DNA of 64,000 nucleotides from NCBI GenBank assembly GCA_018814305.1, contig JAHJAA010000089.1, forward strand, positions 1 through 64,000, in the 5' to 3' direction. Under the pieces are notes generated by a model, which made no database searches, was not told where the DNA came from, and worked only from the letters and a program-made list of their open reading frames with translations. The stretch is from Pseudomonadota bacterium. Its GTDB lineage: Bacteria > Desulfobacterota > Desulfobulbia > Desulfobulbales > JAGXFP01. The position numbers and the translations under genes were made by a program. Shown here piece by piece: positions 1 through 64,000 of the stretch (position 1 is its first letter; each line of letters begins with the position of its first letter).

Positions 1-35
1 CTTGATATTCTTATGGTGCATGAAAAGCCTCCGTT

Positions 36-1106
36 TTGGTCAGGGTTTCTTTTGGTAGGGACTCCCTTGTCATTATAGAGGCTTTTCTGTCTTATGTAAC
101 CGTTTTCATTGAATATTCATTGAGTCTTTTCAACACCATTGTCATGTTGAATGCTGCTGAAAACACCTTGAATATTGCCAGAATCATCGGGCTTCTCGGG
201 TTGGTCATCGGGATCGTTCTGGCGGTGATCATCACCAGGGGCATCATCAAAACTCTAAAGGAGATCGCCTTCCGGATGTCCACCGGTAGCCAACAGGTGA
301 CGGCCGCCTCCAGTGAAATCGCTTCAGCCAGCCAATCCCTGGCCGATGGCGCCGCCAAGCAGGCCGCCGCGCTCGAACAAACCTCTTCATCCCTGGAAGA
401 AATGTCGGCCATGACCCGCACCAACGCCGATAATGCCGGTCAGGCCGATCAGATCATGCAGGAAACCAGCAAGGTGCTCGAAGAGGCCGATGGCTCCATG
501 CAGAAGGTGACCACAGCCATCCAGGAGATCTCCACCGCCAGCACCGAAACCCAGAAGATCGTCAAGACCATCGACGAAATCGCCTTTCAAACCAACCTCC
601 TGGCCTTGAACGCCGCCGTTGAAGCCGCTCGAGCCGGTGAGGCAGGGGCCGGTTTTGCGGTGGTCGCCAATGAGGTACGGAGCCTGGCCCTCCGAGCGGC
701 TGAATCCGCCAAAGAGACCTCGGAGCTGATTGATGCCACCGTTGCCAAGATCCAAATTGGTTCAAAATTGGTCGGGGAAACCAGCGAATCCTTTTACATC
801 GCCACCAAATCAGCGAATAAGGTGACCCAACTGGTCAGTGAAATCGCCTCTTCCTCCAAGGAGCAATCCCTGGGCATTGTCCAGATCAACAAGGCGGTCT
901 CTGAAATCGACACCGTCACCCAGCAGAATGCCGCCAATGCCGAGGAGACGGCCGCCACCTCCGAAGAGTTGAGCGCCCAGGCCGAGGTGATGAACGGCAC
1001 CGTCAACGAACTCTTGACCCTGGTCGGCTCAGAAGGGACTTGGAGTAAAAACACAGGTCCCGGTACACCCCCTTCAGATAAAAGAAAGATGATCGGCCAA
1101 TTTTAA
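36..1106 (+). CDS. Methyl-accepting chemotaxis protein, N-terminally truncated (TM plus signalling domain only)
   Basis: Canonical MCP hairpin tip ([38 protein letters not shown]). An in-frame TGA lies at 21-23 and no complete sensor domain is present. Confidence 0.85.
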
Positions 1107-1122
1107 GCGGATGCTCTCCCTG

Positions 1123-1161
1123 GGGCAAAATTCGATTGATCTGGAAAATCGGACTTTGCCC
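1123..1161. terminator. Hairpin downstream of the MCP gene (possible terminator without a strong U-tract)
   Basis: gggcaaaattcgatt / aatcggactttgccc inverted repeat, 13/15 pairs, 17 nt after the MCP stop. Confidence 0.4.
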
Positions 1162-1401
1162 TGATCTTTATCTCGTTCCTGTCCAGAAACCATCCAAATT
1201 AACCCACTATCCCCGGACAAACCCTGAAACCATTGGCAACAATCATCCAGGTGACAGGTGGAACTCTCCTATGGTATCGTAGACGGGAAGAAGATGGTCT
1301 CAGTGGTGCAAAAGAGACTGGGAGTGACATCATCCGGGAGTAAATCAGAAAAATCCCAGGATTTTACCCCCGGGAAACGACCATAACGGGAGGGCTTGAC
1401 C

Positions 1402-1611
1402 ATGTCGGGAAGTGTTTACCAGATCATCGAGTTTGTCGGAACCAGTAAGATCTCATGGGAAGATGCCGCGAAAAACGCGGTCATTATGGCCAGGAAGTAT
1501 CACAGCGACCTGCGGGTAGCAACCATTAAGGAACTGGATATGACCATTGAAGGAGAATTGGTCTCAACGTATCGGGCTAAGGTCAACATCTCATTCAAAT
1601 ATCATCCTTGA
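1402..1611 (+). CDS. Dodecin family flavin-binding protein
   Basis: MSGSVYQIIEFVGTSKISWEDAAKNAV...YRAKVNISFKYHP matches the dodecin pattern. RBS-like gggagg upstream of the ATG at 1402. Confidence 0.85.
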   Translation: MSGSVYQIIEFVGTSKISWEDAAKNAVIMARKYHSDLRVATIKELDMTIEGELVSTYRAKVNISFKYHP

Positions 1612-1737
1612 TTGTCCACCCAGGGAACCCCACCGTGCCCCCCTCAACCATCATACCCATGAAAAGATTTGAGGGGTGCGCCGGCCAACAATGTTTTAAG
1701 AAAGGTCATGCCTATTTCAATAACCGCCCCTTTACCC

Positions 1738-3942
1738 TCACTCCGGTGGCGTATAGGCCTCTCCATTCACCTTGCATAAAACATAGGCCGGGGAACGATC
1801 ATTGACGGGAACGATGAAATCCTGGCTTTGATTCTTTTCCAGCAGCATCTTCACGAATACCGAGTCCGCCATATTTTTGCTGAGCACCACCCCAAGGCCT
1901 CCGCCCTGGTGCATGGTCAGGTATAGGACATGACCGGATTTCCGTTCAGGAAAATCAAAGGTCATGGGCTTAACCCCGTTATCCATCTTGATGGCGCTGA
2001 GCCCCATCCCGACCTCACCGACGGATCCTAACCCAGTCTGGATATTAAAAGAAACCGGCCCCTGCCCACTACTGCCGGTGACCATGGTGCCCCGGCTATT
2101 GATGGCGAACCCCCCTAAGGGTATTTTCATACTCCGGGGCTCATCCCGGCTCTTGAAATCCCAGGCTCCCAGACCGTACCAGGATTGGATCAAAAAATGT
2201 TTGTAATCAAGAAACAGATAGATGGGTGGACTTTCCTCCGGAAAGAGAAACTTTAAGGTCTCTTCCACTTTTTGAGGATCATAACCGAACTCACCCGCCA
2301 AAATCATTCTGCTTTTTTCAATCCCGACCCGAAGCAGGCGTTGTAAAATCGGCATGCCCTGCTCCCAGCCCTCAGGGATCCCGGCAAAGAGTTCGTTGGC
2401 CCGAACCAGTCCCTGCTCCCCGTTCACCAACCGGAACCGAATCCAATTTGCGGCAAGCTGGAAACTATCGGTGGCCATGGGGAAGTTCTGGTAATAAAGG
2501 AGATGCGAGGGATGATACATCCCATCCCCCAAGGTCTTTCGTTGTGAATAATAGATAAGGGGATGCCCGTTGCCCCAGGAAGCCCAGATCACTGCATCTT
2601 CCGGAGTAAAGAAAGAGGCCTCCTTATACCCTTCAAAGAGAGCCGGGGAAAGAATTGGTTCCCTGGTATTAAATTTCTGGGCGGCCGGCACCATACTCCA
2701 ACCAACAAGAACAAAAAAGACGAACCCGGCGATCATCCCCACCCGACGATCCCGGCTGCAATTCCACAAGAGCACCATAATGGTGCCCAGCCCCAGCCCT
2801 AAGAGCGGCGCGGTAAATACCAAAAACCGTTGCCCCTTGAACGACAGGATACTGACCACCAGCAACGAGACCAGAAACAAGATATTTCGTCGGGCCAGAA
2901 AACCAAGACAGAGCAAGCCACCTAGCCCGGCCATCAAAACGATCAATCCTCCGGCAATATTGTCGGCAAGCTCATTCAGGAGAAGATGACGTTGCTCACC
3001 GACATACTGCTCTAAAACCGGAAAAACGGAAGTGGTTCCTCCCTTCCCCAGGACGTAAGCCAACATCCCGGCCCCCTCATTCCAGATTCTGGTTGGATTG
3101 AGGATCCTCCCCCCCTTCCAGATCACGAGAACCACCAACATCAATCCCCCGATGGCCAGAAAGGGGCGGAGAGCCTTTTTTGATTTCAGGCCGGTAAAGA
3201 GAAAAGCGACCCCCAAGGGAAAACCACTGAATACGAGGACCGGCACCGATCCCAGGTCCCACCACCAGGCATAGAGCAGGGCCGTCACACACCACCCGCC
3301 CCCATAAAGCACTTTCTCTTTGCGACTGCCGGCGGCAGCGAGTCCCATGGCCATCACAATAGAGAGGGTCGCAAAAACCACATTCAACGAATCCGTATCA
3401 CACCAGCCAACCGAACTTCTTTTCACAAAATAAGGAGAAAACACGGCAAAGAGAGCCGAACAGAGTCCCATAAAAATCGCCTGGGCCCGCTGCTGTTCCG
3501 CTGACAACTGCCAGGGCAGTCTCGCCCCACGGATCAGCAGATACCCGAGGAAAAATACCGGCAATGCTAACAATGAGCCCAACACGGAGGGAAGAACCAA
3601 GGCCACCCACTCGACCGAAGTTCCGAAAATTGTACTGAACAGGGCCAGCAGCGCGGATAAAAGCGGGACCGCCATGACCTTAGGGGTGCCATCCGGATAA
3701 TGCCGCCGGTCATCGACCTTGCGGATCACCCCTTTTTTCAAATCCGCAGCAATATCATAATAATAGTAGGAGTCAACCCCGAGACTGACCGGGATTTCAT
3801 GATTCTGGAAAAAGTACTGATCCGGGTTTTTCAGCCAATAGGCCAAACTGTCAAACCGCACCCAGAAACCCGCCAGGAGGATGCCCAGCAAGGCAAGACC
3901 GATCAGAACATTTTTTTTGGATGGCTTCGCAGATTCCAACAT
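1738..3942 (-). CDS. STT3/PglB-family oligosaccharyltransferase catalytic subunit-like membrane protein
   Basis: N-terminal VDSYYYYDIA, second acidic motif (SSVGWCDTDSLNVVF), many TM segments, and a C-terminal WASWGNGHPLIYYSQRKTLGDG that aligns with the WWDYG block. Confidence 0.8.
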   Translation of the reverse strand: MLESAKPSKKNVLIGLALLGILLAGFWVRFDSLAYWLKNPDQYFFQNHEIPVSLGVDSYYYYDIAADLKKGVIRKVDDRRHYPDGTPKVMAVPLLSALLALFSTIFGTSVEWVALVLPSVLGSLLALPVFFLGYLLIRGARLPWQLSAEQQRAQAIFMGLCSALFAVFSPYFVKRSSVGWCDTDSLNVVFATLSIVMAMGLAAAGSRKEKVLYGGGWCVTALLYAWWWDLGSVPVLVFSGFPLGVAFLFTGLKSKKALRPFLAIGGLMLVVLVIWKGGRILNPTRIWNEGAGMLAYVLGKGGTTSVFPVLEQYVGEQRHLLLNELADNIAGGLIVLMAGLGGLLCLGFLARRNILFLVSLLVVSILSFKGQRFLVFTAPLLGLGLGTIMVLLWNCSRDRRVGMIAGFVFFVLVGWSMVPAAQKFNTREPILSPALFEGYKEASFFTPEDAVIWASWGNGHPLIYYSQRKTLGDGMYHPSHLLYYQNFPMATDSFQLAANWIRFRLVNGEQGLVRANELFAGIPEGWEQGMPILQRLLRVGIEKSRMILAGEFGYDPQKVEETLKFLFPEESPPIYLFLDYKHFLIQSWYGLGAWDFKSRDEPRSMKIPLGGFAINSRGTMVTGSSGQGPVSFNIQTGLGSVGEVGMGLSAIKMDNGVKPMTFDFPERKSGHVLYLTMHQGGGLGVVLSKNMADSVFVKMLLEKNQSQDFIVPVNDRSPAYVLCKVNGEAYTPPE

Positions 3943-3995
3943 AGATATTTTCCTTTTTTAATGAAGAAGGCCTGAACCCGGAACACCGCCTGGCA

Positions 3996-5846
3996 TTAAA
4001 GATTCTGACCTCGGAGTATTTTATTGACTCTATCGAGATTATTCCGGGCCGCCGAATCCTCGGGATGAAACCGTAAAGCAGCCTGGAATAACTCCCGGGC
4101 CTCAATAAGGCGATTCTCCGTTGCCAGGAGGATCCCCAGATTATTACAGGCGGCCAGATAGGCGGGATCAAGCTGGATAGCCTTCCGGTAATAATCTCTT
4201 GCTCCAGGAAAATCGCCCTGGCGCTCGCTCACAACTCCCAGATAAAAAAAGGCCTTTTCATCATTAGGAAACACCTTGGTTCCTTCCCTGAAATAGGTCT
4301 TGGCGGCGGCCAGATCACCCTTCTCCAGCATCAGATTCCCCAGGTTGAACAAGGCGCCGCGGTTATTTTTCTGCAATGACAGGGACTTCTCAAAAAAGCC
4401 AATGGCTTCATCAGGTTTTTGGGTCAAATAGAGGAGGATACCGATACTGTTGTATGTTTCAGCGATATCCGGCTTGATGGCTAGAGCGGCCTGGAACTCT
4501 CGCCTCGCCCCGTTATAGTCCCCAACCTTCATCAGGGCATTGCCCAGATTGTTATGGGGCCTGGCCTTGCCCGGAGACTTCTGCACACAATCCGTCCAAA
4601 GGGTCAAACCGTTTTGCCAGATAAAATTTCTCTGATAGGTCCACACCGAAAAAAGGAGAACAATCACTGCAACCAGGGTCAAGCGGACTCGATAATCAGC
4701 CACCAGACGGGAAACAACCACCACCGGCACCACCATCATGAACATGGAAGGGAGATAGAGTCGATGTTCGAAGATAATCTCCAAGGGGACCACCGTTGAT
4801 TCGATGAGCAGCGTGAGCAGAAACCAGAACAGACCAAAGGCAATCAACCTTTCCTTGCGGACGATGAATACTGCGGTCACGGCCATGAGCACCAGGCCAA
4901 TGATCGCAGGTATGGTCGTCAGTGGATCAACCAGGGAATGGGACAACGAAAAATCATAATCAAGATTCAGGCGTGACGGAAGAGGAAGAATAAGAAGAGA
5001 GATATACTGCCAGAGCACCCGCGATTCGGTCAAAAGTCGTTCCGTCAGGGTAAAATCGCGCTCCCCATAGCCAGCCAGCAAATTGGTCAGGGGAGTGCTC
5101 CCCAGATACAGGATGGATGCCCCCGCCAGGACCAGAACGCAGCCCAGAATCCAGCCACTCGTGCGCCGTAACCAGCCCCAGTCAAGATCCCGGAAAAAAA
5201 ACCGCTCATAGAGCAGGATCAACAGCGGCAAAATCACTGCGTTCTCCTTGGAACCAAGGGCCAAAAGAGCACTGAACCCACTGACGAACAAAAACCCGAA
5301 ACGTCCCCGGGTCGAGGCGGCCAAACGCCCCAGGGTATAAAAATAGAGACTCATCAAACAGAACAGGCCAACCAGAGAGGTCATCCGCTGAACCAGATAG
5401 CTGACCGCCTGGGTCTGGACCGGATGGACCGCCCAAATCAGGGCTACGATCAGGGGCAGCCAGGGACTTGATCGCTCTTTTTCCCCGATCCCGGGCAAGG
5501 TCAAGGTTACCGAGAGCAAAAGATAGAAAAAGACGGCGGCGGTGATATGAATAAAGATGTTGGTAAGACGATAGGATGATACGCTATCTCCAGTCATATA
5601 GTAATTCAGGGCAAAACTGAGATTAGCCACCGGCCGGTAGCGTAAGGTGGGTAGCGGATTCATGATGACATCGGCGATCACCTGTGGGGTTAGGCTCGTG
5701 ATCCGTAGCGCAGGATTCGAGGTCACCACCCCATCGTCAAAGACCAACTCATTATCCACGGTGTGGACATAGATCAGCAGGGGCAAGACCACCAGGAGCC
5801 CGAGCCTGAACCATTCCATCATCTTTTTTTCAGTGATAAGCGACAT
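3996..5846 (-). CDS. Multi-TM GT-C-like (TMTC-like) membrane protein with C-terminal TPR repeats
   Basis: LVFDDGVVTSNPALR...YRPVANLSFALNYYMTG...YRLTNIFIH motif, then tandem TPRs (ALAIKPDIAETYNSIGILLY..., AIQLDPAYLAACNNLGILLA). Confidence 0.8.
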   Translation of the reverse strand: MSLITEKKMMEWFRLGLLVVLPLLIYVHTVDNELVFDDGVVTSNPALRITSLTPQVIADVIMNPLPTLRYRPVANLSFALNYYMTGDSVSSYRLTNIFIHITAAVFFYLLLSVTLTLPGIGEKERSSPWLPLIVALIWAVHPVQTQAVSYLVQRMTSLVGLFCLMSLYFYTLGRLAASTRGRFGFLFVSGFSALLALGSKENAVILPLLILLYERFFFRDLDWGWLRRTSGWILGCVLVLAGASILYLGSTPLTNLLAGYGERDFTLTERLLTESRVLWQYISLLILPLPSRLNLDYDFSLSHSLVDPLTTIPAIIGLVLMAVTAVFIVRKERLIAFGLFWFLLTLLIESTVVPLEIIFEHRLYLPSMFMMVVPVVVVSRLVADYRVRLTLVAVIVLLFSVWTYQRNFIWQNGLTLWTDCVQKSPGKARPHNNLGNALMKVGDYNGARREFQAALAIKPDIAETYNSIGILLYLTQKPDEAIGFFEKSLSLQKNNRGALFNLGNLMLEKGDLAAAKTYFREGTKVFPNDEKAFFYLGVVSERQGDFPGARDYYRKAIQLDPAYLAACNNLGILLATENRLIEARELFQAALRFHPEDSAARNNLDRVNKILRGQNL

Positions 5847-6180
5847 TCTCGCCTCAATTGAGAAAATATTCTTCGATAACTACATACCCTAAATTCCCCT
5901 GAATGAAAATCCTAGATCATCCGGCAAAGACGCTCCCCTCGATTTGCACTCTGGGATCGGAGGTTCAATTTGACATTTGAGGGGGGACAAGTATATTTCG
6001 TACTCTGGTTTGGGGGTGGGGGTGAGATCAACATCAAAGATTATTTTTTTCGTCCTCTGGGGCTCGACAATCGGTCTTGCCTTGTTTCTCCCCATCTTCC
6101 CCTAAGAAACCGTTACACAAATACTGCAAAGAGGTATGGTATACCTTTCTCTATGAACATCAACCTGCGGAAAATACAGC

Positions 6181-9159
6181 ATGGGACTTTTCAACCTGAG
6201 CAAGCCTAAGTGGCAGCATAAATCAGCCGAGGTCCGACTGGCGGCCCTCACAACAGAAAGCGATGGCCCAAGCCCAGACGAATTGGTTGAGCTCATCAGC
6301 GATGATCCGGACCCAAGGGTCCGACTGGCTGCCCTCGACCGTCTCGCCGAACTACCTCTCCTCAGTCTACTGGCCGAAAAGCTTACAGACGGGGACATTA
6401 AAAAAACCGTTACTTTAAAAAAAGATACGCTTCTCAAACAAAAACTCATTGGGGCGCAGACCCCTGATACCTTCCGCGAAGACCTTGCCGGGCTGACCGA
6501 TCCCGAGATGAAGGCCGAGGTAGCCGGGTATGCCCATCTTCCGGAGATCCGGATGGCGTCCCTCGCCACCATCAACGATGAAGATCTGCTGGCCCGGGTC
6601 GCCCAAGCTCCCTGTGGCAAGGAGGCAACCCAAACCGCCCTTGCCGGGATTCATCGGGAGGATCTCCTCCAACTCCTCACGACAAAAGCCTCCGGTAAAA
6701 CCGGTCGCAGGCTGGCCTCAGAAAAGCTGGCCGCCCTTGACGAGGAACGCCGCCGTAACGATCCCGATACCCAGCGCCAAAACCGTCTACTCGAATTACT
6801 GGCCATAGCCTCAGGGCTCAGCCGGACCGAACTTTGGGATAAAACCGACGACGAACTCCCTGCCCTCCGCCAGGAATGGCAGTCCCTTGATCCCACAGGG
6901 AACCATCCCAGGAAGGATGAATTCGAAACCCTCTGCGCAGCCTTCGAAGAACAATACCGCTCTATCTGTTCGGCCCGCGCCGTGGAAAAGGAAAAAGCGG
7001 AGCGCTACCAGGCTTTGATCCACGGTTTTGAGGAGATCTGCCGAACCATTGAAGGACTGACCGGGTCCCAGGCGGATGACGCTCCCCAGAAAATGGCCGA
7101 AGCAGTTCGGAGCTGGCACCAACTGGCTACAAGTGACTCAACCGGCCTGGGACCCACCACCGCCCTGACTAAAAAGTTTGCTCAAGTGGAACAATCATTC
7201 CGGGATACCCACCAGAAAATTGAAAGGGAAAAGAATATTCTGGCCACCATGCTGGCCAAGATCAAGGAAGTGTCCGACCTGATCGCCAGGGGTCAATTAG
7301 AGCAGGCCGAGCGCACCCTGGTTGATCTGGAAAAAACCCAGGGCGACCAAAATTTTCGCCATATCCCGGTCCATGACCTGGACCTCCGGCTCACCGAGCT
7401 TCGCACCTCGCTTTCGGAAACCCGCGCCACGGCCCTGCAAAACATCTTGAACGAACGAACCAGAATCTGCGAGGCCCTGGCCCATTTACAACAGGACTTC
7501 ACCCCGACCTCGGCGGAACAGAAACTCAAAGATCTTCGCCAGACCTGGGAAAATCTCGGTTCACTTGGCCCCGGGCAAGACGAGGACCTCTTGACCCGCT
7601 ATACCTCCGCAGTCACGCAGATCTCTGAAATGATCGACGCCTTCCAGCATGAACGCGACTGGCAGCTTTGGGCGAATCTGACCTTGAAAAATCAACTTAT
7701 CGCTCGAGTCAAGGATCTGGACACTCACGAAAACCTGGAGCTGGTTTACCACGAAATCCGGGAGGCCCGCCAAGCCTGGAAAAACATCGGCCCGATCCCG
7801 CCCAAGGTTTCCCAGAAAAAATGGCTGGAATTTGACCAGACCTGCAATCGAAACTTTGAGCGGTGTAAACCCTATCTTGATGAACTGGAGGGAAAGCGGG
7901 CAGCGGCTATCACCCGTCGTGAAGAGATTTGTCAACGGGCGGAAGAACTCTCCGAATCCTCCGAATGGCAGAAAACCACCGATGAGCTCAAGGCCTTGCA
8001 GGGGGAATGGAAAGACCTTCTCCGAGGCCGGAGGGGTGAAGAGGAACAACTCTTTCGTCGGTTCCGCAAGGCCTGCGACGCCTTCTTTGCCCGCCGCCAG
8101 AGCCACTTAGAGCAACAGGACCAGCAACGGGAGGGTAATCTCAAGGACAAGATCGCCCTCTGTGAACAGGCGGAGCAGCTCCTTACCGACCTGAAGGCCG
8201 ACGAGGTCACGGCCTTTCTCGATCTCCAGAAACGGTGGAAGACCATTGGCCCAGCCCCCCGCAAAAAAGAGGCCCCGCTCTGGACCCGCTTTCGATCGGC
8301 CTGCGACACCTTTTTCAACTGGCTTGACGAACAGCGTCGCGAAAATATAAGCCTCAAGGAGGGCCTTTGCAGTGAAGTTGAAGCCTTAGCCAAGGGTATA
8401 ACCCCAGACGCTGATCTCAAGGAGGTTGCCGACCAGGCCAAACAACTGCAACAGCAATGGAAAGAGATAGGCCCGGTCCCCCATGACCTACAGGAATCGC
8501 TCTGGCAACGCTTCCGGGCACCCTGCGATGTCATCTTCTCCGCCCTCCAGCAGCAGTATGAAGTCGAGGATGAAGAACGCAGCAGCAATCAGACCATCAA
8601 GGAAAGTCTGCTCCAACAGGCTGAAGAGCTGGTGGAAAAAAACCTTGATGATAAGGAAACCGCCGAAGACCTCAAGGCCCTGCAGCAAAAATGGCAGGAG
8701 ACCGGCCCCGCCCCCAGGGAACACGATGGGGGCTTAAACCGCCAGTTCCGGGCCATCTGCAATGCCTTTTTCGAAGGACGTCGCCAACAATTTGCCGAAC
8801 TCCGGACCGAGCGGAATGAGAATCTGAAAAAGAAAGAGATTCTCTGTCTGCGCCTGGAAAATATCGTGGGCAGCTCCATCAAATCCGGAGGCGGGGGACG
8901 AGGTAAGGCCTTGACGCTGGCCGAGGAACTGAAACAGGCCATGGAAGACAATTTCATCCTGGCCGGACGCCGTGATGAAAAGAACGGGCTTGATGAAGAT
9001 GTCAAGAAAATCAGCCAGGACTGGCAGAAGATCGGGGCCGTCCCCAGAGAACAGGAACAGCACCTGAACAAACGATACAAAAGCGCCATGGATCGATATT
9101 ACAAGAAAAAAAGTAATAAGAAACCACCGCAGACGGCCAAGGAGGCATCAGCATCCTGA
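6181..9159 (+). CDS. DUF349 repeat protein with N-terminal HEAT-like repeats
   Basis: At least six repeats of the form W..IGP.P......W..F...CD.FF over ~500 aa; N-term DPDPRVRLAALDRLAE HEAT-like. Confidence 0.85.
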   Translation: MGLFNLSKPKWQHKSAEVRLAALTTESDGPSPDELVELISDDPDPRVRLAALDRLAELPLLSLLAEKLTDGDIKKTVTLKKDTLLKQKLIGAQTPDTFREDLAGLTDPEMKAEVAGYAHLPEIRMASLATINDEDLLARVAQAPCGKEATQTALAGIHREDLLQLLTTKASGKTGRRLASEKLAALDEERRRNDPDTQRQNRLLELLAIASGLSRTELWDKTDDELPALRQEWQSLDPTGNHPRKDEFETLCAAFEEQYRSICSARAVEKEKAERYQALIHGFEEICRTIEGLTGSQADDAPQKMAEAVRSWHQLATSDSTGLGPTTALTKKFAQVEQSFRDTHQKIEREKNILATMLAKIKEVSDLIARGQLEQAERTLVDLEKTQGDQNFRHIPVHDLDLRLTELRTSLSETRATALQNILNERTRICEALAHLQQDFTPTSAEQKLKDLRQTWENLGSLGPGQDEDLLTRYTSAVTQISEMIDAFQHERDWQLWANLTLKNQLIARVKDLDTHENLELVYHEIREARQAWKNIGPIPPKVSQKKWLEFDQTCNRNFERCKPYLDELEGKRAAAITRREEICQRAEELSESSEWQKTTDELKALQGEWKDLLRGRRGEEEQLFRRFRKACDAFFARRQSHLEQQDQQREGNLKDKIALCEQAEQLLTDLKADEVTAFLDLQKRWKTIGPAPRKKEAPLWTRFRSACDTFFNWLDEQRRENISLKEGLCSEVEALAKGITPDADLKEVADQAKQLQQQWKEIGPVPHDLQESLWQRFRAPCDVIFSALQQQYEVEDEERSSNQTIKESLLQQAEELVEKNLDDKETAEDLKALQQKWQETGPAPREHDGGLNRQFRAICNAFFEGRRQQFAELRTERNENLKKKEILCLRLENIVGSSIKSGGGGRGKALTLAEELKQAMEDNFILAGRRDEKNGLDEDVKKISQDWQKIGAVPREQEQHLNKRYKSAMDRYYKKKSNKKPPQTAKEASAS

Positions 9160-9234
9160 GGATCAATAAAACTCCGCCCTGATGCTCGATCCAGGGCTAA
9201 CGCCCGGACTGCGAGCCCAATTCTTGAGATTTAT

Positions 9235-9281
9235 AAAAAACGACGGCCCGCGAGAATCTTCTCTGCGGGCCGTCGTTTTTT
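9235..9281. terminator. Bidirectional intrinsic terminator between convergent genes
   Basis: aaaaaa-CGACGGCCCGC-gagaatcttctct-GCGGGCCGTCG-tttttt, perfect 11-bp stem. Confidence 0.9.
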
Positions 9282-9303
9282 CACGAAGAGACCATCTTGG
9301 TGC

Positions 9304-10680
9304 TTACAATCCCCGTAATCGATCGAATTCCGCTTGAAACTCCTGGGCCTTCTCGGGCTCTCCAAACTCACGATGGAGGGTCACCATCTCCTCAAGTCCC
9401 CTCAGATTGGTCGGAACCTGCTCCAGAAGCTGGCGACAGCATCGCATCGCCTCTACCGGATTCCCCTGCATCCGGTAAATCCTCGCCATACCCAGCAGGG
9501 CATAGGGATCGAAGCGGATCTGAATACTCAACAGATAGTGCTCCAAGGCCTTGTCAAATTGTGATAGATTCAAATAGGCATCACCGACCCGGGAATGAAT
9601 CACCTGATTCCGAGGTTCCTTATCCAGAATCTTGGTCCACCAACTGATCACTTCTTCGTAATTACGCATCCACCGATTACAGTCACCAAGACCATAAAGG
9701 GCAAAGGTGTTACCCGGCTCATAATGAACCGCCTTCTCATAGTAGCGGATCGCCCCAGAGTAATCCTGGCGCCGACGATAGATGTTACCGACCATAGTCA
9801 ACACCGCCACATAACTGTCATCAAGGGCCAAAAGACGTTCCAGATAAATAACGGCCCGATCGTCCTTCTCCATCTTGTAATAGAGGCTGCCGATACCCAG
9901 CAGGGCATAACGATCGTCTTCGCTGAAGGAGAGGGCCTGGAGATAGTACTCCTCGGATTCCTTGATGTTTTTAATCTTTTTATTTGAATCCCCAACCCGG
10001 GTCATAACCTGGATATCATCACGATTGCATTCCAGATAGCGCTTCCAGTAACTGATGGCCATCTCATGCTGATTCATCCCTCGATAGGAATCCCCGATGC
10101 CGCGAAGGGCAAAGACATTGAACTCATCGATGGACAGAATCTTTTCGTAATACCCGATCGCCTTACCGAATTTTTTCTGTTCGCGGTACAGGTCACCGAG
10201 GCCGACCAGAATATAGGCGTTCATGGGATCAAGATCGTAGGCCTCCATAAGGACCTTTTCCGCTTCATGAAAATTTTTGGCCCGCAGGAGCCTGTTGCCC
10301 TTCTTTGATAATTCGATGGCGTTTTCCGGGGTCTCGCCGGGTTCGGGCTCTAAACCTACCCCTTGATTTTCCCGGGCCCATTGCCAGTACTCCGGCAGCA
10401 CTTCGCTGGCCTGCACCGCCAACCATTGGGGGATTTCATAGGGATGATTTTCTTTTAACCACCGCTCCAGTTGGGGTGCCCGCTCGGCGACAAACTTAAA
10501 GGTTATCCGGAACTCATCAACGGTTTCCAGATTCCCTTCCCACAGGTAATATGACTTCACCGGGCCATGGAGTTGAGCACAGGCGGCAAGTTTCTGCTCA
10601 ACCGCTCCACGGGCCAGTTTTTCCGCCGACTTTTGATCGTTGGTCATTGTCCAACCGATATGCATCATATTTCCGCTCAT
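9304..10680 (-). CDS. CutA1-like domain fused to TPR repeats
   Basis: N-term AEKLARGAVEQKLAACAQLHGPVKSYYLWEGNLETVDEFRITFKF...ENHPYEIPQWLAV is CutA1; the rest is tandem TPRs. Start set at M in MSGNMMHIGW (the ORF extends to 10725). Confidence 0.8.
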   Translation of the reverse strand: MSGNMMHIGWTMTNDQKSAEKLARGAVEQKLAACAQLHGPVKSYYLWEGNLETVDEFRITFKFVAERAPQLERWLKENHPYEIPQWLAVQASEVLPEYWQWARENQGVGLEPEPGETPENAIELSKKGNRLLRAKNFHEAEKVLMEAYDLDPMNAYILVGLGDLYREQKKFGKAIGYYEKILSIDEFNVFALRGIGDSYRGMNQHEMAISYWKRYLECNRDDIQVMTRVGDSNKKIKNIKESEEYYLQALSFSEDDRYALLGIGSLYYKMEKDDRAVIYLERLLALDDSYVAVLTMVGNIYRRRQDYSGAIRYYEKAVHYEPGNTFALYGLGDCNRWMRNYEEVISWWTKILDKEPRNQVIHSRVGDAYLNLSQFDKALEHYLLSIQIRFDPYALLGMARIYRMQGNPVEAMRCCRQLLEQVPTNLRGLEEMVTLHREFGEPEKAQEFQAEFDRLRGL

Positions 10681-10908
10681 TTTGATCAATTTCATCCTTA
10701 ACAGAGTAATATTAATTTTTATCAATTATAAAAATGCGTTTAATTTACCACATGGATGATACAAAGTCTTGCAAATGATGCCTCCCTGTGAGCCGCTTCA
10801 GGGAAATGCCGGTCTCGACCAAGACCGCTGGCGCGAACTACGAATTTCAGGGTATAGTGTGAGCTGACATCACCTGATCTCCATACTCCCATTGCGAAGC
10901 GAGACGTT

Positions 10909-12693
10909 TTGAAACGATTGATCCCCTCCCGGGAACAGATACGCCGGGCCAAAGGCGCCCTCAGTCTTGTCCTGCCCTCATACCGGAAGTACCGGTTACG
11001 AATCATGGTCGGATTCCTGGCCCTGCTGGCCGTTGATCTTCTTCAGGTCTTGATCCCCCGAATCATCAAAGGAGGGGTCGACGACCTCCAGCAAGGGATC
11101 GCAACGAACACGACCCTCCTGCGCCAGGGCGGCATGATCATCGGGCTGGCCCTGGCCATTGCCCTCTTTCGCTTCAGTTGGCGTCAGCTCATCCTCGGTT
11201 TCTCCAGAAAACTCGAACGGGATATCAGAAACCGTTTACTGGACCAACTGATGGCCCTGGATCGTACCTTTTTCAACCACCACCCCACCGGTGAGATCAT
11301 GGCCCTGTCCAGTAACGATCTCTCCGCCGTGCAGATGGCAGCCGGGATCGGCCTGGTCTCCTTTGTTGATGCCATCTTCATGACCGCAGCGGCCCTCATC
11401 TGCATGGTCTATATTCATCCTGCCCTCACCGCCATCGCCCTCTCACCCATGCCGATTCTGGCCCTGCTGACCGGGCTGCTGTCTGCGGTGCTCCATCAAC
11501 GGTTCACCCTGGTTCAGGAACAATTTGGCCGGATCACCGAGATGAGCCGATCCACCCTCTCTTCCATCCGGTTGATCAAGGCCTATACCCAGGAAGAAGA
11601 TCAGATCGGTCGCCTGGAGCAACTGGGCCAGGCCTACATCCAGGACAATCTACGTCTGGCCATGGTCCAGGGTGGCCTCTGGCCCTTCTCCACCCTGATC
11701 GCCAGCAGCAGTCTCCTGCTGGTGGTTTTCTTTGGTGGCCGCCTGACCATCACCGGGGCCATCACCATCGGTGACTTTGTCGCCTTCATGACCTACCTCG
11801 CCCTGATGACCTGGCCGATGATGGCCGTGGGCTGGGTGGCCAATCTGTTTCAGCGGGGCATCACCGCCCTGGACCGCATCGACCGAGTCATCAAGGCCGA
11901 GGCCGCGATCCGGGATCCCATTAGTTCCAAGCCCATACCTCAGGCCAATCTCAAAGTCGAATGCCGGGACCTCACCTTTCGCTACGGTCCAAATCTGCCG
12001 CCGATTCTTCAGCGGATGCAACTGTCCATCGGCCCCGGATTAACCGGGATTGTCGGCCGCACCGGCTCGGGAAAGACCACCCTGTGCCGGTTGCTGGCCA
12101 GGATCTATCCGGTTGCCGACCACAGTATCTACTGGAGTGGAATCGACTGCAACCAACTCTCCTTGGCAACGGTTCGCAGCCACCTCGCCTATGTCCCCCA
12201 GAGCGTGATCCTGTTTTCCGATACCATTGAAGCCAATATCCGCTTCGGCCGCCCCGAGGCCTCCCCTGAAGAGGTTGAAAATGCTGCCCGAGCCGCCGCC
12301 ATCCATGAAGAGATCCTCTCTTTTCCCCAGGGATATGCCTCCCGGGTCGGAGAAAAGGGGGTCCTCCTTTCCGGTGGCCAGCGGCAACGAATCGCCCTGG
12401 CCCGTGCCCTGCTTATGGATCGACCGGTGGTGATCATCGATGACGGCCTGTCGGCGGTGGACACCGACACCGAACATCGGATCATCGCCAATTACGGAAC
12501 CTGGTTGCCAGGCAGAATCTGCATCATCGTCTCCCACCGGGTGATCCCGGTAATGGGGGCCGATCAAATCATCGTTCTCGACCAGGGTCGCATCGCCGCC
12601 CAGGGCACCCATCAGGAACTGCTCGCTGCCAATGATTATTACCGAACCATCGTTCACCATCAGGTCACCCCACGCGAAGGGGGGAAAACCTGA
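10909..12693 (+). CDS. ABC transporter, fused permease/ATPase (half of a heterodimeric MdlA/MdlB-like exporter)
   Basis: Walker A GRTGSGKTT, signature LSGGQRQRIALARAL, N-terminal TM domain; TTG start. Confidence 0.9.
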   Translation: MKRLIPSREQIRRAKGALSLVLPSYRKYRLRIMVGFLALLAVDLLQVLIPRIIKGGVDDLQQGIATNTTLLRQGGMIIGLALAIALFRFSWRQLILGFSRKLERDIRNRLLDQLMALDRTFFNHHPTGEIMALSSNDLSAVQMAAGIGLVSFVDAIFMTAAALICMVYIHPALTAIALSPMPILALLTGLLSAVLHQRFTLVQEQFGRITEMSRSTLSSIRLIKAYTQEEDQIGRLEQLGQAYIQDNLRLAMVQGGLWPFSTLIASSSLLLVVFFGGRLTITGAITIGDFVAFMTYLALMTWPMMAVGWVANLFQRGITALDRIDRVIKAEAAIRDPISSKPIPQANLKVECRDLTFRYGPNLPPILQRMQLSIGPGLTGIVGRTGSGKTTLCRLLARIYPVADHSIYWSGIDCNQLSLATVRSHLAYVPQSVILFSDTIEANIRFGRPEASPEEVENAARAAAIHEEILSFPQGYASRVGEKGVLLSGGQRQRIALARALLMDRPVVIIDDGLSAVDTDTEHRIIANYGTWLPGRICIIVSHRVIPVMGADQIIVLDQGRIAAQGTHQELLAANDYYRTIVHHQVTPREGGKT

Positions 12694-14525
12694 TGCACCA
12701 TGGATTCGGCTACTTTGAAGAAGACCGGCTCAAAAAATCGGGGGACTTGACTCTCTGGCGGCGGATCCTGACCTATATCGGTCCGCACTGGCGGGAGGTG
12801 GCGGGCGCCATCATTTTTTCCCTGATCATCACCGGCTGCAGCCTGGCCTTGCCTCATCTGGTCCGCTTGGCAGTGGATGACTTTATCATCAATCCCGAAC
12901 TGACCAAACCGGTTCGGCTGGCTGGCGTCAGTCACCTGGCCATCATTTTCCTGATCCTGGTGGCCGGAGGGTTCCTGGCCAACTTCTGTCAGGTGGTCAT
13001 CCTCGAATGGACCGGTCAACGGGTCATGCATCGGATGCGCCAGGACCTGTTCCGCCACATGCTCTCCCTGGATAGCCGTTTTTTCAATACCAACCCGGTG
13101 GGAAAACTGGTTACCCGACTGACCAACGACATTCAGAATATGCACGAGATGTTCACCTCGATTATTGTCACCCTCTGCAACGATCTGGTCCGGGTGGTGG
13201 TGATCTTGATCGTGCTCGCCCTGATGAACTGGCGCCTGGCCCTGCTCATGCTCCTTTTGGTGCCGGTAATAGTTCTCAACACCCTGCTGTTCAGCCGCCT
13301 GGCCCGGCTGGCCTTCAGAGAGATCCGAACCCAGCTGGCCCGCTTGAATTCTTTTCTCCAGGAGGCCTTGAGCGGACTCAGCGTAATCCAGACCTGCAAC
13401 CGCGAAGCCGATACCCGGCAGCGCTTTGCCGACCTTAACCAGGCCTACACCGAACGAACCCTCTACCAAATCAAGATCTTCGGGATTTTCATGCCCATGC
13501 TCGAGCTCTTGTCCGCAACCGCCATCGCCTTGATCATCTGGTACGGGGGGGGCCAGATTATCCAGGGGCAGATGACCCTGGGGGTGCTGATCGCCTTTCT
13601 CTCGTACATGCGGCTCTTTTTCCAGCCGTTACGGGAGCTGTCTCAAAAATACTCCATTGTCCAATCCTCTCTGGCTTCGGCAGAGCGAATTTTCCAGCTC
13701 ATCGATACCCAGAACTCCCTACCCCGGTCCCCTGCCCCGATTTCCGCCGCCCGGCTGGCCGGGCGGATCGAATTCAGAAATGTTACCTTCGGCTACCAAC
13801 CGGACCATCCCGTGATTAAAGATCTCGATTTCCAGGTGGCGCCGGGGGAAACCGTGGCCATCGTCGGAGCCACCGGTGCCGGCAAATCAACAATCATCAA
13901 CCTTCTGGAACGCTTTTATGATCCGGATCAGGGCATGGTTCTGGTGGACGGGGTCGACCTGCGCCGTTATCGCCTCAAAACCATCCGGGACCAGATGGGC
14001 CTGGTCATGCAGGATGTGATGATCCTGCCCGATACCCTCCGTAAGAATATCTGCCTGGACCGTGATCTCTCCGAGGTGACCTTACGGGAAATCATCAAGG
14101 CCGCCCAGCTCGAACGCTTTGTCAACTCCCTGGAAGCCGGAGTCCACACCCGACTGGGTGACGGCGGCAATGAACTTTCCGCCGGCCAGCGGCAGTTGCT
14201 CTCCCTGGCCCGGGTTCTGGCCCGAAATCCCCGGATCCTGATCCTGGACGAAGCGACCTCAAATATCGATACCGAGACCGAAATGCTCATCGAAAAGGCC
14301 ATGGCCGCAACCCTGGCAAATCGTACCAGTGTGGTCATTGCCCACCGCCTCTCGACCATCCGGCGGGCCGATCGCATTCTGGTCATGGATCAGGGAAGGA
14401 TCGTGGAGGTCGGTGACCACCAAAGTCTGCTGGCGGGGAACGGAATCTATCACCATCTCCAGATGCTCAATCACGAGATCCATTTGACAGGGCTCGGCGA
14501 ACATAATACAAATGAAGAAACGTAA
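12693..14525 (+). CDS. ABC transporter, fused permease/ATPase (second half)
   Basis: Walker A GATGAGKST, LSAGQRQLLSLARVL, DEATSNID. Overlaps the previous CDS at ATGA. The TAA stop lies inside an inverted-repeat element. Confidence 0.9.
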   Translation: MHHGFGYFEEDRLKKSGDLTLWRRILTYIGPHWREVAGAIIFSLIITGCSLALPHLVRLAVDDFIINPELTKPVRLAGVSHLAIIFLILVAGGFLANFCQVVILEWTGQRVMHRMRQDLFRHMLSLDSRFFNTNPVGKLVTRLTNDIQNMHEMFTSIIVTLCNDLVRVVVILIVLALMNWRLALLMLLLVPVIVLNTLLFSRLARLAFREIRTQLARLNSFLQEALSGLSVIQTCNREADTRQRFADLNQAYTERTLYQIKIFGIFMPMLELLSATAIALIIWYGGGQIIQGQMTLGVLIAFLSYMRLFFQPLRELSQKYSIVQSSLASAERIFQLIDTQNSLPRSPAPISAARLAGRIEFRNVTFGYQPDHPVIKDLDFQVAPGETVAIVGATGAGKSTIINLLERFYDPDQGMVLVDGVDLRRYRLKTIRDQMGLVMQDVMILPDTLRKNICLDRDLSEVTLREIIKAAQLERFVNSLEAGVHTRLGDGGNELSAGQRQLLSLARVLARNPRILILDEATSNIDTETEMLIEKAMAATLANRTSVVIAHRLSTIRRADRILVMDQGRIVEVGDHQSLLAGNGIYHHLQMLNHEIHLTGLGEHNTNEET

Positions 14526-14671
14526 CTATTCAGCAGCACCACATCTTGCGGCGATCGGGCCGGCTCACGTAGGCGGGCTACGCATCGCCAGCCCGCTTAC
14601 CGCAAGCTGCGGCACTGCTGAATAGTTACACCAGATATTTGCTCCTTTTTCGGCAGGAGCTGGTTAGTTAC
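14522..14671. mobile_element. MITE/REP-like non-autonomous palindromic element, ~150 bp
   Basis: Terminal GTAACTA...TAGTTAC; inner imperfect hairpin 14522-14629 (GTAACTATTCAGCAG...CTGCTGAATAGTTAC); flanked by direct repeats GAAGAAAC at 14514-14521 and 14672-14679. Confidence 0.7.
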
Positions 14672-14759
14672 GAAGAAACGATAAATGAAATGCAGGACTT
14701 TGGGGATGAGCACTGATTCCCCTTTTTCCCGTAAAAAAGACCAAACCAAGGAGAGAACC

Positions 14760-16283
14760 ATGTCAAAGGCAAAAATTCTCAAGGGAGCAACCATTACCGG
14801 ACTGGCCTTGATCGGGGCCGCCTGCTTGTCAACTACGGCTGCCGCCATGGACAGTTTTATGGTCGGATCTCGGGCCACCGGGATGGCCGGTGCCACTGTC
14901 GCCTCCACCAGCGATCTTGCGGCCCAGTACTACAACCCGGCCGCTTTTGCCTTCATGGGCATGATGGATCAAGGTGAAGATGGCACCGAATTCAAGTTCG
15001 ATTCAGACAACAACAACTTGGGCCGTAAGGACTGGGGAATTGACCTCAATGTCGGCCTCGGGTATCGACTCCATAACGAATTCGGCAGCTATCTCGACGG
15101 TATTTCCGAAATCGATCCAGACTCTCTCAGCAAAAACGGCATTCAGAACATCCAGGATCTGGAAAACCTCATCCATCTGGCCCATGACCTCACCGGCCTT
15201 GATGATCCGGGTAACGCCGCCAGTATCAACACCACCTTCGGCCTGGGTCTGCGGGTCAAACATTTTGCCATTGGCGGCCACAGCTATATCCAGGCCTACG
15301 GTCGAGTCCTGAACCTGGACACCACAAATTTAGGAATCAATGTTTCCGGCTCCGACCTGAACGCCGATATCCTGGGGATCACCATGCCCGCCGGTTACGC
15401 AACTTATACCCCTGCAGTCTTCGACTCCAGCCAGCGGAATCAGCTGGCTGCCACCGGCCTCAGCCAGGAGGCGATCAACCGGATGGATTATATTGCCGAT
15501 CATAGCGGCCTGGCGACTCTGACCATCCAGGAAACCGTTGATCTCCTCGCCTCCATGGCCAATCAATCGGGCAGTTCAACCCTGGATGACAACCAGACCA
15601 TGATTCTGTTAAACGGCTTTGGGGTGATTGAGGTCCCCATAACCTATGGCCACTCCTTTAATGAACATTTCGGGATCGGGGCCAATTTCAAATTGATGCG
15701 GGGCCGAGTTTACGGAAACCAGGTCCTGGTGGTTCAGAACGATTCCGGCCAGGCCATGGAATCGTTTGATGAGCAGTACCAGGAGACCACCACCTTCGGC
15801 CTGGATATCGGGGTGATGGCCCGCTTCCCCAAAGTCAACCTGGGACTGGTCTGCCGTAATCTTAATGGACCGACCTTTGACGGCCTCACCGTGACCACCA
15901 ACTCCATGACCTACAAAGTAGATGACGTAAAGATCGACCCGTCACTCACCTTCGGTGCCGCCTTTATTCCCTTTGAGACCCTGACCCTGGAGTCGGATCT
16001 TGATCTAACCACCAACGAGACCGCCCTGCCGGGATACGACAGCCAATACCTGCGATTCGGCCTGGAGTGGGATGCCTTCCGTTTTCTGGCCCTGCGGGTC
16101 GGCGCCTACAAGAACCTGGCGGAAAGCGATATCGACTGGGTCTATGCCGCCGGTCTCGGCCTGAATCTCTGGGCAGTTCGGCTGGACCTGGGGGCCAATA
16201 TGGCCTCATCGTCCACCCAGTATGACGGCGAGGATATCCCCAAGGAGTTGAATGTCCAGGCTCAACTCAGCATCGATTTCTGA
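14760..16283 (+). CDS. TraF_2-like secreted/outer-membrane beta-barrel protein
   Basis: Signal peptide MSKAKILKGATITGLALIGAACLSTTAAA, then DSFMVGSRATGMAGATVASTSDLAAQYYNPAA, typical of the TraF-like outer-membrane family; barrel-like C-terminus. Confidence 0.7.
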   Translation: MSKAKILKGATITGLALIGAACLSTTAAAMDSFMVGSRATGMAGATVASTSDLAAQYYNPAAFAFMGMMDQGEDGTEFKFDSDNNNLGRKDWGIDLNVGLGYRLHNEFGSYLDGISEIDPDSLSKNGIQNIQDLENLIHLAHDLTGLDDPGNAASINTTFGLGLRVKHFAIGGHSYIQAYGRVLNLDTTNLGINVSGSDLNADILGITMPAGYATYTPAVFDSSQRNQLAATGLSQEAINRMDYIADHSGLATLTIQETVDLLASMANQSGSSTLDDNQTMILLNGFGVIEVPITYGHSFNEHFGIGANFKLMRGRVYGNQVLVVQNDSGQAMESFDEQYQETTTFGLDIGVMARFPKVNLGLVCRNLNGPTFDGLTVTTNSMTYKVDDVKIDPSLTFGAAFIPFETLTLESDLDLTTNETALPGYDSQYLRFGLEWDAFRFLALRVGAYKNLAESDIDWVYAAGLGLNLWAVRLDLGANMASSSTQYDGEDIPKELNVQAQLSIDF

Positions 16284-16315
16284 GCATCAACTGAAAGGCA
16301 ACCAAAAACTTCGTT

Positions 16316-16343
16316 GGGCTCCGGTGTTTCGGCACCCGAGCCC
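16316..16343 (+). terminator. Intrinsic terminator-like hairpin
   Basis: GGGCTCcGGTG tttcg GCACCcGAGCCC followed by tcctgattttt. Confidence 0.6.
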
Positions 16344-16423
16344 TCCTGATTTTTCGGTCACCACCTCGGGAATCACCTGAGTCATCTCTAATTTAGAAAT
16401 CACCGACAAGACCCAAGTCCCTT

Positions 16424-17770
16424 ATGGCAAAAAACCGCGAAAATACTCCTTTCCCCCTACGCCAGTACTACACCATTTACGGCGGTCTCGGCGGAATCAT
16501 CTTTTATGTGATGCTCTTCGTCCTCTTTATCAATGCAGAACAGGATGCCCTGTACGGCCAGTATATCCAGAGCGTCCAACATAAAGCGGAATCCCTCTAT
16601 CAAGACGTCTCCCGTGATTTTCTGGAACCGAGGGGGATGACCTTCGAGCAGATCAATCCCTTTGACACCACAATGCACCGTGAGCTGCGCAACGAAATCG
16701 ATGGAATCGTCACCCATGATTTCGCCCTGGCCAAGGTGAAGATCTTTTCCAGTAGAGGGATCACTCTTTATGACCATACCGCCCCCCAACAGGAGGGACT
16801 GATCTCAAGTACCAAGGACGAGTCCACCTTCCTAACAGCCATGCAGGGCACGGTGGTTTCAAAATTCAAAACGGAATCCGGCAGACAACTTCTCGAGTTG
16901 TATCTTCCTATTTTTAACCGGCAGCAGAATCATGTGGTCGGTATTCTTGAACTCTATGAAGACGTTTCCCGTTTCAAGAAGCAACTCCATTTTGCCCTCA
17001 AACAGGCCCTGCTCCTGCCGACCCTGGTCTTTATCATCTTCAATATCGTACTCTTTCTGATCGTGACCAAGGCCGACCGGATCATCGCCAAAAACACCCG
17101 CTTCCTGGTGGACATCCGCCGAAAAATGGAAAAATACCTATCACCCTCAGCGGTGAATGCCATCTATCATTCGGTTTCCACCCGTGATGAAATCTTTCAA
17201 GGTGAGCGTCAAGAGGTGGTGGTCTTTTTTTCCGATGTCCGTGGCTTCACCCGCTTTGCCGCCAAACAGGAACCGGAGGTGGTGGTTGAAGCGTTGAACC
17301 GAACCTTTGAACTTCAAGCCGAGATCATTCACCGGCATGGCGGGGTCATTGATAAGTTTATCGGTGACTCGGTGATGGCACTCTTCCCAGGTGATAACGC
17401 CGGGGGTGCGGTCCAGGCCGCCTTGGCAATCATCCGGGCAATTGCCGAACAAAGCGATAAGGATTTCCGGGTCGGCATCGGCATCCACCGCGGTTCTGCC
17501 GTGGTCGGTTCGCTTGGCACCAAGGATCGGCGGGATTACACCGCCATTGGCGACACCGTCAATATCGGGGCCAGGCTCTGCGGCGCCGCTGGAACCGGGG
17601 AAATCATCCTCAGTGCACCTATCTTCCAAACCCTTGAACTCTCACTCCAAGAACAGTTCAGCCAGACCAGAACCCTCCAACTCAAAGGGAAGGATACGGC
17701 TTTTAACGTTTACTTTCGTAAAGACCAGGCCCTAACAAAACCGACGGAAGGCCATGGAACAACTGCTTGA
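16424..17770 (+). CDS. Membrane-anchored class III adenylate/guanylate cyclase
   Basis: VVVFFSDVRGFTRFAAKQEPEVVVEALNRTFELQAEIIHRHGGVIDKFIGDSVMALF and DYTAIGDTVNIGARLCG; N-terminal TM segments. Confidence 0.9.
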   Translation: MAKNRENTPFPLRQYYTIYGGLGGIIFYVMLFVLFINAEQDALYGQYIQSVQHKAESLYQDVSRDFLEPRGMTFEQINPFDTTMHRELRNEIDGIVTHDFALAKVKIFSSRGITLYDHTAPQQEGLISSTKDESTFLTAMQGTVVSKFKTESGRQLLELYLPIFNRQQNHVVGILELYEDVSRFKKQLHFALKQALLLPTLVFIIFNIVLFLIVTKADRIIAKNTRFLVDIRRKMEKYLSPSAVNAIYHSVSTRDEIFQGERQEVVVFFSDVRGFTRFAAKQEPEVVVEALNRTFELQAEIIHRHGGVIDKFIGDSVMALFPGDNAGGAVQAALAIIRAIAEQSDKDFRVGIGIHRGSAVVGSLGTKDRRDYTAIGDTVNIGARLCGAAGTGEIILSAPIFQTLELSLQEQFSQTRTLQLKGKDTAFNVYFRKDQALTKPTEGHGTTA

Positions 17771-18785
17771 TCTGACCATATACCGGTCAGGTGGACATTG
17801 GCTGCTCGTGACCATCACCGCACTTTCCGTGCTCCTTGGCATCGGTGGGGTCTTTAACCTCTTCCGGACCGAACCCCTTCGCCAGAAAGAACTCCTCCGG
17901 CTCCTCACCCTGATCAACCTTCTCTTTGTCGGCGGATTCCTGATGATCGGCTGGCTGCACTGGAGCATCCACCAGAACCTGCCCTTAAATCTCTCGCCCC
18001 GGCTGGCCGAATGGTTGAACCAGCAGTTGGGGGCCGCCAATACCGGCGCGGCCTACGGCCTGCCCCTCTATAATCCCCAAGCCCCGCCCCGATATAGCAT
18101 TCCCCTGTGGATCGAACATGAAAAATACTATTTCTGGTTCCTCTGCTTCAGCCTGCTGGCCCAGGCAACCTGGGGGATGCTGGTCAACCACCGCTTCCGG
18201 GGGGCAGTCCAGCTGGTCATCGCGATCCAGGGGGTTATTCTGCTGGCCGTCGCCGACCCCTTTGCCGAACCACTCCCCAAATTCTTCACGGAAATCACCC
18301 CATGGTTCACCGTAGATGTAGGCCCCATGGCCAAGGCCGGGATGTTCATGAAACTCTATCCCCGGATGATCTTCTACTACAATGCCCATTACATGTGGCT
18401 CCACCCGCCCATGCTCTTCCTGGCCTATGCCTGCATCACCCTTACCTTTCTCGCCTCATGCTTCATGCTGGTCCGGCGTGATCCCCCCATTGAAAAACTG
18501 GGCTACAGTGCCGCCAAACTCGGCTACCTGATGCTTACCCTGGGCATGCTCCTGGGATATCCCTGGGCGCTTCAGGCCTGGGGCCCCAACTGGTGGTGGG
18601 ATCCCAAGATCGGCAGCTCGATCATGATGTGGATGGTCTACAGCGGCTATCTCCACACCCGGCTCTATGCCAACAAACCAGCCATGTGGTATTTCTCCTC
18701 GCTCCTGGGAATCCTCTGTTTTGTTGCCATGATTTATACCTTTCTGGCCTCCTTTCTCTTCCCCGGGGAGCATACGTTTCAGTAG
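17754..18785 (+). CDS. CcsA/CcmC-like cytochrome c assembly (heme-handling) membrane protein
   Basis: Multi-TM with Trp-rich motif ALQAWGPNWWWDPKIGSS, a variant of the WGxxWxWDP motif. Overlaps the cyclase stop by 17 nt. Confidence 0.75.
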   Translation: MEQLLDLTIYRSGGHWLLVTITALSVLLGIGGVFNLFRTEPLRQKELLRLLTLINLLFVGGFLMIGWLHWSIHQNLPLNLSPRLAEWLNQQLGAANTGAAYGLPLYNPQAPPRYSIPLWIEHEKYYFWFLCFSLLAQATWGMLVNHRFRGAVQLVIAIQGVILLAVADPFAEPLPKFFTEITPWFTVDVGPMAKAGMFMKLYPRMIFYYNAHYMWLHPPMLFLAYACITLTFLASCFMLVRRDPPIEKLGYSAAKLGYLMLTLGMLLGYPWALQAWGPNWWWDPKIGSSIMMWMVYSGYLHTRLYANKPAMWYFSSLLGILCFVAMIYTFLASFLFPGEHTFQ

Positions 18786-18886
18786 CTCGGGCTCCTGATG
18801 TCTTCTGCCCAACAAAACCTGTCGCCTCCAGGTGCTATACTATCAGGCATATCGTTGATTTCAGAAGTTACGTTGACCCTGGAAAT

Positions 18887-18932
18887 AAAAAGGCAACCTG
18901 AGGGAGATTGAATCCTCGGTCGCCTTTTTTTG
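18887..18932 (+). terminator. Intrinsic terminator
   Basis: AAAAAGGCAACCTGAGGGA...TCCTCGGTCGCCTTTTTTT. Confidence 0.85.
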
Positions 18933-19168
18933 TTGCGGTGAAGGGGTGTTTGTCTTTCACGTTAGGCTTTGTAGGACAAAGGATGACAGGTTTATGGGGC
19001 AAAAACTGACATGACAAAAGGGTGGGTATCGGATATAAAATGTCTTCAAGCTGATTATTTACTTAATGATTTGATAATGCGGAGTAAGGAGTGCCTTTGT
19101 CATTCATTACTCCTTGCTATTTTGCCGCAGTCATTCAACCCCTTAGGGGGAGTGCAAAGGGGGGAAAG

Positions 19169-20428
19169 TTGAAAAGAAAACGAAAGATTTCAGTGTTGTC
19201 TTTGGTTTCTGTCCTCATGCTGACACTGAGCACAGGGGTGGGATATTCATCGGATTGTGATACTGCCAACCGGCTCGCAATGGAGGCGGGTAAAATTGTC
19301 AGAACCAATCCTGCCGGCGCTGAGATAAAATTATCTGATGCTGTCGCAATCTGTCCCGAGAGTACGGCCCTGCTCTATAACCTGGCCGTAACCTATTACA
19401 AGATGGGTCGATTTCCGGACGCACAATACCAGCTTGAAAAAGCCGTGCGTAAGGACCCTCAGTTTGCCAAGGCGTTGAATGCCCTGGCCTCTGTGATCCT
19501 GGCCGATGAAAACGGTGATCAGGCCCGGGCAGAGGAACTGGCCCGGCGTGCGGTGGCCCTGGAACCATCCAACCTGAAATTTCAGGACACTCTGGCCAAG
19601 TCCATTATTAATGTTGATGAACCGCCAGTTACGGGTCAGTTCAAACCCAACGCTGTGGCAGTGGTCATCGGCAATCGGGACTATAAAAATTCCCATGTCC
19701 CTGCCGTTGATTATGCGGCAAACGATGCCGCTGTTATCCGTCAGTACCTGATCAAGACCATGGGGTTCAACGAGCGAAATATCATCTATTACCAGAACGC
19801 CAGCAAGATGGATTTATCAAAGGTGTTCGGGGTGTCGGATGATTATCGAGGTGAGCTTTATTCCCGGCTCAAACAGGGAAAGTCTGATGTCTTTCTCTTC
19901 TATTCCGGTCATGGCGCCCCGGATCCAAACACCAATCAGGTCTTTCTACTGCCCACCGATGCCGATCCCGAGTCCATCAAAATTACCGGCTTTTCCCTTG
20001 ACCTGCTGTATGCCAACCTGGCGAAAATCGGTGAGGCCAAGGATGTACAAAGCATGACCGTGGTTTTTGATGCCTGTTTCAGTGGTCTTTCCAATTCTGC
20101 GCCGGTCATTGCCAACGCCAGTTCCCTCGGGATCAGGCCTAAGCTCCCGGTCTTTTCCCTGCCCAATGCGGCGGTCATCACCAGTTCATCCGGGAACCAG
20201 ATCAGTTCCTGGTATAAAGAAAAACAGCATGGCCTGTTCACGTATTTCTTCCTGAAAAGCATCAAGGACACCGTGAAGAAAGGGAAGTCCCTGACCGTGG
20301 GAGACATCCGGGCAAACATGCTGGATACCAGCATTGTGAATGAATACGCTTTCCGACTTTATAAACGGGAGCAGACCCCTGAGATTGTCGGCAAGATGGA
20401 TACCGTCCTGGTAGAAGCAGAAAAATAA
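19169..20428 (+). CDS. Secreted caspase-like (peptidase C14 fold) protein with N-terminal TPRs
   Basis: VAVVIGNRDYKN...DVFLFYSGHGAPD (His) and VFDACFSGLSNS (Cys), with TPRs between the signal peptide and the caspase domain. TTG start inferred from RBS and signal peptide; the ORF extends to 19091. Confidence 0.8.
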   Translation: MKRKRKISVLSLVSVLMLTLSTGVGYSSDCDTANRLAMEAGKIVRTNPAGAEIKLSDAVAICPESTALLYNLAVTYYKMGRFPDAQYQLEKAVRKDPQFAKALNALASVILADENGDQARAEELARRAVALEPSNLKFQDTLAKSIINVDEPPVTGQFKPNAVAVVIGNRDYKNSHVPAVDYAANDAAVIRQYLIKTMGFNERNIIYYQNASKMDLSKVFGVSDDYRGELYSRLKQGKSDVFLFYSGHGAPDPNTNQVFLLPTDADPESIKITGFSLDLLYANLAKIGEAKDVQSMTVVFDACFSGLSNSAPVIANASSLGIRPKLPVFSLPNAAVITSSSGNQISSWYKEKQHGLFTYFFLKSIKDTVKKGKSLTVGDIRANMLDTSIVNEYAFRLYKREQTPEIVGKMDTVLVEAEK

Positions 20429-20478
20429 GAGTCTGTAGTTAACTGTAGACCGCCAATCCTTATAGCAAGGAAAACCCC

Positions 20479-20814
20479 ATGAAAAAAATCCTCTCATGCC
20501 TGTGCTGCTGGCTGGTCCTGGCCTCTTTTTTACCGTCTCCGGCCATGGCGGAATTTGATGAAGATTTTGAAGCCGTAGAAAAAAGTCTTCTCAAAAAGCA
20601 GCCTGAAAATCAACTGTCTCCCCCATTACTAGAAGAAGAGCTGCCTCCCCCCGTGGTCCAAAATGCAAAGAAAGATGATGGTGGCTCCAACTGGCTCTGG
20701 TGGACCCTAGGCGTCCTGGCTGTTGGTGGTGTAGCCGCAGCCGCTGGTGGCGGTGGTGGTGGCGGTGGAAGCAGCAGCAATAGCGGCACGACTTCAATGA
20801 GCGTCAGTTGGTAG
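20479..20814 (+). CDS. Small secreted/membrane protein with one TM and a Gly-rich tract
   Basis: Signal peptide, Pro/Glu-rich middle, WLWWTLGVLAVGGVAAAAGGGGGGGGSSSNSG tail; tightly linked to its neighbours. Confidence 0.65.
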   Translation: MKKILSCLCCWLVLASFLPSPAMAEFDEDFEAVEKSLLKKQPENQLSPPLLEEELPPPVVQNAKKDDGGSNWLWWTLGVLAVGGVAAAAGGGGGGGGSSSNSGTTSMSVSW

Positions 20815-20833
20815 TAGGAAAGGACGAAAGGTT

Positions 20834-22588
20834 ATGAGAATGAAGAATACACTGTCAATGAGCGTGAAACTTATATTCGTTTTTCTGAGCCTGCTTCTTG
20901 CCTCCTGTGGTGGCGGAGTCGAACACTCTTCTTCATCAGGGGAAACCGTTGGCATGACCATGCGATTGGTCTGGGAGGATGGCGGAGGATCAGTGTCTCG
21001 CGCAGTCACCACCCCTCGCTCTGCTCCGTCCGGGGTTGTCACAGTGCGCTGTCGGGTGACCGGTTCTGGTATGAACGAGATCGTCAGTGATTTTGCCGCT
21101 TCGGCCGGTTCCGGGGTGATTCCCGAAGTTCCGGTTGGGGCTGACCGGGTATTAGCTGTCCAGGGGATGGATAGCGCGCAGAATGTCATCTACCAGGGTG
21201 GCCAGTCAGGGATCAATTTGGTCTCAGGCCAGCCCTATGATTGTGGTGTGATCACTATGACATCGGTGGGAGGCTCTACATCGACGACAACAACTCAAAC
21301 CCAAATTACCACCACAACTCAAGCTCCAATTACTACAACAACTTCATCGACAACCACAACCACACTTTTTCACGACAACACGTTTATACAGAATGGCCTT
21401 GTCGCCTATTATCCATTTGATGGGAATGCGAATGATGAAAGTGGTAATGGGAATAATGGGACGGTAAGAGGCGCAATGCTTACAGCGGATAGATTTGGAA
21501 ATCCAAATAGCGCTTATAGTTTTGATGGGACGAGTGGCTATATTGAGATTCAAGATAGTACTTCCCTTGCACTAACTCCAGACTTCTCTATCTCCCTTTG
21601 GTTTAATAATTATAGTGATACCGATAGGGGGCGGTTGCTGACCAAGGGAACAGACTATGATAGAAATTTTCATGTTTTTTGGGAAACAGCGGCTGGGGAA
21701 AGTTGTGCTCCTAATACAATATGGGCTAATATTTCCACTGCTGGTGTTTGCTCAAATGTTCTCTCCTTGAATACGTGGTATCACGTTACCTTTGTTGTTA
21801 AAGGTGGAAGTTTTTTAAATATATATATTGATGGTTTATTGCATGGTTCACTGAATACTGCCTCAGTTCCTGACATTACTTCGCAGCCTTTGCTGATAGG
21901 AGCATATCCAGGTCCCAGGCAATTTTTCGAGGGTACCATTGACGACATCCGCATATACAATAGAGCGCTGAACTCTTATGAAATTCTGACGCTATCGAGT
22001 CAAGGGGAAGCCTCTTTTCCCGAAACAGTCTCTTCAGTTGGTCAAGTGTGGATGGATCGGAACTTGGGTGCCTCTGATATAGCCACCAGTTTTGATGATT
22101 CGGCAGCCTATGGCGATCTATACCAATGGGGCCGGGGAGCAGATGGTCATCAACTTAGGACAAGTTCCACAACTTCAACTACCAGTTTGTACGATGATCC
22201 TGGTCATGGGAATTTTATCACTATTGACAGACACCCTTACGATTGGTTGGTTGTGCAAAATGATCTGTTGTGGCAGGGTCTGTCAGGTATCAACAATCCC
22301 TGTCCTGCCGGGTTCCGACTGCCCACAGAAACAGAATTAGATACAGAAAGAACATCTTGGGTGATTAACGATTCACGTGGTGCTTTTGCCTCCCCCTTAA
22401 GACTGCCTTCGGCAGGTTACCGCAGCGTCTTCGATGGGGCTCTGAAATTCAGCCCCAGCCCCGGACACTACTGGAGCAGCACGGTCAGCGGAACACATGC
22501 GATGACATTGGACTTCGACAATGGCAGCTCAGTAATGTTTGAGACCAACCGTGCTTACGGTATCAGTGTCCGTTGTATCAAAGATTGA
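20834..22588 (+). CDS. Lipoprotein with Thr-rich linker, LamG/concanavalin-like domain and Fib_succ_major-like domain
   Basis: Lipobox LLLASC; TTTTQTQITTTTQAPITTTTSSTTTTT; LVAYYPFDGNANDESGNGNNGTV (LamG); GQVWMDRNLGA...NPCPAGFRLPTETELD...YWSS (Fib_succ_major). Confidence 0.8.
   Translation: MRMKNTLSMSVKLIFVFLSLLLASCGGGVEHSSSSGETVGMTMRLVWEDGGGSVSRAVTTPRSAPSGVVTVRCRVTGSGMNEIVSDFAASAGSGVIPEVPVGADRVLAVQGMDSAQNVIYQGGQSGINLVSGQPYDCGVITMTSVGGSTSTTTTQTQITTTTQAPITTTTSSTTTTTLFHDNTFIQNGLVAYYPFDGNANDESGNGNNGTVRGAMLTADRFGNPNSAYSFDGTSGYIEIQDSTSLALTPDFSISLWFNNYSDTDRGRLLTKGTDYDRNFHVFWETAAGESCAPNTIWANISTAGVCSNVLSLNTWYHVTFVVKGGSFLNIYIDGLLHGSLNTASVPDITSQPLLIGAYPGPRQFFEGTIDDIRIYNRALNSYEILTLSSQGEASFPETVSSVGQVWMDRNLGASDIATSFDDSAAYGDLYQWGRGADGHQLRTSSTTSTTSLYDDPGHGNFITIDRHPYDWLVVQNDLLWQGLSGINNPCPAGFRLPTETELDTERTSWVINDSRGAFASPLRLPSAGYRSVFDGALKFSPSPGHYWSSTVSGTHAMTLDFDNGSSVMFETNRAYGISVRCIKD
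21280..21366 (+). repeat. Thr-codon-rich low-complexity linker in the LamG lipoprotein
   Basis: Runs of aca/act/acc codons encoding TTTT tracts. Confidence 0.8.
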
Positions 22589-22758
22589 ATGTGACCAAAA
22601 TTAAGTTTGTAAAGGGGTGTAAAGGGGGACATCCTATACTCCCCCTATCAACAAATAAAAAAATCTATTAAATCAGTAACTTGAAGATTTAGCTCTTTCG
22701 CGAACGAACCACAGCAGCGTCCTTCTCTCTGGATGAATGCGGACCGGCAAGATTTGCA

Positions 22759-24006
22759 TCAATACAGATACCCAAAAAGCCAAAGCGGAATCCGGCCCCC
22801 CTGGCCTATCTCGATATTATCCAGCGCCAGCCAAGCGTTCTCAATATTTTTGAGCTGGCTGTTGTCTTTATTTTTGCCCCCTATCTCGAAGGTAATGGTG
22901 CCATCCACCAGAAAATCCCCTCTGGCCGGGACGGATACGCTGTGGCTAACCAGGAGCATGTTCAGGAAGAAGGTCTCCCGCACAGCGCCGCTGTCCGGGG
23001 CCTTGCCTCCTGCCAAGGTGTAATAGAGGTTGGGATTGTTCAGATAGATCTTTTCCGGTTTTTCCATCTCCCGCAGCCCTTTGCCACTTCGGCTAGCGGT
23101 AAGAATTATCCCAGCGTCCTCCAGGTGTTTAAGGTAGGTTTTTAGCGTCCGCTCGTCCCCGATTCCTAGCAGATTTTTTAGCTTTTTCAGGTCCGGGGTG
23201 AAGGGGACCAGGGATGAAATGATCGCCAGGAGTCGTTCAATTTTCTTGATACTCGAACCATTCAGCGATTGATGAATGGCGAGGAGGTCGCCCTCAAGGG
23301 TGGTATGGACATTCTGTTCCAGTGTCATGTAGAACTGATTTTTATCTCCATACTCAGCGTAGTAGGGGTAATAGCCGCAGGCTAGATACTCCTTGAAAAG
23401 GGCAAGTACCTTCAAGCCCTTCTTCTCCAGCTCGACCACAATGGTGTCGGCGGCCTGCTGATGCCCGTTGATAATGGCATCAAGGGTCAGGTGGTCGAAA
23501 TAGAGACCGCAATTCATACCGATATATTCACGAAACGACATGCCGTACATTCGGTAGACCAGAGCTCGTCGGCTCAAGTCGTGGCTGCCCTTGGTTATTT
23601 CGAGTGCCGAACTCCCCGACGCTATGATCTTCAAGTTGGGGAAGGTGTCGAAGATGCTCTTCAATTCCATGGACCACTCTGCATACTTGTGAATTTCATC
23701 AAAGCAGATGAGTTCGCCGCCAAGCTTGTAGAATTCGTCGGCAATCTCATAGAGCGAGGTGCGGCCTACCAAGAAATGATCTGCTTGCAGATAGAGCGCC
23801 TTGCGACTGTAGAGGTCATCACCATACATGCCCAGCAGGTACTGAATCATGGCGGTTGTCTTGCCGATGCCCCGTTGCCCGATAATCACGGAAAATCGGT
23901 TAGTGAGGGCGTGATCCCGGAGGAAATAGCGCTTGAAGTCCCGGTTACGGACTCGGAGGAAGGTTTGGCTGAGAGAAAAGAGTTCGTCGAGCATGCTTGT
24001 CTCCAT
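22759..24006 (-). CDS. AAA_14/DUF4143-type ATPase
   Basis: Walker A IIGQRGIGKTT, LICFDEIHKY (Walker B-like), IASGSSALEITKGSHDLSRRA, C-terminal DUF4143-like FEIGGKNKD. Confidence 0.8.
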   Translation of the reverse strand: METSMLDELFSLSQTFLRVRNRDFKRYFLRDHALTNRFSVIIGQRGIGKTTAMIQYLLGMYGDDLYSRKALYLQADHFLVGRTSLYEIADEFYKLGGELICFDEIHKYAEWSMELKSIFDTFPNLKIIASGSSALEITKGSHDLSRRALVYRMYGMSFREYIGMNCGLYFDHLTLDAIINGHQQAADTIVVELEKKGLKVLALFKEYLACGYYPYYAEYGDKNQFYMTLEQNVHTTLEGDLLAIHQSLNGSSIKKIERLLAIISSLVPFTPDLKKLKNLLGIGDERTLKTYLKHLEDAGIILTASRSGKGLREMEKPEKIYLNNPNLYYTLAGGKAPDSGAVRETFFLNMLLVSHSVSVPARGDFLVDGTITFEIGGKNKDNSQLKNIENAWLALDNIEIGQGGRIPLWLFGYLY

Positions 24007-24395
24007 GTTAGTATTGAACTCCGATCGTATCACGTGACAATTCGTAATGCAATCCTATTTAGAGGCTAACCTGGCTAACGCATTTATCTGTCCTTTAGTG
24101 GCAGGAAGTTTCCTTTCAAGAGGACGCTCGATTAGAACAATACAGGAGGGTGTTTATCCCTTTTCGCGAACACTTTCGCCCTGGCTTTTTCCGCATGGAA
24201 ATATTACACCTGAGTGGCGCGCTAATGCCATTTAAGATAGCCGAACATCTGATCCAGAGACTTACAAGCGCGGATTCATCCTTTGCGCCCTGTTCTTGTT
24301 TTTGCCTGAGTGGAAAATAATGCTGGCGTCTCTTAAGCCGATTATATATGGAACTGAAAGATCAGAGAACGAGTTCATAACTCAAGGGATGGCCG

Positions 24396-25028
24396 ATGAA
24401 AACCAAAGGCTCGTATGATTTTTATCTGATTCTGGCGACCACCGTTATGCTGGCGGCAATTTCGGGGATCTGCCTCTGGGGGATGTTCGCCTTTAAGTTC
24501 GCCGGGATCCACGAACTGGCGCCGGCGGCCAAGATTGCCTGGCAGAACCGGATGAATACCCTGGTGGCCCCGTTCATCACCGGTCTCATCGTGCTGCTGG
24601 GGATCTGCGTACCCAAGCGACTTCTCCCCACCTCCTGGCTTAACCGCTTTGCCGCATTACTGCTGATTCTGACCTTCCTGACCAGCTGGCTGTTCGGGGT
24701 CAGGATCGCGCTGTTGGCCATCCTGACTGCCTCGCTCGCCCTGCAGCTCATTGTCCTCGTGCTGGCGATCAAGGGGAGTTCCTATCTCCACTTTGAGAAA
24801 AAAGGCTACTGGGCAAGGCTGGGCTCAACGCTTATCCACCTGGGCCTGGTCCTCTTTGTGCTGGACCTCTACTTCCATCGGTATCAAACCCTGCATCTCG
24901 CCCTCTTCTGGGTCACCACCGCAGCCACCGTTATGGGCATGATCTTCTGCTTTTATGCTGAATCGGTGGTCAGACTCCTGACCGGGAGCAAGGATCCGGC
25001 CAACGAGGAGAGCTCTTCTTCCTCGTAA
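24396..25028 (+). CDS. Hypothetical multi-TM membrane protein
   Basis: Long ORF with about six hydrophobic segments; no family recognised. Confidence 0.6.
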   Translation: MKTKGSYDFYLILATTVMLAAISGICLWGMFAFKFAGIHELAPAAKIAWQNRMNTLVAPFITGLIVLLGICVPKRLLPTSWLNRFAALLLILTFLTSWLFGVRIALLAILTASLALQLIVLVLAIKGSSYLHFEKKGYWARLGSTLIHLGLVLFVLDLYFHRYQTLHLALFWVTTAATVMGMIFCFYAESVVRLLTGSKDPANEESSSSS

Positions 25029-25032
25029 AGTC

Positions 25033-26229
25033 TCAGCCGGTCGGCAGATCCTGGGGTAAAATCTGTGGTGATTTGGCGCCGGAGATGATCATCGTGGCCG
25101 GCAGGGTCAAGCCGAGAACCAGGACGCCGATCAACGGGAAGGTCCAGTGGAGACCGAGCCAGTCCGAGGTAAAACCGGCGCCAATGGCCCCGATAAAGAC
25201 CCCGCCGCTCATGGCCAGATTGAAAACCCCCATCATCGATCCCTGCCCATAACGCCGCCCCTCTTCCGTGGCCAAGGCCCCCAGGGTCGGCCAGATAATC
25301 GCCTCCCCACACCCAAGGACCACGAACAACCCAAGCAGCACCCAAAAATTTGCGGCCAACGGCACCAGGCACATAATCCCACTGATGATCAGACAACCGA
25401 ACCGCAACAGACGAACCTTATCCAACCGATCGGCCAGCCTCCCAAAGGGGGTCTGAAGGACAGCATTGACCAGGGTCCGGGCCGCAATCACCACCCCGAT
25501 CTGCAGGGCGGAGGCCCCAAACCATTGATGCATCAACAGGGGCAGAAAGGCCATGGTCGGAACCATGATAATCATGGTTGCCAGCCGGGCCAGCAGGATC
25601 CCCGCCGTTCGGCGGCAACTCAACATGAGCATAAGCGACCTGATCACTCCAATCCGCCCCCCCGGCTTGGTGACCGGGATCCCCAAGGTCGGCATCTGAA
25701 ACAGGACCAGCAACAGGGCCAGACAACTGAGCCCCGCCATGACGTAAAAGGCCGAGGCCATCCCCCAGAGATCGGTACAGACTCCGCCGATCAGCGGGCC
25801 GCTGCCGATCCCGGTAAAGATGGCGACATTGAGCATCCCCATATAGCGGCCTTCCTGCCCAACCGGAGCCAGTTCACTGACATAGGCCATGGCCACCGGG
25901 ACGATCATCGCCGAACCTACCCCGTGCAGCGTTCGAATCACAATCAAGCCGGCAACGGTGGTGGCAGCAGGCATCATCAAACCGACCACCGCATAGACCG
26001 CAAGACCGGAGAGCAGGAACCCCCGCCGCCCCCACCGATCGGAGAGATTACCGACAATGGGTTGGCAGAACCCCCGGCTTAACGAAAAGGCCGCGATGAT
26101 CACCCCGAGGGCCAGTCCATTGGCCCCAAGGCTCTCGGCAAAGACCGGCATCACCGGCACGATGATCCCGATCCCCAGCAGGGCGGTAAAAACGGAAAGC
26201 AGCAGAATGATCAGAAGATGTCGTTGCAT
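25033..26229 (-). CDS. MFS transporter
   Basis: 12-TM pattern, GNLSDRWGRRGFLLSGLAVY and FGRLADRLDKVRLL loops. Confidence 0.85.
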   Translation of the reverse strand: MQRHLLIILLLSVFTALLGIGIIVPVMPVFAESLGANGLALGVIIAAFSLSRGFCQPIVGNLSDRWGRRGFLLSGLAVYAVVGLMMPAATTVAGLIVIRTLHGVGSAMIVPVAMAYVSELAPVGQEGRYMGMLNVAIFTGIGSGPLIGGVCTDLWGMASAFYVMAGLSCLALLLVLFQMPTLGIPVTKPGGRIGVIRSLMLMLSCRRTAGILLARLATMIIMVPTMAFLPLLMHQWFGASALQIGVVIAARTLVNAVLQTPFGRLADRLDKVRLLRFGCLIISGIMCLVPLAANFWVLLGLFVVLGCGEAIIWPTLGALATEEGRRYGQGSMMGVFNLAMSGGVFIGAIGAGFTSDWLGLHWTFPLIGVLVLGLTLPATMIISGAKSPQILPQDLPTG

Positions 26230-26370
26230 GGTTTTGAAAATGGGGTTGCTTCGAATTTATGTGATTCGATATCTGGCCTGCCGCGTACTCGCCTTTACGG
26301 TTTTCTTCGGTTATACTCCCAGGCAACCCGCCCGCCCGGGCCCCCATAACCTTGAGGAGAACACGACAGG

Positions 26371-26772
26371 ATGAACCAATACCTTTTCCGGTTGGAATTT
26401 ATGGTTCGGGACTACGAACTCGACATGCAGGGGATTGTCAATAATTCAGTATACCAGAACTATCTGGAACACACCCGCCATGAATACCTCAAAAGCTGTG
26501 GGATCGACTTTGCCGCCTATACCCGGGACCAAATCAACCTGGTGGTAACGAGGGCCGAGATCGACTACAAATTTCCCCTGCAGAGCGGTGATCGTTTCTG
26601 GGTGGGTTTGAACACGGCCAAGGAATCCCGGCTGCGGTTCGTCTTTTATCAGGATATTTATCGGATGCCGGACGACAAACCGATCCTTGCGGCCAAGATC
26701 ATCGGTACGGCCTTGAACAGCAGTGGACGCCCGGTTACAGCACCGGAATTGGAAAAGGCCTTGATAATTTAA
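26371..26772 (+). CDS. 4HBT/YbgC-like acyl-CoA thioesterase
   Basis: FMVRDYELDMQGIVNNSVYQNYLEHTRHEYL hotdog motif. Confidence 0.85.
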   Translation: MNQYLFRLEFMVRDYELDMQGIVNNSVYQNYLEHTRHEYLKSCGIDFAAYTRDQINLVVTRAEIDYKFPLQSGDRFWVGLNTAKESRLRFVFYQDIYRMPDDKPILAAKIIGTALNSSGRPVTAPELEKALII

Positions 26773-27581
26773 CTCCCTTCACTGACCAGGTCGATGGCAA
26801 ATGCCTCCACCCAACAACGACGGCCGTCGGCCAGTTCGATATGGCGCCAGGAGCCCCGATCTTCCACCAGGGTGAAATCGGTTCCGGCGTGCAGGGGTTC
26901 GGTGAAACTGGGGGAGAAGTTGACCCCATCTCCCTTGCGGGCCGTCACCTCAGGGGCCACGATCACTCCAGGGCTGGGTGGCGGATAAAACGAATCGAAG
27001 GCCACCGACCCTACAAAGAGCAGGACGATGGTCAGGGAAACCGCCGGGAGCCAGATGGATATCAGCGGGGTCAGGAGACGCCCGATTAACAGCAGCCAGA
27101 ACAGAGAAGCAGCAACCACCACAATCGTCACCCGAACCGGCAGCGGCAGGTCGTAGTGGAAAAAAAACAGGGTCTCCAGGACCTTTTCCTTTTCTTTCCG
27201 CTCGATCCGGTCCACTCTCCGACTTTCCACAAAGGCCAGGTTCTGGCGCAGGTTTTCATCGTCGGGCAGATACAGTTGGGCCCGACGGTAATTGAGGATG
27301 GCCCGACCCAGGTCGTGCAACCGGAAGTAGGTATTGCCGATATTATAATAGAGCTTGCCGTTTCCACCGGCCTCGGCCAGTTTCCGATACCTGAGCAATG
27401 ATTTTTCATAGAGTTCCCGGGCCTGATCCGCATCGGAGGGGGCCACCTGGTTGGCCTCGCGAAACAGCTCACTGGCCTCCTGCATCAACTGCTGGCGATC
27501 CGGAGTAGAGTCCGCAGCATGAACCTGCGGTGCACTGGGCAGCAGGAGAACGACAAGCAATAATAATAATCTGGTCACCAT
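26769..27581 (-). CDS. batE: BatE-like TPR plus SH3 protein
   Basis: Signal peptide, TPR (NIGNTYFRLHDLGRAILNYRRAQLYLPDDENLRQNL), TM, SH3-like C-term; last gene of the Bat operon. Confidence 0.75.
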   Translation of the reverse strand: MVTRLLLLLVVLLLPSAPQVHAADSTPDRQQLMQEASELFREANQVAPSDADQARELYEKSLLRYRKLAEAGGNGKLYYNIGNTYFRLHDLGRAILNYRRAQLYLPDDENLRQNLAFVESRRVDRIERKEKEKVLETLFFFHYDLPLPVRVTIVVVAASLFWLLLIGRLLTPLISIWLPAVSLTIVLLFVGSVAFDSFYPPPSPGVIVAPEVTARKGDGVNFSPSFTEPLHAGTDFTLVEDRGSWRHIELADGRRCWVEAFAIDLVSEGS

Positions 27582-27592
27582 AACACTATCCC

Positions 27593-29467
27593 CTAAAGCT
27601 CCCGGTCCAGTTTCCTGATCAGCTCACCGGCCTTTCGGCATAACTCAGCCCCATCCGCACTTTTCCCCCCATAACGCAAGGCCTCGCATTGCTGAAAGAT
27701 ATCTTCCAGCCCGGCGATAATCTCCAGGGCAACCCCCTGGGGTTTGAGCAGAGGTTCAAGGTCCCGGACAGTGAGCGTAACCCCGGCTTGCCGGAGCTTG
27801 GCCCCCAGATAGTTTCGAAGGGCAACAAGCAGACCTTCACTCACCTGCAGGGAGTCCAATCCATTCAGCCTGGTCAGGGCCGAAGTAAACTCACCCGCAG
27901 CCCGCCGGGACCGAGACCGAGCCGGATCTCGCTTCTTTTGCCAGACCCGCCCCATGGCAAGCAGCAGATAGAAAAACGGCAGTAGAATCAAGAGACCCTG
28001 TTGCCCCTTGGAGAACAACACGCCGGGAGTAGCCGAGGGAATCGGAACCAGGAGATCATCATCCTCATAATTAAAGGCGATACCCTGATCACTCACCTTC
28101 AACTCGGTCCCGGCCACCACCTGAGGCCCGGCGGTACCCAGAGCGTCATTGGCAGTTACGGTCCGGACCTCTTCCACCTGGATGGGGATGGCCCGACTTT
28201 CAATGGTTTCATACCGGCCTGATCGCGGATTAAAAAAGGCAAAGCTCACCGGGGGAATGGCCTTAACCCCACCATGCTTGGCCCGGATGGTCTGGGTAAA
28301 GACCTTGGACCGCCCCTTAAGCTCACCGGGGGCCATGGCCTGGGGAACCTTGAACTCGGTGTTCAAGGCCGGTTGACCGGTCAAGGGCGGCAGCTCCAGA
28401 TTGTCCAGGTATTCGGGACCGGTCAGGTGGATGGTCAAGGTAATGGGGTCACCCACCCGAACCTTGACGGGCTGGGCTTCGGCAATCATGCTGAACTGCC
28501 CCACCGGTCCGGTAAAACCAGGTGGTTTTCCCTTGGCAGGCAGCTCACTGACGGTGAGGTTGATGAGTGGCGCGGGGGTGATTTCGGTCTGATAGACTCC
28601 CTGGCGACCGCCACCGAAAAAATCATTAAAAACAGAGTCATTGAACCGACTCTGACGCCGGTAGCCGGTTAAAACCTTACAGGAAACGGTGCCGCCGGAC
28701 TGAGCATAGGATCCAGCGCGGGTGGGAATTACAACCTGGCGGAAGGTAACCGTGGTAAATTCCCGTCCCTCCAGAACACCCCGCCCACGCACTGCAATAA
28801 TTTCCCGCCCGTCCAGAATCAAACGGAGCAAACTGTTCTGGTCAGTCCCAACCGGTAGCGGCAGGTCGCCGACCACAAAGGTCGGATCCTGAAATAAAGG
28901 AATGGTGAAATTAACATCCTGACATTCCTTCCCCACATACCAGGTGACGGTCAGGATCAAGGGTTCTCCCACATAGGCCCGATCCTTGGGGAGACTGATT
29001 GCAAGTTTAAAGTCATCGCTCTCTTCAGGTTCACGGGCCTTAATAGTAATAGCGCCGGTACTGAAGGTCCGACCACCGGCAACCGCATTGATCGCCGGGA
29101 TGATCAGATTCCCCGCCCGCTTGGCAGTCAACTGGTAGTTGAACAGGTACCCCCGAGAACTGATTTGGGTATATTTGCCGTTCACGATGGTAATGGACTG
29201 GCTGCTGTTCTGCTGGCCTCCCATATCCTGAACAGTGAAGTCGGTCAACCCTGAGAGATCCGGCCGGGCCGGATTGTCATCCCCGGCCACCTGGATCTGC
29301 AGAATAAACGGCTCCCCCACCATCACCTCACGGCTCTCCACCGCCGCCTGCACGGATAACTCCTGCTCCGCCGCCCCCACCCCGGCGAACCCCAGCAACA
29401 GAAACGCAGCCAATACAAGTCCCATAACTCGGCTGGATATCAAATTTATATTATTCATACAGTTCAT
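27593..29467 (-). CDS. batD: BatD-like oxygen-tolerance protein
   Basis: Repeated Ig-like domains (VGEPFILQIQVAG..., VGDPITLTIHLTG) and a C-terminal TM, in Bat operon context. The ORF extends to 29545 but the likely start is MNCMNNINL. Confidence 0.8.
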   Translation of the reverse strand: MNCMNNINLISSRVMGLVLAAFLLLGFAGVGAAEQELSVQAAVESREVMVGEPFILQIQVAGDDNPARPDLSGLTDFTVQDMGGQQNSSQSITIVNGKYTQISSRGYLFNYQLTAKRAGNLIIPAINAVAGGRTFSTGAITIKAREPEESDDFKLAISLPKDRAYVGEPLILTVTWYVGKECQDVNFTIPLFQDPTFVVGDLPLPVGTDQNSLLRLILDGREIIAVRGRGVLEGREFTTVTFRQVVIPTRAGSYAQSGGTVSCKVLTGYRRQSRFNDSVFNDFFGGGRQGVYQTEITPAPLINLTVSELPAKGKPPGFTGPVGQFSMIAEAQPVKVRVGDPITLTIHLTGPEYLDNLELPPLTGQPALNTEFKVPQAMAPGELKGRSKVFTQTIRAKHGGVKAIPPVSFAFFNPRSGRYETIESRAIPIQVEEVRTVTANDALGTAGPQVVAGTELKVSDQGIAFNYEDDDLLVPIPSATPGVLFSKGQQGLLILLPFFYLLLAMGRVWQKKRDPARSRSRRAAGEFTSALTRLNGLDSLQVSEGLLVALRNYLGAKLRQAGVTLTVRDLEPLLKPQGVALEIIAGLEDIFQQCEALRYGGKSADGAELCRKAGELIRKLDREL

Positions 29468-29491
29468 GAAACACTGCTCAAATGAATTCTC

Positions 29492-29599
29492 GGGAAAAGT
29501 CCCAAGGAGTTGGAGATACGAGGCATCCACCGGTTCACTATACAATAGTATGTGAACCGGTGGATAACGAAGTAGATCCTGCTCCCTGGGACTTTTCCC
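29492..29599. repeat. 108-bp imperfect palindrome between batC-like and batD-like genes
   Basis: Outer arms GGGAAAAGTCCCA/TGGGACTTTTCCC; inner arms ATCCACCGGTTCAC/GTGAACCGGTGGAT; begins 1 nt after the batC-like stop (minus strand). Confidence 0.85.
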
Positions 29600-29600
29600 A

Positions 29601-30761
29601 TCACCAGTCTTTTTCTACGGCTTGGTAGCCTATAATCCCCCGGAGCTGGCGCTCCTGACGATCGGATTTTTCCTGATTTAAAATCTGATGGGCGGTTTGA
29701 TCGGGTGGCGGGGTCTCATCCGAAGGCTGCCCGGCCTGCTCCTGGCCCTGCGCTTCTCCCTGATCCTGTTCGGAGGTCTCCTGCTCCGGTTGCTTTTCCT
29801 CGGAACCGGCCTCCTGGTTCTCTTTTTCACCCGGCGAATCATTATTCTGGGCAGCGGCCAGAGCCTTGCTCAATTCATCGGCCGCCTGTTGTTGGTCCTC
29901 CCGGGCCTCTTGAAACTTCCCGTCCTTCATTTTATCAACCGCGTCCTGCTGTTTTTCCTGGGCCTGATCAAGATGACGGCGCATTGCATCAGACTTGGAC
30001 TCAGCCTGATCGGCAAACTGACCGGTCTCGGTGTTAAGGTTTTTCTGCTCCTCGGTCCGGGTCTGGCGTTCTTTATCTCCTTGCGGATCAGCGTTATTCT
30101 GATCGGCCGCCTGCCGCTGGCGATCAATCAAGTCTTTCAACTGCTGCTGATCGTTCTGGTTCGATTGGTCCTGACCCGGTTGCTTATTATCACCCTGCCC
30201 CTGCTGTCCCTGGCCCTGTTGATTGTTGTCACCCTCTTGCTGCTGGTCTCCCTGGTCATGGGGTTGTTGGGGCTGATTGGCCAGAAGTTCACGAAGGGCC
30301 TTGATCCGTTGCCGGGAAATCTCCAGGTTCCGACCGGCAGCGAGATCGCTTGGATCACCTTCCAGGGCCTGTCTATAATAGCGACTTCCATTCTGAAACT
30401 GCTCCATGGCCTTTTGAGGTTCAGCTGTCGCGGCCTGTTCCCCCTTCATGAACGCACCGTTCCCCAGGTTATAGAGGATCTTGGTGCGAAGTCCGGGGTC
30501 AGCCCCATCCAGGGCCTGCTGCCAAGCCTCAAGGGCCCCGTGATAGTCCTGCTGCCGATACAGGGCGGCCCCCCGATTAAACCGGGCCACCGCCCCGGTG
30601 GGATCCTTGGTCAGGGCGGCATCATAGGCGCTGACCGCCTCATCATATTTTTCCGCCTGATAGGCCTGATTGCCTTCAGCCACCATCCCCCGAACCGTGG
30701 CGGCCACAACCGGCACGGCCGCAATCAGGACCACTAAAAGTGATACAAAGAAACGGTTCAT
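29601..30761 (-). CDS. batC: BatC-like TPR protein with Gln-rich C-terminus
   Basis: TPR (GNQAYQAEKYDEAVSAYDAALTKDPTGAVARFNRGAALY); Q/N/E-rich tail; ATGA overlap with the batB stop. Confidence 0.75.
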   Translation of the reverse strand: MNRFFVSLLVVLIAAVPVVAATVRGMVAEGNQAYQAEKYDEAVSAYDAALTKDPTGAVARFNRGAALYRQQDYHGALEAWQQALDGADPGLRTKILYNLGNGAFMKGEQAATAEPQKAMEQFQNGSRYYRQALEGDPSDLAAGRNLEISRQRIKALRELLANQPQQPHDQGDQQQEGDNNQQGQGQQGQGDNKQPGQDQSNQNDQQQLKDLIDRQRQAADQNNADPQGDKERQTRTEEQKNLNTETGQFADQAESKSDAMRRHLDQAQEKQQDAVDKMKDGKFQEAREDQQQAADELSKALAAAQNNDSPGEKENQEAGSEEKQPEQETSEQDQGEAQGQEQAGQPSDETPPPDQTAHQILNQEKSDRQERQLRGIIGYQAVEKDW

Positions 30762-31783
30762 GGGCGTCTCTCCCCGGCAAGCCTGCCTCTCTCCCGAATG
30801 ACCAGTTCCAAGCAAAGCAGGAACAGGGCCAATCCCAGAAAGATCTGAAATTTTTCCTCATAACGACGGATGGTCTTGGTTTCGATCTTCCGTCCTTCGC
30901 TGGCCGCGACCAGATCCAGATAAACCCGCCCCAGATCGATATTACCGGTTGCAACCGGAAGATAACGGCCACCCGGAGTGGCCAGGGCCATCTTCCGTAA
31001 GGTTTCACCACCAAGCCGGGTCCAGACCTCCTGCCCTTGATATTTGAGGAAACTCTGGCGGCCCTGATTGTCGGTAATGGGGATCCGTCGACCTTCTTTT
31101 TCATCACCGAGACCGACAATAATCAACCGGATCCCCTGTTCACCGGCCTTGCCAGCTGCCTCCACCGGGAAGCTCTCCTGGTCGTCACCGTCGGTGATCA
31201 GGATGATATCACGATACTCCTTCTGCTGGGCATCAAAAACCTCAGTCATCACAGTCCGGAGGGCATCACCGATCATGGTGCCGCCCCGGGTGACGCTTTG
31301 GGGAGAGAGATCCTCCAGGGCCATCTGAAAAAATCCGTAATCAGTGGTCAAGGGACAGACCACCGAGGCCCTCCCGGCAAAGGCCACCAAGGCAACCCGA
31401 TCTCCGCTCAGTTTTTCCACCGAATCCATAATGGCGATCTTGGCCCGTTCCAGGCGGTTGGGGGCCAAGTCCTCGGCCAACATGGAGCGGGAGACATCAA
31501 GCATATAGACCACATCGCGCCCCTTCCTGGTCACCGGCGTTTCGGTAAGGTTCCAGGATGGCCGGGCCAGTCCGATAACGATCAGCACAAAGGCGCCCAG
31601 GAGGCAACCAGCCTTCCAAAACCGCCGCTGCCCAGAGGCCTTGAGCAAGCTCCGTTGCGAAACGCTGAGCCGAGCCAGGGCACTTCGACGCTGCCGAAAA
31701 CCATAGAAGTAAAGCGCGGCCAACAGCAGCAGGACCCAGAGCAAATGAAGACTCGTAATATCGGCAAAATGGAGGGTATTCAT
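30758..31783 (-). CDS. batB: BatB-like von Willebrand factor A protein
   Basis: VWA MIDAS-type DVSRSMLAEDLAPNRLERAK; flanking TM helices. Confidence 0.85.
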   Translation of the reverse strand: MNTLHFADITSLHLLWVLLLLAALYFYGFRQRRSALARLSVSQRSLLKASGQRRFWKAGCLLGAFVLIVIGLARPSWNLTETPVTRKGRDVVYMLDVSRSMLAEDLAPNRLERAKIAIMDSVEKLSGDRVALVAFAGRASVVCPLTTDYGFFQMALEDLSPQSVTRGGTMIGDALRTVMTEVFDAQQKEYRDIILITDGDDQESFPVEAAGKAGEQGIRLIIVGLGDEKEGRRIPITDNQGRQSFLKYQGQEVWTRLGGETLRKMALATPGGRYLPVATGNIDLGRVYLDLVAASEGRKIETKTIRRYEEKFQIFLGLALFLLCLELVIRERGRLAGERRP

Positions 31784-31784
31784 C

Positions 31785-32867
31785 TCAAGGGACCCTCCGT
31801 AAAACGGTGGTGTTCAAAAACACTTCCAGCAGGAGCAGGATCAAAGCTGCCAAGGCAAAGGGCGGAAAATATTCCCGATAATCCATATGCCGGACGCTCT
31901 TGACCTCACTTTTTTCGAGTTGATCAATCTCCCGATAAATGGCCCGGAGGCCCTTGTCATCCTCAGCCATCCGAAAGATCCCCCCCGTATCATCGGCCAG
32001 CTTCTGCAGGAGATCCTGATCAACCGAGGGACCCTGGGGAATCCTGAGCCCAAAAAAGCCGGTAGCAACTGGCTGATCACCGCCGACCCCGATAGTATAT
32101 ATCTTGATGCCCCATTTCTTAGCCAGTGCCGCCGCAGCCAGAGGATCGTTTCTCCCCCGGTTGTTGCGGCCATCGGTAAGCAGAATAATAATCTTGCTCT
32201 TGATTTCATAATCCTCTTTTGGTGCCTCAGCGTCACGGCCCATAACCCGATCGGCCGCCCGACCGTATCGACTCAACTCCTGTTCCGCCGTCCGCAACCG
32301 GGCCGCAGCCAACATCAGGCCATCGCCGATGGCAGTCCCATCCTCCTCCCGGGTTTTTACCAAGGTGATCCGATCCAGAAAGGAGGCCAGAGCACCATGG
32401 GCCAGAGTCAGAGGACCGATGGTATCGGCATATCCGGCAAAGGTAACAAGCCCCACCAGATCACTGGGGCGTCCCGTCAATTGATCTCCGTTACCTTGGA
32501 CAAACTCACCAAAAACCCGCTTGACCACCTCAAGCCGGGTCAGATCTCGTCCACCAAAGTTCATCTCTTCACCCATACTGCCGGAGCGATCCACCACCAT
32601 CTCAATGGCGATCCCCTGGTTGAGGTCATAGACCTTCTCCAGCCCGAGCTGGGGCCGGGCCAGGCAGATCACCAGGGAGATCAGCATGATCACCCGGAGG
32701 AGCAGGGGCAAGTGACTCAAACGTTGCCGCCAACCCGGTTTAATTCCGCCGGCCAGTGACACTGAAGAAAAAAGCACGGAGGGCCGCAGCCGGGTTCGCC
32801 AATGGGACCAGACCAGAACGGGTATGACCAGGAGCAATAGCAAGGCCCAGGGATTAGCAAAGGTCAT
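31785..32867 (-). CDS. batA: BatA-like von Willebrand factor A protein
   Basis: VWA VVDRSGSMGEEM...IILLTDGRNNRG; flanking TM helices. Confidence 0.85.
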   Translation of the reverse strand: MTFANPWALLLLLVIPVLVWSHWRTRLRPSVLFSSVSLAGGIKPGWRQRLSHLPLLLRVIMLISLVICLARPQLGLEKVYDLNQGIAIEMVVDRSGSMGEEMNFGGRDLTRLEVVKRVFGEFVQGNGDQLTGRPSDLVGLVTFAGYADTIGPLTLAHGALASFLDRITLVKTREEDGTAIGDGLMLAAARLRTAEQELSRYGRAADRVMGRDAEAPKEDYEIKSKIIILLTDGRNNRGRNDPLAAAALAKKWGIKIYTIGVGGDQPVATGFFGLRIPQGPSVDQDLLQKLADDTGGIFRMAEDDKGLRAIYREIDQLEKSEVKSVRHMDYREYFPPFALAALILLLLEVFLNTTVLRRVP

Positions 32868-33895
32868 GACGTGCTCTCCCGAGTGGCGTTCGTGGTGGCC
32901 GAATCGATGATCTCCCGGCAGATCTCGATGGAATGATCAATCTCCTCGGTGGAGGGAAGCGAACGGGCAAATTTGACCAGATCACACTGGGTCAGGAAAT
33001 GGCGCAGCAGTCCATGGAGCTTGGTATCAAACAGCTCCCGGCGATGACCCAGGTCGGTCAAAAATTCCTCGGTGGTCTGCTCCGGGGCCCGGAGACCGAA
33101 GCGGTTTTCCAGATAATGCCGCAGGATATGGGAGAGACGCAGATGAAACTCCTTGATCAACCCCTGACCAAGCAGCCCGGCGCCAAGGAGTTGATCCAGC
33201 TCACGCCGGGCGACTTCCCGGGGAGAAGGTGGGGGGGGCGGCGGCCGATTACGCCTTCTGCGAATCAGGAAAAAGATCACGGCGCCGAGGAGAGCAATAA
33301 TGAAAAGACCACCACCAATCCAGGCCGCAACAATCCAGGGATTGAGGGGTTGAGCCACCGGTTCGACAATATCCCCGATGGTCTGATTGGGGTTGGCATC
33401 AAGGAGTGAGACAACGGTGAATTGGATCGCCTCGCTCTTTACATTCTCCACCAGTCCGTTTTTAGACTGAAAGCTGACCACCAATGGTGGCAGGCTGTAG
33501 TCGCCAGCCAAATACGGTTCCAGGAGATAGGTCCGGGACACCTGCTGCCGGTCTTTGCCGATCAGTTTGGGGGCCTGGTCCCGATTTTCGAGGAGGGTAA
33601 AATCACCTAGAGCCCCTTCGGGCGACGGCAGATCAATGACAACATCTTCCGGACCCTCCGCCGTCAGAGTCAGTTCGAGCCGGTCGGCCACGCTCAAAGA
33701 ATTTCGATTGAGGGTTCTGGTTAAACGATAAGGGCCACTGGTAACAGTTTCGACCAAAGTGGGAAGCTGTACTTCCGGTTGGGTCTTGGCAGGCGGCACC
33801 GCCACCCCTTCACCCGCCAGGGCCCCATTGCCTGAAATCACTACCAAGGCAATCAGCACGCATCCGAGAAAAATTCGTCCGAGCCAATCCCTCAT
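32864..33895 (-). CDS. Bat-operon membrane protein of unknown function (BatD/DUF4381-like arrangement)
   Basis: Signal peptide, Ig-like N-term, TM, cytoplasmic C-term; overlaps both neighbours by 4 nt. Confidence 0.65.
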   Translation of the reverse strand: MRDWLGRIFLGCVLIALVVISGNGALAGEGVAVPPAKTQPEVQLPTLVETVTSGPYRLTRTLNRNSLSVADRLELTLTAEGPEDVVIDLPSPEGALGDFTLLENRDQAPKLIGKDRQQVSRTYLLEPYLAGDYSLPPLVVSFQSKNGLVENVKSEAIQFTVVSLLDANPNQTIGDIVEPVAQPLNPWIVAAWIGGGLFIIALLGAVIFFLIRRRRNRPPPPPPSPREVARRELDQLLGAGLLGQGLIKEFHLRLSHILRHYLENRFGLRAPEQTTEEFLTDLGHRRELFDTKLHGLLRHFLTQCDLVKFARSLPSTEEIDHSIEICREIIDSATTNATRESTS

Positions 33896-34776
33896 GCCCG
33901 ATTGCGCCTCCGCTCGCGGGTCCGGAAGAAACGGACCAAATCCAAGACATAATCATCGGAGGTGATCAAGGGGATATGATCGGCCCCCTGGGAGGTCAGG
34001 GAAGCGGCCAGAATCTCCCGGCGCAGATGGCCGTTGCGGCGATACTCCTCACGAACCCGGCGAGAGCCGGTATCAACAAGCAGGGGCGCTCCGGTTTCCG
34101 CATCGAGGAGTTCCAATAGACCCACATCAGGCAACTCCAGTTCCTGGGGATCACTCATGGAGACCGCAATAAGATCGTGACGACGGGCGGCGATTCGAAG
34201 GGAGCCGGAAAAATCCGGGGCCAAAAAATCTGAGACCAGAAAGGTGACGCACCGCTTGGTCATGATCCTGCCGAAATAATCCAAGGCTGCATTTATATTG
34301 GTGCCGGTGGAACCAGGGGTAAAATAGAGCAATTCTCGAACCAGGCGGAGAACATGGGAGGCCCCCTTGCGCGGCGGAATAAAGAGTTCGACCTGATCGG
34401 TAAAAATGATCAACCCGACCTTATCGTTATTGCGAATGGCGGAAAAGGCGAGCAGGGCACAGAGTTCGGCGGCCACTTCATTTTTCTGGCGTCCGGTGGA
34501 ACCGAAATAGCCGGAAGCCGAGAGATCGACCAGAAAAAAAACAGTGAGCTCCCGTTCCTCCACGTAACTCTTGATATGGGGGATACCGGTGCGAGCGGTG
34601 ACGTTCCAGTCGATGGTGCGCACATCGTCACCGGGCTGGTATTCACGGACCTCATCGAACTCCATTCCCTGGCCTTTGAAGACACTATGGTACTCTCCGG
34701 CCAGAACGTCGTTAACCGCCTTGCTGGTGAGGATCTGAATCCGCCGAACCTGTCGGGCAAGATCTCGGGGCAGCAT
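33892..34776 (-). CDS. DUF58 domain protein
   Basis: GEYHSVFKGQGMEFDEVREYQPGDDVRTIDWNVTARTG, the DUF58 signature. Confidence 0.9.
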   Translation of the reverse strand: MLPRDLARQVRRIQILTSKAVNDVLAGEYHSVFKGQGMEFDEVREYQPGDDVRTIDWNVTARTGIPHIKSYVEERELTVFFLVDLSASGYFGSTGRQKNEVAAELCALLAFSAIRNNDKVGLIIFTDQVELFIPPRKGASHVLRLVRELLYFTPGSTGTNINAALDYFGRIMTKRCVTFLVSDFLAPDFSGSLRIAARRHDLIAVSMSDPQELELPDVGLLELLDAETGAPLLVDTGSRRVREEYRRNGHLRREILAASLTSQGADHIPLITSDDYVLDLVRFFRTRERRRNRA

Positions 34777-34781
34777 ATCGT

Positions 34782-35768
34782 TTAAGGGACCTCAACCCGA
34801 TCCAGAACGAGTTGCACGATATCCTCGGGACTCTTCTCCTCGGCCTCGGCCTCATAGCTCACCGCAATTCGGTGGCGCAACACATCCATGGCGATGGACT
34901 TCACATCCTGGGGGACCACATAGCCCCGACCGGCCAAAAGCGCCATGGCCCTGGCGCCCATGGCCAGGTAAATTGTCGCCCGCGGGGAGGCCCCGTAGCG
35001 GATCAGTTCCGGATCGATGCCATAGCGGTCCGGTTGGCGGGTGGCGGTCACCAGGTTGACGATATACTCTTCGATCTTTTCATCCAGATAAATCTGATCG
35101 GTCAATTGGCGCAAGCGGGTTATTTCGGGCGCGCCAATAACCGGAGTGATCTCGGGCAGCGGGGTCGACGTCGCCATCCGCCGAAGAATCTCCCGTTCTT
35201 CGGTGGGAGTCGGATAGGTGATGGAAAGCTTCAACATGAACCGATCCACTTGAGCCTCAGGCAGCGGATAGGTCCCCTCCTGCTCCACCGGATTCTGGGT
35301 GGCCAGGACCATGAATGGTTCATCCAGAGGATATGTGGTGTCGCCGATGGTCACCTGCCGCTCCTGCATCGCTTCGAGCAGCGCGCTCTGGACCTTGGCC
35401 GGGGCCCGATTGATCTCGTCGGCCAGGATAATATTGGTAAAGATCGGGCCCTTGCGGGTGGTGAATTCACCACTCTTGGGGTTATAGATCAAGGTTCCGA
35501 TCAGGTCGCCGGGCAGAAGATCCGGAGTGAACTGGATCCGGTGAAATGAGGCGGCAATGGCCCGGGCCAGGGTGGTAACGGTGAGACTCTTGGCCAATCC
35601 GGGAAGTCCCTCAATAAGGACATGACTGTTGCAGAGGAGGGCAATGAGTAATCGATCCACCAGTTCGCTCTGGCCAACGATAACCTTGCCCAGTTCGCGG
35701 CGAATCTGGTTCAAGAGGATACATTCCTGTTCGGCCTTTTCGGTAATAGCTTTGATATCGGTTGTCAT
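34782..35768 (-). CDS. MoxR-family AAA+ ATPase
   Basis: HVLIEGLPGLAKSLTVTTLARAI...RIQFTPDLLPGDLIGTLIYNPKSGEF...ADEINRAPAKVQSALLEAMQE. Confidence 0.9.
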   Translation of the reverse strand: MTTDIKAITEKAEQECILLNQIRRELGKVIVGQSELVDRLLIALLCNSHVLIEGLPGLAKSLTVTTLARAIAASFHRIQFTPDLLPGDLIGTLIYNPKSGEFTTRKGPIFTNIILADEINRAPAKVQSALLEAMQERQVTIGDTTYPLDEPFMVLATQNPVEQEGTYPLPEAQVDRFMLKLSITYPTPTEEREILRRMATSTPLPEITPVIGAPEITRLRQLTDQIYLDEKIEEYIVNLVTATRQPDRYGIDPELIRYGASPRATIYLAMGARAMALLAGRGYVVPQDVKSIAMDVLRHRIAVSYEAEAEEKSPEDIVQLVLDRVEVP

Positions 35769-36025
35769 GATTGTTGTCCTGTCTCCTGATTCTTTCGTAG
35801 ATCCAACCGGAAGCGGCTGGAGGGAGCCACGCCTTTTTACCGGGTGCCGACCCGAAAATGGGGCCAGAAAACACCGAGCCTCAAAGCACACTCCCAGGCC
35901 AGCCCCGATCCGCCTGCCCAGGGTACCGTTGATAGCGAATAAATCAAACTGAATAAAGCCGAGGCTGGTGATCCTGCCGGATGATTATCCGGACCCTGGT
36001 CTTGATAAGCCCACCGGGAATGCGG

Positions 36026-36053
36026 GCCAAGCCTTGTCATGTGACAAGTTGGC
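36026..36053. promoter_or_regulatory. Palindrome upstream of the MoxR/Bat operon (candidate operator)
   Basis: GCCAAgcCTTGTCA TG TGACAAGTTGGC. Confidence 0.4.
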
Positions 36054-36133
36054 TAGAAGATAAAAACCGAGGGGGGATCTGTCAATGTTCCCACAAAAAA
36101 AAATTGCGGGATGACGATAGCTTTTGGGGGGAA

Positions 36134-36182
36134 TCAAAAAGGGGACCGGCCTGAGCCCCTAGGGAGGAAGGACTCAGGCCGG
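36134..36182 (-). terminator. Intrinsic terminator of the DUF1566 gene
   Basis: CCGGCCTGAG...CTCAGGCCGG perfect 10-bp stem followed (minus strand) by tccccttttt. Confidence 0.85.
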
Positions 36183-36217
36183 CGAAGGAGAAAAAGGACT
36201 ACTTGACCGCGGAGAGC

Positions 36218-37165
36218 TCAGACAGTTGAGCGACAAGCCCTGCCGAAACCTCCGGGGATCGTGCCGGAGGCCCAGAATGTGGCCCCCTGCTTGAAGTCAA
36301 CAAACCAGTATCCCCCAGGCCGCCGTTGATCGGCGGAAAAAATGAAGGGCTGGTCTGAAGAAAAACTGGCATCAATATGGAGACCCTTGGGGTTGCTTGC
36401 TTTCCCCAGAAGGGACATGGCCTCTTCAATGGTTGGCAGTCGCCAGTCGCTGTAACCGGCGAATTTCTGATGATTCAGTTCATCAACATAACTTTTGACC
36501 TTGTGAATGTTGGTCAGATCACAACCGCCACGTTGCCACATGATGCCGGTGACCCGTTCGGTGACAGTGAGTGCATCACCGTTATCCACCAGGAAGGATT
36601 CAACACCCCCCTCGGGATTGGTGCTACTATCAAAGTATTTCCCTGCAACAATGGCCTCTTTTAACTCATCATCGCTGAACGTCAGGGGATTCGAGCGGAC
36701 CGTTCTGCTGATTAGATCGTCGGTAACAACCTCCTTGCCAGGGAGCTTGGTGGTCAGATCTTCCCGGATTACCTCACCGATCAACGATTCCACCAGGGAC
36801 AGATTGTGCCCATCGATAATATTTTCAATCAACCATTGCCGCATGGCCTGGTTGACCGCGTAGCTCTTATCCAATGAGATGGAGCGACCTTCATCTGCAG
36901 CACATTGATCGATCAACTCCTGGGGAGCCTTGATCCGGGCCATAATCCGGGCGTGTTTGACCCCCCGCTCCATCAGGTACAGGCCAAAGGGCTTCTCCCA
37001 GCCATCAACGTAGAAATAATAAAATTTCTCGTCATTGTTCCGGATCCTCTCACCGTTCTTCCCGCCCCAACTTTCAAACATGGTAAAGGTATAGGTGGGG
37101 GTAATTTCCCAGTCGATGGAAAAGGGGACGTCCCCAGTCAATTGCAGGGTTTGTGCGAGATCCAT
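36218..37165 (-). CDS. DUF1566 (Lcl C-terminal-like) domain protein
   Basis: C-term GIMWQRGGCD...YVDELNHQKFAGYSDWRLPTIEEAMSLL...GRACRS. Confidence 0.75.
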   Translation of the reverse strand: MDLAQTLQLTGDVPFSIDWEITPTYTFTMFESWGGKNGERIRNNDEKFYYFYVDGWEKPFGLYLMERGVKHARIMARIKAPQELIDQCAADEGRSISLDKSYAVNQAMRQWLIENIIDGHNLSLVESLIGEVIREDLTTKLPGKEVVTDDLISRTVRSNPLTFSDDELKEAIVAGKYFDSSTNPEGGVESFLVDNGDALTVTERVTGIMWQRGGCDLTNIHKVKSYVDELNHQKFAGYSDWRLPTIEEAMSLLGKASNPKGLHIDASFSSDQPFIFSADQRRPGGYWFVDFKQGATFWASGTIPGGFGRACRSTV

Positions 37166-37373
37166 GTATTCCTCCTTCGGTGATCGTTCTTGACGTGAAT
37201 CATTTTAACTTTCATAATTTTAATGACAGTGCAGATAGCGTATACTTCAAAAAGCTTGATCACCTCTATATGAACCCTCTTTCACCTGGTAATATGAGAT
37301 GAGAACAATATAAGACTTTTTTTGTCTTATTTCTTTTAGTATTAATAATTATTCCTGTTGAGTCAATAAAAAA

Positions 37374-39518
37374 ATGCCTGCACACAAAAAGAACTCCTCT
37401 TTTATTTCAAGTCCCGGTTCACCGCTCCCCATGGGGGCCACCCCGGTTCGCGGTGGGATTAACTTTTCCCTGTTCTCACGCCATGCCACGGCGGTTTCTC
37501 TTTTATTCTTCAAAAGCGGGGCCGGGGAACAATGCGCTGAAATCGTCCTGGACCCGGTTACCAACCGCACCGGCAACATCTGGCATACCCTGGTCCATGA
37601 CCTGGATCCGGGTCTTCGCTACGGCTACCGGGTTGAAGGACCCTGGGATCCCCAAGGGGCTGGGCATCACTTCAAGGGTGACCAAATCCTGCTTGACCCT
37701 TATGCTCGGGCCTTGACCGGCGGCTCGGTGTGGGGTGAGGAGTACCACCGCACCTCGACCGCTGATCCTTACGCATCATACCAGCGACGATGCTGCCTGA
37801 TCACCGATGAATTCGATTGGGAAGGGGATCGCCCCTTAGGTATTCCCTTAAAGGATTCGGTGATCTATGAGCTCCATGTCAGAGGCTTTACCCGTCATTC
37901 AACTTCCGGTGTCGAGTATCCAGGCACGTATCAAGGGATTGTCGAAAAAATTCCATATCTCAAGGATCTCGGAATTACGGCGGTGGAATTGCTGCCCATT
38001 ACCGAGTTCAATGAAAACGAACTCATCACCCGCAATCCCCGAACCAAAGTCCGCCTGAAAAACTTATGGGGCTACAGCCCCCTGGCCTTTTTCGCACCCA
38101 AGGCAGCCTATGCGGTTAACGGCCGGAATGGCAATCAGGTCAATGAATTCAAGGCCATGGTCAAGGCCCTTCACCAGGCGGGTATTGAGGTTATTCTCGA
38201 TATCGTTTTCAATCATACGGCCGAGGGTGGTGCTGACGGTCCGGTCTATAGCTTCCGGGGACTCGACAATTCGATCTACTATATTCTCGGCAAGGATCTG
38301 GAGTATCTCAACTTTTCCGGCTGCGGCAACACCATGAACTGCAACCACCCCCTGGTTCGAAGTCTCATCATGGATTGTCTCCGATACTGGGTGGTGGAGA
38401 TGCACGTGGATGGCTTCCGTTTTGATCTGGCTTCGGTCCTGGGTCGAGACTCAAAAGGCCATGTTCTGGAAAATCCTCCCATGATTGAGCAGATCGCCGA
38501 AGACCCTGTACTGGCCGGGACTAAGATTATCGCCGAAGCCTGGGACGCCTCAGGGCTCTATCAGGTGGGCAGCTTCTCTCCGCACCCTCGCTGGGCGGAA
38601 TGGAACGGTCGGTTCCGGGACGATGTCCGGGCCTTTATGGCCGGACACGATAACACCGTTTCGGTCCTGGCCACCCGGATCAGCGGAAGCGCCGACCTAT
38701 ACCAGCGCCACGGCCTGGCCCCGTTCAACAGCATTAATTTCATCACCAGTCACGATGGCTTTACCCTGGCTGATCTGGTGGCCTACGAACGAAAGCATAA
38801 TAAAGAGAACGGTGAAGATAACCGAGACGGTGATAATAACAATGTAAGCTGGAACAGCGGAGTGGAAGGCGAGTGCCACGATCCCCGGGTTATCGCACTT
38901 CGGGCCCGTCGGGTCAGAACCCTGGCGATCATTCTCTTTCTCTCCCAGGGAACTCCAATGATGGTGGCTGGCGATGAGTTCGGCCGAAGCCAACAAGGCA
39001 ACAATAATGCCTACTGCCAAGACAATTCGGTCAGCTGGTTGAACTGGAATCTCCTCGAAGAAAACCGCTCCCTCCACCATTTCTTCCGGATGCTGATCGA
39101 TTTGCGTCATCGCCATCCCATTTTCCGGCGGGCGGATTTCTTCCATGAACGCCCACCCGGCTCCGAAGAGATCCGCTGGCAGGGGCTGGCACCCGACGCG
39201 CCTGACTGGTCACCGAAAAACAAGACCCTTGGCCTTACCTTATTAGGCGGAGAGGCCACTGAACGCTGGGATGACGATTTTGTGATCCTCCTGAACGGCG
39301 GCCTGAAACAGGCCACCTTCACTTTGCCGATCCCTCCAGCCGGACGGAAGTGGCATCGCCTGATTAATACAGGGGCAACCGGCAACCAGGATATCCTCGC
39401 TGAGACGAAGGCTCCCCCGGCCAGAACCAACCGGGTCTCGGTCCTTGGGATGGGTGGTGTCGTCCTGATCTCTCAACCGGAAGCCGTTCGAAGAAAGCAA
39501 GGAGGTTTAAAGCAATGA
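37374..39518 (+). CDS. glgX: Glycogen debranching enzyme
   Basis: LGATPVRGGINFSLFSRHA-type CBM48 start; VILDIVFNHTAEG, HVDGFRFDLASVLGRD, IIAEAWDASG, SHDGFTLADLVAYERKHNKENGEDNRDG. Confidence 0.9.
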   Translation: MPAHKKNSSFISSPGSPLPMGATPVRGGINFSLFSRHATAVSLLFFKSGAGEQCAEIVLDPVTNRTGNIWHTLVHDLDPGLRYGYRVEGPWDPQGAGHHFKGDQILLDPYARALTGGSVWGEEYHRTSTADPYASYQRRCCLITDEFDWEGDRPLGIPLKDSVIYELHVRGFTRHSTSGVEYPGTYQGIVEKIPYLKDLGITAVELLPITEFNENELITRNPRTKVRLKNLWGYSPLAFFAPKAAYAVNGRNGNQVNEFKAMVKALHQAGIEVILDIVFNHTAEGGADGPVYSFRGLDNSIYYILGKDLEYLNFSGCGNTMNCNHPLVRSLIMDCLRYWVVEMHVDGFRFDLASVLGRDSKGHVLENPPMIEQIAEDPVLAGTKIIAEAWDASGLYQVGSFSPHPRWAEWNGRFRDDVRAFMAGHDNTVSVLATRISGSADLYQRHGLAPFNSINFITSHDGFTLADLVAYERKHNKENGEDNRDGDNNNVSWNSGVEGECHDPRVIALRARRVRTLAIILFLSQGTPMMVAGDEFGRSQQGNNNAYCQDNSVSWLNWNLLEENRSLHHFFRMLIDLRHRHPIFRRADFFHERPPGSEEIRWQGLAPDAPDWSPKNKTLGLTLLGGEATERWDDDFVILLNGGLKQATFTLPIPPAGRKWHRLINTGATGNQDILAETKAPPARTNRVSVLGMGGVVLISQPEAVRRKQGGLKQ

Positions 39519-40060
39519 AGGGGACCAAACAACATCGACTCATGCTGGTGGGGGATTCGATGATCGAATATGGCAACTGGCAGGCCTGGTTTCCTCATTG
39601 GATGGTTGAGAATCTGGGCTGGTCAGGAGAATCAGTGGGGGAACTCCGCCGCCGGGCCGAACTGATCGTCCGGCAACAACAGGAACCGGATCTGGTGCTG
39701 GTAATGATCGGCACCAACAATGTGGCTATGCAGGACTTCAATTTTTTTGCCGACTACGGCAAGATCCTGACCATCTTCCAGGAAGGTTATCCCGGAGCGG
39801 AATTGGTGGCCAACAGTCTCCTGCCCATGGACTTGCGCTATCTGGCCGCAGACACTCTCCCCCGGGTCAACGCCCAGCTCAAAGACCTGAGCCCCCGCTA
39901 CGGAGCCCACTATCTTGATGTCCACACCCACATGGTCGATTCCGTCGGCCACCCCTTGGCCGACGTCCTTGAGGATGAAGTCCATCTCAGCCATTTTGGT
40001 TATACCATCTGGGCCGGGGTATTAAAGGATTTCCTCAACAGTTTTCCACCAAAGACCTGA
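39515..40060 (+). CDS. SGNH/GDSL-type hydrolase
   Basis: LMLVGDSMIEYGNW, LVLVMIGTNNV; ATGA overlap with glgX. Confidence 0.85.
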   Translation: MKGTKQHRLMLVGDSMIEYGNWQAWFPHWMVENLGWSGESVGELRRRAELIVRQQQEPDLVLVMIGTNNVAMQDFNFFADYGKILTIFQEGYPGAELVANSLLPMDLRYLAADTLPRVNAQLKDLSPRYGAHYLDVHTHMVDSVGHPLADVLEDEVHLSHFGYTIWAGVLKDFLNSFPPKT

Positions 40061-40184
40061 GACAATCGAACCAGAACAATCAAAGGTATTTGCCCCAGAG
40101 CAGAGAATCCGCTTCCGTGCACCAGGGCGGGCTACTGCCGACCATCACCGGGAGCCGCCATCAGGCCACCCAATGACCATCTGA

Positions 40185-40499
40185 TCACTTAATAAATGAG
40201 CAGCAGTAATCCGTAACGCTCTTGATTTTGAGATTGAATTTAGCGTTGGCCGGGACCTCGAAGGCCTCGCCACCTTTGATCGTCCGCCAGACCTGCTCCT
40301 GGGGCAACAGAACCTCAAGGTCGCCGGAAAAGATCTCCATTATCTCCTTGTCCGCAGTGTTGAATTCATACTCCCCAGGCAGCATGACCCCCAAGGTTTT
40401 CTTGGACCCATCGCCAAACAGAATGGTCCGGCTGGTCACCCCGCCGTCATGATAGATATTCGCCTTTTTGATCACACTGACATTATTGAATTGTTCCAT
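40185..40499 (-). CDS. ppnP: Pyrimidine/purine nucleoside phosphorylase PpnP (YaiE) family
   Basis: NVSVIKKANIYHDGGVTSRTILFGDGSKKTLGVMLPGEYEFNTADKEIMEIFSGDLEVLLP. Confidence 0.85.
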   Translation of the reverse strand: MEQFNNVSVIKKANIYHDGGVTSRTILFGDGSKKTLGVMLPGEYEFNTADKEIMEIFSGDLEVLLPQEQVWRTIKGGEAFEVPANAKFNLKIKSVTDYCCSFIK

Positions 40500-40880
40500 G
40501 GGGTATCCTTATTGAACGATATTGTTGGGTTTTCCCGAGAGGTTTCCCGGTATCCATTTTTCCTGGCTGGCTCCAGCGCCAATCCCTATTTTTTTTTTGC
40601 ACCTTAACCAAATCAAGCAAATATATTCAATTTTCCCAGGCCCCGCTGTAAGAAAATTCCTCGTCCGAAGGTAGGACCCCACCATTCACAAGCTTTTAAA
40701 AACCACTTTTTCTACTGGTTTTGTCGACAAGAATCCATTATGTTTTAGTTGATACAAAAATGTAGAAAAATACTCTAGATGAGGAACATTTTTGTGGCAC
40801 CATGACACCCTGAACATTCAGCGAAGGACGAGTGCCAATTCCACCATTCTCCACCACTAAAAACCGCGGTGCCAACCCAG

Positions 40881-42437
40881 ATGACCGATCAACTCCATAC
40901 CGAACAAGATTTTGCCGACCTCAGCAGTCTTTATGAAATCACCAGGGCCCTGGCCTCTTCCCTTGACCTGAGGGAATGCCTGGAAGAGGTCATGAAAGTT
41001 CTTGAACGCACCACCGACATGACCAACTTTACCGTGACCATCGTCAATCCAGCCACCGGACAATTGGAGATCGAAGTGGCCCACGGGATGACCCCCGAGG
41101 CCAGGAAACTCGGGAAATATAAGATCGGCGAAGGCATCACCGGTCGAGTGGTGGCGGGCGGCACCCCCATCGTAGTACCACAGATCAGTGAGGAACCGCT
41201 CTTCCTCAACCGGACCAGATCCCGCGACACCGTCAAAAATGAATCGATTTCCTTTATCTGCGTCCCCATCAAGAGAAGCCGTGAGACCATCGGGGCATTG
41301 AGCGTGGACCGGGCCTATCACCATGGCATGAATTTCGAGAAAGACCTCCAATTCCTCACGGTGATCAGCGGTCTGATCGCCCAGAGTGTCACCAGAATTC
41401 AAGCGGTCAATCAGGAACGGGAACGTCTGCAGACCGAGAACCGGCGGCTGAAGATGGAGTTGTCCGGCAAGTACCAGTTCGAGCAGATCGTCAGCAACAG
41501 CAGTCGAATGCAAGAGGTCTACGAGATGATGCACCGGGTCATGGACAGTAACGCCACGGTCTTATTGCGCGGCGATTCCGGAACCGGCAAGACCCTGATC
41601 GCCAAAGCCCTCCATTACAACAGCAAACGAGCCAAGGATCCCTTTGTGGTGGTCAACTGTTCAGCCATGCCTGAAACCCTCCTGGAAAGTGAATTGTTCG
41701 GCCATGAAAAAGGGGCCTTCACCGGGGCCCATGCCACCAAAGTCGGCCGATTTGAACTGGCTGGCAGCGGCACCTTGTTCCTCGATGAAATCGGGGAGCT
41801 CTCCCATAGTATCCAAGTAAAACTGCTCAATGTCGTCCAAGACCGCGAGTTCCACCGCCTGGGCGGGATCAAGGTCATTAAGAGCCAATCCCGACTGGTT
41901 GCGGCAACTAATAAAAATCTGGAGGAGGCTGTGGAAAACGGCAGCTTCCGGGAAGACCTCTATTACCGGCTAAACGTCTTTCCCATCTATATCCCTTCCC
42001 TGGCCAACCGCCGCACCGATATTCTGCTGCTGGCCGAATATTTTTTGGATAAATACTGCCGGGAAAACAGCAAACAGATCAAACGGATCTCGACTCCAGC
42101 TATCGATCTGCTCATGCAGTATCACTGGCCGGGCAATGTTCGGGAGTTGGAAAACTGTATCGAACGGGCGGTTATTATCTGTGATGACGACTCCATTAAG
42201 AGTTATCACCTCCCCCCAAGCCTGCAGACCTCGGAAGCCATCCGCGGGGCTGATGAAGATGTTTCTTTCGCCCAGGCCGTGGAGAATTTTGAACGGGAAC
42301 TGATCATCTCCGCCCTCAAAAAAACCCGGGGCAATCAGACCCAGGCGGCTGCCGTATTGGGCTCGTCACTCCGGATCATCAACTACAAGATTGGCAACTA
42401 CGGAATCGACTGCCGCCTCTACAAAGGGGGAAAATGA
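40881..42437 (+). CDS. GAF domain sigma-54-dependent transcriptional activator (NifA-like architecture)
   Basis: GAF N-term, [28 protein letters not shown], Fis-type HTH C-term. Confidence 0.9.
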
Positions 42438-42539
42438 GCAGGGGCGGCGCATCTTCACGTGATTTTGAACGGCTGCATAGTAATGCTATAGCGGCCATTC
42501 AAAATCACGCAAATCTGCATCACCCCTGCTCATTTTCCC
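42428..42539. repeat. 112-bp imperfect palindrome spanning the regulator stop codon
   Basis: Outer arms GGGAAAATGAGCAGGGG/CCCCTGCTCATTTTCCC (17 bp perfect); inner arms CGTGATTTTGAA/TTCAAAATCACG plus GGC.GC..ATAG. Confidence 0.85.
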
Positions 42540-42570
42540 ATTTTTCAGTATTCTCCATGACCAACGAATC

Positions 42571-43125
42571 ATGAACATTCTACTGCATGTCTGTTGTGGG
42601 CCCTGTACGGTTTATCCTTATCGAATTTTAACGGAAGAGGGGTATTCCCTGGCCGGATATTTTCATAATCCCAATATCCATCCGTTTCAGGAATTCAAGC
42701 GGCGGCTCACTGCCCTGGAGGAATTCTGTCGGCAAACCGGATTCCAGATGGCATATGATCGTCGCTACGGTCTCAAAGAGTATCTGCGGGAGGTAGTATT
42801 TCACGAAGAGAACCGCTGCCTGATCTGTTACCGGATGCGGCTTGTAGCTACGGCTAAAGTTGCCAAAGAACAGCGAGCCGAGGCCTTTTCCTCAACCCTG
42901 CTCTATAGTCGGTACCAGAAGCATGAGGCCATTCGGCGGATCGGGGAAGAAGTGGCGGAAGAGGAGGGTGTCCCCTTTTATTACCGGGATTTTCGGGAAG
43001 GATGGCAGGAAGGAATCGACGGCGCTGTTGCCATGGAGCTTTACCGCCAACCGTATTGCGGCTGCATTTACAGTGAACAGGAGCGGTACGACAAAACGAC
43101 CCGGAAGCAGCGCGTCAAGGATTAA
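42571..43125 (+). CDS. queH: Epoxyqueuosine reductase QueH-like
   Basis: LLHVCCGPCTVYPYRIL...EENRCLICYRMRL...PYCGCIYSEQERY. Confidence 0.9.
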   Translation: MNILLHVCCGPCTVYPYRILTEEGYSLAGYFHNPNIHPFQEFKRRLTALEEFCRQTGFQMAYDRRYGLKEYLREVVFHEENRCLICYRMRLVATAKVAKEQRAEAFSSTLLYSRYQKHEAIRRIGEEVAEEEGVPFYYRDFREGWQEGIDGAVAMELYRQPYCGCIYSEQERYDKTTRKQRVKD

Positions 43126-43133
43126 CCTCCCGT

Positions 43134-43835
43134 TTACTCTTCTTCGCCGGTCAGCTCTGGAGACCGCTCACCTTTTGTCGGAAGGCTTTCAATTTTCTTC
43201 AGCAACTCAAGGGCCTTCTGGGCAGCCTCAGTGCCTGGATACACCTGGGCAAGTTCACGGGCCCGTTTCTCGGCTTGCCCAACTTCCTTGGTCCGAAAAT
43301 AAAAATTTGCCACATAGAGCTCATGGTCAGCGAGAAAATTACGGGACTTGTCGATTAACACCTTTGCCTCTTCGGTGTAAGGTGAATTGGGATAGGTCTT
43401 GAGCAATCGGGCAAGACTGCTGATGGTTTCGGTGGCCTGGCCGGGATCCCGGTCAATTGTGGACAGACTCAGAAAATGACTGCGCCCGACCTGAAACAAG
43501 ACATAGGGCATGGCCTCATTGGTCGGATGATTTTTTTCAAACTCCGCATAGAGTTTCAAGGCCTCTTCATACTCATCCTGGTAGTACTTGCAGTCTGCTG
43601 ATTTCAATTCGGCCAGGAGAGAAAAACGGGTAAAGGGATAGTGCTCCTTGATGGTATTAAAGATCTCATTGGCACTGTAGTAGTTTCCCTTACCAAAGCG
43701 CTCCATGGCTTTACTGGTCAATTCCTCCGCCGGAGCGACCTGATCTTCCAGTGAGGCGCAACCACCCTGGAGCAAAAAGGCCATGAGCAAAAGAGAACCA
43801 TATAGGAAAACGCCTATTTGTTGGGGTCTTAACAC
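43134..43835 (-). CDS. bamD: Outer membrane assembly lipoprotein BamD/YfiO family
   Basis: Lipobox LLQGGC; GNYYSANEIFNTIKEHYPFTRFSLLAELKSADCKYYQDEYEEALKLYAEFEKNHPTNEAMPYVLF. Confidence 0.9.
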   Translation of the reverse strand: MLRPQQIGVFLYGSLLLMAFLLQGGCASLEDQVAPAEELTSKAMERFGKGNYYSANEIFNTIKEHYPFTRFSLLAELKSADCKYYQDEYEEALKLYAEFEKNHPTNEAMPYVLFQVGRSHFLSLSTIDRDPGQATETISSLARLLKTYPNSPYTEEAKVLIDKSRNFLADHELYVANFYFRTKEVGQAEKRARELAQVYPGTEAAQKALELLKKIESLPTKGERSPELTGEEE

Positions 43836-44767
43836 GTCTGCTCCGATGCCTTTTCCAGAAGATAATCTTCAGCCGAGAGTGCTGCCACAGCCCCTTCACC
43901 GGCTCCATTGATAATTTGACGGACATTCTTGGAACAGATGTCACCTGCCGCCATCACTCCAGGGATATTGGTCCGCATCTCAGCATCGGTAACCACGAAT
44001 CCATTCTTGAGCGTCAACTGGTCGGCTGGCAACACTTCATTGTTTGGAATCACCCCGATCAGGACAAAGATCCCCTGAACAGCCAGGGTGGACTCCTTGC
44101 CCTCGGTATCACGGAGTGCGAGTTCTTCGACCCCGTTGGTGCCACGAATTTCTTTAACGTAGGAATTCCAGAGGAACTCGATTTTCGGATTGGCTTTGGC
44201 CTGATCCTGAAGAATCGTGGTGGCACGAAGCTGATCCCGACGATGGATAAGGGTCACTTTTTTGGCAAAACGGGTCAAAAACATCGCCTCCTGGACGGCG
44301 GTATTGCCGCCGCCCACCACGGCGATTTCCTGATCACGGAAAAAAGGTCCGTCACAGGTCGCACAGTACGATACCCCCTTGGCGGCCAACTCCTTCTCGC
44401 CGGGAACCCCAAGGATGTTGGGCCTGGCGCCGGTGGCCAGAATCACCGCCTGGGTGGTGATTTCATTGCCATCGGCGAGTTGGATCTTCTTGCTGGCAGC
44501 CCCGAGATCCATACCGGTCACTTCGGCTCCATTTCTGATCTCAAGACCAAACCGATCCGCCTGGGCCTTCATTTTATCCGCCAGATCAAAACCGGATATC
44601 CCGTCAGGAAAACCGGGATAATTATCAATCCAGTCGGTGTTCAGGATCTGCCCCCCCGGAACGCCCCTTTCAAGAAGTACCGTTTTCAAGCGGGCTCTGG
44701 CCGCATAAAGTCCAGCGGTCAGCCCACCAGGTCCGCCACCGACAATTATAAGTTGATAGTCTGCCAT
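43829..44767 (-). CDS. trxB: Thioredoxin reductase
   Basis: IIVGGGPGGLTAGLYAAR, CATCDGPFF, VVGGGNTAVQEA. Confidence 0.95.
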   Translation of the reverse strand: MADYQLIIVGGGPGGLTAGLYAARARLKTVLLERGVPGGQILNTDWIDNYPGFPDGISGFDLADKMKAQADRFGLEIRNGAEVTGMDLGAASKKIQLADGNEITTQAVILATGARPNILGVPGEKELAAKGVSYCATCDGPFFRDQEIAVVGGGNTAVQEAMFLTRFAKKVTLIHRRDQLRATTILQDQAKANPKIEFLWNSYVKEIRGTNGVEELALRDTEGKESTLAVQGIFVLIGVIPNNEVLPADQLTLKNGFVVTDAEMRTNIPGVMAAGDICSKNVRQIINGAGEGAVAALSAEDYLLEKASEQTC

Positions 44768-44782
44768 AGTTCTTTAACAAAG

Positions 44783-44808
44783 AAAGGCTCGGACCGCGCC
44801 GAGCCTTT
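44783..44808. terminator. Intrinsic terminator between trxA and trxB
   Basis: AAAGGCTCGG accg CGCCGAGCCTTTT. Confidence 0.7.
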
Positions 44809-44896
44809 TCTGGTCATTATTGCCGATCATAAATGATCTTTTCGTTGAAGTTCCAAGGGGTTCGTCCGGAAACGTTCAAACTGGACGAAAACCAGC

Positions 44897-45223
44897 TTAA
44901 ATTGCCCGGTCCAGCATGGTCTGAATCTGGGCCTTGCCTACGGCTCCGGTGACCTGATCAACCACATTGCCATCCTTGAAGAGAATAAGAGTGGGGATGG
45001 CTCTGATCCCGAATTTACCCGGGGTGGCCGGATTTTCATCCACATTCATCTTGGCGACCACCACCTTACCGGCGTAGGAATCAGCCAATTCTTCAATCAC
45101 CGGGCCGATGGCCTTACAGGGACCGCACCAAGGGGCCCAAAAATCGACCAGACAAGGGGTGCTGCTCTTAATGGTCGCTTCAAAATCCGCATCAGTAAGA
45201 TGTGTTACATTGGCTCCGGCCAT
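44897..45223 (-). CDS. trxA: Thioredoxin
   Basis: LVDFWAPWCGPCKAIGPVIEELA...GIRAIPTLILFKDG. Confidence 0.95.
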   Translation of the reverse strand: MAGANVTHLTDADFEATIKSSTPCLVDFWAPWCGPCKAIGPVIEELADSYAGKVVVAKMNVDENPATPGKFGIRAIPTLILFKDGNVVDQVTGAVGKAQIQTMLDRAI

Positions 45224-45529
45224 GAATGTTCTCCTTTGTGAGCTATTTGGGGAAACTTTTCGAGAAATGGTCAATATTTTCACAAACAGCTAAATAATTG
45301 TCGCGCCGTTTGAGATTCCTCAGTAAAAAAATCGAGTCATCCGATCAGGTTTTTTCAAGATCAGGAATATCTTAACTACTGTTGTCGTGCATGACAAGTC
45401 TATTTGTTGCCAATTCGAGGACCTTGCCTGCTGATCCTTTCCTGGCGGGTTTCGGGGGGTACGCGATTCTGCTGATCGTTACCCACGGTAACTGAAGGAG
45501 AACCCCACAACCTATACATGGAGGTCCCG

Positions 45530-45922
45530 ATGGATGAAATCAGTGACCTGGAAATGGTCCGCGTGATCGGTGAATTTCTGGAACTGGGGCATATGGACAA
45601 CATAGCAGCCCTCTTCCGCAAGGAACCACAGTGGTATCGTTTAACTGGTGAACTCGTACAGGACGAACGGTTCATGGTCCGGATGGGAGTCGCGGTCCTC
45701 TTTGAAGAACTGGTGACAACCCACCCTGAAGAGGTCAGGCAGGCCATCCCCTCACTCCTGCCATTACTGACCGACCCGACCCCCTTTATCCGGGGCGAGG
45801 CCTGCACCATCCTGGGTATAATCAACAGCCCCGACGCTCTTCACCACCTCGCCGCCCTCACCGATGATCCCGATCCCCAGATCCGCGAAATTGTTGAGGA
45901 CTGTCTCAAAGGGAGGACCTGA
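45530..45922 (+). CDS. HEAT-repeat protein (DVU0298-like)
   Basis: MDEISDLEMVRVIGEFLELGHMDNIAALFRKEPQWYRLTGELVQDERFMVRMGVAVLFEEL; PFIRGEACTILGIINSPDALHHLAAL. Confidence 0.7.
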   Translation: MDEISDLEMVRVIGEFLELGHMDNIAALFRKEPQWYRLTGELVQDERFMVRMGVAVLFEELVTTHPEEVRQAIPSLLPLLTDPTPFIRGEACTILGIINSPDALHHLAALTDDPDPQIREIVEDCLKGRT

Positions 45923-46034
45923 AGGACGGATCTTTCAACGGTTCTACCCTGCTCTCCAACCGGGATAATACAATTCTCCAAGTCCGCCAGACCCCAAGAG
46001 TCAACGTCAGGTCATGACGATAAACACTTTCAGC

Positions 46035-47822
46035 TTAATCCTCTTTCCAATCGGGACGAAGAGAGAGCTCGGTCAGCTGTTTGCGGGCCACCGAGGCCGG
46101 GGCATCGGTCATGGGGCAGCCGGCCTTCTGGGTCTTGGGGAAGGCGATGACGTCACGGATGCTCTCGCGACCACAGAGGATCATCATCAAGCGGTCAAGA
46201 CCAAAGGCCAGGCCGCCATGGGGTGGGGCGCCCAGTTCCAGGGCCTGGAGCAGAAAGTCGAACTTTTCCCGGGCCTCCTCAGGGGTAATCCCCAAGGCCA
46301 GGAAGATCTTTTCCTGGAGTTCCATTTGATGGATACGGATGCTGCCGCCGCCGATTTCAGTCCCGTTTAAAACGAGATCATAGGCCCGGCTGAGGGCCTT
46401 GCCCGGATCAGATTCCAGAAGCTCCAGATCCTCCTCCCGGGGGGCGGTAAAGGGATGGTGTACTGCGGTAAAACGTTTGGCCTCCTGGTCATACTCCACC
46501 AGGGGGAAATCGGTGACCCAGATAAAATTAAAACTCCCCGCTGGCATAAAACCCAGCCGCCGGGCCAACTCAAGTCGAAGTTCGGCCAGGGCCGCATGGA
46601 CCACAGCCGGGGTGTCCGCCACAAAGAACAAGAGATCCCCGGTTTCAGCACCCAGGGTAGCAGCCATGGCCTTCCGTTCCTCTTCGGTGAAGAACTTGGC
46701 AATGGGTGACTGCCATTCGCCATTCTCCTTCATCTTGACCCAGGCCAGACCCTTGGCCCCGAAATTGGCCACATAGCTGGTGAGATCATCCAGATCCTTC
46801 CGCGAAAAATCCGCACAGCCCTTGGCATTGATACTCTTAACCATGCCGCCCTTTTCCACCACGGTCTTAAACACCTTGAAAGAGCAGTCCTTGACCACCT
46901 CGGTGAGGCTGGTCAGTTCCAGACCGAAACGGGTATCGGGCCGGTCGGTGCCAAAGCGATCCATGGCCTCGCGATAGGTGATCCGGGGAAATGGGGGGGC
47001 CACCTCAAGATTTAAGGTCGCCTGAAAGAGGCGGTTGATCATCCCTTCGGCCACCTCGATGATCTCCTCCTCGGTGATGAAGGACATCTCCATATCAATC
47101 TGGGTGAACTCAGGCTGGCGATCGGCCCGCAAGTCTTCATCCCGGAAGCACTTGACAATCTGGTAATAGCGGTCCATTCCGGCCACCATCAACAGCTGTT
47201 TGAAGAGCTGCGGGGACTGGGGCAGGGCATAAAAACGGCCGGCATTGACCCGGCTCGGCACCAGATAGTCCCGGGCGCCTTCCGGAGTGGAGCGGGTTAG
47301 AACCGGAGTTTCAATCTCCAGAAAATTCAAGTCATTCAGAAATGTACGAATCGCCTGGCACGCCTGATGGCGTTTAACCAGGGCCTCGGCCATCTGGGGC
47401 CGGCGCAGGTCGATATAGCGATATTTAAGTCGAAGGTTTTCGGAGACCTCGACATCCTCGTCCAGTGGAAAAGGAGGGGTCTTGCTCCGATTGAGGATCC
47501 GGAGTTCATCAACCAGGATTTCGATCTCACCGGTCGCCAGTTTCGAATTGACCATCCCGTCCGGCCTACCACTGACTCGACCACGGACGGCAATGACCCA
47601 CTCACTCCGCAGACCGTGGGCCTTGGCGTGGACCTCTGCATTCAGCTCGGGGTTAAAGACCACCTGGGTCAGACCATAGCGGTCACGCAGATCGATGAAA
47701 ATAACCCCGCCGTGATCTCGCCGGCGGAGGACCCAGCCCATCAGGGTGACCTCTTGACCAATATGGGTCTGATTAAGGTCGTTACAGTAATTGGATCTCT
47801 TCAGGGTGCCCATCGATTCCAT
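46035..47822 (-). CDS. aspS: Aspartyl-tRNA synthetase
   Basis: [38 protein letters not shown]-like, [30 protein letters not shown]. Confidence 0.95.
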
Positions 47823-47933
47823 GGGATTGACTCCTTATGTCCGGGAATGAACTCGGAAATTATTTGGTTAATATCACTTTCAGTCTTAATCTCTGCCGGC
47901 AAAGGATGAAAACAAAGCCGGCACAATACTCAA

Positions 47934-49220
47934 CTATGCTGATTTTGCTCCAGGTAATTTATCGATCAACTCAGGACCCCAGACCTCCAGATCCTGGTTC
48001 AAGGGAATTTCTTCCTGTTCTCTAGTCTCCATATTCCGCAAGATGACCACTCCGTTCCGCAGTTCTTCTTCCCCCAGGATCAGGGTCCGGCCGGCATTGA
48101 GGCGACCTGCCTGCTTCATCTGATTCTTAAGGCTCCGACCCAAGGGATCCATGGCGCAGGAGAGACCTGCCCCCCGGAGCCTCTGGTTAAGCCTGAAGGC
48201 CAGATTACGGGACTCCTCACCCAGCGCGGCAATGAACAGATCACATTGAACCGGGATCGGCTCAGATTGCTTCTGCTGCAGCAAAAGAACCAGCCGTTCC
48301 ATACCCATGGCAAAACCGATTCCCGGCATCGGATCCGGTCCCCCCAGTTGAGCGACCAATCCATCATAGCGCCCTCCGGCGCCAACCGCACTCTGGGCGC
48401 CGAGATCACCGGTAACCAGCTCAAAGGTGGTCCGGGTATAGTAGTCGAGCCCTCGGACCATAAAAGGATTGACTCCATACGGAATGGCCAGCAGGTCCAG
48501 GTAACGGCGCACTTCCTGAAAATGGGCGGTGCAATCGGCACAAAGATGATCAGGCAGTTCCGGAACCCCCTGAAACTGTTCCCGGCAGGACTCATTTTTA
48601 CAATCAAGGATTCGTAAGGGATTGGTTTGCCGACGACGTTCACAGTCCTGGCAGAGCGTCGCGGTCTTTTGATCAACAAAATCACGAAGGGCCTGATTAT
48701 AGGCGGGACGGCACGCCGGACACCCCAGCGAGTTGATCTCCAGGCTGGCAGTGAGGCCCAGTTCCTGCAAAATCTGCCAGGCCATGGCCATCAACTCTGC
48801 ATCAATCAGCGGGGTATCAGCCCCTAGAACCTCCACCGACATCTGGTGAAACTGGCGGAGTCGGCCCTTCTGGGGCCGTTCATGGCGGAACATGGGTCCG
48901 ATGGTATAGAGCCGTTGGATCGGTTGCAGCAGATGGAGACTATGCTCAATAAAGGAACGGAGCACCGAAGCGGTTCCCTCGGGTCGGAGGGTGAGTTGGC
49001 CACCGTTTCGATCAGTAAAGGTATACATCTCCTTTTCAACAATATCGGTGGTCTCGCCAATGGAGCGGACAAAGAGTTCGGTCTTTTCGAGGATCGGGAC
49101 CCTGATTTCATTGAAGCCATAGCGCTGGAATATGTTTCGGGCAGTGGTCTCGATCCTTTGCCAGAGTGGCGTTTCCTCGGGCAGAATATCCTTGAAGCCC
49201 TTTAATGCTTTTACTGCCAA
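47934..49220 (-). CDS. hisS: Histidyl-tRNA synthetase
   Basis: VKALKGFKDILPEETPLW, TLRPEGTASVLRSFIEH, VRGLDYYTRTTFEL; probable TTG start at 49220. Confidence 0.95.
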   Translation of the reverse strand: MAVKALKGFKDILPEETPLWQRIETTARNIFQRYGFNEIRVPILEKTELFVRSIGETTDIVEKEMYTFTDRNGGQLTLRPEGTASVLRSFIEHSLHLLQPIQRLYTIGPMFRHERPQKGRLRQFHQMSVEVLGADTPLIDAELMAMAWQILQELGLTASLEINSLGCPACRPAYNQALRDFVDQKTATLCQDCERRRQTNPLRILDCKNESCREQFQGVPELPDHLCADCTAHFQEVRRYLDLLAIPYGVNPFMVRGLDYYTRTTFELVTGDLGAQSAVGAGGRYDGLVAQLGGPDPMPGIGFAMGMERLVLLLQQKQSEPIPVQCDLFIAALGEESRNLAFRLNQRLRGAGLSCAMDPLGRSLKNQMKQAGRLNAGRTLILGEEELRNGVVILRNMETREQEEIPLNQDLEVWGPELIDKLPGAKSA

Positions 49221-49481
49221 AAGCGTACCCCCCTCTTCCTGGAACCTCTGTTTATTTCCGGGCAGACCCCTCGCAGGCACCTTTTGCCTTCGGCCTCCGG
49301 TGATCCGCCAGGGATTGCCGCAGGGCCGTTTTGCTATGGATCTTCAAAGAATTAGCTCGTAATGAGAAAGCGGATGACTCTAGCGGAATTCACAGGAAAA
49401 GTCAAGAAGACGAGAAGGGGCAACCCTGCAAAATATTGAAGGGGCTCACCCAACTCCTTTAGCGGATGAAACAAGAAAAAA

Positions 49482-49880
49482 TTATTGAAATTGTAAATCA
49501 ATATAGGCAGCCAGGGCGTCCCCGGCCGAAGGAGAAAGCTCGGCGAAACGCACACTGCGCCTTCGTAAACTGGATCCGGAGGAATGGTAATTTTTCTGAA
49601 CGAGACGATCCGAAACCGTTTCCAGTGACATCTCGATATCTTCATCGCGTTCCAAATTCAACACCATCGAGAGCTTTATTCCCAGGTTCGACCACTCCTC
49701 TCCGTCATAGAGATAGTAAAAAGCAAGCCCGCCCAGGCTGATATCGGCGATCTGGCCCAACCTCCCCGCGGTGGGGCCTTCAACGGCAAAAGGCCCCTTA
49801 TTCGGGGGATAGTAATAGCGTTTGCTCTGTCGTCTTTCTTTTTTTCGAATAAACCAAGGGGGCATGGATCCACCTGCCAT
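49482..49880 (-). CDS. PilZ domain protein
   Basis: RKKERRQSKRYYYP...GQIADISLGGLAFYY. Confidence 0.75.
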   Translation of the reverse strand: MAGGSMPPWFIRKKERRQSKRYYYPPNKGPFAVEGPTAGRLGQIADISLGGLAFYYLYDGEEWSNLGIKLSMVLNLERDEDIEMSLETVSDRLVQKNYHSSGSSLRRRSVRFAELSPSAGDALAAYIDLQFQ

Positions 49881-50054
49881 CGTTTCTTCTAATAGTACAA
49901 GTTACTGTTCCTACGAAAGTATTACCTGAATACGATTCTCAAAGAACTACCAATCGGAGCAAAAGTCAACATTCCAATTATCAAGAAAACAGAAATTCTA
50001 TCAGACAAGAAAATGATCTTCCCGTTGTTTGAAGCGAGCAACACCCGACATCCC

Positions 50055-50459
50055 TTACAACTTCGCCAAATTTTGATGATCAATGGCAATACAGCGATCC
50101 ATGATCACCGTAAGCCCACTTGCCTCGGCTCGGGCGGCAGCCTGATCATGAACGATGCCGAGTTGCATCCAGATCACTTTGGCCCCCACGCTAATGGCGC
50201 TTTCAACAATCGGCGGAATATCCTCGGGCCGGCGAAAAATATCCACGATATCCACCGGGGTCGGGATCTCTTCAAGGCTCCCATAACAGGGCAACCCGAG
50301 AATTTCACGTTGGCCGGGATTAACCGGAAAAATGGTATATCCCGCTGCCAAAAGATAGCGAGCCACCTGATTGCTGGGCCGATTCTCCTTGGGGGAAAGA
50401 CCGACCACGGCAATGGTTCGGAAGTCCTGTAAAACCTTCTGGATTTCAAGAGATATCAT
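50055..50459 (-). CDS. CoA-binding (YccU-like) protein
   Basis: TIAVVGLSPKENRPSNQVARYLLAAGYTIFPVNPGQREILGLPCYGSLEEIP. Confidence 0.85.
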   Translation of the reverse strand: MISLEIQKVLQDFRTIAVVGLSPKENRPSNQVARYLLAAGYTIFPVNPGQREILGLPCYGSLEEIPTPVDIVDIFRRPEDIPPIVESAISVGAKVIWMQLGIVHDQAAARAEASGLTVIMDRCIAIDHQNLAKL

Positions 50460-50694
50460 GCATATCCTCTGTTTGCTATTTTACTCGGAAGAGGTAAAAT
50501 TCAAGGGTATCAGACTATAGCACTTTTTTCATCCTGGGTTAAGAGGTCCAAGATCCAGCGTCAAACAAGACGGTTGCAGATGGAGATAGTGAGCTGCAAG
50601 ACCTTTGAGGCGGCAAGAGAGGAGCTCTTCCGGGACTGAAACATCTGCTAACACGGCAGGGAGCGACCGAGCGGTGAATTTTGGAGGTGAAACG

Positions 50695-50916
50695 ATGTGC
50701 CAGATGAGCGTAGTATTGGAAGAAAACGACCACACCGAGCCGATCATGGACGGGGTGACCATGCTGGAGACAACCGCCGATGGGGTCCGGATGTCGGCCT
50801 TTTTTGAAGAGCCGAAGCTGATCCCCGGGGTCCAGGTGATCCGAATCGATTTTTTAAATGGCAAGGTCTTTCTGGGGAAACCAATCCCTATGATACTGGA
50901 GGACAAAAATGGGTGA
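50695..50916 (+). CDS. CooT-family nickel-binding protein
   Basis: MCQMSVVLEENDHTEPIMDGVTMLETTADGVRMSAFFEEPKLIPGVQVIRIDFLNGKVFL; RBS ggaggtg. Confidence 0.75.
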   Translation: MCQMSVVLEENDHTEPIMDGVTMLETTADGVRMSAFFEEPKLIPGVQVIRIDFLNGKVFLGKPIPMILEDKNG

Positions 50917-51157
50917 TTTGACCGAACTGGAAAAAGTACGGGTGATGCTGCCCCACTGGATTGAGCACAACAACAGCCATGTTGCCGAATTCATCAAATG
51001 GCAACAGACCTTTGAAGGCAGAAGCGAAACAGAGGAGGCCGCGGCCAAATTCGCCGAGGCGGTACAATCACTGGAGGCGGCAGGTGCTGCGCTCACCGAG
51101 GCCCTGGCCTCCCTGGGCGGCCCCCTTGAACACCACGGCCACCACCATCACCATTAA
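50909..51157 (+). CDS. Small protein with His-rich C-terminus, coupled to the CooT-like gene
   Basis: PHWIEHNNSHVAEFIKW...GGPLEHHGHHHHH; overlaps the CooT CDS by 8 nt. Confidence 0.75.
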   Translation: MGDLTELEKVRVMLPHWIEHNNSHVAEFIKWQQTFEGRSETEEAAAKFAEAVQSLEAAGAALTEALASLGGPLEHHGHHHHH

Positions 51158-51212
51158 AGCCTGGACCAAGGTGTGAGATATCTGCGATCAGGGCCCCAAA
51201 CGAAGGAGTCCG

Positions 51213-51710
51213 TTACAACTCGAATTTTCGGAGTCGAGCAAAGAGCTCCGAACTACTCCCCCCGGACTGGCCTTGAACCGTGACCAGCCAGAATGTTCCA
51301 GGCTCCCTGAGGATTCGAACCCTGAGTTGTTCACCCAACTGATGGGAGTCTTCTTCCAGGTTATAAAACACGGTGTCGATTCCGAAAAATCCGTCCAGAA
51401 GGTGGGTGATGGTATGGAGGGTCTTGCTCTCATACCCCTGAGTCATGGTCGAAAGGTCGTTTAAGGTGTGAAAACCGCCATCCGCCAATTCCCGGATCAA
51501 GCCGGACAACACCTGACGATTTTCAGACAAACCCTGCTCAACCAGCCTCCAGAAACGGGGATCTTCAGCGGAACAGGACTCCTCTTCGAGAATGATCACC
51601 TGGTCGTATTTGACCAGAAAATTGCGGTCAAAAAAACGGGTCACCAGCCGGCAGCTCTCTTCCAGATCCGCTCCGCCAAGCAGGATCCGATGGACGACAT
51701 CTAAATTCAT
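51213..51710 (-). CDS. Hypothetical protein
   Basis: 165-aa intact ORF; no family recognised. Confidence 0.55.
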   Translation of the reverse strand: MNLDVVHRILLGGADLEESCRLVTRFFDRNFLVKYDQVIILEEESCSAEDPRFWRLVEQGLSENRQVLSGLIRELADGGFHTLNDLSTMTQGYESKTLHTITHLLDGFFGIDTVFYNLEEDSHQLGEQLRVRILREPGTFWLVTVQGQSGGSSSELFARLRKFEL

Positions 51711-51752
51711 GGCGATCGAGGTTCCTCATCCATGCAAGTTATTGGGGGGTGA

Positions 51753-52379
51753 TCATTTTTGAAAAATCGGCAATGAGAGAATTTCCATGAACCGATTGAC
51801 GTGGTACTCGGCGGTAAGTTTGGGATTGCGAAAGGCGATCAACGCCATCCCGGCCCGGGCGGCATGCTCCTGGTCGACCACCGAATCACCGATAAACACC
51901 CCCTCCCCGGCGGTAAGGTTGTAGTGGGTCAGAATCCGGTGAATGGCCTCGGGGTGGGGCTTGGGATTTTCCACATCCATGGCCGTGAAGACCAAGCCGA
52001 AGTATTTCCGCAGACCAAAGGTATCGAGCAAAGTGGCCATGGTGGTGGTTCGGTTGGTGCTGATGGCGGTCCGGCAGTTCGGGAGAATCACTTCAAGAAA
52101 TGGGATCAGATCCGGTTCCATGGTCATGAATGGAAGAAAATCACGGTAATCAAGACCCTGGCGATACCGATGGGCCGCTTCCAGCTCTTCCGGCCAGTGA
52201 CGCATGATATGGTTGACCGAATCGACCACATGGTGCATATGAACGTAATCCAGTTCCTCTTCATCCATGTCGGGATGACCGAAATGGCGGCAAACCCGGT
52301 TGTAGAATTCTAAATTGGCGTTTCGGGAATCGAACATGACTCCGTCACAATCGAAGATTACAAGTTTTGGTTCACTCAT
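51753..52379 (-). CDS. HAD-superfamily hydrolase
   Basis: LVIFDCDGVMFDSRNAN...ISTNRTTTMATLLDTFGL...GVFIGDSVVDQEHAARAGM. Confidence 0.9.
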   Translation of the reverse strand: MSEPKLVIFDCDGVMFDSRNANLEFYNRVCRHFGHPDMDEEELDYVHMHHVVDSVNHIMRHWPEELEAAHRYRQGLDYRDFLPFMTMEPDLIPFLEVILPNCRTAISTNRTTTMATLLDTFGLRKYFGLVFTAMDVENPKPHPEAIHRILTHYNLTAGEGVFIGDSVVDQEHAARAGMALIAFRNPKLTAEYHVNRFMEILSLPIFQK

Positions 52380-52536
52380 GAATAAGATCCTGATCCGTGA
52401 TAAAACCTCCTAGAACAGAGGTTGTAATTAATTCGTTCATTCCACCATACAAACCAGAACATTCCGGGCCTGTCAAGGGGCAGCTCCGGGCTTGACCGAG
52501 ACCGAGACGAAGAAATTTCCGCCCGGCCGGGGAGAA

Positions 52537-54162
52537 ATGATGCCTAAAACAACGGATTTTTTAGTGATCGGCAGTGGAATCTCAGGTCTTTCCTTTGCCT
52601 TGAAAGCAGCCCGGCTGGGCCGAGTCGTCCTGATCACCAAAAAAAACAAGGTGGATACGGCCACCAACCTGGCCCAGGGCGGGATCGCGGCGGTACTCTC
52701 GGCGGAGGACTCCTTTGATCTTCATGTGGCCGATACCCTGCGCTCCGGCGCCGGGCTCTGTCATGAAGATATTGTCCGGATGGTGGTGGAAAACGGGCCG
52801 GAGCGGATTCGAGAGCTGATTGCCCTCGGGGTGGCCTTTCAACCCGATCGAACCGACGGCTCCCGCCTTGATCTTGGCCGGGAAGGCGGTCATTCGGCCC
52901 GACGAATCGCCCATGCCCTGGATCTTTCCGGCCGGGAGATCGAACGCGCTCTGCTCCAGGCCGTGGCTGCCAATGACCGGATTACCGTTCTGGAAGACCA
53001 TCTGGCCATTGACCTTTTGATGCTCTCCAAGGTCAATCAGGACTTTAACGCCCCTCCCCAATTTACCGACCAGTGCCTGGGTGCCTACGTCCTGGAGCCG
53101 GATGGCGCCATCACCACCTGGAGGGCGCGGGTGACCGTGCTCTGCACCGGCGGCACCGGCAAGGTCTATCTCTACACCACCAATCCGGATATCGCCACCG
53201 GCGACGGGGTTGCCATGGCCTATCGGGCCGGGGCCCGGGTGGCGAATCTGGAATTTGTCCAGTTTCACCCCACCTGTCTCTATCATGCCCAGACCAAAAA
53301 TTTTCTGATCTCGGAGGCGGTCCGGGGTGAGGGCGGCCGGCTGCTCGATCGCAGTGGCCGCCACTTCATGGAACAGTATGATGATCGGGGGGATCTGGCC
53401 ACCCGTGACATGGTTGCCCGAGCCATTGACGCTGAGATGAAGGCCAGCGGTGACGACTGTGTCTTTCTCGATATCAGTCACCGGCCCGCCGACTTTGTCC
53501 GCTCCCGCTTTCCCAATATCCATCAAACCTGCCTCAGCCTGGGAATCGATATCACCCGCGAACCCATTCCAGTGGTCCCGGCGGCCCATTACATGTGCGG
53601 GGGGGTGGTGACTGACCGGATGGGCCGCACCTCCATCGCCAATCTTTTCGCCTTCGGAGAAACCGCCTGTACCGGACTGCACGGCGGCAATCGCCTGGCC
53701 AGTAACTCTTTATTGGAGGCAGTGGTCTTTGCCCATCAGGCGGCCGAGCAATGCGCGGCGGACTGGCCGAAACTTCAAAGAGTAACACTGCCAGAGATCC
53801 AGGACTGGTCGGTGGGCCGGGCTGAACGGATCGAGGAGTGCGTCCTGATCACCCATAACTGGGATCAGATCCGCCGGCTGATGTGGAATTATGTGGGGAT
53901 TGTCCGCTCCGACAAACGGCTGAACCTGGTCAAAACCCGCCTGGATCACATCCAGACCGAGGTAGACCAGCATTACCGGGATTATCTCCTGACCCCGGAT
54001 CTGGTGGAACTCCGCAATATCACCCAGGTTGCCGAACTGATCATCCGTTGTGCCATGATCCGTAAAGAGTCACGGGGACTCCATTACAATGTCGATTACC
54101 CCCGGACCGACGATCAAAACTGGTTGCTTGATACCGTAATCCAACGGGATTTAGAACCATAA
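52537..54162 (+). CDS. nadB: L-aspartate oxidase
   Basis: DFLVIGSGISGLSFALKAA, NLAQGGIAAVLS, PAAHYMCGGVVTD, GETACTGLHGGNRLASNSLLEA. Confidence 0.95.
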   Translation: MMPKTTDFLVIGSGISGLSFALKAARLGRVVLITKKNKVDTATNLAQGGIAAVLSAEDSFDLHVADTLRSGAGLCHEDIVRMVVENGPERIRELIALGVAFQPDRTDGSRLDLGREGGHSARRIAHALDLSGREIERALLQAVAANDRITVLEDHLAIDLLMLSKVNQDFNAPPQFTDQCLGAYVLEPDGAITTWRARVTVLCTGGTGKVYLYTTNPDIATGDGVAMAYRAGARVANLEFVQFHPTCLYHAQTKNFLISEAVRGEGGRLLDRSGRHFMEQYDDRGDLATRDMVARAIDAEMKASGDDCVFLDISHRPADFVRSRFPNIHQTCLSLGIDITREPIPVVPAAHYMCGGVVTDRMGRTSIANLFAFGETACTGLHGGNRLASNSLLEAVVFAHQAAEQCAADWPKLQRVTLPEIQDWSVGRAERIEECVLITHNWDQIRRLMWNYVGIVRSDKRLNLVKTRLDHIQTEVDQHYRDYLLTPDLVELRNITQVAELIIRCAMIRKESRGLHYNVDYPRTDDQNWLLDTVIQRDLEP

Positions 54163-54233
54163 GCAACTCGTCTTCCACCAGAAACTTCTTCCCCGCTCAC
54201 GAGGGTGGAAACCAATCAAGATCAGCTTCCAGA

Positions 54234-54450
54234 AAGAGGCGCATTCTGACCGCTGAAGATGACAAGGTAATCCAATCGCTTTACAAGTTGGGTCTCCCGA
54301 CCGAGATCTGTGATCTCAGATTTGCCCCTGACGGCAAACAGGCTATAGCAGCATATGAGGAATGGCGGCCGGAAATCGTCATTCTGGATCATGGACTGCC
54401 ACTCTGCAATGGCTATCAACTCCTTCCATATATCAGGAAATCGCCCCCGT
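54234..54450 (+). pseudogene. Response-regulator receiver (REC) domain fragment
   Basis: Reading frame RILTAEDDKVIQSLYKLGLPTEICDLRFAPDGKQAIAAYEEWRPEIVILDHGLPLCNGYQLLPYIRKS. No ATG start and homology stops before the domain ends. Confidence 0.6.
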
Positions 54451-54508
54451 CCTTTAACCCTCCTGAACCTATGCAGACCGAATCCCTCAAATGCGCCGAT
54501 CATGGCAC

Positions 54509-54973
54509 TCAACCGCCCTCCTGCTCGGCTAACCATTTCTGCATAAGAATCAGCAGGGAGAGCAAGCCAATGACCCCGCCATTTTCATCAAGCACCGGAA
54601 TCTCGCGAATGTTTTTATCGATCATCTTCGAAATAACCGTCGCAATTTCCTCATCCTCATTGGTGGTAATGACATGGGTGAACATGATGTCGCCCGAGGT
54701 CTCGGCGAGATGGAGCATCAGCAGTTTACTCACCCGGGAATCTGCGGCAACGTAATGGGAAAAGATGCTTTTGAACAGTCTTTTACGATTAACGAGACCC
54801 AGGAGACGACCCTGGTCATCAACGACACAGACGTGGTGCAGGGACGGGACATGAACAAAAGACCGAACGATTGAAGCAAGCTCAGCATCGCTGGTCACCT
54901 GTGAGGCGGTTTCATAGGGGCGAAAATCACGAACCAGTTTGCCGAACATGGCTTCCCTCCGTTTACGAGTCAC
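54509..54973 (-). CDS. CBS-domain-pair protein
   Basis: LHHVCVVDDQGRLLGLVNRKRLF and NIREIPVLDENGGVIGLLSLL. Confidence 0.85.
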   Translation of the reverse strand: MTRKRREAMFGKLVRDFRPYETASQVTSDAELASIVRSFVHVPSLHHVCVVDDQGRLLGLVNRKRLFKSIFSHYVAADSRVSKLLMLHLAETSGDIMFTHVITTNEDEEIATVISKMIDKNIREIPVLDENGGVIGLLSLLILMQKWLAEQEGG

Positions 54974-54975
54974 TC

Positions 54976-56205
54976 CTAATTTTCGGGCAATGATACCGGC
55001 GGGGTGGCTTCCTGAACCACTGGGATCTCTCCAGCTTTGGTAATAGCCATCTTCACCGCCGGTGGGCCGAGAATCTGAACGATAAAAGTAGTGGCGGCAA
55101 TGACGTTGAGGACAGTGACCCCCAGGGCATGACCAGCCGCACCTTGACTTGAAAAATGATCATAGACATGCAGAGAGAGCCCCAGGGCGACCCCCGCCTG
55201 GGAAAGCAGGGCAAGACCGAGATACTTACGGACCGTGGTCGCAGCACCAGAGATCTGACCGCCGATAAAGGCTCCAGTCCATTTACCCATGGTCCTTCCG
55301 AGAATATAGAGCAGTCCAACAACTCCCAGTTGCGGGAGAAGGTCAAGACGAAGCCGGGCTCCGACTAAGATGAAAAAAAAGGTATAGATCGGCGGGGTAA
55401 AAAGCTTCACTGACTCAAAGCTCTGTTCGTTCCGATGACGGTGCGTATTGGCCAGCCAGGCCCCGATAGCCATACTCACCATAATCAATGAGAGATCCAT
55501 TTTGATGGCAAGGCCGGCGGCCAACAGGATCGCCCCTAGATTCAGAACCAGGCGATCTTCGTCTTTTTTGAGAAACGGCAGCAATTGGTCAAGACAGAAA
55601 CCTGTTGCGCAACCCAGCAGCAAGGCACCCAAAATTTCACGTAAAGGTCCGAAGAACAAACCAACCGGCGTAATACTGTCGGCGGTGAGGAGGGCCTGGG
55701 CAACTGCAAAGGCAAAACCATAGAGAATCAAGGCCAATCCGTCATCCAGGGCGACGATGGCCAGGATGGTGGTGGTCAACGGCCCCCGACTCTTATACTC
55801 CCAGAGAACATCAACCGTAGCAGCCGGTGCGGTTGCGGAACTTAATGCACCAAGGAGAATGGCCAGGGCGGGATTGCCGGTCCACCACCAAACCAGGGTG
55901 GTAACTACGATCATGGCCAAGATACCTTCGCACAACAGAATGATAAAAAATTGCCGGCCGTAACGACGGAAGATTTCATACTTCAACTCCCCACCGACCA
56001 TGAAACCAATCAAGGCAAGGGCAAAATTCACCAAAGGGGCAAAGGCATCTACCAGAGAAGAGGTGAGGATGTGAAGACCGGAATCGCCAAGGAACAGACC
56101 GGCGAAGATATAGCCCACCACCCGGGGGAGACCGATCAGGCCAGCCAGACGACCGATGGCCAGGGCCGCGACCAAGGCAAGGCCTAACAGAAGAAGCGTA
56201 TTCAT
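54976..56205 (-). CDS. CPA2-type cation/proton antiporter
   Basis: IGLPRVVGYIFAGLFLGDSGLH...LGALSSATAPAATVDVLWEYKSRGPLTTTILAIVALDDGLALILYG. Confidence 0.85.
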   Translation of the reverse strand: MNTLLLLGLALVAALAIGRLAGLIGLPRVVGYIFAGLFLGDSGLHILTSSLVDAFAPLVNFALALIGFMVGGELKYEIFRRYGRQFFIILLCEGILAMIVVTTLVWWWTGNPALAILLGALSSATAPAATVDVLWEYKSRGPLTTTILAIVALDDGLALILYGFAFAVAQALLTADSITPVGLFFGPLREILGALLLGCATGFCLDQLLPFLKKDEDRLVLNLGAILLAAGLAIKMDLSLIMVSMAIGAWLANTHRHRNEQSFESVKLFTPPIYTFFFILVGARLRLDLLPQLGVVGLLYILGRTMGKWTGAFIGGQISGAATTVRKYLGLALLSQAGVALGLSLHVYDHFSSQGAAGHALGVTVLNVIAATTFIVQILGPPAVKMAITKAGEIPVVQEATPPVSLPEN

Positions 56206-56664
56206 GGCTGGCTGGTACTGTTAAGAAAGATCACTGAAGCATATCCCCTGAATAAAAATATAATCCTGGATCCTGCTGGTTCTTGCTGCTCCCTCCAGAA
56301 GTTGTTTTCGGAGGGAACGCCAACCCGCTGACGATATGAAATGATACTGCATGAGAAGTATACTAAGCAAGGGAGTGAAAATATTCTGACTGAAGACGAG
56401 ACAAGGACTGGCGCACCAGTGCCCTGCTCAAACCGGATGAGACCTTAAGGGTTGACCACCAAGACTTACCCACCGGAGTATAAATTCACTGATCCAGGGA
56501 GTATAATCCAAGGAAATTTATTTGAATTTGTACCCCTGTAATTAGGAGCATACATCCCTATGGGAGAAAACAAGCAGGAGATAAGACAGGTGGTCTCACC
56601 TCTTATCTGGGCAATGCACCAAACAGGTGAGACGCTCTGCTGCAATTATGAGTGCCGTTGGTGT

Positions 56665-58581
56665 TTACAGGCGCTCAAGGGTTGCCTTAACCGTGGGAAA
56701 GAGACTCATGTCAGTATGGGGCAAGAAGAGAGCGGCCATATAATGTTCCATAAAACGAGGATTTTCGCTGAGTTCCATATTAGTCATCAAGCGGCCCACA
56801 TCACCCCGTTCCCGGAACCGACCGATGTCCACCAGACTGATCTGACAACCGGTGAGTGAGGCGTTGCCCAGGTAATAGAAACGCTCACGGTCGATATCAG
56901 GCAGCAAACCGATACAGATGGCCCGCTCCAGGTCGATATAAGCCCCAAAGTTACCGGCCAGGATCACCCGGTCCAGATCAGTGAAGGTCATGCCCACCGA
57001 CTCCAGCAAAGTCAGGTATCCGGCGTACATGGCCCCCTTGGCCCGAATCAGATTGTCGAGATCAACTTCGTTGATGACGATATCGTCCCCGTTCATCGAA
57101 TCCTTACCCCAGGCCAGGACATATTCATGACCATCCTTACCTTCTCGAATTCTCGAATGTTCTAAAGAACGTATAAACTTACCCTGCTGATCAATCACCC
57201 CGGCCTCAAGCAATTCGGAGACAATGCTGATCAACCCGGAACCGCAGATTCCGCAAGGCTTGGCCTGATCGATGGTCACGATCATCGGTTCGAGGGTTTC
57301 GGGATGAATATGAAAATTTTCAATGGCCCCGGTATTGGCCCGCATACCATGTTTGATCCCGCCCCCTTCAAAAGCAGGACCGGCCGAACAGGCGGCGCAG
57401 GCCATCCAATCCTGATTACCCACCACGATCTCGCCGTTGGTGCCGATATCGATGAACAGGGTCAGGGCCGGGCTTTTATGCATCTGACAGGCATGAACTC
57501 CGGCCACTATATCGCCGCCCACATAACTAGCCACGGACGGGTAGAGAAAGAGCCGAACCGACGGGTGAGCGTAGACCCCGATGGAAGCGGCCCGAGTCAA
57601 TGGCATCTGACTTGAAGTAGGCACGTAGGGTGCCTCCCGGAGATACTTGGGATTGATCGCCAGGAGCAGCTGACTCATCACGGTGTTGCCGGCAGCCATG
57701 ATATAGCTGATATCGCTGGGACTGATGATTACGCTCTTACAGACTGCCTCAATAACCTTGTTAATAGTGCGGACCACCTGTTCCTGCAGTTTGGCCAACC
57801 CGCCCGGCCGCTGGGAATAAATGATCCGGGAGATAACATCCTCCCCGTATCGGATCTGATCATTATAGGCGGTGGATTCGGCCATGATCTGACCGGTGTT
57901 GAGGTCCAGCAGCATCCCGCAGACTGTGGTCGTCCCGATATCGACGGCCAAACCGTACAAGCGGTCCGTGGTATTCCCGGCCTCCACGGCAATGATCCGA
58001 TCCGGTTCCTCGGAGCGTTTCCCACGGAGCATCAGTACGGTCACCTCCCAGTTTTTCTCACGTAAGACAAAGGGAAGTTCCTGGAGGAGCTGGGGGTGGT
58101 CGAAGGTCGGTTCGACGCAGTCGTAGCAGCCCTTACGGATGGCCCGCAACAGGCGTTGCAGGTCCGGGGTATTGTCATTTATGCTGGGCGGATCAAGGGT
58201 GAGGAATCGTTTTTCCACCGGTGGATCAAGGTGCCAATCACCCACCAATTCGCTCATGGTCCGAGCGGAGATGGCCCGGGTGGTTTTAGGCTTTCTTTTG
58301 AGGGATTGGCCATCTTTCTTGACCACATCAGGCACGCTGACCACCAGATCACCTGACACGGAACATTGGCAGGCCATGCGAAATCCATCCGGCCCCGGCG
58401 GAGGCCCGGTGACCCCGTCCTCACCTTGATCAATCTTGACCTTGCACTTACCGCAGACCCCGTCTCCACCGCAATAGGCATGGATGTAGACCCCGGCATT
58501 GGCGGCTGCGGTTAAAAGGTTGTCACCCTCTTCAACGATTATCTTGACGTTGTCGGGCTGAAAATGAATCTGATGGGACAT
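56665..58581 (-). CDS. [2Fe-2S] ferredoxin/ASKHA (DUF4445) protein, RACo-like corrinoid activation protein
   Basis: N-term AYCGGDGVCGKCKVKI ferredoxin motif; LAVDIGTTTVCGMLLDLNTG and TLFIDIGTNGEIVVGN ASKHA motifs. Confidence 0.85.
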   Translation of the reverse strand: MSHQIHFQPDNVKIIVEEGDNLLTAAANAGVYIHAYCGGDGVCGKCKVKIDQGEDGVTGPPPGPDGFRMACQCSVSGDLVVSVPDVVKKDGQSLKRKPKTTRAISARTMSELVGDWHLDPPVEKRFLTLDPPSINDNTPDLQRLLRAIRKGCYDCVEPTFDHPQLLQELPFVLREKNWEVTVLMLRGKRSEEPDRIIAVEAGNTTDRLYGLAVDIGTTTVCGMLLDLNTGQIMAESTAYNDQIRYGEDVISRIIYSQRPGGLAKLQEQVVRTINKVIEAVCKSVIISPSDISYIMAAGNTVMSQLLLAINPKYLREAPYVPTSSQMPLTRAASIGVYAHPSVRLFLYPSVASYVGGDIVAGVHACQMHKSPALTLFIDIGTNGEIVVGNQDWMACAACSAGPAFEGGGIKHGMRANTGAIENFHIHPETLEPMIVTIDQAKPCGICGSGLISIVSELLEAGVIDQQGKFIRSLEHSRIREGKDGHEYVLAWGKDSMNGDDIVINEVDLDNLIRAKGAMYAGYLTLLESVGMTFTDLDRVILAGNFGAYIDLERAICIGLLPDIDRERFYYLGNASLTGCQISLVDIGRFRERGDVGRLMTNMELSENPRFMEHYMAALFLPHTDMSLFPTVKATLERL

Positions 58582-58875
58582 ACCGTAAGGCCTCATTTGA
58601 GATGGTCAAAAGCGTGCATCCGACCGGTGGTTTTGGTGGTTTTTAATGAATTAACTCTTCGTTTGCTGCTTCCCAGGCCGAACGAAAATATGTACCATAA
58701 TCAGCCGATGATGGCAAAGGCAGAAAACAGGTGATACACCGTGGCACTTATCCAATTGTTTGACAGGATTGGGATATCTGCTATACACCCGGTTCAATCC
58801 TTTTCCCAACCGCCATCATGTTGTATGATATCTGCTGAAAGAAAAACATTCTCTTGAACAGAATAGTGATCCTCA

Positions 58876-60186
58876 ATGACAGATAATAAGAACGATATTG
58901 GTTCCCTTGCTGCCCAGGCCTTGGGCTTTGTTCAGTTCGATGTCCGGCTGGGGGAAGTGGAGCACAATCTGCAACAGGTCCGCGACGGACTGGACCGTCT
59001 CCCCGACCAGGACAGTGCTCTAGTGGCCCTGCCCGAACTCTGGGCGGCAGGCTTTCACTATGGTCATCTCTCCGAACATGCTGCAAACACCCCGCAATTA
59101 CTGGGTGAATTGACTACTCTCGCCAGTAATCACAACATCATCCTGGCCGGGTCGTTGCCGGAAGCAGATGGTGAAAGCATCTATAATACCCTGTTCCATG
59201 TCGGTCCAACCGGAGTGATCGGCCGATATCGCAAACAGCAGCTCTTCTCACCCATGGGAGAAAATGTCCATTTTACAGCTGGTCCTTCGGCCCCCCCAGT
59301 TTTGACTGAACTGGGACTTGTGGCCGGACTGGTCTGTTTTGATCTGCGCTTTCCGGAATTGACCCGGGGCCAGATATCCCTTGGCGCCCAACTTCTGGTG
59401 GTCAGTGGGCAGTGGCCCGCCGCCCGCCGTCACCACTGGCAGATACTTCTCCAGGCCAGGGCCATTGAGAATCAGGTCTTCGTCGTGGGATGCAACCGCT
59501 GCGGCACAACCGATCAAACCGAATTCGGCGGCCACTCCATGGTGGTCGGGCCGGACGGCACGGTTCTCCATGAGGCCGGTGATACCCCTGAAAATTATTT
59601 AGTACCCATCGAGACCGGACAGCTCGCCAGAAGTCGTAGACTGTTTACCGTTGCGGGCTGCGTCCCCTATCAAGGAATGGACGATGCGAAAATTGTCGAC
59701 CGCCGGGAGCTGGCGGTTCTGGCCGGTCGATACCGGTCCCTCAGTCGACGAATCGTCTTTACCAACGGGTGTTTCGATATCCTGCACCGGGGACATGTAT
59801 CGTATCTGGAAGAGGCCAGACGTCGGGGCGATTGCCTGGTGGTGGGTGTAAACAGTGATCGCTCGGTCCGCTCGCTCAAGGGTCCGGAGCGACCAGTTAA
59901 TGATGAACTTTCCCGGGCCCGCGTGCTGGCCGCCCTGGGGTGTGTTGATCAGGTGGTGATCTTTGATACCGAAACACCCCATGAGTTAATCATTGAGCTG
60001 TCACCCGATGTGCTGATTAAGGGCGGTGATTGGCCGGTGTCCGAAATCGTCGGGGCCCCTGAGGTCCTGGCCCGGGGGGGGCACGTCATTTCCCTGCCTC
60101 TGGTCCGCGATTTTTCAACAACCGGGCTGATCGGTAAGATCCAAGAGCGTTCGAAAACATTGAAAAAGAAGAGGGAATCAACATGA
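58876..60186 (+). CDS. Fusion of nitrilase-superfamily amidohydrolase and RfaE2/HldE-C-like nucleotidyltransferase
   Basis: Nitrilase triad context ALPELW / YRKQQLFSP / LVCFDLRFPE; C-term FTNGCFDILHRGHVSYLEEARRRGDCLVVGVNSDRSVRSLKGPERPVN...IKGGDW. Confidence 0.85.
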   Translation: MTDNKNDIGSLAAQALGFVQFDVRLGEVEHNLQQVRDGLDRLPDQDSALVALPELWAAGFHYGHLSEHAANTPQLLGELTTLASNHNIILAGSLPEADGESIYNTLFHVGPTGVIGRYRKQQLFSPMGENVHFTAGPSAPPVLTELGLVAGLVCFDLRFPELTRGQISLGAQLLVVSGQWPAARRHHWQILLQARAIENQVFVVGCNRCGTTDQTEFGGHSMVVGPDGTVLHEAGDTPENYLVPIETGQLARSRRLFTVAGCVPYQGMDDAKIVDRRELAVLAGRYRSLSRRIVFTNGCFDILHRGHVSYLEEARRRGDCLVVGVNSDRSVRSLKGPERPVNDELSRARVLAALGCVDQVVIFDTETPHELIIELSPDVLIKGGDWPVSEIVGAPEVLARGGHVISLPLVRDFSTTGLIGKIQERSKTLKKKREST

Positions 60187-60209
60187 ACCAAGGGACACGG
60201 TGCGACACC

Positions 60210-60644
60210 ATGAAGAAAACCTTATGCCTCGTTCTGTTGACGATCTTAGCCCCTGGGACTGCTGCCTTTGCCGGGAGCTGCCTGGAAGGTGATTGCCAGA
60301 ATGGTACTGGTACCTTTCAATGGAATAACGGGGCCCGATTTACCGGGAGCTTTATCAATGCAACTCCGGACGGAAAAGGCACTTATTTCAACAAGGACGG
60401 CAACGAATATCTGGTGGAATACCAGGACGGCCGGGTGGTTTCTTCAAAGGCCGTATCAAAAGAAGAGATAGAACTAAAAAAACGCCACCGTGAGGCGATG
60501 AAGTACAATCAAGCCGGGGTTCTCTACCATCAGAAAAAAGATTTCGAATCAGCCATCTTTTTCTATAATCAGGCCATCACCCTGTGGCCCGACAATCCAG
60601 AATTTCATCATAACTACCGGCGGGCCAAGGCCGGAGAACGGTAG
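60210..60644 (+). CDS. Secreted MORN-repeat and TPR protein
   Basis: Signal peptide; CQNGTGTFQWNNGARFTGSFINATPDGKGTYF MORN repeats; C-term TPR. Confidence 0.7.
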   Translation: MKKTLCLVLLTILAPGTAAFAGSCLEGDCQNGTGTFQWNNGARFTGSFINATPDGKGTYFNKDGNEYLVEYQDGRVVSSKAVSKEEIELKKRHREAMKYNQAGVLYHQKKDFESAIFFYNQAITLWPDNPEFHHNYRRAKAGER

Positions 60645-60669
60645 TTTTCAATTGGGGGAAACGAGCAAG

Positions 60670-61179
60670 TCATTCCTTCCGCCCACACAAATCAAACCAC
60701 GTTACCGGCAAGCCTTCCCTCGCAATGCCCAACCCGCGGGCGAATGCAACGAGTTCATCCGCAGTACAGTTCACCGTTGATTGATCCCCTGCCGCGACCA
60801 CTGCCGCTTCCTCACGCAGAAAGGAGAGGAAGGCCTCCCGCACCTCCTGCTGTAGCTCGGTCGTTTCCATTTTTTCCTTTTCACAAAACAGTCGAACGCG
60901 TTGCCAGTTGACAAAAGACCGGGCCAATCCCCGGAAGATCCGGGACCGGCGGTTGGCATGGGTGAGATCCCTGAGCAGGATCTCCCGGTAGCGTTTTACC
61001 GCCATTTCCTTGAGTTGCCCCTGCTCTTCCTCCGTTAACGTAAGCCCGGGACCTTCCGGGTCAGAGGTAAGATAATAAAATGCCCCATGGAGTGCCACTT
61101 CCGGGATTTCCCCGGAATTCCTGACGATGAGGAGTTCGTCGTGATAATCGGGATGCTCTGTCGCTCCAAGTGATTTCAT
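60670..61179 (-). CDS. Hypothetical protein
   Basis: Intact ORF from MKSLGATEHPDYH; no family recognised. Confidence 0.5.
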   Translation of the reverse strand: MKSLGATEHPDYHDELLIVRNSGEIPEVALHGAFYYLTSDPEGPGLTLTEEEQGQLKEMAVKRYREILLRDLTHANRRSRIFRGLARSFVNWQRVRLFCEKEKMETTELQQEVREAFLSFLREEAAVVAAGDQSTVNCTADELVAFARGLGIAREGLPVTWFDLCGRKE

Positions 61180-61371
61180 GCGTTGTTCCAAAATCTTCGA
61201 TAATGATGATTTTTTATTAAAGCACCTTCCCTTTTTTTCCGATGAGCATGGAAAAGGCAAGAAATATTTAGTTGCCGGTGAGGACTCTTTATTCCGGATG
61301 CCTCGCCGGGGATCACGATGCAAAGGAGAAAAAACGCCATGCGCTATGGAGCAAAAGAGGGAGGCGGGACC

Positions 61372-62013
61372 ATGAAACGGTTCCTGATGCCGGTGCTGCT
61401 GGTTATGGTCTTCCTCTGGGCCAACCCGGCCGAAGCCCTCTGGCCCTGGTCCAGGTCAGAGGCGAAAAGGGATACCACCTGGTCCAGGCCCAATCAGGCC
61501 ATGGCTTTACAGGCCGCTATCCAGGCCATGAGCGGTGAACTGATCGGCCATTTGAACGATCCAGATCCAGAATTCGGCGATCTCGGAGGGGGCTTGATTG
61601 CCTGCAGTTTTGTTGATCTACAACAACTCACTCGCTCCTCCTCGCTGGGACGATATCTGGCCGAACAACTCAAGGGAGAATTTCAGCGTCGCCAATACCG
61701 GGTCATCGATATTCGGAAAAGTCGCAGTATCATCATTGCCGAATCCCGTGGTGAGTACGGCCTCTCCCGTGATCCGAACGAGGTCGGCACTCCGGTGGCC
61801 GCCGATGCCATGATCACCGGCACCTATACCGTGCTGGCTCAGCAGATACTGGTCAATGCCAGCATTATTGATAATCGAAACGGGGTCCTTCGCTCCAGCG
61901 CCATGCTGGCCTTGCCCCGATGTGAGTTGATTGAGGCGATGCTGGCGGACCAGGCCACCCTGCCCCAAAAAACCGCCTCAGTACTCTATCTGAAACGGTT
62001 GGAACTTAAATAG
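61372..62013 (+). CDS. FlgO-domain-like secreted protein
   Basis: Signal peptide MKRFLMPVLLVMVFLWANPAEA; SLGRYLAEQLKGEFQRRQYRVIDIRK...DAMITGTYTVLAQQILVNASIIDNRNG. Confidence 0.7.
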   Translation: MKRFLMPVLLVMVFLWANPAEALWPWSRSEAKRDTTWSRPNQAMALQAAIQAMSGELIGHLNDPDPEFGDLGGGLIACSFVDLQQLTRSSSLGRYLAEQLKGEFQRRQYRVIDIRKSRSIIIAESRGEYGLSRDPNEVGTPVAADAMITGTYTVLAQQILVNASIIDNRNGVLRSSAMLALPRCELIEAMLADQATLPQKTASVLYLKRLELK

Positions 62014-62062
62014 AGCCCAGCGTTCATGACTCACCACCGTGACTCAGAAAAATTGACGGGAT

Positions 62063-62097
62063 GGAACTATTCAGATGAAGTGCAGCTGGATAGTTAC
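62063..62097. repeat. 35-bp palindrome related to the ends of the 14.5-kb element
   Basis: GGAACTATTCAG-11 nt-CTGGATAGTTAC; compare GTAACTATTCAG and CTGGTTAGTTAC at 14522 and 14660. Confidence 0.65.
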
Positions 62098-62137
62098 TAA
62101 TCATCAAACATACATACTCAACCCAAGGGAGGGTTCC

Positions 62138-62797
62138 ATGGTGAAATGGGGATTATTTCTTCTAATACTCTTGACAGGGATAACGGTTTTACCTGCGCCG
62201 GGAACAGGGTGGGCTGACCCGGGGGAAACCCGGAAGGGTTCAGCGGTGCCCGTCGATTTTCAGACCTTTGCCTATCAACCAGAGTCGGATCGCCCCCTGA
62301 ATACGGAACTTTTAATTGCGGAACTTTCCCAACGGGCCGCCGGCAAGGTCTATTACCACCTCAGTGAGACCGCCGGAATAAATACCCCAGCCAGAATTGC
62401 CGTGGTCACCGGGGTCCCTTTGGCCGATTTCAAAAAACAAACCGAATTCGGCCGCCTCCTGGGCGAATATCTTCTCACCGACCTGGCAGATCGAGGTCTT
62501 GAGGTCACCGAACTGCGCCTTGGAAAGGACATCTCCATCCTCCCGCTCACCGGGGAATTTATCCTGACCAGGAATCCCGGGGAACTCGCCTCGGTTGCCC
62601 CGGAACTCGATTATGTGGTGGTCTCCACCTTCAGTAATACCCGAAAAACCTTGATCATCCAGGGACGTTTGGTCAGTCTCAAGGACGGTCTGATTAAAAC
62701 CTCCTGGCGACAGACCCTGCCTTTGAACCGCGAAATTCTGGGGCTTTTTGTGCCACCAGAGCCCCCCTTTACCATTGCTGTTAAAGGCATCCGCTAA
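62138..62797 (+). CDS. FlgO-like secreted protein
   Basis: Signal peptide; FGRLLGEYLLTDLADRGLEVTELRLG...LDYVVVSTFSNTRKTLIIQGRLVSLKDG; RBS gggagg before the ATG at 62138. Confidence 0.65.
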   Translation: MVKWGLFLLILLTGITVLPAPGTGWADPGETRKGSAVPVDFQTFAYQPESDRPLNTELLIAELSQRAAGKVYYHLSETAGINTPARIAVVTGVPLADFKKQTEFGRLLGEYLLTDLADRGLEVTELRLGKDISILPLTGEFILTRNPGELASVAPELDYVVVSTFSNTRKTLIIQGRLVSLKDGLIKTSWRQTLPLNREILGLFVPPEPPFTIAVKGIR

Positions 62798-62807
62798 AGG
62801 AGAATGA

Positions 62808-63344
62808 ATGTGTAAGCGAGGTTTCGCCGTTGTCCTGCTGATCGTTACTCTTCTGCTCCCGACTCTCTGTCCAGCTGATTCCGAGAAAGCCGGAGCCGAA
62901 ATGATTGAAGAGGTTCTCCCGGTTGCCTTCGCCCCGGAGGAACCCTCCAATATATTTACCAGCCTTCACCAGGTGGTGGACTTGACCAGCCAGGAAGCCT
63001 TTGTCCGGTTTCGTGATTTTTTCGGCAAGAGCCAGGTGAGCCTCCGACCGTTTTATCTCCAGGATGCCTATTACAACGAGCAGGTTTCCCAGTTAGGTGC
63101 GGTTCTGGCTGACCAAGTAGGGGCCATAATCAGTAATGGCGCGGTGGCCAGAACAAACAACATTAAAAAAGAGGATCACCCCCAATGGATCAGGGGCAAC
63201 CTCCAGGAGCTTGATGGATATCTGAGAATCCAGATCATCGGCAGTAATTATCTCGGGGAACAGCGTTCATGTGTGGTCAATTTTGAGATGTCCGAAGCCC
63301 TATATCGGGCATTACATACCAAGATTGCCTCCTTTGCAAGATAG
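62808..63344 (+). CDS. Secreted hypothetical protein (third gene of the FlgO-like cluster)
   Basis: Signal peptide MCKRGFAVVLLIVTLLLPTLCPADS; 10 nt after the upstream stop. Confidence 0.6.
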   Translation: MCKRGFAVVLLIVTLLLPTLCPADSEKAGAEMIEEVLPVAFAPEEPSNIFTSLHQVVDLTSQEAFVRFRDFFGKSQVSLRPFYLQDAYYNEQVSQLGAVLADQVGAIISNGAVARTNNIKKEDHPQWIRGNLQELDGYLRIQIIGSNYLGEQRSCVVNFEMSEALYRALHTKIASFAR

Positions 63345-63358
63345 GCCCAGGTACGATC

Positions 63359-64000
63359 ATGGTTGAAGAAGAAGAAAAAAAATCACCGACCGACGAAGAT
63401 TGGTTAAACGATTTTTCCACATCCGATGACGAGCTCGATTCGGCTAAAGAAAAGCCGGATGAGTTTGAGGAACTTTTTAAAAGTTTCGATACGCCGGTGA
63501 GTACGGAAGAGTCCGCCCAGGCCGGTCCCCCCGCCCCCCCGGAACCAGAAGCTGGAGATGCCGCTGGAGATGCCACCCCCCTCCAGCCCCAAGGAACTGT
63601 TGCAGAGGAAGGCGTAGGGATTGACCAGGCCAATATCGATGACCTGCTCAACAGCTTTGACCAGGAAGAAACCCCAACGGAAGTCCAGGCGATTGAAGAC
63701 TCGGCAACCACGGAATCGGTGGAACTTGATCAGACAACTCTTGACGAACTACTCGGTTCCACGGGCTCCGAGACCCCAACCGCTCCAGAGGAACCGATTC
63801 CCTCTGCAACCAGTCCCGATAGTGATGATCTGGATCTGGAAGATCTTTTTAAAGAAGAACAACCGGCTGAAAATCCCCCAGCCGAATCGGCTCCTGCAAC
63901 GGGCAGCAACGTTTTTGATTTCAATGATGATGATGAGTTTGACTTCGGAGAGGAGATTCCCGACATTCCTGATTCCGCCGAAGATGATGGATTCATGGCA
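63359..64000 (+). CDS. Acidic, Pro-rich protein, partial (runs off the window)
   Basis: Open frame MVEEEEKKSPTDEDWLNDFSTSDDELDSAKEKPDEFEELFKSFDT... to the window end; not in the ORF track because it is unterminated. Confidence 0.7.
   Translation, partial: MVEEEEKKSPTDEDWLNDFSTSDDELDSAKEKPDEFEELFKSFDTPVSTEESAQAGPPAPPEPEAGDAAGDATPLQPQGTVAEEGVGIDQANIDDLLNSFDQEETPTEVQAIEDSATTESVELDQTTLDELLGSTGSETPTAPEEPIPSATSPDSDDLDLEDLFKEEQPAENPPAESAPATGSNVFDFNDDDEFDFGEEIPDIPDSAEDDGFMA

What the first reader, a model, noticed from the sequence alone, without database searches (positions are those of the whole stretch)
14514..14679. MITE-like palindromic element with 8-bp target-site duplication that supplies a new stop codon to an ABC exporter
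A 150-bp segment with ends GTAACTA...TAGTTAC is flanked by exact direct repeats GAAGAAAC (14514-14521 and 14672-14679). The ABC transporter's TAA stop lies in the element's first 4 nt. Removing the element plus one repeat extends the reading frame NTNEET into INEMQDFGDEH-stop. So the element appears to have inserted into the 3' end of the gene and truncated it by ~11 codons. Inside is a 108-bp imperfect hairpin (GTAACTATTCAGCAG...CTGCTGAATAGTTAC) and a second small hairpin sharing the same tip.
Basis: partly seen in the sequence, partly recalled or inferred. Interest (0 to 1): 0.72.

Follow-up and report, generated by a model that had tools for sequence, protein, structure and literature searches.

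The report
IS66-type MITE behind an ABC exporter
A 150-base non-coding jumping element, one of a family scattered through Desulfobulbales and related bacteria and apparently moved by IS66-type transposases, landed at the very end of an ABC exporter gene and now provides its stop codon; it is a solid but mostly ordinary find, the unusual part being a long hairpin whose base pairing has been preserved while its letters changed.

Summary
In detail: a 150-bp palindromic element (14522-14671) sits between exact 8-bp repeats (GAAGAAAC), and its bases 2-4 are the TAA stop of the ABC exporter ORF (12693-14525). It is a genuine MITE. The host genome holds eight copies, three with exact 8-bp duplications. 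In the same order 30 of 58 genomes have relatives. In 62 full-length relatives chosen without looking at duplications, 27 have an exact 8-bp duplication and 42 have at least 7/8, against 0-1 and 0-3 at shifted offsets. The mobilising family is identified: 15 intact IS66-family, ISBst12-type insertion sequences in the order have the same termini (GTAACTAYTCAGC) and exact 8-bp duplications; none is detectable in the host genome, so the copies there look stranded. Insertions are AT-targeted and enriched at gene 3' ends. The 11-codon truncation is arithmetically correct but unproven for this gene, because orthologous C-termini are not conserved; at other sites the acquired stop costs 0-1 codon. 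New member of a known kind.

The parts
14514..14521 (.). left copy of the 8-bp target-site duplication GAAGAAAC
   Evidence: (8/8)
14522..14671 (+). MITE, full transposable unit, 150 bp, non-coding
   Evidence: unit length 150-159 bp in 65 of 83 related insertions
14522..14534 (+). left terminal inverted repeat GTAACTATTCAGC
   Evidence: same termini on IS66-family elements
14522..14629 (+). 108-bp imperfect palindrome with compensatory changes among relatives
14617..14629 (-). internal inverted copy of the terminus (GCTGAATAGTTAC), end of the palindrome but not of the unit in this copy
14641..14660 (+). small hairpin GCTCC..GGAGC in the 42-bp right arm
14659..14671 (-). right terminal inverted repeat (GCTGGTTAGTTAC, drifted)
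14672..14679 (.). right copy of the 8-bp target-site duplication GAAGAAAC
14523..14525 (+). TAA stop codon of the ABC exporter ORF, supplied by the element
12693..14525 (+). second half-transporter of an ABC exporter pair (ABC_membrane + ABC_tran)
   Evidence: MsbA-like but below all NCBIfam cut-offs shown
14681..14716 (+). inferred former 3' end of the ABC ORF (INEMQDFGDEH-stop), now untranslated in that frame
   Evidence: inference

Best explanation
The segment is a non-autonomous miniature inverted-repeat transposable element whose ends are recognised by IS66-family (ISBst12-type, single-ORF) transposases. Such a transposase, supplied from elsewhere, inserted it into an AT-rich 8-mer (GAAGAAAC) at the 3' end of the ABC exporter gene and duplicated those 8 bp (shown by anatomy, inferred as an event). 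Its first bases GTAA put a TAA in frame, so the exporter now ends inside the element, probably 11 codons earlier than before, in a part of the protein that relatives do not conserve, so the insertion is probably nearly neutral. The host genome has no detectable IS66 transposase and its other copies are 83-91% identical to this one, so the family is probably immobile there at present. The internal palindrome is kept paired by compensatory change; whether that serves transposition (structured or cruciform DNA), tolerance next to genes (a 3' hairpin in the mRNA), or reflects hairpin-templated repair is not decided here.
For: Eight copies in the host genome; exact TSDs at three (GAAGAAAC, AGATTTTG, GATTTTTT) and 7/8 at one. 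83 distinct related insertions with TSD at least 7/8, 56 exact; TSD G+C 30% against 51% in flanks. Unconditioned test: 62 full-length relatives, 27 exact TSDs at offset 0 against 0-1 at offsets of 1 to 3, and identity falls to chance at position 9. An IS66-family transposase (NF033517 289.7 bits against cut-off 180; PF03050) lies in a 1729-bp element with termini GTAACTATCCAGC, exact TSD GAATATTT, in a genome that also has the MITE; a MITE there shares 19 terminal bases GTAACTATCCAGCTTGCGC with it (L119 and L079). 15 intact IS66-type elements in the order all have GTAACTAYTCA-like termini and 8/8 TSDs. ISDge4, an ISBst12-group element seen to transpose, has termini GTGACTACTCAGCA / GTAACTGCTCAGCA and an 8-bp duplication (PMC12898284). 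A relative's copy is absent at the syntenic intergenic site of a congener.
Against: No IS66 transposase in the host assembly (PF03050; protein search), though the assembly is in 92 contigs and 96.7% complete. No genome lacking this very insertion could be found; orthologous C-termini differ. Transposition by an IS66 transposase was not assayed. The left flank at the sister-species empty site is too diverged to align base by base.
Confidence: 0.93

Rival explanations
1. A functional structured element (mRNA 3' hairpin, processing or termination signal, or small RNA) kept at gene ends by selection, with mobility only as its origin.
For: Compensatory changes in 25 of 41 pairs, 97 cells against 35 in shuffles, and against 13-25 in slid controls; 26% of insertions lie within 10 bp of a gene 3' end against 10% of matched positions; in the host genome three copies carry the upstream ORF's stop and three more lie 2-12 bp after one.
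Against: Copies also lie between divergent genes; no Rfam family apart from a sub-threshold plant miRNA hit; no terminator-like U run after the long hairpin; 3'-end enrichment is what survival of harmless insertions alone would give; pairing can also be kept by hairpin-templated repair or conversion.
Confidence: 0.15
2. A REP/BIME-type palindrome moved by a RAYT (IS200-like HUH) transposase.
For: Palindromic, intergenic and abundant in some genomes (more than 40 of the roughly 107-bp cores listed in one complete genome).
Against: Exact 8-bp target duplications and GTAAC termini are DDE-type hallmarks that REPs do not have (established knowledge); unit size 150-159 bp; a matching IS66 autonomous partner exists.
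Confidence: 0.02
3. The stop codon and the palindrome are ancestral and the 8-bp repeats are chance.
For: Only one allele of this locus is available.
Against: Repeats at the predicted offset are found in most related copies and not at other offsets; the element is multicopy.
Confidence: 0.01

Closest known systems
IS66 family, ISBst12 group (for example ISDge4; PMC12898284)
   Same: Termini GTAACT..CAGC, 8-bp target duplication; autonomous single-ORF relatives of about 1.6-1.7 kb occur in the same order.
   Different: This element has no transposase gene, is 150 bp long, and carries an internal inverted copy of the terminus and a long palindrome.
Bacterial MITEs in general (review PMC10969869), e.g. 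Chunjie of Geobacter uraniireducens (178-235 bp, TIRs and direct repeats, mostly intergenic)
   Same: Small, non-coding, multicopy, terminal inverted repeats, target duplications, strong hairpin, mostly intergenic.
   Different: Chunjie's sequence could not be compared here (original paper not held); its length differs. No IS66-derived MITE turned up in the library searches.
MITEPsy1 (PMC3189936) and MITECca01 (PMC9769881)
   Same: Non-autonomous derivatives defined by termini shared with an IS.
   Different: Parents are assigned to IS5 (tentatively; 4-bp duplication) and IS982, not IS66; termini differ.

Membership tests
bacterial MITE | short, no transposase gene | tested here: met
   150 bp; no coding gene in it
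bacterial MITE | terminal inverted repeats | tested here: met
   GTAACTA...TAGTTAC outer ends; fuller in relatives (13 of 13 in L097)
bacterial MITE | target-site duplication | tested here: met
   8/8 here; 27 of 62 exact in an unconditioned set
bacterial MITE | multiple dispersed copies | tested here: met
   8 in the host genome; 30 of 58 relatives
IS66-derived (ISBst12-type) MITE | termini and duplication length equal to those of an autonomous IS66-family element | tested here: met
   15 intact elements with GTAACTAYTCA-type termini and exact 8-bp duplications; 19 shared terminal bases in one genome
IS66-derived (ISBst12-type) MITE | autonomous partner in the same genome (needed for present mobility, not for origin) | tested here: not met
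   no PF03050 match in the host genome; present in G027 alongside MITEs
IS66-derived (ISBst12-type) MITE | mobilised by that transposase | not testable with these tools
   needs a transposition assay
REP/BIME with RAYT | no target-site duplication | tested here: not met
   8-bp duplications

The most novel reading that the evidence does not exclude
A conserved three-terminus MITE architecture (outer end, a roughly 108-bp covarying palindrome closed by an internal end, and a fixed 42-48-bp arm to the true outer end) kept across many families because the palindrome does something: it is bound or folded during IS66 transposition, or acts as a 3'-end RNA hairpin that makes insertions next to stop codons tolerable or useful, so that host and element share an interest in it.
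Probability: 0.2. Interest if true: 0.55.

Novelty: new member of a known kind. Interest (0 to 1): 0.36.

Why it matters
It links a large, apparently undescribed family of small palindromic repeats in sulfate-reducing bacteria and their relatives to a definite transposase family (IS66, ISBst12 group), whose transposition is little studied. The covarying palindrome with an internal copy of the terminus gives a testable handle on what IS66-type transposases recognise, and the bias towards gene 3' ends shows how such elements supply stop codons and 3'-UTR hairpins at little cost.

Tried and rejected
Plasmid and phage collections: no match. Rfam: only a sub-threshold plant miRNA match (28.4 against a gathering score of 77.5), rejected as a generic long-hairpin hit. 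Literature: no paper holds GTAACTATTCAGC, none pairs Desulfobulbaceae or Desulfurivibrio with MITEs in the terms tried, no IS66-derived MITE found. Empty-site search for the window's own insertion: no same-genus genome; orthologous tails not comparable. Empty-site attempt with a G008 insertion failed because the right flank is not conserved; G003 against G004 gave only the left flank. The hypothesis that the element usually truncates genes was dropped: at five other sites the empty-site reading changes the protein by 0-1 residue. That the 150-bp form is a private composite of a 108-bp element was dropped: 150-159 bp is the usual unit across genera.

Full report
Observation. The segment is as described: GAAGAAAC at 14514-14521 and 14672-14679 bracket a 150-bp element, 14522-14671. 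The ABC exporter ORF 12693-14525 (ABC_membrane and ABC_tran) takes its TAA from nt 2-4 of the element. Reading the target site without the element gives 11 more codons, INEMQDFGDEH. The fold is far stronger than in shuffles (z -5.6 as DNA; z -7.5 as RNA).

Copies in the host genome. A search of the host assembly (4.15 Mb, 92 contigs) finds eight near-full copies, 83-100% identical. Alignment and end-finding give exact 8-bp duplications at three (GAAGAAAC, AGATTTTG, GATTTTTT) and 7/8 at a fourth (TTTTTTAC/TTTTTTCC); the others are decayed. In rough ORF calls three copies (L001, L003, L005) carry the stop of the upstream ORF and three more (L002, L004, L008) start 2-12 bp after a stop.

Copies elsewhere. 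30 of 58 relatives in the same order have matches; two congeneric genomes, G008 and G031, have around 200 first-look candidates each, mostly roughly 107-bp cores. Most records are Desulfobulbaceae, Desulfurivibrio, Desulfocapsa, Desulfobia and other Deltaproteobacteria, so the host order is probably Desulfobulbales (inference). Hits in Methylococcaceae, Prevotella, KSB1, Geobacter and a Woesearchaeota bin mostly have unrelated interiors with the same ends, i.e. other MITEs of the same transposase type; the Woesearchaeota hit does resemble the core and may be a binning error.

Target duplications. Among 83 distinct insertions with TSD at least 7/8, 56 are exact and 65 have a unit of 150-159 bp; TSD G+C is 30% against 51% in flanks. 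As that set was chosen by its TSD, a second set was chosen only by palindrome plus outer terminus: 27 of 62 exact and 42 at least 7/8 at offset 0, against 0-1 exact and 0-3 at least 7/8 at offsets of 1-3; identity is 47-54 of 62 at positions 1-8 and falls to chance at position 9.

Partner. The host has no IS66 transposase (PF03050) match. In G027, which has MITEs, a PF03050 ORF lies in a 1729-bp element with termini GTAACTATCCAGC and exact TSD GAATATTT; NCBIfam names it IS66 family transposase above cut-off. That element and a G027 MITE share their first 19 bases, GTAACTATCCAGCTTGCGC. A search of 243 genomes of the order gave loci in which 15 intact elements of 1.6-2.4 kb have GTAACTAYTCA-type or GTAACTGTTCA-type ends and exact 8-bp duplications. 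ISDge4 of Deinococcus geothermalis, an ISBst12-group single-ORF IS66 element seen to transpose, has ends GTGACTACTCAGCA/GTAACTGCTCAGCA and an 8-bp repeat (PMC12898284). I therefore assign the MITE to ISBst12-type IS66 transposases.

Mobility in relatives. The G023 copy in L097 (TSD TTTTTTTC) is missing at the syntenic place in its congener G053: the right flank runs on without it to the shared downstream gene. The left flank beside the junction is too diverged to align, so this is an element-free allele, not a base-exact empty site.

Anatomy. In 40 full-length relatives the palindrome is 105-112 bp and the arm 42-48 bp (this copy 108 + 42). The palindrome ends in an inverted copy of the terminus, so most units carry three termini. 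Core mean pairwise identity is 71%; the arm keeps its length and terminus but, by eye, little else. On a 20-sequence alignment with the window's own fold as structure, 25 of 41 pairs have changes on both sides; 97 such cells against 35 in shuffles, covariation score 0.311 against 0.130, and slid structures score 0.036-0.085. Core-only copies (103-113 bp) with exact duplications also exist (L178, L094), so the internal terminus can act as an end.

Position. With genes called on the site read without the element, 22 of 85 insertions lie within 10 bp of a gene 3' end against 10% of AT-matched near-intergenic positions (Fisher p about 4e-5), and there is no such excess at 5' ends. ORF calls are crude and control points not independent, so this is suggestive. 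Survival of harmless insertions explains it without a special target rule. In G006, another family, the orthologous ABC gene ends in an independent 60-bp element with the same ends and exact TSD AAAGCTCC; there the stop costs no residue. At four further sites with the stop at the element's edge the cost is 0-1 residue. The window copy, at 11 inferred codons, is the largest of those examined.

Verdict. A well-supported new MITE family of a known kind, with its transposase family identified. The covarying palindrome with an internal terminus is the part worth a specialist's time.

Noticed in passing
L060 (G006) 3340-3415: The orthologous ABC exporter gene of another family carries an independent 60-bp MITE with the same ends and exact TSD AAAGCTCC, again supplying the stop codon.
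   Followed up: yes
L083-L096 and (G008, G031): Two congeneric genomes, one a single 3.1-Mb contig, carry dozens to perhaps 200 copies of roughly 107-bp core-only palindromes, most listed ones 82-96% identical to the query copy; a large expansion whose transposase was not identified.
   Followed up: partly
L188, L241, L244 (Methylococcaceae, Methylumidiphilus); L184 (Prevotella); L228 (KSB1); L247: MITEs of 104-113 bp with the same GTAAC..CAGC ends and 7-8/8 duplications but unrelated interiors, suggesting IS66-type MITEs are widespread and built repeatedly.
   Followed up: partly
L242 (Woesearchaeota bin, 4-kb contig): A copy resembling the Desulfurivibrio core in a contig labelled as an archaeon; binning error or horizontal transfer.
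   Followed up: no
window 9304-10725, minus strand: ORF joining a CutA1 divalent-ion-tolerance domain to a long TPR array, an unusual fusion.
   Followed up: no
L003 1501-1740: A host-genome copy followed about 70 bp on by a further sequence ending in GGGATAGTTAC, possibly a nested or extended unit of about 228 bp.
   Followed up: no
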